NCBI GenBank assembly: GCA_025774845.1
Contig: JALGZP010000014.1
Location: forward strand, 1 to 40,309
DNA from: a bacterium
GTDB lineage: Bacteria > Arandabacterota > Arandabacteria > Arandabacterales > Arandabacteraceae
DNA length: 40,309 nucleotides
Reading direction: 5' to 3'
Position numbers and translations under genes: made by a program. The notes beneath the pieces were generated by a model. The model was not told the origin of the DNA, did not search any database, and saw only the letters and a list, made by a program, of their open reading frames with translations. Below are positions 1 to 40,309 of this stretch, in pieces; the first letter of the stretch is position 1; every line of letters starts with the position of its first letter.

Positions 1-690
1 GGTGACTACTACGTGGTCGTGGAAGGTCTCGATGAGGGCGAGCGAGTGGTGACAAGGGGCAATTTCAAGATCGACAGTGCCATTCAGATCCTCGCCAAGC
101 CCAGCATGATGAATCCCGAGGGGGGCGGCCCGGCACCCGGACATCAGCATGGCGAACCTGCAGCCGGCGCGGCCGCATCTGGAAAAGCGTTCAGCGTTCC
201 GGCTAAGTTCAAGACTCAGATCGATGGGGTTCTTGCAGCCTACCTCAGCATCCACCATGCTCTCAGCCGCGATGTGCTGGAGAACGCGCAGAGCGCCGCC
301 GGGAACTTTAAGACCGCTCTTGACGACGTGGATATGAGACTCCTCAAGGAACCCGCCCACAGTGCCTGGATGAAGGAGCTTCAGATACTGAGCAAGGGCG
401 CGGATGCACTGAGCGCCTCCGGGGATATCGCCCGCGCGAGAACAGCCTTCAGGCCCTTTTCCGAATCCATGTATACAATAGCGAAGCAGTTTGGAACAAG
501 CGGGAAGCAACCCGTGCATCGTTTCTTCTGTTCGATGGCCTTTGATGGAAGTGGGGGCTACTGGCTTCAGAGCACGAAGGGTGTTGAAAACCCCTATTAC
601 GGAGCAGCCATGTTCAGGTGCGGTGAGATGAAAGAGACGATAGTCGCCGGCATCGAGGAGGAGATGAAGGGAGAGCACGAGCATGACTGA
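1..690 (+). CDS. CusB-type RND periplasmic adaptor, C-terminal part with DUF3347 domain (5' end outside window)
   Basis: The frame is open from base 1 (GDYYVVVEGL...), so the gene begins upstream and only its last 229 residues are visible. The first ~40 residues match the end of a membrane-fusion (HlyD/CusB) adaptor: VVEGLDEGERVVTRGNFKIDS. A Gly/Pro/His linker follows, and then a DUF3347 domain of about 150 residues, recognisable by FFCSMAFDG, a following W-L-Q, NPYYGAAMFRCGE and the conserved His/Cys/Met residues thought to bind metal. Adaptors of this kind bridge the inner-membrane RND pump and an outer-membrane channel, and the tail probably delivers Cu(I)/Ag(I) or another heavy metal. The stop overlaps the next gene by 8 bp, so the two are translationally coupled. 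Substrate is inferred from family, not shown. Confidence 0.9.
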   Translation, partial: GDYYVVVEGLDEGERVVTRGNFKIDSAIQILAKPSMMNPEGGGPAPGHQHGEPAAGAAASGKAFSVPAKFKTQIDGVLAAYLSIHHALSRDVLENAQSAAGNFKTALDDVDMRLLKEPAHSAWMKELQILSKGADALSASGDIARARTAFRPFSESMYTIAKQFGTSGKQPVHRFFCSMAFDGSGGYWLQSTKGVENPYYGAAMFRCGEMKETIVAGIEEEMKGEHEHD

Positions 691-3600
691 AGCCAATGGC
701 AACAAGCCCGGTGCCTCTTTCTCCCTGATCGGGTGGCTCATTGAGTTCTGCTTGAGAAACAAGGTGATCGTGGTCCTGGCGGTGGTGGGTGCGATTGCCT
801 GGGGCATCAGTGCCGCCCCGTTCGACTGGGATATCAAGCGATTACCCCGCAGACCGGTTCCCGTGGATGCCATTCCCGACATCGGGGAGAATCAGCAGAT
901 TGTCTTCACCGGATGGATGGGGCGTTCGCCGCAGGATGTCGAGGACCAGATCACATATCCGCTTACCGTGGCACTCCTCGGCGTCCCTGGTGTGAAGACC
1001 ATCCGTAGCTACTCGATGCTGGGGTTCTCCACAATATACGTCATCTTCAAAGACGAGGTAGAATTCTACTGGTCGCGTTCGCGTGTGCTCGAGAAGCTGA
1101 ACAGTCTACCTCCCGGTACGCTCCCAGGTGGGGTCCAGCCCATGCTCGGCCCCGATGCCACGGCCCTGGGTCAGATCTTCTGGTACACGCTTGAGGGCCA
1201 TGACGAGAAGGGCAACCCGACCGGTGGATGGGACCTGGATGAGCTTCGCAGTATCCAGGACTGGATCATCCGGTATGCATTGCTTTCGGCCGACGGGGTG
1301 AGCGAGGTTGCTTCTGTCGGTGGGTTTGTGCGTGAGTACCAGATCGACGTCGATCCGGATGCAATGCGTGCTTACAAGATAAAGCTGGAAGAAGTCTTTA
1401 TGGCCATCAAGATGGCCAATGTGGATGTCGGCGCACGGACAATTGAGGTCAACAGGGTTGAATATGTAATCAGAGGAATCGGTTTTCTTAAGAGCCTGCG
1501 TGATATTGAAAATGCTGTCATAAAGGTGAAGGACAATGTCCCCATATATGTAAGGAACGTGGCGACCGTTTCGCTTGGTCCCGCCCTGAGGCGTGGCGCA
1601 CTGGACAACGAGGGTGCGGAAGCGGTCGGTGGCGTTGTGGTGGTCCGCTACGGGGAAAACCCCCTGGCTGCAATCAAGAACGTAAAGAAGAAGATTGAAG
1701 AGATCTCACCGGGGTTACCGAAGAAGATCCTTGAAGACGGGACAATCAGTCAGGTCAAGATTGTACCGTTTTATGATCGCACCGCACTCATCCATGAGAC
1801 TCTGGGCACCTTGAAATCGGCACTCACCGAGGAAATCCTAGTCACGATCATTGTGGTGCTCCTGATGGTGATGCACCTGCGCAGTTCCATGTTGATCTCC
1901 GGGCTGCTGCCGCTGGCGGTGCTCATGTGTTTCGCCGCCATGAAGGTGTTCGGAATCGATGCCAACATCGTGGCGCTTTCGGGCATCGCGATCGCCATCG
2001 GCACCATGGTGGACATGGGAATCGTGGTGTGCGAAAACATACTCAAACATCTCCAGGAGGCCGCTCCCGACGAAGATCGGCTGCAGGTGGTACTGAGGGC
2101 GTCGAAGGAGGTGGGCTCCGCCGTGGTCACCGCCGTGAGTACGACGGTGGTCAGCTTCCTGCCGGTCTTTACCATGGTCGCGGCCGAGGGTAAGCTCTTC
2201 AAACCACTGGCCTGGACCAAGACTTTTGCGCTGGTCGCCTCCGTGATCGTGGCCCTCACAGTCATCCCCCCGCTCGCTCATGTTCTCTTCACCAATAAGA
2301 GGATAAGGGGCCAGACAGCCCGGTTTGCGACCTACGGGCTTGTTGCGCTGGCCGGAATCGTCATCATCGTGACCTGGCTTGTCAGGCACCTCGCGGCCAA
2401 CGGACCGACCGCAAGCTTCGCCTGGTGGGTCCTCGGCCTGATCCTGATCGGAACCGGCGGGTACCATCTTGCATCAGAGTTGATCCCGGAACGCATACGG
2501 CGTCTGGCACCGAAGGCCGCAATCGCTCTTGCGGCCATCATCGTGGCCATCATCCTGGCCAGGCACTGGCTTCCTCTTGGCCCGGAGAAAGGACTCTTCC
2601 TCAATTCCGTTTTCGTAGTCCTGATCATCGGGGGTCTGCTCTCTTTGATACTGCTCTTTCAGCGTTTCTATGAGCATATCCTTAAGTGGTGCCTCGAGTA
2701 CAAGGTAGCTTTCCTCCTCATTCCACTGGTCTTGACTTTTCTGGGAGCCATGGTCTGGCTGGGCTTCGACACCTTCTTTGGCTGGCTTCCGCAGGGTATG
2801 AGAACGTCGTGGCCGACGTACAAGGTCGCGCACGCTTTCCCTGGACTCGGCAAGGAGTTCATGCCACCGCTGGATGAAGGCTCTTACCTCTTTATGCCTA
2901 CAACGATGCCGCATGCTTCAATCGGCGAGGCCATGGATGTACTCAGGAAGCAGGACATGGCAATGGGGCAGATTCCGGAGGTGGAATCCGTGGTGGGCAA
3001 GCTTGGCCGGGCAGAAACACCGCTCGATCCGGCCCCCGTCTCAATGATTGAGACGGTCATCAATTACCATCCGGAATACATGGTCGATGAAGAAGGCCAT
3101 CGTATGACTTTCCGCTTTGACACCGATCATGATGATCTCTTCAGGGATGAGTTCGCCAACCCGGTGCTTGCCCCTGATGGAGAGCCGTATACCGTCAAGG
3201 GTCAGTTTGAACGGGATGCACACGGAAAGTTGATTCCAGATACCGGAGGTAAGCCCTTCCGCATGTGGCGTCCGCCCCTGGATCCCGATCTTAATCCCGG
3301 CAGGAAGGCCTGGCGGGGAATCCAGGAGCCGGACGATATCTGGAAAGTGATCCTCGATGCCGCTCGGATCCCTGGTACCACTTCCGCACCGAGGCTGCAA
3401 CCCATAGCCGCTCGCATCGTCATGCTTCAAAGCGGCATGCGTGCGCCGATGGGTGTTAAGATCAAAGGACCGGACCTGGCCACCATCGAAGATGTCGGAC
3501 TCCAGATAGAGAGAATCTTGAAGGAGGTGCCCTCGGTAGAACCGTCGATGGTCATTGCCGACCGGATCGTGGGTAAACCATATCTCGAGATCAATATCGA

Positions 3601-4723
3601 CCGGCTTGCGATTGCCCGCTACGGCATCCATCTGAAGAAGGTCCAGGATGTGATCGAGGTGGCGGTCGGGGGTAAGCGGGTAACCACCACGGTGGAGGGC
3701 CGTGAACGCTATCCCGTGCGTGTCCGCTACAAGCGGGAACTACGGGACCAGATAGAGTCCCTGGGAAGGATTCTTGTGCCGGCGCCGGATGGCACGCAGA
3801 TACCGCTGGAGCAGTTGGCGGATATCGAGTACACGCGCGGCCCCCAGGTTATCAAGAGTGAAGACACTTTCCTTGTAGGGTATGTGCTGTTCGATATGAA
3901 ACCCGGAAATGCCGAGGTCGATGTGGTTGAACAGGCAGACCGGTACCTCAAGTACAAGATCGAAACCGGTGATTTGGAGATCCCTGCCGGCGTCAGCTAT
4001 GTATTCGCCGGGAATTATGAAAATCAGCAGCGTGCGCAGCGCACACTGAGCTGGGTGCTGCCGCTGGCACTGTTTATCATCTTCGTCATTCTCTACCTGA
4101 AGTTCAGGTCGGCGGCACACGCCTGGCTTGTGTTCTCAGGCATAACAGTCGCCTGGGCCGGGGGGTTCCTGATGATCTGGCTTTACGGTCAGGACTGGTT
4201 CGTGGACTTCTCTTTGTTCGGAACGGACATGCGCGAGCTGTTTCAGGTCCATGCCCTCAACATGAGCGTTGCGGTCTGGGTCGGCTTCCTGGCACTCTTC
4301 GGCATTGCCTCCGACGACGGTGTGATCATGGCCACCTATCTCGATCAGAGTTTCAAGCGGCAGACTCCGAAGACGATCGCGGAAATCCGCAGGGCAGCTA
4401 TTGGGGCAGGGCTCCGCCGCGTGCGTCCATGCCTGATGACCACAGCGACTACCGTGCTTGCACTCATCCCGGTGCTGACCTCAACCGGCCGCGGCTCCGA
4501 TGTGATGGTGGCGATGGCGATCCCTTCCTTTGGCGGCATGATGCTCGAGATCGTCACGCTCTTTGTTGTGCCGGTGCTGTACACCGCCCTCGAAGAGTTC
4601 AAACTGCGAACCGGCTGGAGCAATGGCGTCATCGGGGTGCTGTCCTTTGTGGGGGCGCCGCTCTTCTTCCCTGCCATCGTGATACATGGCGCCGTTATGG
4701 ATAGAAAGGACAAATCTCAGTGA
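683..4723 (+). CDS. CusA/CzcA-type heavy-metal efflux RND pump, enlarged form
   Basis: This inner-membrane proton-driven pump of the HME-RND family works with the adaptor just upstream. Family motifs are clear: SMLGFSTIYVIF in the porter domain, GIAIAIGTMVD with the proton-relay Asp (about residue 444) in TM4, FMPPLDEGSYLFMPTTMP, and MLQSGMRAPMGVKIKGPDL, whose first Met lies where CusA has a metal-binding methionine. At 1346 residues it is about 300 longer than E. coli CusA. Two insertions explain this: about residues 545-705 add several hydrophobic segments between TM6 and the second half, and about 805-890 add a polar segment to the second periplasmic domain. The start ATG lies inside the last codons of the adaptor gene. 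Metal specificity (Cu/Ag versus Zn/Co/Cd) cannot be fixed from sequence alone. Confidence 0.93.
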   Translation: MTEANGNKPGASFSLIGWLIEFCLRNKVIVVLAVVGAIAWGISAAPFDWDIKRLPRRPVPVDAIPDIGENQQIVFTGWMGRSPQDVEDQITYPLTVALLGVPGVKTIRSYSMLGFSTIYVIFKDEVEFYWSRSRVLEKLNSLPPGTLPGGVQPMLGPDATALGQIFWYTLEGHDEKGNPTGGWDLDELRSIQDWIIRYALLSADGVSEVASVGGFVREYQIDVDPDAMRAYKIKLEEVFMAIKMANVDVGARTIEVNRVEYVIRGIGFLKSLRDIENAVIKVKDNVPIYVRNVATVSLGPALRRGALDNEGAEAVGGVVVVRYGENPLAAIKNVKKKIEEISPGLPKKILEDGTISQVKIVPFYDRTALIHETLGTLKSALTEEILVTIIVVLLMVMHLRSSMLISGLLPLAVLMCFAAMKVFGIDANIVALSGIAIAIGTMVDMGIVVCENILKHLQEAAPDEDRLQVVLRASKEVGSAVVTAVSTTVVSFLPVFTMVAAEGKLFKPLAWTKTFALVASVIVALTVIPPLAHVLFTNKRIRGQTARFATYGLVALAGIVIIVTWLVRHLAANGPTASFAWWVLGLILIGTGGYHLASELIPERIRRLAPKAAIALAAIIVAIILARHWLPLGPEKGLFLNSVFVVLIIGGLLSLILLFQRFYEHILKWCLEYKVAFLLIPLVLTFLGAMVWLGFDTFFGWLPQGMRTSWPTYKVAHAFPGLGKEFMPPLDEGSYLFMPTTMPHASIGEAMDVLRKQDMAMGQIPEVESVVGKLGRAETPLDPAPVSMIETVINYHPEYMVDEEGHRMTFRFDTDHDDLFRDEFANPVLAPDGEPYTVKGQFERDAHGKLIPDTGGKPFRMWRPPLDPDLNPGRKAWRGIQEPDDIWKVILDAARIPGTTSAPRLQPIAARIVMLQSGMRAPMGVKIKGPDLATIEDVGLQIERILKEVPSVEPSMVIADRIVGKPYLEINIDRLAIARYGIHLKKVQDVIEVAVGGKRVTTTVEGRERYPVRVRYKRELRDQIESLGRILVPAPDGTQIPLEQLADIEYTRGPQVIKSEDTFLVGYVLFDMKPGNAEVDVVEQADRYLKYKIETGDLEIPAGVSYVFAGNYENQQRAQRTLSWVLPLALFIIFVILYLKFRSAAHAWLVFSGITVAWAGGFLMIWLYGQDWFVDFSLFGTDMRELFQVHALNMSVAVWVGFLALFGIASDDGVIMATYLDQSFKRQTPKTIAEIRRAAIGAGLRRVRPCLMTTATTVLALIPVLTSTGRGSDVMVAMAIPSFGGMMLEIVTLFVVPVLYTALEEFKLRTGWSNGVIGVLSFVGAPLFFPAIVIHGAVMDRKDKSQ

Positions 4724-4781
4724 AGCCTCCCGAAAAGGAAAGAGGGATATTGTTCCATCTCAATCACAAGAGTGGTGTAGC

Positions 4782-5945
4782 ATGAGAAGATCGTTACTGG
4801 AAGCTCTGCGGGGCGTGGCCCTTTTATCAGTGTCTCTCTCTATCTGTTTATTACTTATGGAAGGGGGACTACGCATATTTCGGCCGCAGCCTGTTGTGAC
4901 CCCGCTTGATTGTTATGCCTCCGATGGATTACTGGGCTGGAAGCTTAAACCAGACTTTCGCAAGTCATATAGCAGCGTGGATTTCACAATGGAAGTTACT
5001 ACGAATGATAAAGGCTACCGGGACGTATCTCATACATATGAGAACCCCGAAAATCGTTTTCGAATTCTGGGTTTGGGTGATTCTTTCCTGTTCGGGTATG
5101 GAATCAACAACAGTGAGAATGTGCTTGTTCGGTTGGAGGAGTCTTTCGGTGGTAGAGGTCAGTCGGGGATTGAGGTAGAGACGATAAATCAGGGGATTCC
5201 CGGTTACAATGTGGATAATTATAACCGGTCCGTCCAATTTGAAGGACGCAAGTATAACCCTGATTTGGTTTTGTTGTTCTTCTATGCTAATGACTGGATA
5301 AGGCATGATCAGAAATATGAGCAGTACAATGTCAGTAAAGAAGGGTTTCTATTAACTGGGAAAGAGTTTTCCTTCAAATCTCTTAGGTCATTTTTGTATC
5401 CCCTGAGAGCATTCCTAAAGAGACGTTCCCAGTTATATCTTTTGGTGAGAGGGAGATTGAGAAATGTCCTTAAACGAAAAGGGCTTATGCAGAATGCACA
5501 GATCGATATTTACAGAAGGGATCCACATTTCGCTGATAAGTATTCACACGTACTCGAAGTGCTGAAAGACATCAATGAATTCTGTGCGAAAGATATCGGC
5601 TGTTCGTTTGCGGTTTGTATAATCCCTGAAAATATACAGGTGAGACAGTCTTTGCTTGAAGTATATATAGATGCTCATGACATAGAGAATGGAGATTATG
5701 ATTGGTCGCAGCCCCAGACCGTCCTAAGAGATTTCTGTTCCAGTGAAGGAATCTTCTGCCTGGATCTAGCTCCCTCTTTTAGGGAAGCTGAGCAAAGAGG
5801 AGAAGTGCTCTATTTTCCCAGAGTATCTCCTCATTGGACCAAGAAAGGGCATGCCCTAGCTGCCGAAGAGGTTTTTCGATTTATAATCGATAACGATAAT
5901 GATCTGATTGGAAAGGTTGAAACTGAGTCGAGTAGTCGACAGTAA
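4782..5945 (+). CDS. SGNH/GDSL-hydrolase-like membrane-anchored protein
   Basis: The protein has 387 residues from the ATG at 4782. An in-frame start at 4686 would overlap the RND gene and add 32 unlikely residues before the signal. The N-terminus (MRRSLLEALRG then LLSVSLSICLLL) is a signal anchor. Block I of SGNH hydrolases is present as GLGDSFLFGYG with Ser101 as likely nucleophile; a YANDW segment resembles the Asn block; and SPHWTKKGHA near the C-terminus supplies His351. The Asp normally placed just before that His (DxH) is Ser here, so a complete triad is not visible. Related proteins act as acyl- or acetyl-esterases on surface glycans, which would suit the polysaccharide genes downstream. 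Base composition is clearly AT-richer than both neighbours, with many AAA, TTT and TAT codons, suggesting recent acquisition. Substrate unknown. Confidence 0.72.
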   Translation: MRRSLLEALRGVALLSVSLSICLLLMEGGLRIFRPQPVVTPLDCYASDGLLGWKLKPDFRKSYSSVDFTMEVTTNDKGYRDVSHTYENPENRFRILGLGDSFLFGYGINNSENVLVRLEESFGGRGQSGIEVETINQGIPGYNVDNYNRSVQFEGRKYNPDLVLLFFYANDWIRHDQKYEQYNVSKEGFLLTGKEFSFKSLRSFLYPLRAFLKRRSQLYLLVRGRLRNVLKRKGLMQNAQIDIYRRDPHFADKYSHVLEVLKDINEFCAKDIGCSFAVCIIPENIQVRQSLLEVYIDAHDIENGDYDWSQPQTVLRDFCSSEGIFCLDLAPSFREAEQRGEVLYFPRVSPHWTKKGHALAAEEVFRFIIDNDNDLIGKVETESSSRQ

Positions 5946-6105
5946 CTCCCCGTGTCAGGCCAGGACCCCATCACCCCTTGATCGGAATTGGCAATATAGC
6001 GTCAGGAACCTTGACGTTGACAACGAGGCCCCTTTTGCATCAGATTAAGGGTTAAGATCAATGGCAAACCCGTAATAGGCCGTACCCGGGAGGGGCCGAA
6101 GCTTC
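5946..6105. other. Intergenic spacer before the MATE gene
   Basis: No gene is visible in this spacer. A perfect -35 hexamer TTGACA occurs at 6017-6022, but the hexamer 17 bp downstream (TCAGAT) is a poor -10, so a promoter here is only possible. GGGAGGGG at 6088-6095 is a plausible ribosome-binding site for the ATG at 6106. Confidence 0.3.
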
Positions 6106-7458
6106 ATGGAAAAGCGCGTATTCGAGGAGCACCAGAAAGGTGGGTATGCCCAGGTATGGCATATAGCGTACCCGGCGGTGCTCACGATGATAAGCCAGAC
6201 CATTATGAGTTTCACCGACGCTGTCATGGTCGGACGTCTGGGTGCGGTCGAGCTTGCCGGGGTCGGACTGGCCGGCACACTTGTCTGGGGACTCTATTCG
6301 TTTTTCAACGGGCTGGTAAACGGTCTCAATCCGTTTGTCGCGCAGGATTACGGCGCCAAGCGCTTTCACAACATTGGGCCGATGGCATGGCAAGGGGTCT
6401 ACTTCGCCGTATTCTCCGGCATCTTCCTCTTCGTGATGAGCAGTTACAGTTCCTATTTCTTCAGACTGATGGGGCCCGACGAGGCGGTCCAGACCGTTGG
6501 CTCGGCCTATCTCAAGATCAGGATGCGTGGAGGCATGTTTATCGTTCTCTGGATGTGCTTCTCTGCATTCATGCGGGGTCTGGGTGATACGAGGACGCCG
6601 CTTAAGATAACGGTGGTGGCCAATATTATAAACATCGTAGGTGACTACGCCCTGATCTACGGTAAGCTCGGGTTTCCGAAGCTAGGTACGGAGGGTGCGG
6701 CCATCGCAACGATCTTTGCCAATGGCGTGGGTGCCGTCGCATTCTTCGTGATCTTCCTGTCAGCCAGGAACTCTAAAGACTACTCGACGAGGACGGCATG
6801 GCGTCCGAAGCTGTCGTCGATGTGGAGGCTTGCAAAGGTCGGTCTGCCCATCGGTCTCCAGTGGTTCCTCGATATGGGCAGTTTCATAATCTTCTCCGCC
6901 CTGATCGGCCGAATAGGTATAAGCGATCTGGCCGCCAACGAAGCCGCCATAAGACTGATGTCGCTGTCTTTCATGCCGGTGTACGGTCTTTCGATAGCTG
7001 CGACTACACTCGTGGGACAATACATCGGCTCGGAAGAGATGCCTCTTGCCGTACGCAGCGGAAACTCAGCCCTGAGGATAGGATTTTTGTATACCCTCTT
7101 TATAGCTTTCGTCTTTTTGATCTTTGCGGGCAAACTAGTATCGATCATAAACTCAGACCCTGAAGTCGTACGTGTCGGGGCCGGCATAATCAGAATGGCC
7201 GCTATCTTCCAGGTATTCGACGGCTTCGGAATAGTGAGCAACGGGTGTCTTCGCGGCGCCGGCGATACCAGGTGGGCGATGTTTATCGGTGTCGGTTATG
7301 CCTGGTTTCTGTTTCTGCCGCTCGCCTACATAGGAGGCTTTAAGCTCGGTGGAGGAGCGGTCGGAGCCTGGGCCGGGGCAACAGTCTACATAATCGCTCT
7401 CGGACTGACTTTCTTCTTCAGATTCAAGAGCGGTAAGTGGCAATCGATTAAGATATAG
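6106..7458 (+). CDS. MATE-family multidrug/cation exporter (NorM/DinF-like)
   Basis: The protein has 450 residues, the usual length for MATE transporters, and about 12 hydrophobic segments in two homologous halves. Typical features are the N-terminal IAYPAVLTMISQTIMSFTDAVMVGRLG, the conserved GLVNGLNPFVAQDYGA, RGLGDTRTPL at the end of the first half, and GLPIGLQWFLDMGSF followed by RGAGDTRWAMF in the second half. It would export organic cations or metabolites with Na+ or H+ antiport across the inner membrane. It starts the same-strand group with the glycosyltransferase and flippase, separated from the former by 34 bp. The family is certain; the substrate is unknown, and co-transport of an envelope precursor is only a possibility. 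Confidence 0.92.
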   Translation: MEKRVFEEHQKGGYAQVWHIAYPAVLTMISQTIMSFTDAVMVGRLGAVELAGVGLAGTLVWGLYSFFNGLVNGLNPFVAQDYGAKRFHNIGPMAWQGVYFAVFSGIFLFVMSSYSSYFFRLMGPDEAVQTVGSAYLKIRMRGGMFIVLWMCFSAFMRGLGDTRTPLKITVVANIINIVGDYALIYGKLGFPKLGTEGAAIATIFANGVGAVAFFVIFLSARNSKDYSTRTAWRPKLSSMWRLAKVGLPIGLQWFLDMGSFIIFSALIGRIGISDLAANEAAIRLMSLSFMPVYGLSIAATTLVGQYIGSEEMPLAVRSGNSALRIGFLYTLFIAFVFLIFAGKLVSIINSDPEVVRVGAGIIRMAAIFQVFDGFGIVSNGCLRGAGDTRWAMFIGVGYAWFLFLPLAYIGGFKLGGGAVGAWAGATVYIIALGLTFFFRFKSGKWQSIKI

Positions 7459-7492
7459 AATCCAGCCTGAAGATAGGCTACGATGGAGACTG

Positions 7493-8614
7493 ATGTCTTC
7501 GATCACAGGCAAAGCCAATATCCTCTATGTAACCCATGATACCGGCCTGATCGGCGGAGCCGAGCGGCAGCTCCTGGAGCTTCTGAAGGGTATCGACCGG
7601 GACAAGTACACTCCCCACCTGGTTTGCATTGAGGTGGGCGGTCTTGTTGCGGAGCGTGCACGCGAGATTGGAGTTCCCGTTCACCATGTAACGAGGAGCT
7701 GGAGATGGGACATGGGCGTGGTCACGAGACTCAGACGTTTCATCAAGGACAAGCAGGTTTCCATCGTACATGCCTACCTGGGTCTTCCTGGTTTCTATGG
7801 TGCGCTTGCCGGAAAGCTCGGCGGGGCGAAGGTGATCACAACGATAAGGATCGCCGGACCGAGGATGCGCTTTACGGATGTAAGTGAACGGTTTGCCTTC
7901 TTGATCTCTGACAGCATTCTGTCCAATTCCAAGGCGGGCGCCGACTTCTACTTCAAGCGCTTCCCGGGCAGGCATAAGACCCAGGTGATCTATAACGGCT
8001 ACAGACTGTCGGAATTCGACCAGACTGTAGCGGTGACCCGGGCCGACCTTGGACTTCCCGAGGACAGTCTGGTGATCGGCCATGTTGCAAACCTCACCTA
8101 TCTTAAGGATTATCCGACGTTTCTCCAGGCGCTCACCCGCGTCTTCCGTGTCGAACCCCGGGCTGTGGCAGTCATAGTCGGAGACGGGGCCAAGCGGGAG
8201 AACTATGAGTCACTTGCCGGGTCTCTTGGGATAAATGAGCGTACGTGTTTCGTTGGTCACCGGCGTGACGTGCTCGGTCTCGTCAAGACATTCGATATCG
8301 GCGTACTCGCATCCCATCCGGACTACAGCGAAGGTCTTTCAAACAGCGTAGCGGAATATATGGGTATGTCAAAACCCGTTGTCGCAACCGATGTCGGCGG
8401 AAACCGGGAACTGGTGGGGGACGGAGTGAGCGGATACTTAAGCCCCGCAGGCAAGCCGGAGCCACTCAGCGACCGGATCATCGATCTGCTTCGGAACGAC
8501 GATCTCCGCCAGGATATGGGGAGACAGGGAAGGAAGTTCTTCGAGGAAAATCTCACCCTCGAGAGGATGGTGAGCGAAACCCAGCGCGTCTATGAACGCC
8601 TGCTTGCGGGTTAG
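7493..8614 (+). CDS. Family 4 glycosyltransferase (GT-B fold)
   Basis: The 373-residue cytoplasmic GT-B enzyme has an N-terminal acceptor domain (LYVTHDTGLIGGAERQLLEL) and a C-terminal nucleotide-sugar domain (VIGHVANLTYLKDYPTFLQA, VGDGAKRENYESLA). The retaining-GT4 E-x7-E motif is present as EGLSNSVAE, followed by GMSKPVVATDVGGNRELV and GVSGYL. It probably transfers a sugar from an NDP-sugar onto a lipid-linked glycan. GGAG upstream of ATG 7493 serves as ribosome-binding site. The stop TAG at 8612-8614 abuts the flippase start, showing a common transcript and supporting a role in surface polysaccharide assembly. Donor and acceptor cannot be deduced. Confidence 0.93.
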   Translation: MSSITGKANILYVTHDTGLIGGAERQLLELLKGIDRDKYTPHLVCIEVGGLVAERAREIGVPVHHVTRSWRWDMGVVTRLRRFIKDKQVSIVHAYLGLPGFYGALAGKLGGAKVITTIRIAGPRMRFTDVSERFAFLISDSILSNSKAGADFYFKRFPGRHKTQVIYNGYRLSEFDQTVAVTRADLGLPEDSLVIGHVANLTYLKDYPTFLQALTRVFRVEPRAVAVIVGDGAKRENYESLAGSLGINERTCFVGHRRDVLGLVKTFDIGVLASHPDYSEGLSNSVAEYMGMSKPVVATDVGGNRELVGDGVSGYLSPAGKPEPLSDRIIDLLRNDDLRQDMGRQGRKFFEENLTLERMVSETQRVYERLLAG

Positions 8615-8616
8615 TG

Positions 8617-10113
8617 ATGTCCAAAGAATCAAACATGGGTCTTATCGTAAAGAACGCGGGCATCGACGCCTTCGGCACCGGCATCAACATCATCATCACA
8701 TTCGTTGCAAGTGTTGTGATCACACGGACCGTCGGAGCTGAACTGTTCGGCAAGTACTCGCTGGCCAACAGCATCTTTCAAATCCTGAGCGTATTTGCGA
8801 TCTTCGGCATGAACGCAGGTGTGGTCAAGCTCACCTCGAAGTACAATGCGAGGAAGGACCCGGCGGCCGTGAAAGGCACGCTGATGAGTGGGATCGTACT
8901 CACGGCCTCTATATCCGCCGGGATCGTGGTCGCGGTCGTGTTCCTCGCACCGCTGCTGGCAACCAAGGTCTTCACCAAGGCCGAGGGCATGAGTCCGATC
9001 TTGAGAATCTTCATCATCGCCCTTCCCTTTTATTCCCTTATGATTGTGATCAACGGCTACACACAGGGTCTTAAGACACTCAAGTACTCGGTTCTCGTGG
9101 AATTGATCTCCCGTCCTTTGGTCCGGCTCATCGCAGTTGTACTGCTTTTCCTCGTCGGGATGAGATTGTTCGGTGTGATCGCGGGCACAGTATTCGCATA
9201 TGTTGTGGCTGCAGTGATGGCATTCCACTTCGCCAGAAAGGTGTCCCCCTTCGACTTCAAACGGATCAGGGTCAAACCGGTTTACAATGAACTCTTTTTC
9301 TACTCGCTCCCGCTTGTACTCTCGCGATTCATGAATGTGATCATGGCGAGGTCAAACACCATACTGGTCGGTTATTTCCAGGATCCCGCCAGCACCGGAC
9401 TTTTCGGCGCCGTCGTCCAGTTGGCCCCGTTCGTGTCACTCGGTCTGGTCTCCTTCACCAAGATATTCTCCCCGGTGATCGCCGACCTTTGGGAGCGGAA
9501 CGACCTGACCGAGCTTAAGAACACCTTCAAGACCGTGGCCAAGTGGGTTTTAAGCATCGGTCTGCCGGTATTCATCGTTTTTATGATTTTCGCCCCATCG
9601 CTGCTGGGCGTTTTTGGTCCCGAGTTCGCAGGTGCGGCCACAACCCTGAGGCTGATGGCAATCGGACAGATACTGAACGTGACTGTCGGTCCGCTTGGAT
9701 ATCTCCTGGCGATGACGGGGCGCCAGAAACTCAATCTGGCAAATGCCATCGCGCTTGCCGCCATAAACGTTGTGCTCAACATCGTGATGATTCCGAGATG
9801 GGGAATAGCCGGCGCAGGACTCGCAAGTACGATCTCGATTGGTTTTATAGCTCTCGTAAGATTGATTCAGGTCAAGCGGATCTACGGCTTCACACCGTTC
9901 AGACGGGATATCTATAAGCCTGCACTCGCCGCAGCCATCGCGGCCGCGATTTTCTATTTTCTTAGACTTCAGCTCGGATGGGAGGACATCGGCCGCACAC
10001 TGCTACTCTCGGCCGCCTGCGTGGTTGTTTACGCCGGCTTCCTCTATCTCTTCGGGTTAAGAGAGGAAAAAGAGATCCTGATCGAGATCCTCAAACGCAG
10101 AAGACAATCGTAG
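8617..10113 (+). CDS. Wzx-like polysaccharide flippase (MOP superfamily)
   Basis: The protein has 498 residues and about 14 hydrophobic helices. The beginning (NAGIDAFGTGINIIITF, then RTVGAELFGKYSLANSIF) is the classic start of polysaccharide-biosynthesis/O-antigen flippases. A central SLPLVLSRFMNVIMARSNTILVGYF and LMAIGQILNVTVGPLGYLLAMTG also fit the family. It would translocate undecaprenyl-linked glycan units to the periplasmic face. ATG 8617 follows the glycosyltransferase stop almost directly; a GTG at 8614 overlapping that stop is an alternative one codon earlier. Tight coupling supports joint work with the glycosyltransferase. It ends five bases from the convergent FetB-like gene, and no terminator hairpin is visible between them. 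Confidence 0.92.
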   Translation: MSKESNMGLIVKNAGIDAFGTGINIIITFVASVVITRTVGAELFGKYSLANSIFQILSVFAIFGMNAGVVKLTSKYNARKDPAAVKGTLMSGIVLTASISAGIVVAVVFLAPLLATKVFTKAEGMSPILRIFIIALPFYSLMIVINGYTQGLKTLKYSVLVELISRPLVRLIAVVLLFLVGMRLFGVIAGTVFAYVVAAVMAFHFARKVSPFDFKRIRVKPVYNELFFYSLPLVLSRFMNVIMARSNTILVGYFQDPASTGLFGAVVQLAPFVSLGLVSFTKIFSPVIADLWERNDLTELKNTFKTVAKWVLSIGLPVFIVFMIFAPSLLGVFGPEFAGAATTLRLMAIGQILNVTVGPLGYLLAMTGRQKLNLANAIALAAINVVLNIVMIPRWGIAGAGLASTISIGFIALVRLIQVKRIYGFTPFRRDIYKPALAAAIAAAIFYFLRLQLGWEDIGRTLLLSAACVVVYAGFLYLFGLREEKEILIEILKRRRQS

Positions 10114-10118
10114 CCTAA

Positions 10119-10880
10119 TCACTCATTCCCGCGTTTGCCTTGTAGCTGGAGTTGCCACGCCTTGTTGAAGAAGGCCCGGTGAATAAAGAATGAGGATACG
10201 AGTACGGTAATTGTGGTGCTTGCCGCCAGCATGTACATCACGATCAACTGTATTTTCGCCGCCTCAACAGGAGATGCACCCGCAAGCAGCATACCGGTCA
10301 TCGCACCCGGCAGGTGTACAAGGCCTATGACCTTCATCGTATTCATAAGAGGAAGGAGTGAGGCCCGCACCGATCTCCTGGCAAGCGGTTCGATCGCCCG
10401 CCGTGGGGACGCCCCGAGACTCAAGGCGGTTTCAATCTCACCTCGTTTGTCCTTTACCTCGGATGAGATCCTGTCGAGACCGAGCGACACGGCATTCATC
10501 GAATTTCCGATCATCATTCCACCAAGCGGGATAAGATAGGTTGGTGATGTGTCGATGATCTTGAGGGCCAGCATCACCCCGACCGTGCAGGTTACACCCG
10601 CAAGTATCGAGAAGAATGCTATGGTGAATGCACCATGCATGGACTTTGCCCTGCCTCTTGCCGTGAATGAGGCCACGACCACCATCGCGAGAAGCAGCAA
10701 AACCTGGTACTGGAGGCGCTCAAGATCGAACACGAACTGGATGACATAGCCGACCGCCATAAGCTGCACGAAGGTCCGGAAGGTACCGATCAAGAGTTCC
10801 TTGCCCACACCCAGACGTCGTATTTCGATAATAGCTATGGCAATCCCGATAAGGGCGGTGGATGCAATAAGCCTGCTCAC
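10119..10880 (-). CDS. fetB: FetB/YbbM-type ABC transporter permease (UPF0014)
   Basis: The 253-residue membrane protein has about 7 hydrophobic segments. It carries the UPF0014/FetB hallmarks: GKELLIGTFRTFVQLMAVGYVI, IPLGGMMIGNSMNAVSLGLDR, ETALSLGASPRRAIEPL (the coupling-helix region) and GLVHLPGAMTGMLLAGASP. In E. coli FetAB exports iron and protects against oxidative stress, so iron or metal-ion efflux is the best inference. The ATG overlaps the end of the upstream ATPase gene by 4 bp, typical of a two-gene operon. With the CusBA-like genes, this is a second possible metal-export system in the window. Confidence 0.9.
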   Translation of the reverse strand: MSRLIASTALIGIAIAIIEIRRLGVGKELLIGTFRTFVQLMAVGYVIQFVFDLERLQYQVLLLLAMVVVASFTARGRAKSMHGAFTIAFFSILAGVTCTVGVMLALKIIDTSPTYLIPLGGMMIGNSMNAVSLGLDRISSEVKDKRGEIETALSLGASPRRAIEPLARRSVRASLLPLMNTMKVIGLVHLPGAMTGMLLAGASPVEAAKIQLIVMYMLAASTTITVLVSSFFIHRAFFNKAWQLQLQGKRGNE

Positions 10881-11587
10881 TTGAGCTCTCCTCTTATGAA
10901 CTGCAGGGTTCGTGGGTCCTGAGGATGGTTGAGAAACTCGGACATCGGTCCCTCCTCGACCTTTCTACCGTCTATAAGCAGGATAGCGGCGTCTCCCATC
11001 CGCTTCGCCTGCTCGATAAAGTGGGTCACGAATATGCAGGTGAGACCCAGGGTTTTGACAAGACGCTTGACCAGCTGCTCAATCTGAAGGCAGGCGGTGG
11101 GATCAAGCCCGGAGGTGGGCTCGTCAAGGAGCAGGACCTTAGGTCCGACCGAGATCGCCCGGCCGATTGAGACCTTCTGCGCTTCACCTCCCGAGAGACA
11201 CCTGGCTTCCTGTTTGAGCATACCGCGATCAAGACCGACCAGTGCCATCATTTCTTCAATATCGATGTGGATATCGTGCAGGGCGGGCCCGAAACGAAGG
11301 TTGTCTTCGACCGTGCCCTCAAAGAGCTCAGGCCTCTGAAAAGCCATGCCCACCTCTCGCCGCAGTACGCACACATCCCAGGATGAAATAGGCTTGTCTT
11401 TATAAATGACCTGCCCTGATGCCGGATCGTCGAGACGGTTAAGAAGCCTCAGGAGCGAGGTTTTGCCCGAACCGCTCGGGCCGAGGATTGTCGATATCCT
11501 GCCGTCTTCAATGCACCAGTCGAGCGACTCAAGCACCGGCTTACCCGACTTGACCGCTCCAACCTGTTCCAGTTTGAAAGCATTCAT
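10877..11587 (-). CDS. fetA: FetA/YbbL-type ABC transporter ATP-binding protein
   Basis: The 236-residue cytoplasmic ATPase has Walker A GPSGSGKTSLLRLL, Q-loop FQRPELFEG, signature LSGGEAQKVSIGRA, Walker B VLLLDEPTSGLD and H-loop FVTHF, so all catalytic elements are intact. The short form without extra domains and coupling to the UPF0014 permease identify it as the FetA partner. The gene overlaps the permease start by 4 bp. A candidate promoter TGGACA-17 bp-TAGAAT lies 36-64 bp upstream of the ATG. The transported ion is inferred from the family (iron in E. coli). Confidence 0.9.
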   Translation of the reverse strand: MNAFKLEQVGAVKSGKPVLESLDWCIEDGRISTILGPSGSGKTSLLRLLNRLDDPASGQVIYKDKPISSWDVCVLRREVGMAFQRPELFEGTVEDNLRFGPALHDIHIDIEEMMALVGLDRGMLKQEARCLSGGEAQKVSIGRAISVGPKVLLLDEPTSGLDPTACLQIEQLVKRLVKTLGLTCIFVTHFIEQAKRMGDAAILLIDGRKVEEGPMSEFLNHPQDPRTLQFIRGELK

Positions 11588-11622
11588 GGGTCAGAACCAC
11601 CATCCTGTGCTATCGCGATTCC

Positions 11623-11651
11623 ATTCTATGCTCAAAGCTCATCTGTGTCCA
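11623..11651 (-). promoter_or_regulatory. Candidate sigma-70 promoter of the fetAB-like operon
   Basis: Reading the minus strand, TGGACA (11646-11651) and TAGAAT (11623-11628) are separated by exactly 17 bp, each matching the consensus hexamer in 5 of 6 positions. Transcription would start near 11616, leaving a short leader before the ATG at 11587. Confidence 0.55.
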
Positions 11652-11681
11652 CACTTCCTGGGCGGGTAAGCCAGAACCCGC

Positions 11682-11710
11682 TTGAATACTGGGCCGATCT
11701 ATGGTACAAT
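11682..11710 (+). promoter_or_regulatory. Candidate sigma-70 promoter facing the Cys-rich peptide gene
   Basis: TTGAAT (11682-11687) and TACAAT (11705-11710) are separated by 17 bp; each is one or two bases from consensus. No conventional gene follows for nearly 490 bp. It may drive a long leader or a non-coding RNA ending in the Cys-rich peptide gene. Confidence 0.45.
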
Positions 11711-11931
11711 CAAGGCTGTTAGGATAGGTTTTGCTCCTTGATCGTACTGCTGACCAACAGGATAGGGATGACGGGACCGCAATCTCGGTTTAGACTGACT
11801 CCAGGAATTTGAAGGCATTGGTGTATGAATACATTTGCCTCGGCAGAGCGAAGAAGAGAGTTGTGAAAATCAGAGAACTAGAGCGGGAGATCAGCCCTCG
11901 AAAGGACTGATGGGCCAATAGTCCGAGTAAA

Positions 11932-11965
11932 GATCCCGGACCTGCTTAAGCGGCGGGCCGGGATC
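11932..11965. repeat. Inverted repeat, 8-bp arms
   Basis: GATCCCGG (11932-11939) and CCGGGATC (11958-11965) are perfect inverted arms around an 18-nt loop that itself contains the palindrome GCTTAAGC. It is a candidate RNA hairpin or protein-binding site. There is no T-run, so it is not a typical intrinsic terminator. Confidence 0.5.
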
Positions 11966-12197
11966 CCGCTTATTTGACCGGTTGGGCGCAGGGCATACAA
12001 CTGTGTGTCAGTTCAACAACAAGGTGGTACAGATCGCGCTCAGGATACCGCCGCATCGATTCATCCACAGCATCTTAACATCTTATCTCACAGAGTATTA
12101 GAAACTCCGCGAACCGAAATCACTATATGTGTGCGGGCAGGGGGCATGGATTATGCTGATGCTAGTCCCGTGAACACCCCGGGAAAGGAGGTGCACA

Positions 12198-12326
12198 ATG
12201 CGTAAGCTGCTGGTAACACTCACGATTGTCGGCCTGCTGTTCGGTGCCGGTTGCTGCCTTGATTGCGACGACCGCTGCGATGACTGCCGTGACGATTGCT
12301 GCTGCGGCTGTTGTGACTGCTGCTAG
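12198..12326 (+). CDS. Tiny exported Cys/Asp-rich peptide, possibly a lipoprotein
   Basis: This 42-codon gene is shorter than usual gene-finder cutoffs. It starts at ATG 12198 behind a perfect Shine-Dalgarno AAGGAGGTG (12185-12193, 4 bases before the ATG). The first 18 residues form a signal peptide: basic MRK, hydrophobic core, then FGAG before the first Cys, close to a lipobox though -3 is Gly rather than Leu. The 24-residue mature part contains 12 Cys and 8 Asp in clusters such as CDDRCDDCRDDCCC and ends in CC. Such a composition suggests metal binding, like an exported metallothionein, or dense disulfide cross-linking. I recognise no family. The ribosome-binding site and the signal peptide are the main grounds for believing it is real; function is unknown. 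Confidence 0.7.
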   Translation: MRKLLVTLTIVGLLFGAGCCLDCDDRCDDCRDDCCCGCCDCC

Positions 12327-12381
12327 TGACCCGGCAAGGTAATCGAGACCGATAGCCATAAATGGAGGGTATGCAATTATC

Positions 12382-13632
12382 CTATGAGCCGCTCGCCGTG
12401 GATGAAGCAGCCGCCACCTGTTTGTACCGCAAGCCTTTGAGGACGACATCCCGTGCCGCGAAGTATGCTTCCCTCACATCCTCGCCGATGGGCTCGCCTC
12501 TGGGATAGTCTATGGTAAGTGGATTTACATATGAGCCGTACCTCTTAACTCTGAAATCGAGGTGGGGCCCTGTCGACAAGCCGGTTGAGCCGACATAACC
12601 TACCACCTGTCCCTGCTTGACCCTGTTTCCCTTCCTTACACTTTTGCCGTAACGGGACAGATGACCGTAGCACGATGAATAGACATGGTTATGCCTTATC
12701 TCTACGTACTTACCCATTCCGCCGTTCCACCCGGCCGAGACCACACGGCCGTCACCTATTGAGACAACCGGAGTTCCTGTGGGAGCCGCATAATCTACTC
12801 CATGGTGTGGACGGTATCTCTTGAGGATCGGGTGGAATCGCCGGTTTGTGAAGTAGCTTGAGATACGCCGGTAATTCAGCGGTGACTTCAGGAAAACACG
12901 CTTGACCGAGTTGCCATCGAGGTCATAATGCTGCATCTTGCCGTCCTCGTCGGGATATCCAAAGGCGAGGTGTTCGTCGCCCTCGTTCACGTACCCGGCA
13001 CCGATGACATCGCCTATCCCGATCTTCCGGCCTTCGCAGTAAAGCTCTTCAAAAATCATTATGAAGGTGTCCCCCACCCTCGGGTCGGTGACAAAGTCGA
13101 TCTCCCATCCCAGCACGTCGGCGAGTTTGAGCGCGATCTGCGGATCTTCCCCAATCCCGGTGAAGGCTTCCCAGAGCGAGGACTCAAGCACACCCTCTAT
13201 GCGTCTTGTGACCACAATGATCGGGATCTCATCCTTGGCAACGGCATATCCCGTGGAGTCGCGGTGTACCATGAAGAGCTTTGTCAATCCCTTCTTGTAG
13301 CAGAGCGCCGCGATGGATCCATCCGGGTCAAGGTCGGCGGTGTATGAATCGCCGGGCTTGCATGATCTGAGATTGACCTCCTTGCCGAGAGCATCGAGAA
13401 CTCTGACCACATGGGAAGCTTCAAGACCGCTTGAGACAAGCGAGGTATAAAGCGATTCGCCCGATGATAGCGTGTCGGCGATACCGGCCGGAGTCTGAGC
13501 GATTTCGGGAGCTTCGAGGGAGCTTTCGCTACCGGAATCCGATGTCCCGCATCCTTGAAGAAGTAGCAAGGATGTTACGAGTGCGGTGATGACGCACCAT
13601 GCGGTTACCGTTGCTGTAATGCGTTCCGTCAT
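12382..13632 (-). CDS. M23-family (LytM/MepM-like) peptidoglycan endopeptidase lipoprotein
   Basis: The 416-residue protein begins with a lipoprotein signal (LLLLQGC, lipid-attachment Cys28), so it should sit in the envelope facing peptidoglycan. A MepM-like N-terminal region precedes the C-terminal LytM barrel. Metal and catalytic residues are visible in HHGVDYAAP (about residue 276), CYGHLSRYGK and GPHLDFRVKRYG (about 355). The last motif reads HLD instead of the usual HLH, placing Asp where the third zinc ligand His normally lies. I believe some M23 subgroups carry this form, so it may well be active. It would cleave peptide cross-links during growth or division. The gene stands alone between the Cys-rich peptide gene (convergent) and the protease cluster (same strand). 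Confidence 0.9.
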   Translation of the reverse strand: MTERITATVTAWCVITALVTSLLLLQGCGTSDSGSESSLEAPEIAQTPAGIADTLSSGESLYTSLVSSGLEASHVVRVLDALGKEVNLRSCKPGDSYTADLDPDGSIAALCYKKGLTKLFMVHRDSTGYAVAKDEIPIIVVTRRIEGVLESSLWEAFTGIGEDPQIALKLADVLGWEIDFVTDPRVGDTFIMIFEELYCEGRKIGIGDVIGAGYVNEGDEHLAFGYPDEDGKMQHYDLDGNSVKRVFLKSPLNYRRISSYFTNRRFHPILKRYRPHHGVDYAAPTGTPVVSIGDGRVVSAGWNGGMGKYVEIRHNHVYSSCYGHLSRYGKSVRKGNRVKQGQVVGYVGSTGLSTGPHLDFRVKRYGSYVNPLTIDYPRGEPIGEDVREAYFAARDVVLKGLRYKQVAAASSTASGS

Positions 13633-13731
13633 CTAATGAACTGCCATCCCCTCAGGAGATGCGTCAATCACACTGGGCGTGCAATGAATGTAGTGCAGGA
13701 CTGGTGTGAAACGCAAGCTTTAAAGCACAGA

Positions 13732-13823
13732 TGGGGTCAGAGCTCGAAAATTGCGCAGCCTGTTCTGAATCTGTCAGATGCTGACCATGCTTGGCCATCC
13801 GCAATTTTCGAGCTCTGACCCCA
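13732..13823. repeat. REP-like palindrome, 24-bp inverted arms
   Basis: Two perfect 24-bp inverted arms (13732-13755 and 13800-13823) flank a 44-nt spacer. The arm core is GGGGTCAGAGCTCGAAAA followed by TTGC. The same unit, with AAATTTGC instead of AAAATTGC, occurs three times at 20601-20696. No T-run follows, so transcription termination is not its obvious role; the doublet arrangement resembles REPIN elements mobilised by Y1 (RAYT) transposases. No transposase gene is in the window. Confidence 0.85.
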
Positions 13824-13832
13824 CGGTGTTTG

Positions 13833-16745
13833 CTACTGCAGCAGTACCATCTTACGCGTCGCGGTTCCGGTCTCGGTCGTAACCACATAGTAATAGACTC
13901 CGCTGGCGACCCTTCGAGATCGCCGATCGGTTCCATCCCACGGGATCTGGTGCGCTCCCGGAGAAGCAACACCCTCCCACAGACGGGTTACCTGTCTGCC
14001 GTCAACAGAGACAACATCGAGCCTGAGCCATGTGGGTCTGGCCACTTCAAATGCTATGCTCGTTGTCGTCTCAAACGGATTGGGGACATTCTGCAGGAGC
14101 CGGAGCTCGCCGGGGCCATAATCACTGCTGGAGATTTCCTCACCCCAGTAGAGGCCATAGGTTCCGAAGCGGTCGGCATGGGCAATCACGGTCCCCGTGA
14201 CTTCATCAACGTATGACTCAAGCGGAATCACCTGCTCATCTTCGACCCTTGCAATACAGAGATGTTGGGGATCACACGTACCGCGATCGTAGGCTATCGA
14301 TACCGTCGCCGCGCCGTCGAGCTCGTGCCCGGGAGGCGACACCTTGTATGCTGATATGAGTCCCTCAGTCTGCGTCGGAGCATCCATTATCACCACGTAC
14401 ATGTCACCCGACACCGTACCCGCCGGTAATGCAACTTCAAGACAGCCATCAGCGCTTCGCGCCACACCACCCGACCGGGCGAGAACCAAAGACGCGCCGA
14501 AACCACGGTCGTCTTGACCCCAGTTGGAATTCAGGTCCCTGCCACAGGCTTCGATCCTGAGCAGGCCGCTGGACTGGAGGGTATAGTCACATCTGAACAC
14601 ATTCGTTCCGGGAACGGCTTCGGGCACGAGATCCTCATCGGGCTCAGGTACGTCCAAACCGGCCCTCACGAAGAAACTGCTGTCCATTATTGCTTCAGAC
14701 AGAGTCACATAGATATCGAGATAATTCGTCAAGTACGGGTTCTGAAGAACTGAGATCGCCAGACCGGGAGGTATGAGATCCTGTGTATAGGCACTGTCGC
14801 TATTTACAGATGAATAATTGATCATTTCATCAAACGCGGTGATACCGTAGTAATAAGTTTCCTCGTTCAGGAGCCCCGTGTGAACAAAGCTGTCGGGCCA
14901 GGCAGGGATTGCATTGAACAGGCCGTTGTTGCCGTTCTCTACGGGTTGACCGCCGGCGGGTGACGATAGCGGCCCGTCGGTGGAATAGGTGATCAATACC
15001 CCGGTGAGGTCGAGGTCACTTGGATTGGTCCAGTGTAGCGTGACCGACCGGTCGCTTCCGGTGGCCACAAATCCGGTAACACTCCCCGGCGGTACAGAAT
15101 CTTCTGCCGTAGCAACGGCCGTGCTGGCTACCGAGTAGTTCGGAACTATGTCACCTGCAAACGCCGAGTAGTAATAGGTCACATCGTTCTCGAGACGTGT
15201 ATGCACAAAACCGTCTGAGCTTGAGGGTGAATTGTAGAACTTCCCGGCGGCACCATTTTCAACCGGTGTCCCTGCTGACGGATTCGCAGGATAATCTGTC
15301 TCGGAGTAGACTATCAGCGTATGCTCGAAATCCTCATCACCGGGATTTACCCAGCTCAAGGTCACGGTTGTATCACTTCCAACCGCACCGAAGGTTGAAG
15401 GTGCCGCGGGGGCGGCGGAGTCCCAAACGACCCGTGCTCTTATGCCGAGATCATGATCGAGCATCTCATACCAGGTGTTGCCGTTTGGACTCTTGTAGCA
15501 TTTACCCGCTGCCTGAGTGCTGAGATGGTCGGCCGGCAGGGGCTGCGCAAAGGTGGCATATGTGATTTTGGCCATCACGTATATGTCATCTCCCGCATCG
15601 ATACCCACGGGCGTGGTCAGTTCTATTGAGTGATAGCCCGGATGCTCGAAAGCCACATCGAGCCGGCTTCCGAGAAGGTTCGTAAGCGAACCCCCGGTGA
15701 AATCGTCGTATACAAAGACATCCACGTCTGTAATTTCATCAACCGAGAAAAACTCGACCCGTTCCACCGTACCGCCGCTGGCGGGTATGTACTTGCAGAA
15801 ACCCCACGCCGTGTTGCTGCCGGGATAGCCCTCATCCAGCGTGTAACCGGCTTCGTCATAGTGAAGCAACTCGCCGCTCGGATCGTAGTCCTGCCATTCA
15901 TAGAGGAATGACGAGAGATGTCCTATGCTTGCGGAGCCATATGCAATGTAAAAGTACCCGTCTTCGGTCCCGTAGCCGCAGGGGCCTCCCCAGGAGGTTC
16001 CCCAGCTGTTCTTGACTATCCAGGCGCCCTGGCCTCCAGCATGGCTCAGGGTGTCATCCCATCCGATCAGGAGGACCGCATGGTTGACCCGGTTCGCACC
16101 CGTGTAGCGGAGTGCGTAGCTACCATCATAGTTGCCGAACTCGATGCCCCAGGCATCGCCGCCTCCTGAGTATATCGCGGTGAAGACCGGACCGTGATCG
16201 TATATATACGACTTGAGCACCTCCGGATCGGGAGTCTCCTCCCACGAGATCACTCGCCAGTCGAGCAGGGTCTTGAAGTGAGCGCAGGAATCGCGACAGT
16301 TGTATTGTACGTATGAAGCGTAAGGATCGCACGATTCAAGTACCGTGCCTTGCTTTGAGAGGAAATTCGCGACCCTCCAGTAGTTGCCACCCAGACAGGG
16401 TGCGCCGTACCACATACATTCCTTTACATTGTTCTCGGAAAAATCGAAAAAGCCCGCGTCATCTATCAGGAGCTCGGATTCAAAATCGGCAAGGGCTGCA
16501 AACGCATAACATGATCCGCATGAGCCCTGGTTCTGAACCTCAGTCACGACGCCCTCTTCGCGCCAGTCATACCTTGTCGGAAGGGGCAGAGTCGTCCTGG
16601 GCATCCGTCTCGAAACCGTTTCGGGATGGTCGAATTCCGGGGGTATGTACCCCTGACCGCGCGAACCCGATGCGGCGCCAAAGAAGAAACCGGCAGCGAG
16701 TACCAGACCGACTGCGAAATGTATGTATTTCTTTGATATATCCAT
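13833..16745 (-). CDS. Secreted papain-family (C1A) protease with Fn3-like repeats and FlgD/T9SS-like C-terminal domain
   Basis: The 970-residue exported protein has a signal peptide in residues 1-31. The C1 peptidase domain follows almost directly, with no classical I29 propeptide: Gln73 and Cys79 in NQGSCGSCYAF, His222 in VNHAVLLIGWDD and Asn246 in VKNSWGTSWGG make a full catalytic set. The Trp after the catalytic Cys in most papains is Tyr here. After the protease come a beta-rich region, two or three fibronectin-III-like modules (NPGDEDFEHTLIVYS, NPSDLDLTGVLITYS), a bacterial-Ig-like segment, and a C-terminal domain with VPNPFETTTSIAFEVARP, LDVVSVDGRQVTRLW and ASGVYYYVVTTE. That end is the FlgD/T9SS-type sorting domain common in FCB bacteria. 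AAAGGGG precedes the ATG. It is probably a surface or extracellular protein degrader, paralogous to the next gene. Confidence 0.93.
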   Translation of the reverse strand: MDISKKYIHFAVGLVLAAGFFFGAASGSRGQGYIPPEFDHPETVSRRMPRTTLPLPTRYDWREEGVVTEVQNQGSCGSCYAFAALADFESELLIDDAGFFDFSENNVKECMWYGAPCLGGNYWRVANFLSKQGTVLESCDPYASYVQYNCRDSCAHFKTLLDWRVISWEETPDPEVLKSYIYDHGPVFTAIYSGGGDAWGIEFGNYDGSYALRYTGANRVNHAVLLIGWDDTLSHAGGQGAWIVKNSWGTSWGGPCGYGTEDGYFYIAYGSASIGHLSSFLYEWQDYDPSGELLHYDEAGYTLDEGYPGSNTAWGFCKYIPASGGTVERVEFFSVDEITDVDVFVYDDFTGGSLTNLLGSRLDVAFEHPGYHSIELTTPVGIDAGDDIYVMAKITYATFAQPLPADHLSTQAAGKCYKSPNGNTWYEMLDHDLGIRARVVWDSAAPAAPSTFGAVGSDTTVTLSWVNPGDEDFEHTLIVYSETDYPANPSAGTPVENGAAGKFYNSPSSSDGFVHTRLENDVTYYYSAFAGDIVPNYSVASTAVATAEDSVPPGSVTGFVATGSDRSVTLHWTNPSDLDLTGVLITYSTDGPLSSPAGGQPVENGNNGLFNAIPAWPDSFVHTGLLNEETYYYGITAFDEMINYSSVNSDSAYTQDLIPPGLAISVLQNPYLTNYLDIYVTLSEAIMDSSFFVRAGLDVPEPDEDLVPEAVPGTNVFRCDYTLQSSGLLRIEACGRDLNSNWGQDDRGFGASLVLARSGGVARSADGCLEVALPAGTVSGDMYVVIMDAPTQTEGLISAYKVSPPGHELDGAATVSIAYDRGTCDPQHLCIARVEDEQVIPLESYVDEVTGTVIAHADRFGTYGLYWGEEISSSDYGPGELRLLQNVPNPFETTTSIAFEVARPTWLRLDVVSVDGRQVTRLWEGVASPGAHQIPWDGTDRRSRRVASGVYYYVVTTETGTATRKMVLLQ

Positions 16746-16763
16746 CAGCCTACCCCTTTAGAC

Positions 16764-16785
16764 GAGACCGCTGCGCTTCGGTCTC
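16764..16785. repeat. Small hairpin in the leader of the papain-family gene
   Basis: GAGACCG (16764-16770) and CGGTCTC (16779-16785) are perfect 7-bp inverted arms with an 8-nt loop, about 20-40 bp upstream of the ATG at 16745. It may protect or structure the 5' leader; no regulator is implied. Confidence 0.45.
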
Positions 16786-16905
16786 ACACTATTAAGCGAC
16801 TCAGGGTCCTTTGGATTGCACCTATTTCTATCTAACTCTATCGACTAAAGGCCGGGTTATCAAGAGTACATTCTGGGCGTGGGAAGCCCGTGGTCTGCTT
16901 GCCTC

Positions 16906-19056
16906 TTATTCGATCAGCACCATCTTGGCGGTGTGAACCTCGTTTGATGTCACAAGCCTCGCAAAATAGAGACCGGGGGAAAGCCGGGTATCGGCACTCG
17001 TGCCCGGCTGCCATGTCGCCGAATGCGGGCCTCCGTCCGAGAAGCCCTCCAGGAGGACAGCAACTCGTCTGCCTGTAACATCAAAGACCTCAAGCCGTAC
17101 CCAGTCAGGTTCGGCAAGCTCAAACCGTATCGCGAAGCCGTCGCGTGCCGGATTTGGCTCGGGAATTTCAAGGAACGTCCTGGGCGCACCGCCCGGAGGC
17201 GACTCCCCTGTCTTTGCGCGGCCGGTCGGACGCGGGTGCCGGAGCATGCCCTGGTTATCCACCGAGCAACCCCGGTCCACGCTTGAGTCGAAATGCTCCC
17301 TGATATCCCCGGTATGTGCGGTAATGCAGTAGTAAGTCCAGCATGAGTCCGATCCGGTTGAGTCGCAGTGTGTGGCGGCGGTATAGTCATAACAGCAGAT
17401 ACCGGTGGCAGCCACTGTCGCCAACAGTTCCCACACCGGGCCTTCCTCACCATGCTCGTACGGGCCACCGGCGACATAGTTTCCGGCGAGGAGCGTGGGC
17501 AATGTCTCTATCCGTCTCCTCCAGACCTTGTAACGCACTACCTCCGGGACGGAACCCTCGCTGTCATAGAGGCTTCGCCTCCACTCCAGATCAACGTAGC
17601 CACCGTTATCGGCCGGAACATCGATGACGCTCACAATCGAGGGTGTCTCGATGATACCGCCGCATGAAGCGGCATCGGTCACGCGGAGACGTATACCAAG
17701 GTCACCCCCCGCCCATGCGGAATACGATGCACCCGTGGCACTTATGTAGCAGTAATTTACGGCCGGTGGACCGGCATTGTCGAAGGCAAGCGGAAACGTA
17801 TAGGAGTTATCCGTGATTTTGACCACTGCATATATGTCTTCTCCGGAACTCACCTCAAGCGGCTCGGTGAGCTCGACCGAGTGGTAACCCGGAAGCGAGA
17901 AAGACCGGTTGAGCCTGCTGGCGAGGAGGTTCGATGGAGAGACTCCATTGAAATTGTCGTATATGAAGATATCTATATCCGTTGTTGTATCAAGCGTCCA
18001 GAACTCCACCCTCTCGATAAGGATATCCTCGGTCGGGATGAACTTACACAGGCCCCATGCGGTTGTGTTACCGTAGCCCACGGCGGATGTGTAACCACCT
18101 TCATCGTGATACAGAAGCGAGCCGTCAGGATCGTAGTTCTGCCAGTCGTAAAGGAACGAAGAGTAGGATCCGACTCTGGCGGAACCGTAAGCGATATAGA
18201 AGTAGCCGTCTTCGGATCCGTAGCCGCAGGTGCCGCCCCAGGATGTTCCCCAGCTGTTCTTAACGATCCATGCCCCCGAGCCGCCCGGATGACTCTGGCT
18301 GTCATCCCAGCCGACTATCAGTACGGCATGGTTGGTCAGTTCCGACCCGGTATGGTAGAGCGTATAAGAACCGTCATATGCAACCATCTCTGAATACCAT
18401 GCATCTCCATTCCCCGCATACATCGATGTGTAGAGCGGGCCATATGTCTGGAGATAGGACTTGAGCACGTTCGTCGCGGGGATGTCGCTGGACGAGATCA
18501 CCTGCCAGTCAAGCAGCGTTTTCGTGTATGTGCAGGTACCCTTGCAGGCCACATTGCTCGCCACATACGGGTCACAGGCCTCAAGAACGGTCCCGTTGGC
18601 TGCAAGAAAACTGGCAACGCGCCAGTAGTTACCGCCGGCGCAACTTGATTCGTGCCACTCGCACTCTTTAACGTTGTTTTCCGAGAAGTTGAATGTGCTT
18701 CCCCCGTCAACAAGCATCTTCGATTCGAAGTTACCGATCGAAGCAAACGCGTAACATGAACCGCACGCACCCTGGTTCTTAACCGGCGTAACCTTGCCGG
18801 TTGCCCTCCAGTCAAATGTTGAAAGCAGTGGTGCCGGATGCTTAACCATCGGCGCACTTATATGGGAGAGGTCGCCGGGTGGGGGGACAAAACCATGACT
18901 GTAGAACCCGTCGGGCACAGTCTCGATCCTTTCGGGCGCGACCTGAGGGACCGGATCATCCGCGTACACAGGAATCGAGAAACCCACTCCGATAACAGCG
19001 ATAATAAACAGTATTCGCCCGGTGAGGCATTTGTTTTCATGTTTGCATTTCCGCAT
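16906..19056 (-). CDS. Secreted papain-family (C1A) protease with FlgD/T9SS-like C-terminal domain, paralogue of the neighbour
   Basis: The 716-residue exported protein has a signal peptide (LFIIAVIGVGFSIPVYA, cut near residue 32). The C1 domain has Cys101 in NQGACGSCYAF, His243 in TNHAVLIVGWDD and Asn267 in VKNSWGTSWGGTCGYG. It aligns closely with the downstream gene over the protease and the next beta domain (FSENNVKEC, GGNYWRVA, GTVLE.CDPY and KTLLDW are shared), so the two arose by tandem duplication. It lacks the Fn3-like modules and has instead a Cys-containing segment (residues ~475-600) before the sorting domain (VTGRRVAVLLEGF, SPGLYFARLVTS, AKMVLIE). GGAGAGGATTAC before the ATG supports the start. 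Probably an extracellular or surface-attached protease; substrate unknown. Confidence 0.92.
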   Translation of the reverse strand: MRKCKHENKCLTGRILFIIAVIGVGFSIPVYADDPVPQVAPERIETVPDGFYSHGFVPPPGDLSHISAPMVKHPAPLLSTFDWRATGKVTPVKNQGACGSCYAFASIGNFESKMLVDGGSTFNFSENNVKECEWHESSCAGGNYWRVASFLAANGTVLEACDPYVASNVACKGTCTYTKTLLDWQVISSSDIPATNVLKSYLQTYGPLYTSMYAGNGDAWYSEMVAYDGSYTLYHTGSELTNHAVLIVGWDDSQSHPGGSGAWIVKNSWGTSWGGTCGYGSEDGYFYIAYGSARVGSYSSFLYDWQNYDPDGSLLYHDEGGYTSAVGYGNTTAWGLCKFIPTEDILIERVEFWTLDTTTDIDIFIYDNFNGVSPSNLLASRLNRSFSLPGYHSVELTEPLEVSSGEDIYAVVKITDNSYTFPLAFDNAGPPAVNYCYISATGASYSAWAGGDLGIRLRVTDAASCGGIIETPSIVSVIDVPADNGGYVDLEWRRSLYDSEGSVPEVVRYKVWRRRIETLPTLLAGNYVAGGPYEHGEEGPVWELLATVAATGICCYDYTAATHCDSTGSDSCWTYYCITAHTGDIREHFDSSVDRGCSVDNQGMLRHPRPTGRAKTGESPPGGAPRTFLEIPEPNPARDGFAIRFELAEPDWVRLEVFDVTGRRVAVLLEGFSDGGPHSATWQPGTSADTRLSPGLYFARLVTSNEVHTAKMVLIE

Positions 19057-19177
19057 GTAATCCTCTCCTCAAAAGCGGTAAAACGCCGCTTAGCCAGATG
19101 ACATCAGCATACATGCCGTCACCAATGTTATCGGCGGTTCGTATGGCCTGCATTAGAGAGGGGTCAAGCGGTGAAAC

Positions 19178-20485
19178 TCAGGGGGTGAGCACGAGTTTTG
19201 CGGTTCTGGTCCGGGGGCCGTGTTTCATGTGGACGAAGTATACACCCTGCGGCAGGTTCTCGATTACGGCAAGTTTTGCGGTAAGGTCGATAACTGTGAC
19301 CGGCTGATCCTTCCTGGCGCGGCACGTTCCGATTTCCCGCCCCATCACGTCATACAGCGAGATTTCAAGGACTCCCACAAGCCCGGAACTTACGGCGACC
19401 TCGATTCGTCTGTCACCGCCGTCCCTGATTCGAAGTGCAAGCTGTGTTCCCTGGTAGTTGCTGTAGGTCTCGGTAAGCCTCCGCGGCCCCACGGGCATTG
19501 TGAATTCCTTGTCCGATTCCTCACCATCAATGAAATCGCAGACCTTCGTTCGATCGAAACAGCCATAACAGCGCGGGCACAGGTCTGCTACGTGCGCGAA
19601 GAGATCGTCATCCGAGATGTACTCGTAGGTGACCTCCACCCTATCGGGATACACCTGGAAGTATCTTATCGACGGCCGGCCTACTAGTGTTGCTCCGATA
19701 TCAATGTAGAAGATGCCGTTGTGAACCTCCACCCTGTTGGCATGAACATGGCCGTTGATGACTGCGACCACATTGCCGGCCTCTTCAAGAATCTGTCTCA
19801 ACTCAGACATCCCACTGTGTTCCGCATAGTGTTCGGTCGTATCGAACATCGCGTTCCAACCCCGCTCCCACATGTTGTAATGCGATAGAATAAGTGTCGG
19901 TTGGTCGAGGTTGGCTGCCAGGTCGGTGGCAACCCAGTCTCGGACGATACTGTCACATCCAATGTTCGCGGGGTCGTAGGGGTTTGGTGTGCAGTCTATG
20001 ACGATGAAGTGGAATCCAAGGTGGTCGAAAGCGTAGTTGGTTGATTCACGCCCTGCAAAATCCTTCCAGTTTCGCTTGTTGTCGCTCGTGAAGTTGTCGT
20101 GGTTCCCGACTACCGGATAGAGTGGGCAGCGGAGACCTGCCAGTATCCTTCCGGCATTATTGAATTCCGAGAGCTCCCCGAAGTCCGTGAGGTCACCCAG
20201 TTGGACTGCGAAGTCTACTGGCGGGGCATGCACGTTGATGTCGCCAACGTAGTTGTCAAGCAGATCCCGGCACACACTCAGCGCTTTCAGATACCTGTGA
20301 TCGTCAAACCTGTAGGTCATGATATGTGAGTCCCCGATCACCGCGAAGACAAAGAGGAGGTCTTCGGCCCGACGTTCGACGGGAGGCCGGTGGGCAGCAT
20401 CCGGGCTTGGCGCCGGAAGAGCGGCGCCCACCAGGAGTGCGGATACAAACCCGCATAGGAGGGTTATCAAACACAATCGTCTCAT
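19178..20485 (-). CDS. Secreted calcineurin-like metallophosphoesterase with FlgD/T9SS-like C-terminal domain
   Basis: The start chosen is MRRLCLITLLCGF (435 residues), which puts the signal peptide at the N-terminus; an in-frame ATG 11 codons upstream (20518) is possible but gives an acidic leader. The five metal-binding blocks are all present: GDSH, GDLTD, GNHD, LSHYN and GHVHANR, so it should hold a dinuclear metal centre and hydrolyse phosphomono- or diesters outside the cytoplasm. A Cys-containing segment (CPRCYGCFDRTKVC) follows the catalytic domain. The C-terminus (LYDVMGREIGTC, PQGVYFVHMKHGP, AKLVLTP) is the sorting domain also found on the two proteases upstream on the same strand. 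Substrate is unknown; nucleotides, phospholipids or organic phosphates are possible. Confidence 0.9.
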   Translation of the reverse strand: MRRLCLITLLCGFVSALLVGAALPAPSPDAAHRPPVERRAEDLLFVFAVIGDSHIMTYRFDDHRYLKALSVCRDLLDNYVGDINVHAPPVDFAVQLGDLTDFGELSEFNNAGRILAGLRCPLYPVVGNHDNFTSDNKRNWKDFAGRESTNYAFDHLGFHFIVIDCTPNPYDPANIGCDSIVRDWVATDLAANLDQPTLILSHYNMWERGWNAMFDTTEHYAEHSGMSELRQILEEAGNVVAVINGHVHANRVEVHNGIFYIDIGATLVGRPSIRYFQVYPDRVEVTYEYISDDDLFAHVADLCPRCYGCFDRTKVCDFIDGEESDKEFTMPVGPRRLTETYSNYQGTQLALRIRDGGDRRIEVAVSSGLVGVLEISLYDVMGREIGTCRARKDQPVTVIDLTAKLAVIENLPQGVYFVHMKHGPRTRTAKLVLTP

Positions 20486-20600
20486 GGCGGTGTCCCCGCG
20501 ATCACCACCTTTCACCATGTCTCGCAGCCAAGGTGTTGGAGCAGGTTGATTATAGCAGACCGTACTCCGGCTTTCAAGTACTTTGGAGGGTGCAAACTTT

Positions 20601-20696
20601 GGGGTCAGAGCTCGAAATTTGCACGCGCTGGAACCGACCGCGCAAATTTCGAGCTCTGACCCCTACCAGATTGCGCAAATTTCGAGCTCTGACCCC
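20601..20696. repeat. REP-like repeat cluster, three copies
   Basis: One forward copy of the GGGGTCAGAGCTCGAAA unit (20601-20622) is followed by two inverted copies (20642-20663 and 20675-20696). The inverted copies are identical over 24 bp including the GCGC prefix and spaced 33 bp apart. The outer flanks also match: GCAAAC before the first copy and GTTTGC after the last. The unit is the one found at 13732-13823. It lies between divergent genes, just upstream of the Tricorn-like gene's promoter. Confidence 0.88.
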
Positions 20697-20716
20697 AGGG
20701 GGTTTGCTTCAAAGGA

Positions 20717-20746
20717 TTGAATGCAAGCAGGATGATAATGTATACT
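20717..20746 (+). promoter_or_regulatory. Candidate sigma-70 promoter of the Tricorn-like protease gene
   Basis: TTGAAT (20717-20722) and TATACT (20741-20746) are spaced by 18 bp. The predicted start near 20753 leaves a ~30-nt leader containing the GGAG ribosome-binding site of ATG 20784. The -35 lies 21 bp from the last REP-like repeat. Confidence 0.65.
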
Positions 20747-20783
20747 GTGGCAAATCTAATCGGATTATCCCTAGGAGACCAGA

Positions 20784-23700
20784 ATGAAACATACGATGCT
20801 GGTGCTGTTGATCCTGGCACTTCCGCTCAGTACGCAAGCGGAGAGCACACTCGGGTACTACCGTTTCCCCGCTATCCACGAGGAAGTGGTGATATTCACC
20901 GCCGAGGGCGACCTGTGGAGCGTGGGGGTCGAAGGTGGCGTTGCCCAGCGGCTGACAACTCACCATGGGATGGAATCGCACGCTGAGATTTCACCTGATG
21001 GGACCCTGCTTGCCTTTTCCGGTCAGTACGAGGGCCCGACCGAGGTGTACACAATACCCCTGAGCGGTGGCCGTCCCGTGCGCAGAACCTACTGGGGTGA
21101 GAGATGCCACGCAGCAGGCTGGACGCCTGGTGGTAAAGTAATCTACCGGACAGCACACTATTCAACGCTTCCCAGTACCCAGCTGGCCACAATCGATCTC
21201 GAGACCGACGAGCACCGGCGGATCCCGCTTGCACAGGCCAGCGAGGGCGACTTTGATAACTCAGGCACCACGCTCTTCTTCACGCGCCTGGCCGCACAGG
21301 GGAGCCACACCAAACGTTACAAGGGTGGGACCGCGCAGAATCTCTGGAGGTTTGCCGAAGGCGCTCCCGAGGCTTTCCCCCTGACCGGTGACTACACAGG
21401 AACCAGCCGGGCCCCCATGTGGTGGAACGGCAGGGTCTATTTCGCAAGCGACAGGGATGGGACCATGAACATCTGGTCGATGACCGGTGACGGCGCCGAT
21501 CTTCGCCAGCACACCTTCCACAGCGGATGGGATGTCAAGTCCCCCGATCTCGATGGCGGCAGAATCGTCTACCAGCTGGGGGCGGATCTCTATCTATATG
21601 ACATCGCGGCCGATGGGTACGGCTTGATACCAATAACACTCGCCTCTGATTTCGACCAGATGCGCGACCGGTGGGTCGAGGAGCCTATGGACTTCCTGAC
21701 ATCGGCCTACCCGTCTCCGGATGGCGACCGTGTCGTCCTGACCTCCCGCGGGCGCGTCTTTGTAGCCCCGGCCCGGCAGGGAAGGCTGGTGGAAGCAACC
21801 CGCGGTCAGGGTGCCCAGTACAGGCACGCCAGGTTCATGCCCGACGGTGAGACACTGCTCGCCCTCTCGGATGAGACCGATGAACTCGAATTCTGGCAGA
21901 TACCCGCCAACGGCGTTGGCGAGCCGAAGCAAATTACAAGCGACGGAAAGGTCTTCCGTTTCGAGGGCGTCCCTTCCCCCGATGGAAAGTGGTTGGCCTA
22001 TACCGATAACGATCAGAAACTGTGGGTCTGCAAGGTAAAAACCGGCAAGTCAACCATGATAGCTGTATCGGATCAGGAAATACCGCGTGATCTCGCGTGG
22101 TCGCCTGACAGCCGGTGGCTTGCATACGCAGATGAAGCGGGCAACTACTACCCCCAGATAATGCTCTTCAATGTTACCGACCGCAGAACCGTCACTCTGA
22201 CCAGTGACCGGGTCGACAGTTATAGCCCGGCCTGGAGTCCTGACGGTAAGTGGCTCTACTTCCTATCCGACCGCTATTTCGCGTCTTTGACAAGGAGTCC
22301 ATGGGGACCGAGGCAGCCCGAGCCGTACTTCGACAAGACGACGAAGATATATCACGTCGCATTGGCCGGGGAAGAACGCTCCCCATTCCAGCCTGATGAT
22401 GAAATCCACCGCAACGAAAAGAAGGACGAGCCCGAGAAGGAATCACACGACGGCAGGAAGGAAGACAAAACAGAAGGCGACGGGAAGGTCCGGGTTGATA
22501 TCGCTATCGACGGCATTGAGACCAGGGTTATGGAAGTCCCGGTGTCCGAGGGCAACTACCGGAATCTCTCGGTGACCGGTGACCATCTCTTCTGGCGCGA
22601 AACCACGAGTGCACTCGAGCGCAAGCACAACCTCGCCGCTCTTAAGATCGCAAACAAAGATATCGAAGCCAAGACGATCGTAAAGGACATCATGAGCTAT
22701 GAACTCTCATCCGACGGTAAGAAGATCGTGCTCCGCAAGAAGGATGAGGACACTGAGGATGAGTACATTTACGTGATCGATGCTTCCGGAGCGAAGGCGG
22801 ACGATCTCGAGGAGGCGAAGATCGATCTTTCGGGTTGGACATTCTCTGTCAATCCTCGCGAGGAGTGGCGCCAGATGTTCAAGGAGGCCTGGCGCCGCCA
22901 GCGTGATTACTTCTATGACCCCGGGCTCCATGGCGTGGACTGGCCGGCCGTACTCGAAAAGCACATCCCCCTGGTCGAACGGGTTACCGATCGCAACGAG
23001 CTCAGCGACCTTATCGGCCAGATGACGGGTGAGCTCTCGGCCCTCCACATCTATATCTGGGGAGGCGACGCACGCAGGGGATCCGACGACATCGAAGCGG
23101 CATCCCTGGGTGCCGTTCTTACCCGTGACGAGCGTGCGGGCGGCTACCGGGTAGATCATATCTACAGGTCCGACCCGGACTATCCCGGCTCATTGTCACC
23201 GCTTGCCAGACCGGGGCTGGGGATCAGTGAAGGCGACATCATCGAAGCTCTAAACGGTGTCGATATTCTGTCCGCACCCGATCCTGCGCTGCTTCTTAAA
23301 AACCAGGCAGGCCGACAGGTACTCCTCACTGTTAAGTCTACACCGTCACGGGAGACAAAGGATGTGATAGTAGAGCCGATGACGCCCCGCGATGCGAGGA
23401 ACTTGAGATACGACGAGTGGGAATACACGCGGAGGCTGCGTGTGGAGGATCTCAGCGATGGTGACATCGGCTATGTTCACCTCCGTGCCATGAGCGGCAG
23501 TAACTACTCAGAATGGGTCCGCAACTTCTATCCCGTCTTCGATCGTAAGGGCCTTATAGTCGATGTCCGTCATAACGGCGGCGGCAATATCGATAGCTGG
23601 GTGCTCGAGAAACTCATGCGCAGAGCATGGTTCTATTGGAAGTCACGTACGGGAAAGCCATACTGGAATATGCAGTATGCCTTCCGCGGCCACGTCGTCG

Positions 23701-24077
23701 TACTCTGTAACGAGTGGACATCCTCTGACGGGGAAGCATTCACCGAGGGCTTCCGGCGGCTCGGTCTCGGAAAGGTGATAGGTACCCGCACCTGGGGTGG
23801 TGAGATCTGGCTTTCGAGCAGCCATTTCCGGCTGGTCGACAAGGGCACGGCAACATCGGCGGAGAGCGGTGTCTACGGACCCGAGGGCGAGTGGCTTATC
23901 GAGGGTCATGGTGTCGATCCGGATATCGTCGTCGATAATCTGCCACACGGAACCTTTAAGGGTGAAGATGCGCAGCTCGATGCGGCCATAAGCCACCTTA
24001 AGGAGGAGATAAGACTCAAGCCCGTGGATGTGCCTCCTCCACCACCATATCCGGATAAGTCATTCGATTACAGGTAG
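20784..24077 (+). CDS. Secreted Tricorn-like S41 serine protease
   Basis: The 1097-residue protein has a short signal peptide (MKHTMLVLLILALPLSTQA), so unlike archaeal Tricorn it is exported. WD40/PD40-type propeller repeats fill residues ~25-540 (SPDGTLLAFSG, SPDGDRVVLTS, SPDGKWLAYTD, SPDSRWLAYAD, SPDGKWLYFLSD). A highly charged Lys/Glu/Asp linker (~535-570) separates a third, smaller beta region. The C-terminal half has the Tricorn core: C1 domain with GELSALHIYIWGG (His755), a PDZ domain with SEGDIIEALNG, and the S41 domain with VDVRHNGGGNIDSW and NEWTSSDGEAF (Ser981, likely nucleophile), then TRTWGGEIW. It probably degrades peptides in the periplasm or outside. GGAG six bases before the ATG and a promoter at 20717 support the start. 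The family is clear; partners and substrates are unknown. Confidence 0.94.
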   Translation: MKHTMLVLLILALPLSTQAESTLGYYRFPAIHEEVVIFTAEGDLWSVGVEGGVAQRLTTHHGMESHAEISPDGTLLAFSGQYEGPTEVYTIPLSGGRPVRRTYWGERCHAAGWTPGGKVIYRTAHYSTLPSTQLATIDLETDEHRRIPLAQASEGDFDNSGTTLFFTRLAAQGSHTKRYKGGTAQNLWRFAEGAPEAFPLTGDYTGTSRAPMWWNGRVYFASDRDGTMNIWSMTGDGADLRQHTFHSGWDVKSPDLDGGRIVYQLGADLYLYDIAADGYGLIPITLASDFDQMRDRWVEEPMDFLTSAYPSPDGDRVVLTSRGRVFVAPARQGRLVEATRGQGAQYRHARFMPDGETLLALSDETDELEFWQIPANGVGEPKQITSDGKVFRFEGVPSPDGKWLAYTDNDQKLWVCKVKTGKSTMIAVSDQEIPRDLAWSPDSRWLAYADEAGNYYPQIMLFNVTDRRTVTLTSDRVDSYSPAWSPDGKWLYFLSDRYFASLTRSPWGPRQPEPYFDKTTKIYHVALAGEERSPFQPDDEIHRNEKKDEPEKESHDGRKEDKTEGDGKVRVDIAIDGIETRVMEVPVSEGNYRNLSVTGDHLFWRETTSALERKHNLAALKIANKDIEAKTIVKDIMSYELSSDGKKIVLRKKDEDTEDEYIYVIDASGAKADDLEEAKIDLSGWTFSVNPREEWRQMFKEAWRRQRDYFYDPGLHGVDWPAVLEKHIPLVERVTDRNELSDLIGQMTGELSALHIYIWGGDARRGSDDIEAASLGAVLTRDERAGGYRVDHIYRSDPDYPGSLSPLARPGLGISEGDIIEALNGVDILSAPDPALLLKNQAGRQVLLTVKSTPSRETKDVIVEPMTPRDARNLRYDEWEYTRRLRVEDLSDGDIGYVHLRAMSGSNYSEWVRNFYPVFDRKGLIVDVRHNGGGNIDSWVLEKLMRRAWFYWKSRTGKPYWNMQYAFRGHVVVLCNEWTSSDGEAFTEGFRRLGLGKVIGTRTWGGEIWLSSSHFRLVDKGTATSAESGVYGPEGEWLIEGHGVDPDIVVDNLPHGTFKGEDAQLDAAISHLKEEIRLKPVDVPPPPPYPDKSFDYR

Positions 24078-24138
24078 TGCGGACAGCCAAGGTTGACCAC
24101 CGGGCCACAGAAGTGTAGGATCGGCATGGGACAAAACT

Positions 24139-24987
24139 ATGATAAGTTTAAAGGGCCTTTGCAAATCGTTCGGCACCATCGTTGCGGTCGACGACCTCAC
24201 GCTAGACATCCCGCGTGGGGAGGTCTTCGGTCTACTTGGACCCAACGGTGCTGGTAAGACAACTACAGTCAACATGGCAGTCGGGCTCCTGGAACCTGAC
24301 AGCGGTTCGGTGGATTTCGACGGCCAGGGTCCCCCAACACGGCCGAAAGTACGTTCCATGATCGGCGTCGCCCCCCAATCTCTCGCCCTCTATGAGAATC
24401 TGACAGGCCAAGAGAACCTGGTATTCTTCGGCAGGATGCACGGACTTCGCGGGCGAAAACTCAAGGAACGTGTCGAGTGGGCTCTCGACTTTGTAAATCT
24501 CACCGACCGCCGGCGATCCCGCGTCAAAACGTATTCAGGTGGCATGAAGAGGCGACTCAACCTCGTAGTGGCACTGATCCATGATCCGCCGCTTCTGCTT
24601 CTGGATGAGCCAACGGTCGGTGTTGACACCCAGTCGCGGAGTGCCATCTTTGATAAGATCAAAACCATGCGAACCGAGGGCCGTACTATTGTCTATACGA
24701 CCCACTACATGGAAGAAGCCCAGCGCCTCTGTGACCGGGTTGGCATAATAGACCACGGCAAGTTGCTCGCGCTTGATACCGTCGATGGCCTCATCGCGAC
24801 GCACGGGGGCAAGAGTACCATAACGGCCGAACGGGCCGATGGAGAGATACGCATGGAAGCTGTCGATCCGATGGCTGAACTTGTGAGACTTCAGGAAGGC
24901 GGCAAGCTCCTCAGGTTCAATGTTGAAAGCCCGGATCTCGAGGGGGTATTTCTCAATCTGACCGGCAGACATCTGAGGGATAACTGA
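24139..24987 (+). CDS. ABC-2 type exporter ATP-binding protein (DrrA/CcmA-like)
   Basis: The 282-residue ATPase has Walker A GPNGAGKTTTVNM, Q-loop APQSLALYENLTG, signature YSGGMKRRLNL, Walker B LLLLDEPTVGVD and H-loop TTHYMEEAQRLCDR, plus the C-terminal extension of DrrA-type exporters (LEGVFLNLTGRHLRDN). It powers the permease encoded by the next gene, whose ATG shares one base with this stop (TGATG), so the two are translationally coupled. Substrates of such pairs include antibiotics, lipids, polysaccharides and Na+; nothing here decides. A 61-bp gap from the Tricorn-like gene leaves a joint transcript possible. Confidence 0.93.
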   Translation: MISLKGLCKSFGTIVAVDDLTLDIPRGEVFGLLGPNGAGKTTTVNMAVGLLEPDSGSVDFDGQGPPTRPKVRSMIGVAPQSLALYENLTGQENLVFFGRMHGLRGRKLKERVEWALDFVNLTDRRRSRVKTYSGGMKRRLNLVVALIHDPPLLLLDEPTVGVDTQSRSAIFDKIKTMRTEGRTIVYTTHYMEEAQRLCDRVGIIDHGKLLALDTVDGLIATHGGKSTITAERADGEIRMEAVDPMAELVRLQEGGKLLRFNVESPDLEGVFLNLTGRHLRDN

Positions 24988-26291
24988 TGCGCGAGATTCT
25001 CACACTGGCATATAAGGACCTCCGTCTGCTTCTGAGAGACAAGGCCGGATTCTTTTTCACGCTCATTTGGCCGCTCATAATCGCGGTCTTCTTCGGGACC
25101 ATATTCGGCGGTGGTGGCGGTGGAGGCGGGAGCGCAATGTCGATTCTTCTTGTTGATGAGGATGAGACCGAGAGATCGCAGGAATTCGTGAGCAGACTCG
25201 ACTCGGCTCCGGAACTCGAAATCACTATCACCGGACGCGATGAGGCGCATGACCTCGTCCGCCGTCGCAAGGCTGTGGCCTACGTTATACTCAAACCTGG
25301 ATTCGGTGAGGCTTCCGGACGGATGTTCTGGGGAGATCCCCCGACCGTGGAACTCGGTACGGATCCGGCCCGTCAGGCCGAGGCAGCGATGATCGAGGGT
25401 ATCCTTATGAAATACGGCGCGGAGCGGATCCAGCAGTTTTTCTCCGACCCGGCGATCCAGCGCACAAGCATTGATGACGCGAGGAAATCAATAAGGTCAT
25501 CCCCCGATATGCCTGACGGTATCCGTGGCAATCTCGAGCAGCTCTATACCGACCTCGACCGCTTTCTCGGGGATGAATCGCTCGAGCCTGGTGCCGATAC
25601 CACGCTGAGCTCCGAGGGTGGGCTGAGCGGCTTCCAGCCACTCGCTGTCGAAAAGACCGATGTCACCGTCATAAAACGCAGATGGCCGACCAGCGCCTAT
25701 GCGATCTCCTTCCCGCAGGGTGTGATCTGGGGTATCCTCGGTTCCTCGGCGGGTTTTGCCATATCGATTGTTATCGAACGTACCCGGGGCACTCTCCTGC
25801 GACTCCAGGTTGCACCCATAAGCCGCATGCAGATCCTCGGAGGCAAGGCCGTTGCATGTTTCATAAGCACGACCGGGATCGCGGTTGGGCTCTATGTCTT
25901 TGCTTTCTTTGTGTTCAGCGTGCGACCAACGTCATACCCCCTGCTCTTGTTGGCGGTGCTATCGACATCAATCGCCTTTGTTGGAATCATGATGCTGCTT
26001 TCGGTGGTGGGAAAGACCGAACAGGCCGCGGGGGGAATTGGCTGGGCCGTGCTGATCATGATGTCCATGCTCGGGGGCGGCATGATCCCGCTCTTTGCCA
26101 TGCCCGCCTGGATGAATCGTATCAGCCATATAAGTGCGGTCAAGTGGTCGATCCTCGCAATGGAGGGCGCGGTCTGGCGGGGATTCTCATTCAGGGAGAT
26201 GCTCCAGCCTTGCGGCATACTCATCATAGTGGGTGTCGTCTGCTTCCTCATAGGCGTCCGCACCTTCAGCTGGACCGCCCAGGAGGAGTAA
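24987..26291 (+). CDS. ABC-2 type transporter permease
   Basis: The 434-residue membrane protein has the ABC2_membrane_3 layout: TM1 at ~20-40 (FFFTLIWPLIIAVFFGTIF), a large extracytoplasmic domain (~50-235), then five hydrophobic helices ending just before the C-terminus. The conserved ERTRGTLLRLQVAPISRMQILGGK coupling region and the GGGMIPLFAMPAWM loop are typical. A run of eight glycines follows TM1, a flexible hinge not usually seen. It forms the channel for the upstream ATPase. It may be the last gene of the operon, though the lipoprotein gene starts only 81 bp later. Confidence 0.92.
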   Translation: MREILTLAYKDLRLLLRDKAGFFFTLIWPLIIAVFFGTIFGGGGGGGGSAMSILLVDEDETERSQEFVSRLDSAPELEITITGRDEAHDLVRRRKAVAYVILKPGFGEASGRMFWGDPPTVELGTDPARQAEAAMIEGILMKYGAERIQQFFSDPAIQRTSIDDARKSIRSSPDMPDGIRGNLEQLYTDLDRFLGDESLEPGADTTLSSEGGLSGFQPLAVEKTDVTVIKRRWPTSAYAISFPQGVIWGILGSSAGFAISIVIERTRGTLLRLQVAPISRMQILGGKAVACFISTTGIAVGLYVFAFFVFSVRPTSYPLLLLAVLSTSIAFVGIMMLLSVVGKTEQAAGGIGWAVLIMMSMLGGGMIPLFAMPAWMNRISHISAVKWSILAMEGAVWRGFSFREMLQPCGILIIVGVVCFLIGVRTFSWTAQEE

Positions 26292-26300
26292 TCGCACGGC

Positions 26301-26329
26301 TTGCCGTCCTCCCCTACATTGGGTAAAGT
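26301..26329 (+). promoter_or_regulatory. Weak promoter candidate before the lipoprotein gene
   Basis: TTGCCG (26301-26306) and TAAAGT (26324-26329) are spaced by 17 bp, each matching consensus in about 4 of 6 positions. It lies 44-72 bp upstream of ATG 26373 and could give the lipoprotein its own transcript. Confidence 0.3.
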
Positions 26330-26372
26330 AATCATGCCAGCTCTTTTCAACACGGATAAGGAGGTTGGCGGC

Positions 26373-26852
26373 ATGAGATCTCTTGCGCTCACTTTGACAG
26401 CTCTCGTTGTGATGACACTCGCCGGTTGTGATGTTGGAGACCCGTGCAGGACGCGCTGCGATTCCAATGATCCTCAGGATATCATCATATTCGATGCCCT
26501 CGATGACGTCGATCTGTATGCAGATGACCTGACCATCAAAGAGATAGGCCTTGCCGGAGGTATCCTCTATTTCAAGGTCGAGTATGCGGGAGGTTGCAGG
26601 GACCACAGGTTTGATCTCTACGGATTGAATGCTTTTCTCGAGTCCGATCCACCGCAGGCATCGGTGTACCTGTCGCACAATGCTGACGGTGATGACTGCG
26701 AAGCGATCATAACGAGTGAGTTGGAATTCAGTTTGGTGCCGCTCAAAGAGGAATACGAACGGGGTCACGACGATGGCGGTCCCATGCTGCTTCGGATTTT
26801 CGCACCGGGTGCTACGGTCCCGATCCAGCCGTTGCTGCTGTATACATTCTGA
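26373..26852 (+). CDS. Lipoprotein of unknown function
   Basis: The protein has 159 residues from ATG 26373, chosen because AAGGAGG lies just before it and the product then begins with a clean lipoprotein signal (MRSLALTLTALVVMTLAGC). The longer in-frame version adds 24 residues before the signal and is unlikely. After the lipidated Cys come CRTRC, a long acidic beta-rich segment (FDALDDVDLYADDLTIKEIGLAGGILYFKVEYAGGCRDH shown only as described here in parts) and a short C-terminal hydrophobic end. The pattern FDLYGLNAFLESDPPQA followed by LSHNADGDDCEA suggests a small beta-sandwich with a disulfide, as in several lipoproteins of unknown role. It should be attached to the outer membrane. No specific family is recognised. 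Confidence 0.75.
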   Translation: MRSLALTLTALVVMTLAGCDVGDPCRTRCDSNDPQDIIIFDALDDVDLYADDLTIKEIGLAGGILYFKVEYAGGCRDHRFDLYGLNAFLESDPPQASVYLSHNADGDDCEAIITSELEFSLVPLKEEYERGHDDGGPMLLRIFAPGATVPIQPLLLYTF

Positions 26853-26859
26853 CCGGAAT

Positions 26860-27462
26860 CTACCTGAACATCATTCGTATCTCGCCCCAGGTCGTCTTCT
26901 GAGTACCGCAGAGACAGCAGGGATCGTCGCCGGGGAAACCACAGACACCGGCACTATACCCGCCCAGGGGGACATCATTCATCCCATCGCAATCCGTGGT
27001 GCCGATGAATCCCGTACCGGGGTGCTCTGTCGGGGCAGCTACACCGCCGAATCCCTGGATATCGAGCCAGGCGTATCCGGGTATGATGACCGCTTCCTGC
27101 AGGCAACTCGACCACTGGTGCGAGATCCCATCTCCGGGAGAGACGATATCTCCAGTTATGACGTCACCGCCGCACGCCGTGTAGACACAGTTCCCCCAGG
27201 TTGCGGGCCACGTGAGCCCATACTCCACAGCAGTCACCTCGACAAGATCGAAGAAGACAGGAAACGCATCGATTTCGCCGCACCCGGGATACGTATGGAT
27301 GATCTCCGGGCACTGCGTGATGACAGGGAAGTTCTCACTGCACGACCTGGTCTCGTGAGGCAGGATGTGAAGCCCGACCTTGTGGTGTCCATTCATACCG
27401 GCAAAGCCGGCTGCGGCCAGCAGTAGACACAACATCGCCGCCAGGACGAAGACCCTCGACAT
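26860..27462 (-). CDS. Secreted Cys-containing protein of unknown function, ending in a TTW motif
   Basis: The product is a 200-residue exported protein: MSRVFVLAAMLCLLLAAAGFAG is a signal peptide. ATG 27462 is chosen because AAAGGGG precedes it and because a strong promoter occupies 27524-27552, where a longer in-frame start would lie. The mature part contains about 14 Cys, a VFFDLVEVTAVEYGLTWPATWG stretch split here by description, and motifs GDIVSPGDGISHQW and GTGFIGTTDCDGMNDVPLGG; I recall similar hypothetical proteins in Eisenbacteria-type genomes. The last residues, TTWGEIRMMFR, closely resemble the end of the beta-helix protein at 36372 (TTWSSIKAIYR). Tail-to-tail with the lipoprotein gene, 7 bp apart. 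Function unknown. Confidence 0.8.
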   Translation of the reverse strand: MSRVFVLAAMLCLLLAAAGFAGMNGHHKVGLHILPHETRSCSENFPVITQCPEIIHTYPGCGEIDAFPVFFDLVEVTAVEYGLTWPATWGNCVYTACGGDVITGDIVSPGDGISHQWSSCLQEAVIIPGYAWLDIQGFGGVAAPTEHPGTGFIGTTDCDGMNDVPLGGYSAGVCGFPGDDPCCLCGTQKTTWGEIRMMFR

Positions 27463-27523
27463 ATGGATTTCCCCTTTCGTGAGCGTCCCGGCTCGCGACT
27501 CTTTTACACTGCGGTCCTTTGGT

Positions 27524-27552
27524 ATTATACTACACGCGGCCTTAATTCTCAA
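27524..27552 (-). promoter_or_regulatory. Strong sigma-70 promoter candidate of the secreted Cys-containing protein gene
   Basis: On the minus strand TTGAGA (27547-27552), a 17-bp spacer and TATAAT (27524-27529) form a near-consensus promoter. The start near 27517 gives a ~55-nt leader before ATG 27462, and argues against any start upstream of that. Confidence 0.75.
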
Positions 27553-27628
27553 GCCATGAAGCGCCGTCAGGTGTTATCATGAGTCGCATTGAGAAGCGTT
27601 CGACAGAGAAAGCTCCGTGAGGTTTGCT

Positions 27629-28447
27629 ATGCGCAGTGTTCTCAAGACACTGGTTTCGATAGTCCTCGTGCTCCTGGCGGTAGCTCTCATCTACTCACGC
27701 TACCGCTCGAAGCCCGCAGAGATGGCGCTGCCGTCATCAGGCCTGCCGGTATACACATACAAGCTCGTAAACACCTATCCGCACGACCCCGGCGCTTTCA
27801 CCCAGGGGCTCGTCTTCGAGAACGGTTTTCTTTATGAAAGTACGGGCATCGAGGGGGAGTCGACACTCCGCAAGGTCGAACTCGAGACCGGGATGGTCGT
27901 AAAGGTGCACAGGCTGCCTGACGAGCTCTTCGGCGAGGGGATTACGATCTTTGGAGAAAGAATCGTCCAGCTGACATATACATCCCGTGTCGGATTCGTG
28001 TATGACAGGGCCACGTTTGAGCTGCTGCGTGAATTCGCCTACCCTACTCAGGGTTGGGGTATAACCCACGATGGAACCCACCTGATCATGAGTGACGGTA
28101 CATCAGAATTACATTTCCTTGACCCGGAGAGTCTCGAAGAAGTAGGCACAATACAGGTCCACGCCGACGGCATACCGGTCGAAGGGCTTAACGAACTTGA
28201 GTTCGTCAGGGGAGAGATTCTCGCCAATGTAAGACCGACGCACCGGATAGCGAGGATATCACCCTCGACCGGGGAGGTGACCGGGTGGATCGATCTTAAG
28301 TGGCTCAGGAGCTCGCAGGATCCCGGCGGGAAGTGGGGCATACTCAACGGAATCGCCTATGACAGTCAGAATGACCGGCTCTTCATCACCGGTAAGCACT
28401 GGCCGAAGATTTTCGAAATTGACGTGATGCCTCTTGAAAGATACTAG
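27629..28447 (+). CDS. Glutaminyl-peptide cyclotransferase (glutamine cyclotransferase family)
   Basis: The enzyme has 272 residues from ATG 27629 (GTGAGG seven bases upstream); a GTG at 27617 would add four residues. An N-terminal membrane anchor (LKTLVSIVLVLLAVALIYS) places the five-bladed propeller in the periplasm. Family motifs run throughout: YPHDPGAFTQGLVFENGFLYEST, GESTLRKVEL, QGWGITHDG, LIMSDGT, LNELEFVRGEILANV, WGILNGIAYD and LFITGKHWPKIFEI. It converts N-terminal Gln of exported peptides or proteins to pyroglutamate, which protects them from aminopeptidases; this suits a cell exporting many proteins. Its stop overlaps, tail to tail, the stop of the histidine kinase gene. Confidence 0.93.
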   Translation: MRSVLKTLVSIVLVLLAVALIYSRYRSKPAEMALPSSGLPVYTYKLVNTYPHDPGAFTQGLVFENGFLYESTGIEGESTLRKVELETGMVVKVHRLPDELFGEGITIFGERIVQLTYTSRVGFVYDRATFELLREFAYPTQGWGITHDGTHLIMSDGTSELHFLDPESLEEVGTIQVHADGIPVEGLNELEFVRGEILANVRPTHRIARISPSTGEVTGWIDLKWLRSSQDPGGKWGILNGIAYDSQNDRLFITGKHWPKIFEIDVMPLERY

Positions 28448-30018
28448 GCGGCGGGTTTGAGAGGCAGTTTCACTGTAAACACGGTCCCCTCTGAAGGTAC
28501 ACTCTCGAAGCTGATTGATCCACCCGACGCCTCGACCATTGACTTGGTGATCGAAAGCCCGAGCCCCAGGCCACGCATCTCTGCACCATCCTTAGTTGTG
28601 AAGAACGGTTCAAAAATACGATCTGCGATCTCTTCTGGGATACCCCGGCCCCGGTCGGTTACAGTGATCGTCACCGAACCATCATCTGCGGTCAAAACCA
28701 CACTCACACTGCCACCGGGTTCTGAGGCGTCTATTGCATTGCTCACGACATTGAACAGAATCTGATTTGCATAGCCCACCGGTATGAACGCAATTACTGG
28801 TGCTTCCGGAACACTGGTTTCCAGGCTTATGTCACTCGGACGGCTGCTGCTTTCAAGCAGCGAGACAACATCGCGCAGAACATCACCAATCGCGATCTCC
28901 CTCGGTTCTTTTCTGTCAGGGCTGTAAAGATCGAACATCCGCCGCACAACGACCGCAATCCGGTCGATCTCACTCTCAATCCGCCCAACGTAGGCGTAAT
29001 GGGGATGCTCCTTTTCCACGATGTCTTTTACGAGCAGGAAGGAGTTCTTGATTCCGGCAAGCGGATTGTTGATCTCGTGGGCGATTTTGGCTGCCATCCG
29101 ACCGGTCGCAGCCAGTTTCTCGCTCTCCACCTGTTGTTTTTGGAGCTCGCGAATCTGAGCAGTCCGGTCTTCCACCATTAACTCAAGCTCCTTACTGTAA
29201 CGCTGGAGTTGTTCCCGGCTTTCCCTGAGAGAATCTTCTGCAAGCTTGCGCTTTGTGATATCCTCCATGAAGCCGTTTATCCTCGTTGTTTCCCCATTCT
29301 CATCGACCATGGACGTAGTCCTGTCCCGAATCCATTTGATAGACCCGTCCCTGACCACTATCCGATATTCAAGATCCAGAGTCTTCTTCTCCCTCCGGAG
29401 AACCTCGACTTGCTGCCAGACATATTCACGATCATCGGGGTGAATCAGATTCCCGAAGAGCTCTGGATCGTCCATAAATTCCTGTGCAGAGTAACCGGTG
29501 AGCTCCACCACCCACCCTGACGTAAAGAGGTTGGTCGAGTGCTCGTCCGGAAGGGCCGAGTAAACCATCACCGGAATGTTCTCCGCCACCAACCTGTACT
29601 TCTCCTCACTTGCTCTGAGGGCATCCTCGGCTCGCTTTCGGCCAGTGATGTCACGCAGTACCTCGATCTTGCTGATGCTGCCATCCGGATTACGAAGCGG
29701 GGTGTCGATCAGCTCGTAGGTCCTGCCGTTCCTGGAGCAATACCATTCTCTCCAGACCGTCTTACCCTCGGAGACTGCAGGACCGGGACATCCGTCACAG
29801 ACCTTTGTATTATTCTCGAAGTACTCGTAGCACTTGCGTCCCTGCCACAGTCCGAAGATGTCCTCAAGAACCTTGTTGGCAAACAGAATCTCGTATTGCT
29901 CGTTGACGACGTTCACCCCATCCTTGATCTCGTTGAAGATACTGAGTCCCGAGATTACCTCGGAGATCTCTTCGCGTTGTTTCTCCAGTTCCCTACCCGA
30001 AGGCTTCTTACCACCCAT
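28444..30018 (-). CDS. Soluble PAS-domain sensor histidine kinase
   Basis: The 524-residue kinase starts at ATG 30018, which has GGGAGG seven bases upstream; a TTG five codons earlier lies on the ribosome-binding site and is rejected. No membrane segment is visible, so it senses in the cytoplasm. PAS1 (~25-135) contains a CDGC pair that could hold a redox or metal group, PAS2 with PAC covers ~145-270, a coiled coil ~270-300, then HisKA with His314 in KIAHEINNPLAGIKNSF. The ATPase domain has N-box NVVSNAIDASEPGG, DRGRGIPEEI, FEPFFTTK and GLGLGLSITKSMVEASGG. All catalytic parts are intact. No response regulator lies nearby, so it is an orphan kinase; its signal and partner are unknown. Confidence 0.93.
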   Translation of the reverse strand: MGGKKPSGRELEKQREEISEVISGLSIFNEIKDGVNVVNEQYEILFANKVLEDIFGLWQGRKCYEYFENNTKVCDGCPGPAVSEGKTVWREWYCSRNGRTYELIDTPLRNPDGSISKIEVLRDITGRKRAEDALRASEEKYRLVAENIPVMVYSALPDEHSTNLFTSGWVVELTGYSAQEFMDDPELFGNLIHPDDREYVWQQVEVLRREKKTLDLEYRIVVRDGSIKWIRDRTTSMVDENGETTRINGFMEDITKRKLAEDSLRESREQLQRYSKELELMVEDRTAQIRELQKQQVESEKLAATGRMAAKIAHEINNPLAGIKNSFLLVKDIVEKEHPHYAYVGRIESEIDRIAVVVRRMFDLYSPDRKEPREIAIGDVLRDVVSLLESSSRPSDISLETSVPEAPVIAFIPVGYANQILFNVVSNAIDASEPGGSVSVVLTADDGSVTITVTDRGRGIPEEIADRIFEPFFTTKDGAEMRGLGLGLSITKSMVEASGGSISFESVPSEGTVFTVKLPLKPAA

Positions 30019-30273
30019 GATTGCCTCCCTCAAGACCGGATTCGTAACCGTGGAAAGGGTGTGTTTGAATCACCGATGGGGCCTCAAATATCGGACGTCC
30101 TGCGTAGCGAACTGGCTTCCCGTATCCCTCCATAGTACCTCGCTCTTTAATTAAGGTTACTATGCAAGTGACACAGACAGTCGCACAGGTGCCTAAAACT
30201 GTCTCTGCACCCGCAGGATAGCACTCTGGATCGATTTGTCAAGCTCAAGGCGAAAGCCAAACCGAGAGGCGGG
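30019..30273. other. Intergenic region upstream of the kinase gene
   Basis: About 255 bp between two minus-strand genes. I see no further gene. It should contain the kinase promoter, but no hexamer pair is good enough to name, and no T-run terminator follows the repeat-protein gene. Confidence 0.3.
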
Positions 30274-32919
30274 TTACCAGTCCAGCAGTATGATCTTTCC
30301 GGTCCGGCGTGAAACATCCGTCTGCAGGCGGCAGAAATAAAGCCCGGGTGCGACAGGCCTGCCGTTGAAAGATCCGGCATCCCATCCGATATCGTGCAGT
30401 CCTGCTTCACAGAATCCATCAAGCAGGGTCTTAACGAGGCGGCCTTCGACATCGTAAACTCTCAGGGATACCCGCTCGCGTTCTGAGAGAGAGAAGCGCA
30501 CCGTCACTGATCCACGCGCCGGATTCGGGAAGCTGCGGAGTAGATAGGTCTGCTCGCGGCCTCCGCCGTCATGAGGAGTACCCGCCCGGGGATCGTAGAA
30601 GTTGGCCCATATGCGGTGACTCCCATAGTCCGGAGGAACAGTCAGTGATGCATAAGCTATAAGAACCAGTCCATAGGATGAAGAACACACAGTGGGAACC
30701 ATCTGGTCATGGTCCGCAGTAGAAACCGCAATACCCGACGGGTCGAGCACGGTTCCATCCGTATCAACATCGGTCCCGTATATGTTGTAGTCGGTGGATG
30801 AGCGACCGTCCTGCCAGATGACAAGGTAGTTTCTCTCATCAAAGGCTATAGCCGGGTAGAGCTGATCACCGGCCGCACCTGAAGCAAGAACTCCTGCAGG
30901 GTCAGTTACCGACCCATCGGTACCCACTCTCGACAGGTAGATGTCGTAGTTGGAGCTGGCGCGTTTATCCTGCCATGCAACAACATAGTTCGTCCCATCA
31001 AAAGCAAGCGCCGGGTATTCCTGGGCAAGCGAGGCACCCGATATCTGGATACCCGTGCTGTCAAGCACCGTCCCGCCGGTTGTAACCCGGGTTCCGTAGA
31101 TATCGTTGTAGACATTCCGGGCGTCTTGCCAGACGACCAGGTAATTGGTACCGTCAAAGCCTACGGCGGGCTGTCCCTGGTTACGGTTTGCATCCGATAC
31201 CGCCACGCCGGCCGGGTCAAGTACCGTCCCCGATACAGTAATGCGTGCTCCGTAGATATCGGTGTAAAAGCCGTTCCGGTTGTCCTGCCATGTGACAAGA
31301 TAATTGATGCCGTCAAAGGCAAGGGCGGGGTACTCCTGTTGATCGGCGGTTGCCGAGATGGCGATCCCTGAGGCGTTGAGTACGTTTCCATCGATATCGA
31401 TCCTGGTCGCATAGATGTCATACGAGCCGCTACGCTCATCCTGCCACACCACCAGGTAGTTGGTTCCATCAAATGCCACTGCCGGGTACAGCTCGCCGGT
31501 CGCTCGCGCCGATATCAAGATCCCGCCGGGATCAAGCACCGTCCCGTCTGGGGCAATCCGTACACCACGTATGTCATAACCGGTAGCACTTCTCCATTCG
31601 TGCCACACGGCAAGGTAATTTCCGCCGTCAAACGCGAGTTCCGGCTGGGACTGGTGAGCTGCCGCCGTGGATATGGGAAAGGCAGCCGGGTCCACACCGC
31701 TTCCGTCGGTGGCGACCCGGGTTCCATATATGTCTTTGGGCCCGTTCCGGCTGTCATGCCATGCAACAAGCCAGTTTGTGCCGTTAAAGGCCAGATCTAA
31801 AGCATACTGCTGGCTGGGATCGGTACAGATAGGCAATCCTCCAACGTCAATCACATTGCCCGCCGCATCGACGCGTGCCCCATACGCATCCCAGGTTCCA
31901 CCACCGCGGAAATCGATCCAGGTGACCATATAGTTCGAGCCATCAGAACTTGCGGAGGCAAGCTCCTGCTGATTTGCAACTGTGCACACGGCAATCCCGG
32001 CAGAATCGAGCACCGTGCCCACGGGTGTCAGGCGCGCGGCGTATACATCACGTGAGGTCGCACCCGGCTCATCATCCCAGACTACAAGGTAGTTTGTACC
32101 GTTGAATGTTATGTCCGCATTGAGTTCATCGGTGATCGACGCAGAGACCACGATGCCGCCTGGATCAAGCACCGACCCGTCGACGGCCACCCGTGCTCCG
32201 TAGATGTCGGCCTGGCCGCTCCGGGAGTCATGCCACACTACAAGCCAATCCGAGCCATCGGAGCTCACTGCCGGGTACTCCTGCCCGGCGGCGGAATCAC
32301 ACACCGCAATTCCGGATGCATCAATCACAGTGCCGTCAAGGGCCACCCGTGCCGCATAAATGTTCGCGTTCCCGTCACGCCAGTCGGTCCATGTCACAAG
32401 GTAGGCGGTATCCCCGAACGCTACAGAAGGATTGAGCTGGGCACTCACGGCCGTGGATATGACGAATCCGTCGGGATCTAGCACCTGGCCGTCCGCGGCC
32501 ACGCGGCTTCCATAGATATCGGACGAGCCGTTTCGTCCGTCTGTCCAGACAACGAGGTAGTTCGTGCCATCAAAGGCAATAGCGGGTTCTTCCTGGTCCT
32601 CGACCGCGGTGCAGAGGTCTAGACCCACCTCGTCAAGGACCGTTCCGTCCGCGGCCACCCTTGCACCATAGATGTCAAAGTCCGAGGTGCAGCGCTGGTC
32701 GTCCCACACAACCAGGTAATCGGTCCCATCGGACCCCACCGCCGCATTAAACTGGTTCTCCATGGCGGAGCCAATGACGGGATCGGTCCCGATATGGAAT
32801 GCCGATCCCACACTGTCAGCCGGTGCCGCCCCGGCGTCCTGGACACCGAGTGCCAGCCCGGCAAACAGCACGAGCACCAGTACTTTCAGACCAACGTGTG
32901 TCTGTGTCATAGCATACAT
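30274..32919 (-). CDS. Secreted 13-repeat surface protein with FlgD/T9SS-like C-terminal domain
   Basis: The protein has 881 residues; a start at an ATG three codons in (32910) is equally possible. A signal peptide (LVLVLFAGLALGVQDAGA) is followed by thirteen ~53-residue repeats of the pattern AFDGTNYLVVWQDxRxGxxDIYGxRVxxDGTVLDPxGIxIS. The whole array runs from about residue 57 to 740. The C-terminal domain (SFPNPARGSVTVRFSLSE, VYDVEGRLVKTLLDGF, APGLYFCRLQTD, KIILLDW) is the sorting domain seen on three other proteins in the window. The beta-strand-rich repeats probably form one or two propellers or a long solenoid, exposed on the cell surface for adhesion or carbohydrate binding; function is not demonstrable. 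The -10-like TATACT at 32929-32934 lies very close to the ATG. Confidence 0.9.
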   Translation of the reverse strand: MYAMTQTHVGLKVLVLVLFAGLALGVQDAGAAPADSVGSAFHIGTDPVIGSAMENQFNAAVGSDGTDYLVVWDDQRCTSDFDIYGARVAADGTVLDEVGLDLCTAVEDQEEPAIAFDGTNYLVVWTDGRNGSSDIYGSRVAADGQVLDPDGFVISTAVSAQLNPSVAFGDTAYLVTWTDWRDGNANIYAARVALDGTVIDASGIAVCDSAAGQEYPAVSSDGSDWLVVWHDSRSGQADIYGARVAVDGSVLDPGGIVVSASITDELNADITFNGTNYLVVWDDEPGATSRDVYAARLTPVGTVLDSAGIAVCTVANQQELASASSDGSNYMVTWIDFRGGGTWDAYGARVDAAGNVIDVGGLPICTDPSQQYALDLAFNGTNWLVAWHDSRNGPKDIYGTRVATDGSGVDPAAFPISTAAAHQSQPELAFDGGNYLAVWHEWRSATGYDIRGVRIAPDGTVLDPGGILISARATGELYPAVAFDGTNYLVVWQDERSGSYDIYATRIDIDGNVLNASGIAISATADQQEYPALAFDGINYLVTWQDNRNGFYTDIYGARITVSGTVLDPAGVAVSDANRNQGQPAVGFDGTNYLVVWQDARNVYNDIYGTRVTTGGTVLDSTGIQISGASLAQEYPALAFDGTNYVVAWQDKRASSNYDIYLSRVGTDGSVTDPAGVLASGAAGDQLYPAIAFDERNYLVIWQDGRSSTDYNIYGTDVDTDGTVLDPSGIAVSTADHDQMVPTVCSSSYGLVLIAYASLTVPPDYGSHRIWANFYDPRAGTPHDGGGREQTYLLRSFPNPARGSVTVRFSLSERERVSLRVYDVEGRLVKTLLDGFCEAGLHDIGWDAGSFNGRPVAPGLYFCRLQTDVSRRTGKIILLDW
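30690..32750 (-). repeat. Thirteen degenerate tandem repeats of ~159 bp within the surface-protein gene
   Basis: The coding repeats are defined by NYLVVWQD-type and DIYGxRV-type strands. Copies diverge at the DNA level but keep the reading frame and period (12 to 13 repeats in ~2060 bp). End positions are approximate. Copies towards the C-terminus (repeats 9-12) look the most alike, suggesting recent expansion there. Confidence 0.8.
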
Positions 32920-33030
32920 TTCACATCCAGTATACCATAATCAGAGCGTTATTGCGAGCAAATCCTTTGGGGGATCGGGCCCCGCGGGGGCCGGCCGAAT
33001 TGTGCGTATTGTAGGCCATTTGCAACAGCG

Positions 33031-33060
33031 AGCCCTCCCTGGCTCCCGTCAAGGAGGGCT
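33031..33060. repeat. GC-rich hairpin downstream of the small secreted protein gene
   Basis: AGCCCTCC (33031-33038) and GGAGGGCT (33053-33060) are perfect inverted arms around a 14-nt loop, ~60 bp after the minus-strand stop at 33118. It may end or stabilise that transcript, but no T-run follows, so a classical terminator cannot be claimed. Confidence 0.4.
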
Positions 33061-33117
33061 ATTCGCTGCCGTCTCCGGGGAGTCAGCTATCCCCGGAAAT
33101 TCAAGTCCGACACGCCT

Positions 33118-33663
33118 CTAGAAGTCGGTGTCGTCGAACGTGATGAGATCGAATTCAAACAGGTACTCGGTCGGATTCCATCCGATCATCTCATTCATGA
33201 AGCAATCCACGTCATCGGCAAGGACCAGCCAGATCTTCGCACCGTCAGGGTAATTCCCGTCGGCTATGTCCGGAAGGTCCCCGGTATCCACGTCTGCCAT
33301 GATGTGCACGTTCCCGTCAAAATCCGCAGTACCCTCACCGAGGCAGATCAGGTCCGTACCGGGCCATGGATCCGGGTAGTAAATCAACGTGTAGTCCATT
33401 CCCGCCTCCAGACCGTGGCCGTTGAAGACAAAGTCAAACGTCGGGCCATAGACGTTGTACTTCAGCTTGCCCCATGCGCCGTCTTCAATGATTTCCCAAC
33501 TTGCGGGATCCTTTTCATGAAGATAAAGGTGACCGATGTGTGAGTTCCCCGCCCGACCACTCGGACCCTTCACCCGGCCGGCACTCTTCCCCAGTGCCAG
33601 ACCCGTTAGCATTGCTACAATCATCACGACTACAACTGCTGGGACCGCAACTTTCTTAAGCAT
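33118..33663 (-). CDS. Small secreted protein of unknown function
   Basis: The 181-residue protein starts behind a strong GGGAGGAGAG site. MLKKVAVPAVVVVMIVAMLTGLALG is a signal peptide. The mature part has a compact beta-rich domain with motifs HLYLHEKDPASWEIIEDGAWG, FDFVFNGHGLEAG, YTLIYYPDPWPGTDLICLG and GNVHIMADVDTG. I recall similar domains in hypothetical proteins of methanogens and uncultured bacteria, where they occur as stand-alone secreted modules. It has no sorting domain. Function unknown; transcribed with nothing obvious, although it lies on the same strand as the repeat protein 200 bp further. Confidence 0.82.
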   Translation of the reverse strand: MLKKVAVPAVVVVMIVAMLTGLALGKSAGRVKGPSGRAGNSHIGHLYLHEKDPASWEIIEDGAWGKLKYNVYGPTFDFVFNGHGLEAGMDYTLIYYPDPWPGTDLICLGEGTADFDGNVHIMADVDTGDLPDIADGNYPDGAKIWLVLADDVDCFMNEMIGWNPTEYLFEFDLITFDDTDF

Positions 33664-33828
33664 ACTCTCTCCTCCCTCGTTTGAGTCGGCTTGCTCACAA
33701 AACCCGGCTACTTCTCAAAGCATAGACATCACCACCTTCCTCAGGGGATAGTCGATGACGCATTGGAGGTATAAGGAGTCTGCCCGCGGGAGCAACATGC
33801 AGGGCATACTCCACCATCGCCCAAAACG

Positions 33829-33844
33829 GGATCCGCAAGGATCC
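33829..33844. repeat. Short hairpin with GCAA tetraloop
   Basis: GGATCC-GCAA-GGATCC forms a perfect 6-bp stem closed by a GNRA tetraloop, a stable RNA motif. It lies in an otherwise gene-free region and could be part of a leader or small RNA; chance is not excluded. Confidence 0.4.
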
Positions 33845-34096
33845 GAATTGGAGGAAAGCTATCCCGGACGGGTAGCATGAGTGCAACTCGTGTGCCACAA
33901 CACATGGCGAGGGGACAGACTCAGGTTATGCTGTGTAGCCACATAAGATAGGCTCGGCAAGAGAGGCCGGGGTGCGTTCCGGCGGCTATTCGTGTGGTGC
34001 TCTGTGCATCTTTGGAACATCGAGATCCATGCAAAACAGGTGAAAAAGGCATCGCCCAGGAGATAGAGGTGCCCGCGCTGCGGGTAGCGTTCGCTG

Positions 34097-34125
34097 ATGA
34101 CAAACGCCTTCAGATATGGTATACT
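34097..34125 (+). promoter_or_regulatory. Sigma-70 promoter candidate of the redoxin (selenoprotein) gene
   Basis: ATGACA (34097-34102) and TATACT (34120-34125) are spaced by 17 bp, each matching consensus in 5 of 6 positions. Transcription from about 34132 would give a ~36-nt leader before ATG 34168. Confidence 0.65.
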
Positions 34126-34167
34126 AGTTCTTTCGCAGGCGGCCGGCACCGCCGGAAAGATTGGACC

Positions 34168-36222
34168 ATGTTTTACCGTATACTCAGGCTAACAGGCATC
34201 TTATCACTCGCGATCGCCGGTATCATGGGAGCGCTGGTCCCGGTCTACGCCCAGAACGGCATCGACGGGATGCGGCTTGTGGGCCGAAACAACGTACAGT
34301 ATGCCCACCTGATGCACTTTCACATTGTAGGTGACTACGCATACTGCCTGAACGGCTATGATGCGGGCCTGGAGACTTACTATATCGCCGACCCCGCCAA
34401 TCCCACGCGTGTTTCACGCGGAGGATTACCCAGCTGGCGAGCCTGGTCACGGAATGACACCCTTTTTACGTTCTGCCACGATATGGGAGTCCAGATGTTT
34501 GACATATCGGCGGGGACTCCAACGCTTATCAGGTCGTACGATCCACCCGACCCGGATGTATTCTACGAAGGTGGCGTGGGGGCCGGTGATCTGCTCTATG
34601 TGGCGGCTCATCAGCGGGGTATTCACATACTCGATATAGGTTCACCCGCGAGCCCCACTTATGTGTCCGATCTCCCCCTTGCTGACAATGCATGCTGGAA
34701 TATCGTCGAGTCAGGCGGGTACCTGTTTGTGGCGAATGGACGGTTTGGCCTCTCGGTAGTCGATCTTGTGGGTGGGCCTGCTGAAGTCGCCACACTTCCA
34801 CTGCCTGGACTGGCCAACGACATTGTTGTCTCCGGCACGGCGGTCATTCTGTCACTGGCTGCCGAGGGGATCGCTTCGGTGGATATCTCAGATCCGACCA
34901 ATCCTGTGCTCCTTGACCTGGCACCGACTATGGGCAATGCATTTTCGATGGGAGCTGTGGGTGATATACTCGCCGTGGGTTCGTATACCTACCTCGAACG
35001 CTTCGACATCGGTGACCCAAGTGACATCAGGCTTGCAGGCTGGGATGCTACACACCTTTGGGCCCTCGGGGCGGATGTCGGTGTTATATCAAGCGGTGAC
35101 ACCGTGATCGCTATAGCGGATTGGCAGGGCATGGGTGTTTACCTCCCCAGGCCCGATCTTGGCGGAGACATTGAGGTCGATCCTCTGAGACTTGACTTCG
35201 GACCCGTGGGCGCCACGCCACGGGATACGACGGTCTTCGTCAGAAACAACGGGGCAGGGACACTCACTGTCGACTCAACCTGGGCCCCGACCAGCATCTC
35301 GCTCAATCCCGAGACATTCTCACTTGGGCCCGGGATGACTCAAGCCGTCACCGTGACGGCTTCCGGAACGGGTACGGTCCGTGGTGTGATCTCTTACCTT
35401 TCCAACGACCCGAACGAGCCCCAGTCCGTCCAGCATGTATACAAGAACAGCACGACGTTTCTTGGCGTTGGTGTGGAGGCGCCGGACTTCACACTGCTCG
35501 GCCTTGACAGCATAATGCACACTCTCTCCGACTACCGTGGGAAGGTCGTGTTCCTGGAGTTTGGGGCGTGCTGGTGACCGGTCGTGGCGCTGCAGGCTGC
35601 AGCGACGGACGCCGCGATTCACTCACGCTATGATTCAGCCGATGTTGTAGTCGTCCAGGTCGCCAGGGATTTCGAGGTGATCAAGAAATTCCGTGATGTC
35701 TACGGAATGGGCTTCCTGGCTCTCGAAGATGTGGGAAACGCAGTGTATAACACCTACCGTGTTCCTTATCCGGAGAGTCCACAGATGCCCTATCCCCAGG
35801 ACTGCGTGATCGATCAGAATGGCATCATCAGATACTGGTCATGGGAATACGACCCTCAGGTTATCATTGCAACGATCGACTCGCTTCTGGACAATGCGGG
35901 AGTCCCGGGAGATGGACCCGGCGGAGGCACGGGCACCGGCCAGGCCGCCGTCCGGCTGGCGCCGCCGGCGCCAAACCCTTTCCGGCCCGGAACGGAAATC
36001 CAGTTCTGGCTTTCGGCCAGAACTCACGTGCGACTAGCTGTTTACAGCCCCACAGGGCGGCTGGTCCGTATCCTGGTTGACGCTGAGCGGGGCCCGGGAG
36101 AGTGCACGGCCACTTGGAATGGACTGGATGAACACGGCCGCAAAGCCGCGAGCGGTGTCTACTTCATAGACCTATCCACATCCACCGAACGCCAGAGCCG
36201 CCGCGCGGTCCTCCTTCGTTGA
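34168..36222 (+). CDS. Probable secreted selenoprotein: LVIVD-type propeller, redoxin domain with in-frame TGA (Sec470), FlgD/T9SS-like C-terminal domain
   Basis: Reading TGA 35575-35577 as selenocysteine gives one 684-residue protein. ATG 34168 begins a signal peptide (GILSLAIAGIMGALVPVYAQ). Residues ~35-335 are propeller repeats (GVQMFDISAGTPTLIRSY, GIHILDIGSPASPTYV, GIASVDISDPTNPVLL), ~345-430 an Ig-like domain, and ~430-600 a redoxin: EAPDFTLLGLDS, GKVVFLEFGACW-TGA-PVV, then ADVVVVQVARD and PQDCVIDQNGIIRYW. The TGA falls exactly on the nucleophilic Cys of the thioredoxin motif. The frame is unchanged after it, no ribosome-binding site precedes the downstream part, and a hairpin follows at 35582-35608. 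The sorting domain (GRLVRILVDAERG, ASGVYFIDLSTS) ends the protein. Expected role: thiol or peroxide redox chemistry outside the cytoplasm. Alternative: a broken gene (34168-35577 and an orphan remainder). Confidence 0.78.
35582..35608 (+). promoter_or_regulatory. Candidate bacterial SECIS element after TGA 35575-35577
   Basis: A 7-bp stem CGCTGCA/TGCAGCG (35588-35594 with 35598-35604) closes a GGC loop. Below it a two-G bulge (35586-35587) and three further pairs plus a U-G wobble extend the stem. The loop's first G lies 17 nt after the TGA. Bacterial SECIS elements have a small loop starting with G, a stem with a bulge and a loop 16-37 nt from UGA, so this one fits. The loop lacks the GU of E. 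coli fdhF. Confidence 0.6.
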
Positions 36223-36289
36223 GAACTGCGGAAGCCCCGGAGTAGGAGCAAGTCCAGCCAGCTTCCCAACCCCCCCTCAAGTTTAAGAA

Positions 36290-36318
36290 TTGACAAGCCG
36301 CTAAAAACGCTGTATAAT
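36290..36318 (+). promoter_or_regulatory. Perfect-consensus sigma-70 promoter of the beta-helix protein gene
   Basis: TTGACA (36290-36295), a 17-bp spacer and TATAAT (36313-36318) match the consensus completely. It predicts a start near 36325 and a ~47-nt leader before ATG 36372. Confidence 0.88.
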
Positions 36319-36371
36319 AGTTTTGTCAGACACAATCTGGGGTGTGGTTTCTCCAGGAAGGGGGCTCCGTC

Positions 36372-37616
36372 ATGAAGCAATTGCTACCGGTTTTAATGCT
36401 TGTTTTCGTCATAATTCCCATTGTCTGCCACGCCGCAACCTGGGATGTGCCGGGCGACGCGGCCACCGTCCAGGCGGGAATCGACTCCGCATCCGCAGGC
36501 GATACAGTCCTGGTCGCACCTGATACCTATTTCGAGAATTTGGTTATGAAGTCCGGCGTTGCTCTCCTGAGCAGTGGCGGCAGGGACGTTACAGCACTCG
36601 AACCGGCGATTATTGACTCGCCGATCGTGGAGTGTGTCTTTACAGGTAGGGGAACAGTGATTGAGGGATTCACCTTCCGGAACGGCGACAGCCATACCGG
36701 CGGCGGTATCAAGTGTGTCGGATCGGATATCAAGATCCTCAGCAACCGGTTTACGCTTAACGATGCGTTCCACGGGGGCGGTATCGCCATAGTGGCCTTT
36801 TCCGCTGGAAACATTGAAGACAATCTCTTTGAGGATAATGGCACCAGCGACTGGGGTGGCGGAATCTACATAGAGCAATCTTCACCCGACATAGTCGGCA
36901 ATGCCTTCACCGGGAATAGAGCCAGGTATGGGGCTGCGATCGGGATCAGGTACAGTTCGTCACCCCACGTGACCGACAACAGGTTCATCGGGAACGATGC
37001 AGTTAGACAAGGTGGGGCCATTCACTGCCGCTATAACGGGTATGCCGTGATCGAGCGTAACTGGTTTGAATCAAACTCTGCCGTCGGCTCGGCGGGAGCA
37101 ATGGCGTTTCACGAGGACGCCTATCCAACGATCCGGGAAAACATCTTCTGGAAGAATTCGGCCGGAAATGCTTCGGTCATTGGAGTCTCATTCACCAGTG
37201 ACGCACTGATCGAAAATAACACCTTCTACGACAATGATGCGTTCAATGCGACACCGGACAGTCTGCCCGCCTGCATAGGTGTTTACAGTAACTCCACGGC
37301 TAGCGTGTATAACTGCATATTCGCTTTCACAACCGGCGGTCCGGCTATTGGATGTTTCCAGGGTGCCACGGCTATCGTAGACTGTAACGACATGTGGTCG
37401 AACGATTCGGATTACCTGGGGTGTGTGCCGGGTCTCAATGACTTCTACCTGGACCCGCTGCTGTGCGATCCCACCAATGGCGACTTCTGGTTGGACTGTA
37501 GTTCACCCTGTGCAGCCCATCCGGTCTGTGGTCTGGTGGGTGCCATGGATGTAGGTTGCGGGGCCAGCAGAACGTATCCAACAACCTGGAGCAGTATCAA
37601 AGCGATATACAGATAA
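36372..37616 (+). CDS. Secreted right-handed parallel beta-helix protein ending in a TTW motif
   Basis: The 414-residue protein starts at ATG 36372 behind AGGAAGG; the in-frame start 10 codons upstream would put residues before the signal peptide MKQLLPVLMLVFVIIPIVCHA. The mature part opens with WDVPGDAATVQAGIDSASAGDTVLVAPDTYFENL, split by description, the classic beta-helix/NosD-type start. It continues with short G/N-rich rungs (GGGIKCVGSDIKILSNRF, GGGIYIEQSSPDIVGNAF, GGAIHCRYNGYAVIERNWF), the signature of a parallel beta-helix that may bind or cleave polysaccharide. The C-terminal part contains Cys pairs (CDPTNGDFWLDCSSPC) and the last residues TTWSSIKAIYR match those of the protein at 26860. 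No FlgD-type domain is present. Function unknown; probably surface-bound or secreted. Confidence 0.88.
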   Translation: MKQLLPVLMLVFVIIPIVCHAATWDVPGDAATVQAGIDSASAGDTVLVAPDTYFENLVMKSGVALLSSGGRDVTALEPAIIDSPIVECVFTGRGTVIEGFTFRNGDSHTGGGIKCVGSDIKILSNRFTLNDAFHGGGIAIVAFSAGNIEDNLFEDNGTSDWGGGIYIEQSSPDIVGNAFTGNRARYGAAIGIRYSSSPHVTDNRFIGNDAVRQGGAIHCRYNGYAVIERNWFESNSAVGSAGAMAFHEDAYPTIRENIFWKNSAGNASVIGVSFTSDALIENNTFYDNDAFNATPDSLPACIGVYSNSTASVYNCIFAFTTGGPAIGCFQGATAIVDCNDMWSNDSDYLGCVPGLNDFYLDPLLCDPTNGDFWLDCSSPCAAHPVCGLVGAMDVGCGASRTYPTTWSSIKAIYR

Positions 37617-37630
37617 GAACGCAGGGCAGT

Positions 37631-39676
37631 CTATCTCCAGTCACCCATCGCTATGAAGCCGGCCCAGGTGAATGGATGGTCGCTCTGACCCTCCCGGCGA
37701 AGCTCTTCTAACTTGTCCATCTGCAGCCTGCGCATGGTCTCAGGAATGGACTCGTTTTCTCTATCATAGAGCCGGCCTATCATGTCGGCTGTCGCGACGT
37801 CGGGCACCGACCAGAGGGCGCTTATCACGGTCCTTGCCCCCGCCATTTGAAACGCACGCCTGAGACCATAGACCCCCTCCCCTTCTTCAACTTTCCCCAG
37901 ACCCGTTTCACAGGCCGACAGCACCACCGTCTCTACGCCACGCAAGTTCATCGCAGTCACTTCGTAGGCCGTGAGAATCCCATCCTCCGCACCCAGGCTA
38001 TCGGCTCCCGCCCCATGACGGTTCGCACCAGCTAGAAGAAGACCTGAAAGAAGCAGCGGATTCTCGCCGGCAAAGTCCCGGTCGTAATCGAAGTCGCTTT
38101 CTACCGCGGCAGGTTGGCACCGGCTTTCAAGGAAATACCCGTGTGTTGCAAGGTGAATGGCTCTCTTTCCGGGTGCATCTGTCTTGAAATTCTCCTCACC
38201 GGCTTCGGCACCGTAATATGCCGTCGCTGGCTCGCCGGTCGACTCTTTCCATCTCAGAGTGATTTCTTCGATTTCACTTCGTGTTCCGGGAAGCGGTATT
38301 GCCTCCAGGTCCTTGAGCTCGCCGCAGCTGGAACGGACGTTCCGGGTGACATAGGCGGCAATCTCAACGGGAGTGTCTTCGGACACCGCATCATAGTCCG
38401 GATCTCCAAGCGCGAAGAGCCCGATGCCGGGTTCGGGATCATCCTTGAGCCGTATCACATCACGACCCGATGATAGGTGATGAACCGGAACGCGCTCCAC
38501 GAGATAGGTTGTATCGCTATCCATCAGGCCGCCGAATGACACCATATTCAGAGCCCCATCGGGTGCCACAAACACCAGTTCCTTGCCCACCACCAGGGAA
38601 TCGACCGGTGCCCACAACCTCTCGTAGAGATCCCTGCCGATGGCCACATACTCCGTTCGATCAATTTCAGTAGGCCTGCGGTTAGCACCTGCGATCCGAA
38701 GCATGTGCGCACGGTACTCATCGACCAGACTGTCGATCCCTGATGCCTCACCCAGATGGGCGATCACCGGTACTGAGCCCGGAGTCACAACTATGACCGA
38801 GTAATGTGGAATCCACATCCTGGGTCTTAGCGTGATGTAGTCATACTCCACGTATTCGACAAGCGTGGACCCCTCCGGGAGCAGGCCGGCTATCCGGTCA
38901 GTGCTCACGTCCCTGTAATCCTGAATCCGTGTGAAGCTCGCGCTGCGCCTTGAAAGCTCAGCCTCGAGGTCGTTTGCCGCCTTACTCAGTGAATCCATCT
39001 GGCTCCGGTAACCTGCGTAATCTTCGCCGGGGCCTTCCACGAAGAGGAGTGAGAGCTCGAACTTGGTATACCTGAGGGACTCCGCCAGCACCAGAGTCGT
39101 GGAATCCGTCTCCTCGACTAGACCCTTCTGACGCTCAAACATCCGGTCGGAGATCTGCCCCTTACTTGAGAAGACTATGTCGCATGCCACCTCGACAGAC
39201 GGCTCGGCCGCGGAACCGAGATCGACATAGCTGGACAGATAACTGCTGACCGACCTGCGTAGATAATAGGAATATGTCAGTGCGTCCCGCTCGGAAAGTC
39301 CCCTCTCGTTGTCCGCGAAGTTCTTATGCCTTACCCTGTACGCCTGATCCGCAAACTCCCGGGCCCGGGATTTCATATCCTGAACCCGGTACAGACCAGA
39401 CATCGCTTCAAGAACCCTTGCCACATCGGGGTGGTCGCCACCAAGCGCGTTTTCGTTTATGGTGAGTGCCTGCTCGTAGTGAGACTCAGCCTCCGAATAC
39501 CTTTCCTGATCGTACCAGAGGTCGGCCAGGCCCTTCATGACGCTCGCAACGAGTGTATGCTCCGCCCCTAGGGTCTTCTTGGCTATTGCCAGGGCGCTCA
39601 CGTAGAGGCTCTCAGCACCGGCGTACATTCCCTGGTCGCTGAACAGGTGTGCCATATCTTTCAGGGTGTACGCCAC
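37631..39676 (-). CDS. TPR-CHAT protease, C-terminal part after a frameshift
   Basis: The CHAT domain is complete: catalytic His in RAIHLATHGYFLES and Cys in VVLSACETGLGKVEEGEGVYGLRRAFQMAG (split by description), followed by ALWSVPDVATADMIGRLYD and HPFTWAGFIAMGDWR. This is the caspase-like fold that cleaves proteins. Before it are two to three TPRs (YAGAESLYVSALAIAKKTLG, YSEAESHYEQALTINENALG) and a linker helix region. The listed start is a GTG, but the frame is open and TPR-like further upstream to about 39890 (NLANFYRDQRRYVEAESLYLR), so the natural gene begins earlier. Around 39880-39900 the frame is lost relative to the N-terminal TPR part. TPR-CHAT proteins act in peptide cleavage and sometimes in defence; here no CRISPR or toxin partner is visible. 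Confidence 0.88.
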   Translation of the reverse strand: MAYTLKDMAHLFSDQGMYAGAESLYVSALAIAKKTLGAEHTLVASVMKGLADLWYDQERYSEAESHYEQALTINENALGGDHPDVARVLEAMSGLYRVQDMKSRAREFADQAYRVRHKNFADNERGLSERDALTYSYYLRRSVSSYLSSYVDLGSAAEPSVEVACDIVFSSKGQISDRMFERQKGLVEETDSTTLVLAESLRYTKFELSLLFVEGPGEDYAGYRSQMDSLSKAANDLEAELSRRSASFTRIQDYRDVSTDRIAGLLPEGSTLVEYVEYDYITLRPRMWIPHYSVIVVTPGSVPVIAHLGEASGIDSLVDEYRAHMLRIAGANRRPTEIDRTEYVAIGRDLYERLWAPVDSLVVGKELVFVAPDGALNMVSFGGLMDSDTTYLVERVPVHHLSSGRDVIRLKDDPEPGIGLFALGDPDYDAVSEDTPVEIAAYVTRNVRSSCGELKDLEAIPLPGTRSEIEEITLRWKESTGEPATAYYGAEAGEENFKTDAPGKRAIHLATHGYFLESRCQPAAVESDFDYDRDFAGENPLLLSGLLLAGANRHGAGADSLGAEDGILTAYEVTAMNLRGVETVVLSACETGLGKVEEGEGVYGLRRAFQMAGARTVISALWSVPDVATADMIGRLYDRENESIPETMRRLQMDKLEELRREGQSDHPFTWAGFIAMGDWR

Positions 39677-39852
39677 CTCGGTAGCCTCGGGCCCCAGAAT
39701 CTCCTCTCTCAGGGCAAGCGTACGCAGATAGAGCGACTCGGCTTCGACATATCTCCTTTGGTCCCTGTAGAAATTCGCGAGGTTCTCAAGGGCTACCCCG
39801 ACAAGTGTATGTTCAGGCCCCAGGGATTTCTCCCAGATTGCGAGTGTGCGCC

Positions 39853-40309
39853 TCAGAACCGGCTCTGCCTCCTCGTGCTTGCCAAGGCCCGCCTTAAGAG
39901 CGGTTCGGCCTCCGCATACTTGCCCTGAAATACGTAGAACGTCGCAAGGTTGTGCAAGCCATATGTGAGATCGTGATGCTCTGGACCAAGGACTTTCTCC
40001 CAGATTGCAAGAGCCCGCCTGTGGAGTGGTTCGGCCTCCGCGTACTTCCCCTGTTGAGAATAGAGCGCCGCCAGGTTGCTGAGAGCGAGCCCTACATCCG
40101 GGTGATCCGGACCGAGCGCTCTCTCGTTGATATCCAGAGCACGCTTGCAGAAAGGTTCCGCCTCCGCGTATTTCCCCTGCTGGTAGAAGACATCAAAAAT
40201 CCCTAGCAGGCTGTTTGCGACACTCGGGGAGTCCGGCCCCAGGCCCTTTTCCAGGATGGCGAGCGCACGCCTGTGGGAGGCCTCAGCTTCCACATACTTG
40301 CCTTGATAG
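39853..40309 (-). CDS. TPR part of the same TPR-CHAT gene (5' end outside window, frameshifted at 3' end)
   Basis: The frame is open at the window edge (YQGKYVEAEASHRRALAI) and carries three or four kinesin-light-chain-type TPRs of 42 residues: LGPDSPSVANSLLGIFDVFYQQGKYAEAEPF, split by description, then LGPDHPDVGLALSNLAALYSQQGKYAEAEPLHRRAL and LGPEHHDLTYGLHNLATFY. It ends abruptly at ASTRRQSRF followed by a stop, out of frame with the rest. The downstream frame resumes the same repeat pattern (LGKHEEAEPVLRRTLAIWEKSLGPEH), so one TPR-CHAT gene has been split by a deletion or frameshift at about 39880-39900. This may be natural decay, phase variation or an assembly error. Confidence 0.85.
   Translation of the reverse strand, partial: YQGKYVEAEASHRRALAILEKGLGPDSPSVANSLLGIFDVFYQQGKYAEAEPFCKRALDINERALGPDHPDVGLALSNLAALYSQQGKYAEAEPLHRRALAIWEKVLGPEHHDLTYGLHNLATFYVFQGKYAEAEPLLRRALASTRRQSRF

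Follow-up and report, generated by a model that had tools for sequence, protein, structure and literature searches.

As far as the accessible text of the two sources goes, the known selenoproteins related to the one described here comprise PF00578 members with UxxC or UxxU motifs, PF08534 members with UxxC, and a UGC form of TlpA, and different selenocysteine (Sec, U) motifs are classed as separate subfamilies (PMC13188914, PMC9312934). In the same text, the Prx-like thiol:disulfide oxidoreductase selenoproteins belong to PF00578, as does the domain studied here, and carry Sec at the first position of a WCxxC-type site (PMC13188914, PMC9312934). The Redoxin family (PF08534, UxxC) and the UGC TlpA selenoproteins are described there with the same TlpA/redoxin fold and an active-site Sec (PMC13188914).

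The locus that we analyzed lies in a window of 40,309 nucleotides (the whole stretch of DNA under study) from the 3.3 Mb draft genome of an uncultured bacterium (198 contigs, 86.98% complete). In contrast to the Prx-like selenoproteins as their accessible descriptions present them, the redoxin here comes third among the domains of a protein with the layout signal peptide-propeller-Ig-redoxin-FlgD-like, and its motif is CxU/UxxV instead of UxxC or UxxU. The motif also differs from those of the PF08534 and UGC TlpA selenoproteins, which are set apart by their descriptions, as far as these are accessible. The ResA/DsbE/TlpA extracytoplasmic disulfide reductases (e.g. 1st9, 4nmu and 3gl3) have a Cys at the site and are stand-alone proteins, and the window protein scores far under the cut-off of the NCBIfam ResA model NF002854 (43.9 versus 170 bits). 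As in T9SS/FlgD-Ig tail proteins, there is a C-terminal tail, which resembles the ends of many proteins of the host genome yet scores below the curated cut-offs. Among the titles and abstract beginnings listed, with few subscription papers among them, we found no propeller-Ig-redoxin-FlgD selenoprotein, no literature on selenoproteins in Eisenbacteria, and nothing related on selenoproteins with type IX secretion. Redoxin selenoproteins are known; within the literature and databases searched, neither this multi-domain family nor its CxU branch appears to have been described.

Reading frame and domain architecture

With the TGA at 35575-35577 read as U, positions 34168-36222 translate as one frame of 684 residues. 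This TGA is the sole internal stop of the frame and corresponds to residue 470, in the context ...VVFLEFGACW-U-PVVALQAAATD..., and the true terminator of the gene is the TGA at 36220-36222. The original prediction had placed the sequences on both sides of TGA 35575-35577 in the same frame, and the single 684-residue reading bears this out. The database entry for the N-terminal half (P0004) begins with the same Met as the gene at 34168, and a second ORF of 212 amino acids starts at GTG 35584. The features of the gene are as follows.

34168-36222, + strand: whole predicted selenoprotein gene, 684 residues, with TGA 35575-35577 as Sec
34168-34251, + strand: likely Sec-type signal peptide, residues 1-28 (hydrophobic start, presumed end ...VYA(-Q), by eye)
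34273-35145, + strand: β-propeller (LVIVD repeats), residues 36-326 (PF08309, model strands, Foldseek)
35170-35445, + strand: Ig-like domain of the HYDIN/ASH type, residues 335-426 (PF22544 below cut-off, model strands)
35467-35901, + strand: redoxin (ResA/TlpA-like thioredoxin fold), residues 434-578, across the TGA
35569-35571, + strand: Cys468, two residues ahead of Sec (CxU), also in the close relatives P0005-P0007
35575-35577, + strand: in-frame TGA, predicted Sec470, just ahead of the active-site helix (translation, model, relatives)
35584-35586, + strand: codon 473, GTG (Val), the site of the second UxxC Cys in nine other loci and the start of the 212-residue ORF
35588-35604, + strand: bacterial SECIS-like hairpin (stem CGCUGC/GCAGCG, 5-nt loop AGGCU)
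35971-36219, + strand: C-terminal FlgD-like domain (residues 602-684), which may serve as a tail for secretion or surface attachment (PF13860 below cut-off)

The AhpC-TSA domain (PF00578) covers residues 434-556 across the TGA with 59.1 bits against a Pfam cut-off of 26, so the redoxin carries on past the TGA, as had been claimed. The LVIVD propeller (PF08309) also exceeds its cut-off (31.9 versus 20.2 bits), and the HYDIN-type Ig domain (PF22544) lies under its own (18.6 versus 25.5 bits). A FlgD/T9SS-like end had been predicted as well. The FlgD-like similarity at the C-terminus stands, but the scores remain below the cut-offs of both PF13860 (23.4 versus 27 bits) and TIGR04183 (15.8 versus 23). 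The tail of a paralogue in the host genome (described below) clears the PF13860 cut-off with 32.6 bits. For the four family members scanned, nothing in NCBIfam scored above cut-off. In a protein search of the host genome (G000), about 120 of the 147 matches, as counted by eye, were to the FlgD-like tail alone.

In the structure model, a helix occupies residues 2-21 in the signal-peptide region, the propeller has confident strands, and the Ig strands have block pLDDT values over 90; the model is weak over the FlgD-like domain (block pLDDT 33-54). Because the matches listed by Foldseek for the full-length model were mainly β-propeller entries, the redoxin was modeled alone. This second model is confident across Sec470, which is located just ahead of a long helix. 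The best solved relatives by sequence profile are mostly ResA-type disulfide oxidoreductases. Judging from the sequence, the propeller-Ig-redoxin-FlgD-like protein is likely secreted and likely bears a ResA/TlpA-like selenol site. The export of a selenoprotein, which the original prediction considered unusual, appears less so, because an outer-membrane barrel and a TonB-dependent receptor type are listed among selenoproteins in the accessible part of a 2026 review (PMC13188914).

The next gene in the window (36342-37616) encodes a NosD/parallel β-helix protein (PF05048, 39.7 bits), and, by eye, β-helix-like sequence also precedes the relatives in L033 and L115. The window further encodes, at 13833-16745, a papain protease whose end is weakly FlgD-like, and a papain-like protease, assigned by eye, lies near the paralogue (L013, - strand). 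The propeller of the paralogue (L013:1453-3585) has a weak match to PF05694, the 56 kDa selenium-binding protein family (16.7 bits, cut-off 34), which probably reflects just the common propeller.

Conservation of the TGA among relatives

A protein search with residues 330-580 yielded 14 database proteins of 457-473 amino acids, the window's own included. All 14 end at the residue before the presumed UGA, the identity of the stop codon being presumed here, as for all truncated entries, from protein sequences only. This residue is Trp in 13 of them; the sole exception, P0007, ends in GACS rather than GACW. With the paralogue as the query, 13 proteins were found including its own, 11 of which end at the same Trp. 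The other two read through and have a Cys aligned to the UGA (P0019, GSWCPAC; P0021, GTWCPAC). The C-terminal fragment yielded 24 proteins (23 in addition to the window's own), 13 of which were inspected; the restart positions of these C-terminal halves vary between relatives. P0005 (N-terminal half, 89% identity) and P0033 (C-terminal half, 78% identity) are both assigned to Candidatus Eisenbacteria by NCBI and both records give a contig of 26,170 bases, and because of this agreement they are probably halves of one gene. Another N-terminal half, P0014, belongs to WOR-3 by its database name.

Relatives were also read as DNA. The paralogue in the host genome (contig C132, L013) shares 33% identity over residues 119-673 and is interrupted by a single stop, which is again a TGA at this codon (GSW-TGA-PAC). 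All 10 multi-domain loci read in this way, the window included, have TGA at this codon, the nine others being the paralogue and eight loci of four other genomes. The ten include L079 and L080 (G125; N-terminal parts were read, with Pfam applied to other loci), L070 (G193) and the second copy of G219. Such recurrence in nine other loci is more than chance. The original prediction had proposed a check of whether homologues have Cys at residue 470. The homologues have either the same-codon TGA or, in the full-length relatives P0019 and P0021, a Cys; within the window's own subfamily, the protein search with residues 330-580 found no Cys form. In L070 (G193; about 1917-1932, - strand), the propeller and Ig part and the redoxin are in different frames, and this break ahead of the TGA is a frameshift or an assembly error.

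Profile searches gave a similar distribution. An Ig-plus-redoxin profile (A1) applied to 193 genomes at E<=1e-18 had five matches in three genomes, each with one TGA. A second profile (A2), applied to 386 genomes at E<=1e-15 with the best seven candidates per genome scored, had matches in 179 genomes. Among the matches listed, all seven that span the whole Ig and redoxin have one TGA (one in G062 and two each in G000, G125 and G219), as do the partial matches of G193 and of contig C203 of G125. The other A2 matches listed are mostly of the redoxin only and without a stop, and some have TGA, TAA or TAG within the stretch that matches. Two stop-free A2 matches beginning within the Ig portion of the profile (G324 and G142) were set aside as TlpA-like Cys proteins (WCPPC and WCGPC) with another architecture by eye. 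A Cys-only pattern, which is unable to pick up Sec forms, matched four loci over the genome contigs, all from other lineages.

Three single-domain redoxins also have TGA at the same position, namely L072 (760-762, G194; WUGFC), L073 (1795-1797, G193; MUAVC) and L081 (1630-1632, G125; WUGSC). From their sequences, these small redoxins are likely further selenoproteins.

It is highly improbable that the TGA is a real stop, whether arising from a nonsense mutation, from an assembly error, or from two separate proteins with a restart at GTG 35584. The databases do hold two ORFs at this locus, and the GTG three codons on is preceded, 6 nt upstream, by GGTGA (35573-35577), which we liken to the end of the Shine-Dalgarno consensus. 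The claim that the second part lacks a ribosome-binding site is therefore not clear-cut. However, GGTGA is a consequence of the conserved Trp-Sec codons, TGG-TGA, and a stop at this point would cut the redoxin fold within its active site. The same-codon TGA in the nine other loci, the 13 other window matches that all end at the same residue, the two relatives that run straight through with Cys, and the differing restart positions likewise argue against a stop. Similar selection on both sides of the TGA points the same way. In Nei-Gojobori comparisons with L033, L087 and L113, in which dS is near saturation, dN is 0.33-0.41 and dS is 1.19-1.52 past the TGA, compared with 0.42-0.43 and 1.14-2.15 ahead of it, and dN/dS is about equally low in both parts. 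In its two other frames, the part past the TGA gives dN values of 0.37-0.57 and dS values of 0.53-0.73.

Downstream hairpin and selenocysteine machinery

The original prediction proposed folding the region behind the TGA; a hairpin resembling bacterial SECIS elements can form there, and compensatory changes are seen in it among relatives. The hairpin begins 10 nt past the UGA and its loop 16 nt past it; with the U of UGA as position 1, positions 14-19 pair with 25-30 in a 6-bp stem closed by the 5-nt loop AGGCU. In the accessible part of the review, the rules for bacterial SECIS elements are a loop of 3-9 nt, a stem of 4-16 bp, a G in the first two loop positions and a distance of 16-37 nt from the UGA; the window hairpin agrees with these rules, to which further ones may exist (PMC13188914).

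We aligned the hairpin in 11 sequences, comprising the window, seven other multi-domain loci and the three single-domain redoxins. In this alignment, 83.3% of the cells are paired and 13 cells are changed on both sides. The covariation score is 0.582, compared with 0.266 for shuffles, which do not preserve the relatedness of the sequences and none of which (0/500) reaches 0.582, and with at most 0.152 in slid controls. On coarser measures, the five pairs changed on both sides and the 10 further pair types are equalled by 26 and 27 of the 500 shuffles, respectively. All six pairs form in seven of the 11 sequences; L070 has five, L072 and L081 have three each, and L013 has two. L013 needs a shifted hairpin (CCGC-GGUC-GCGG) whose loop starts one nucleotide later. 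The hairpins of the G219 copies are identical to that of the window.

A six-pair hairpin in this register stands behind seven of the 1410 TGAs on both strands of the window, 35575 included, which alone among the seven is flanked by long open frames (541 and 214 codons). Across the fetched loci, which overlap and include the true sites, it stands behind 55 of 9099 TGAs. Single-sequence folding of the window hairpin was not clearly better than that of shuffles (z = -0.87 for 40 nt and -1.44 for 53 nt), and z was -1.29 and 0.04 for the paralogue L013; the case for the hairpin therefore rests on covariation. A covariance model trained on six sequences, none of them of the window's subfamily, ranked 35575 first in the window but at only 13.1 bits (E = 0.18), the next match having 12.4 bits. 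With the same model, L033, L113 and L115 were recovered (E = 0.0003-0.0011), and L013, L072 and L081 were not found at E<=1. Rfam at its gathering cut-offs gave no match in the window.

The search for the sel genes that the original prediction had named was partly successful. The selA, selB and selD genes of the host genome all score above their curated cut-offs (587 versus 267.9, 369.2 versus 242.25 and 402.4 versus 125 bits, respectively); among 14 control genomes, the cut-offs were exceeded by selA in one, by selB in two and by selD in two. On the other side, neither RF01852 nor a pattern nor a relative's selC as the query turned up selC in the 86.98%-complete draft. RF01852, with 150 of 509 candidates scored, gave ten matches there, all under the gathering score of 47 and the best at 46.9. 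By ARAGORN, six of these (loci L004-L007) are ordinary Ser, Leu and Trp tRNAs and were rejected, and the other four score 30.9-35.3 bits. The tRNA-Sec pattern scan had no match in the host genome, and the relative's selC gave matches of only 18 and 23 nt, with no tRNA at either. A tRNA-Sec exceeded the cut-off in 92 of 193 genomes, the host not among them. These include all five same-family genomes searched and the sole same-order and same-class genomes, as well as G062 and G125; G193 and G219 are outside the count. We infer, as the simplest reading, that the selC of the host was lost into an assembly gap. In G002 and G006, selC comes just after selD, which is not so in the host genome. In the host genome (G000, contig C2; L009:196-2400, - strand), SelD is fused behind an apparent cysteine desulfurase/Sec lyase, NifS-like by eye.

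The missing selC and the frame that is open on both sides could also suit decoding of the TGA as another residue, such as Trp or Gly, through an altered code or leaky readthrough. We give this reading very little credence, because the gene itself terminates in TGA, the genome carries selA, selB and selD, the aligned residue is Cys in two full-length relatives, and the SECIS-like hairpin covaries. On the evidence against a real stop and against another residue, nonsense mutation, split genes and a changed genetic code were all rejected. The Sec reading originally proposed is supported by the conserved TGA, the two Cys forms, the covarying hairpin and selA/selB/selD. Because the TGA stands where two relatives have Cys and is followed by a covarying hairpin, selenocysteine is the likely reading of this stop. 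We consider it very probable, on present sequence evidence, that the locus is one gene whose TGA, kept in nine related loci, is read as Sec, and that it encodes a likely exported redoxin-type selenoprotein.

Active-site motif and predicted function

The window motif is UPVV, with neither UxxC nor UxxU, and a Cys two residues before Sec makes it CxU. The nine other multi-domain loci have WUPxC, i.e. UxxC. The motif had been described as CxU without a second downstream Cys. This is right for CxU and for the residue at +3, but a further Cys, C546, lies downstream in the redoxin; it is common to P0035 and replaced by Tyr in P0032-P0034. Cys468 is retained in the three closest relatives (P0005-P0007), and in ten more distant relatives the position is occupied by Asn, Thr, Asp, Ala or Leu. 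Five C-terminal halves start at residue 473, so their +3 residue is not Cys. Close relatives therefore appear to share CxU without the Cys of UxxC.

A different activity with Sec inserted, that of a one-Sec peroxidase (AhpE-type or 1-Cys peroxiredoxin-like) instead of a disulfide oxidoreductase, seems unlikely. Peroxiredoxins are characterized by PxxxTxxC/U in the accessible text of the review (PMC13188914), and this motif is absent from the window protein, which has Leu463 and Ala467 at the places of Pro and Thr. The ResA-like WUPxC of the nine other loci and the predominance of ResA-type disulfide oxidoreductases among the best solved relatives also argue against a peroxidase.

For a disulfide oxidoreductase, we propose the following course. 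Sec-tRNA would be formed through SelA, SelD and a tRNA-Sec, and SelB, bound to the hairpin 10 nt past the UGA, would bring in Sec as residue 470. The full chain of 684 residues would be exported by way of its signal peptide and positioned by its FlgD-like tail either on the cell envelope or beyond it. There, a substrate or partner would dock on the propeller and Ig domain, and Sec470 of the ResA/TlpA-like redoxin would supply the selenol that attacks disulfides or other oxidized substrates. In the nine related loci, the Cys three residues past Sec (UxxC) would resolve the resulting bond. In the window protein and seemingly its close relatives, which do not have that Cys, the likeliest resolving thiol would be Cys468 (CxU), or else a partner protein would serve.

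That Cys468 is not resolving in the window clade, and that an outside thiol or partner protein regenerates the selenol, is a serious though lesser possibility. The tight geometry of CxU speaks for it, and C546, in the window and P0035, offers an alternative. Against it, Cys468 is kept in P0005-P0007 and replaced in the ten more distant relatives, and the five C-terminal halves that start at 473 have no Cys there.

We lean slightly toward a broader interpretation, in which these loci form a surface-displayed selenoprotein lineage (propeller-Ig-redoxin-tail) across several little-studied lineages. It would have been missed because gene calling cuts its genes at the UGA, and in one branch the resolving thiol would have moved from UxxC to CxU, giving an extracellular selenenylsulfide enzyme of an undescribed type. 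An annotation fault is apparent in that most of the matching database proteins found have their end or their start at the UGA or a short way past it. If the interpretation is true, an exported multi-domain family would join the redoxin selenoproteins, and selenium chemistry would take place outside the cytoplasm in uncultured lineages. The change from UxxC to CxU inside one family would then be a natural experiment on the resolution of selenol sites.
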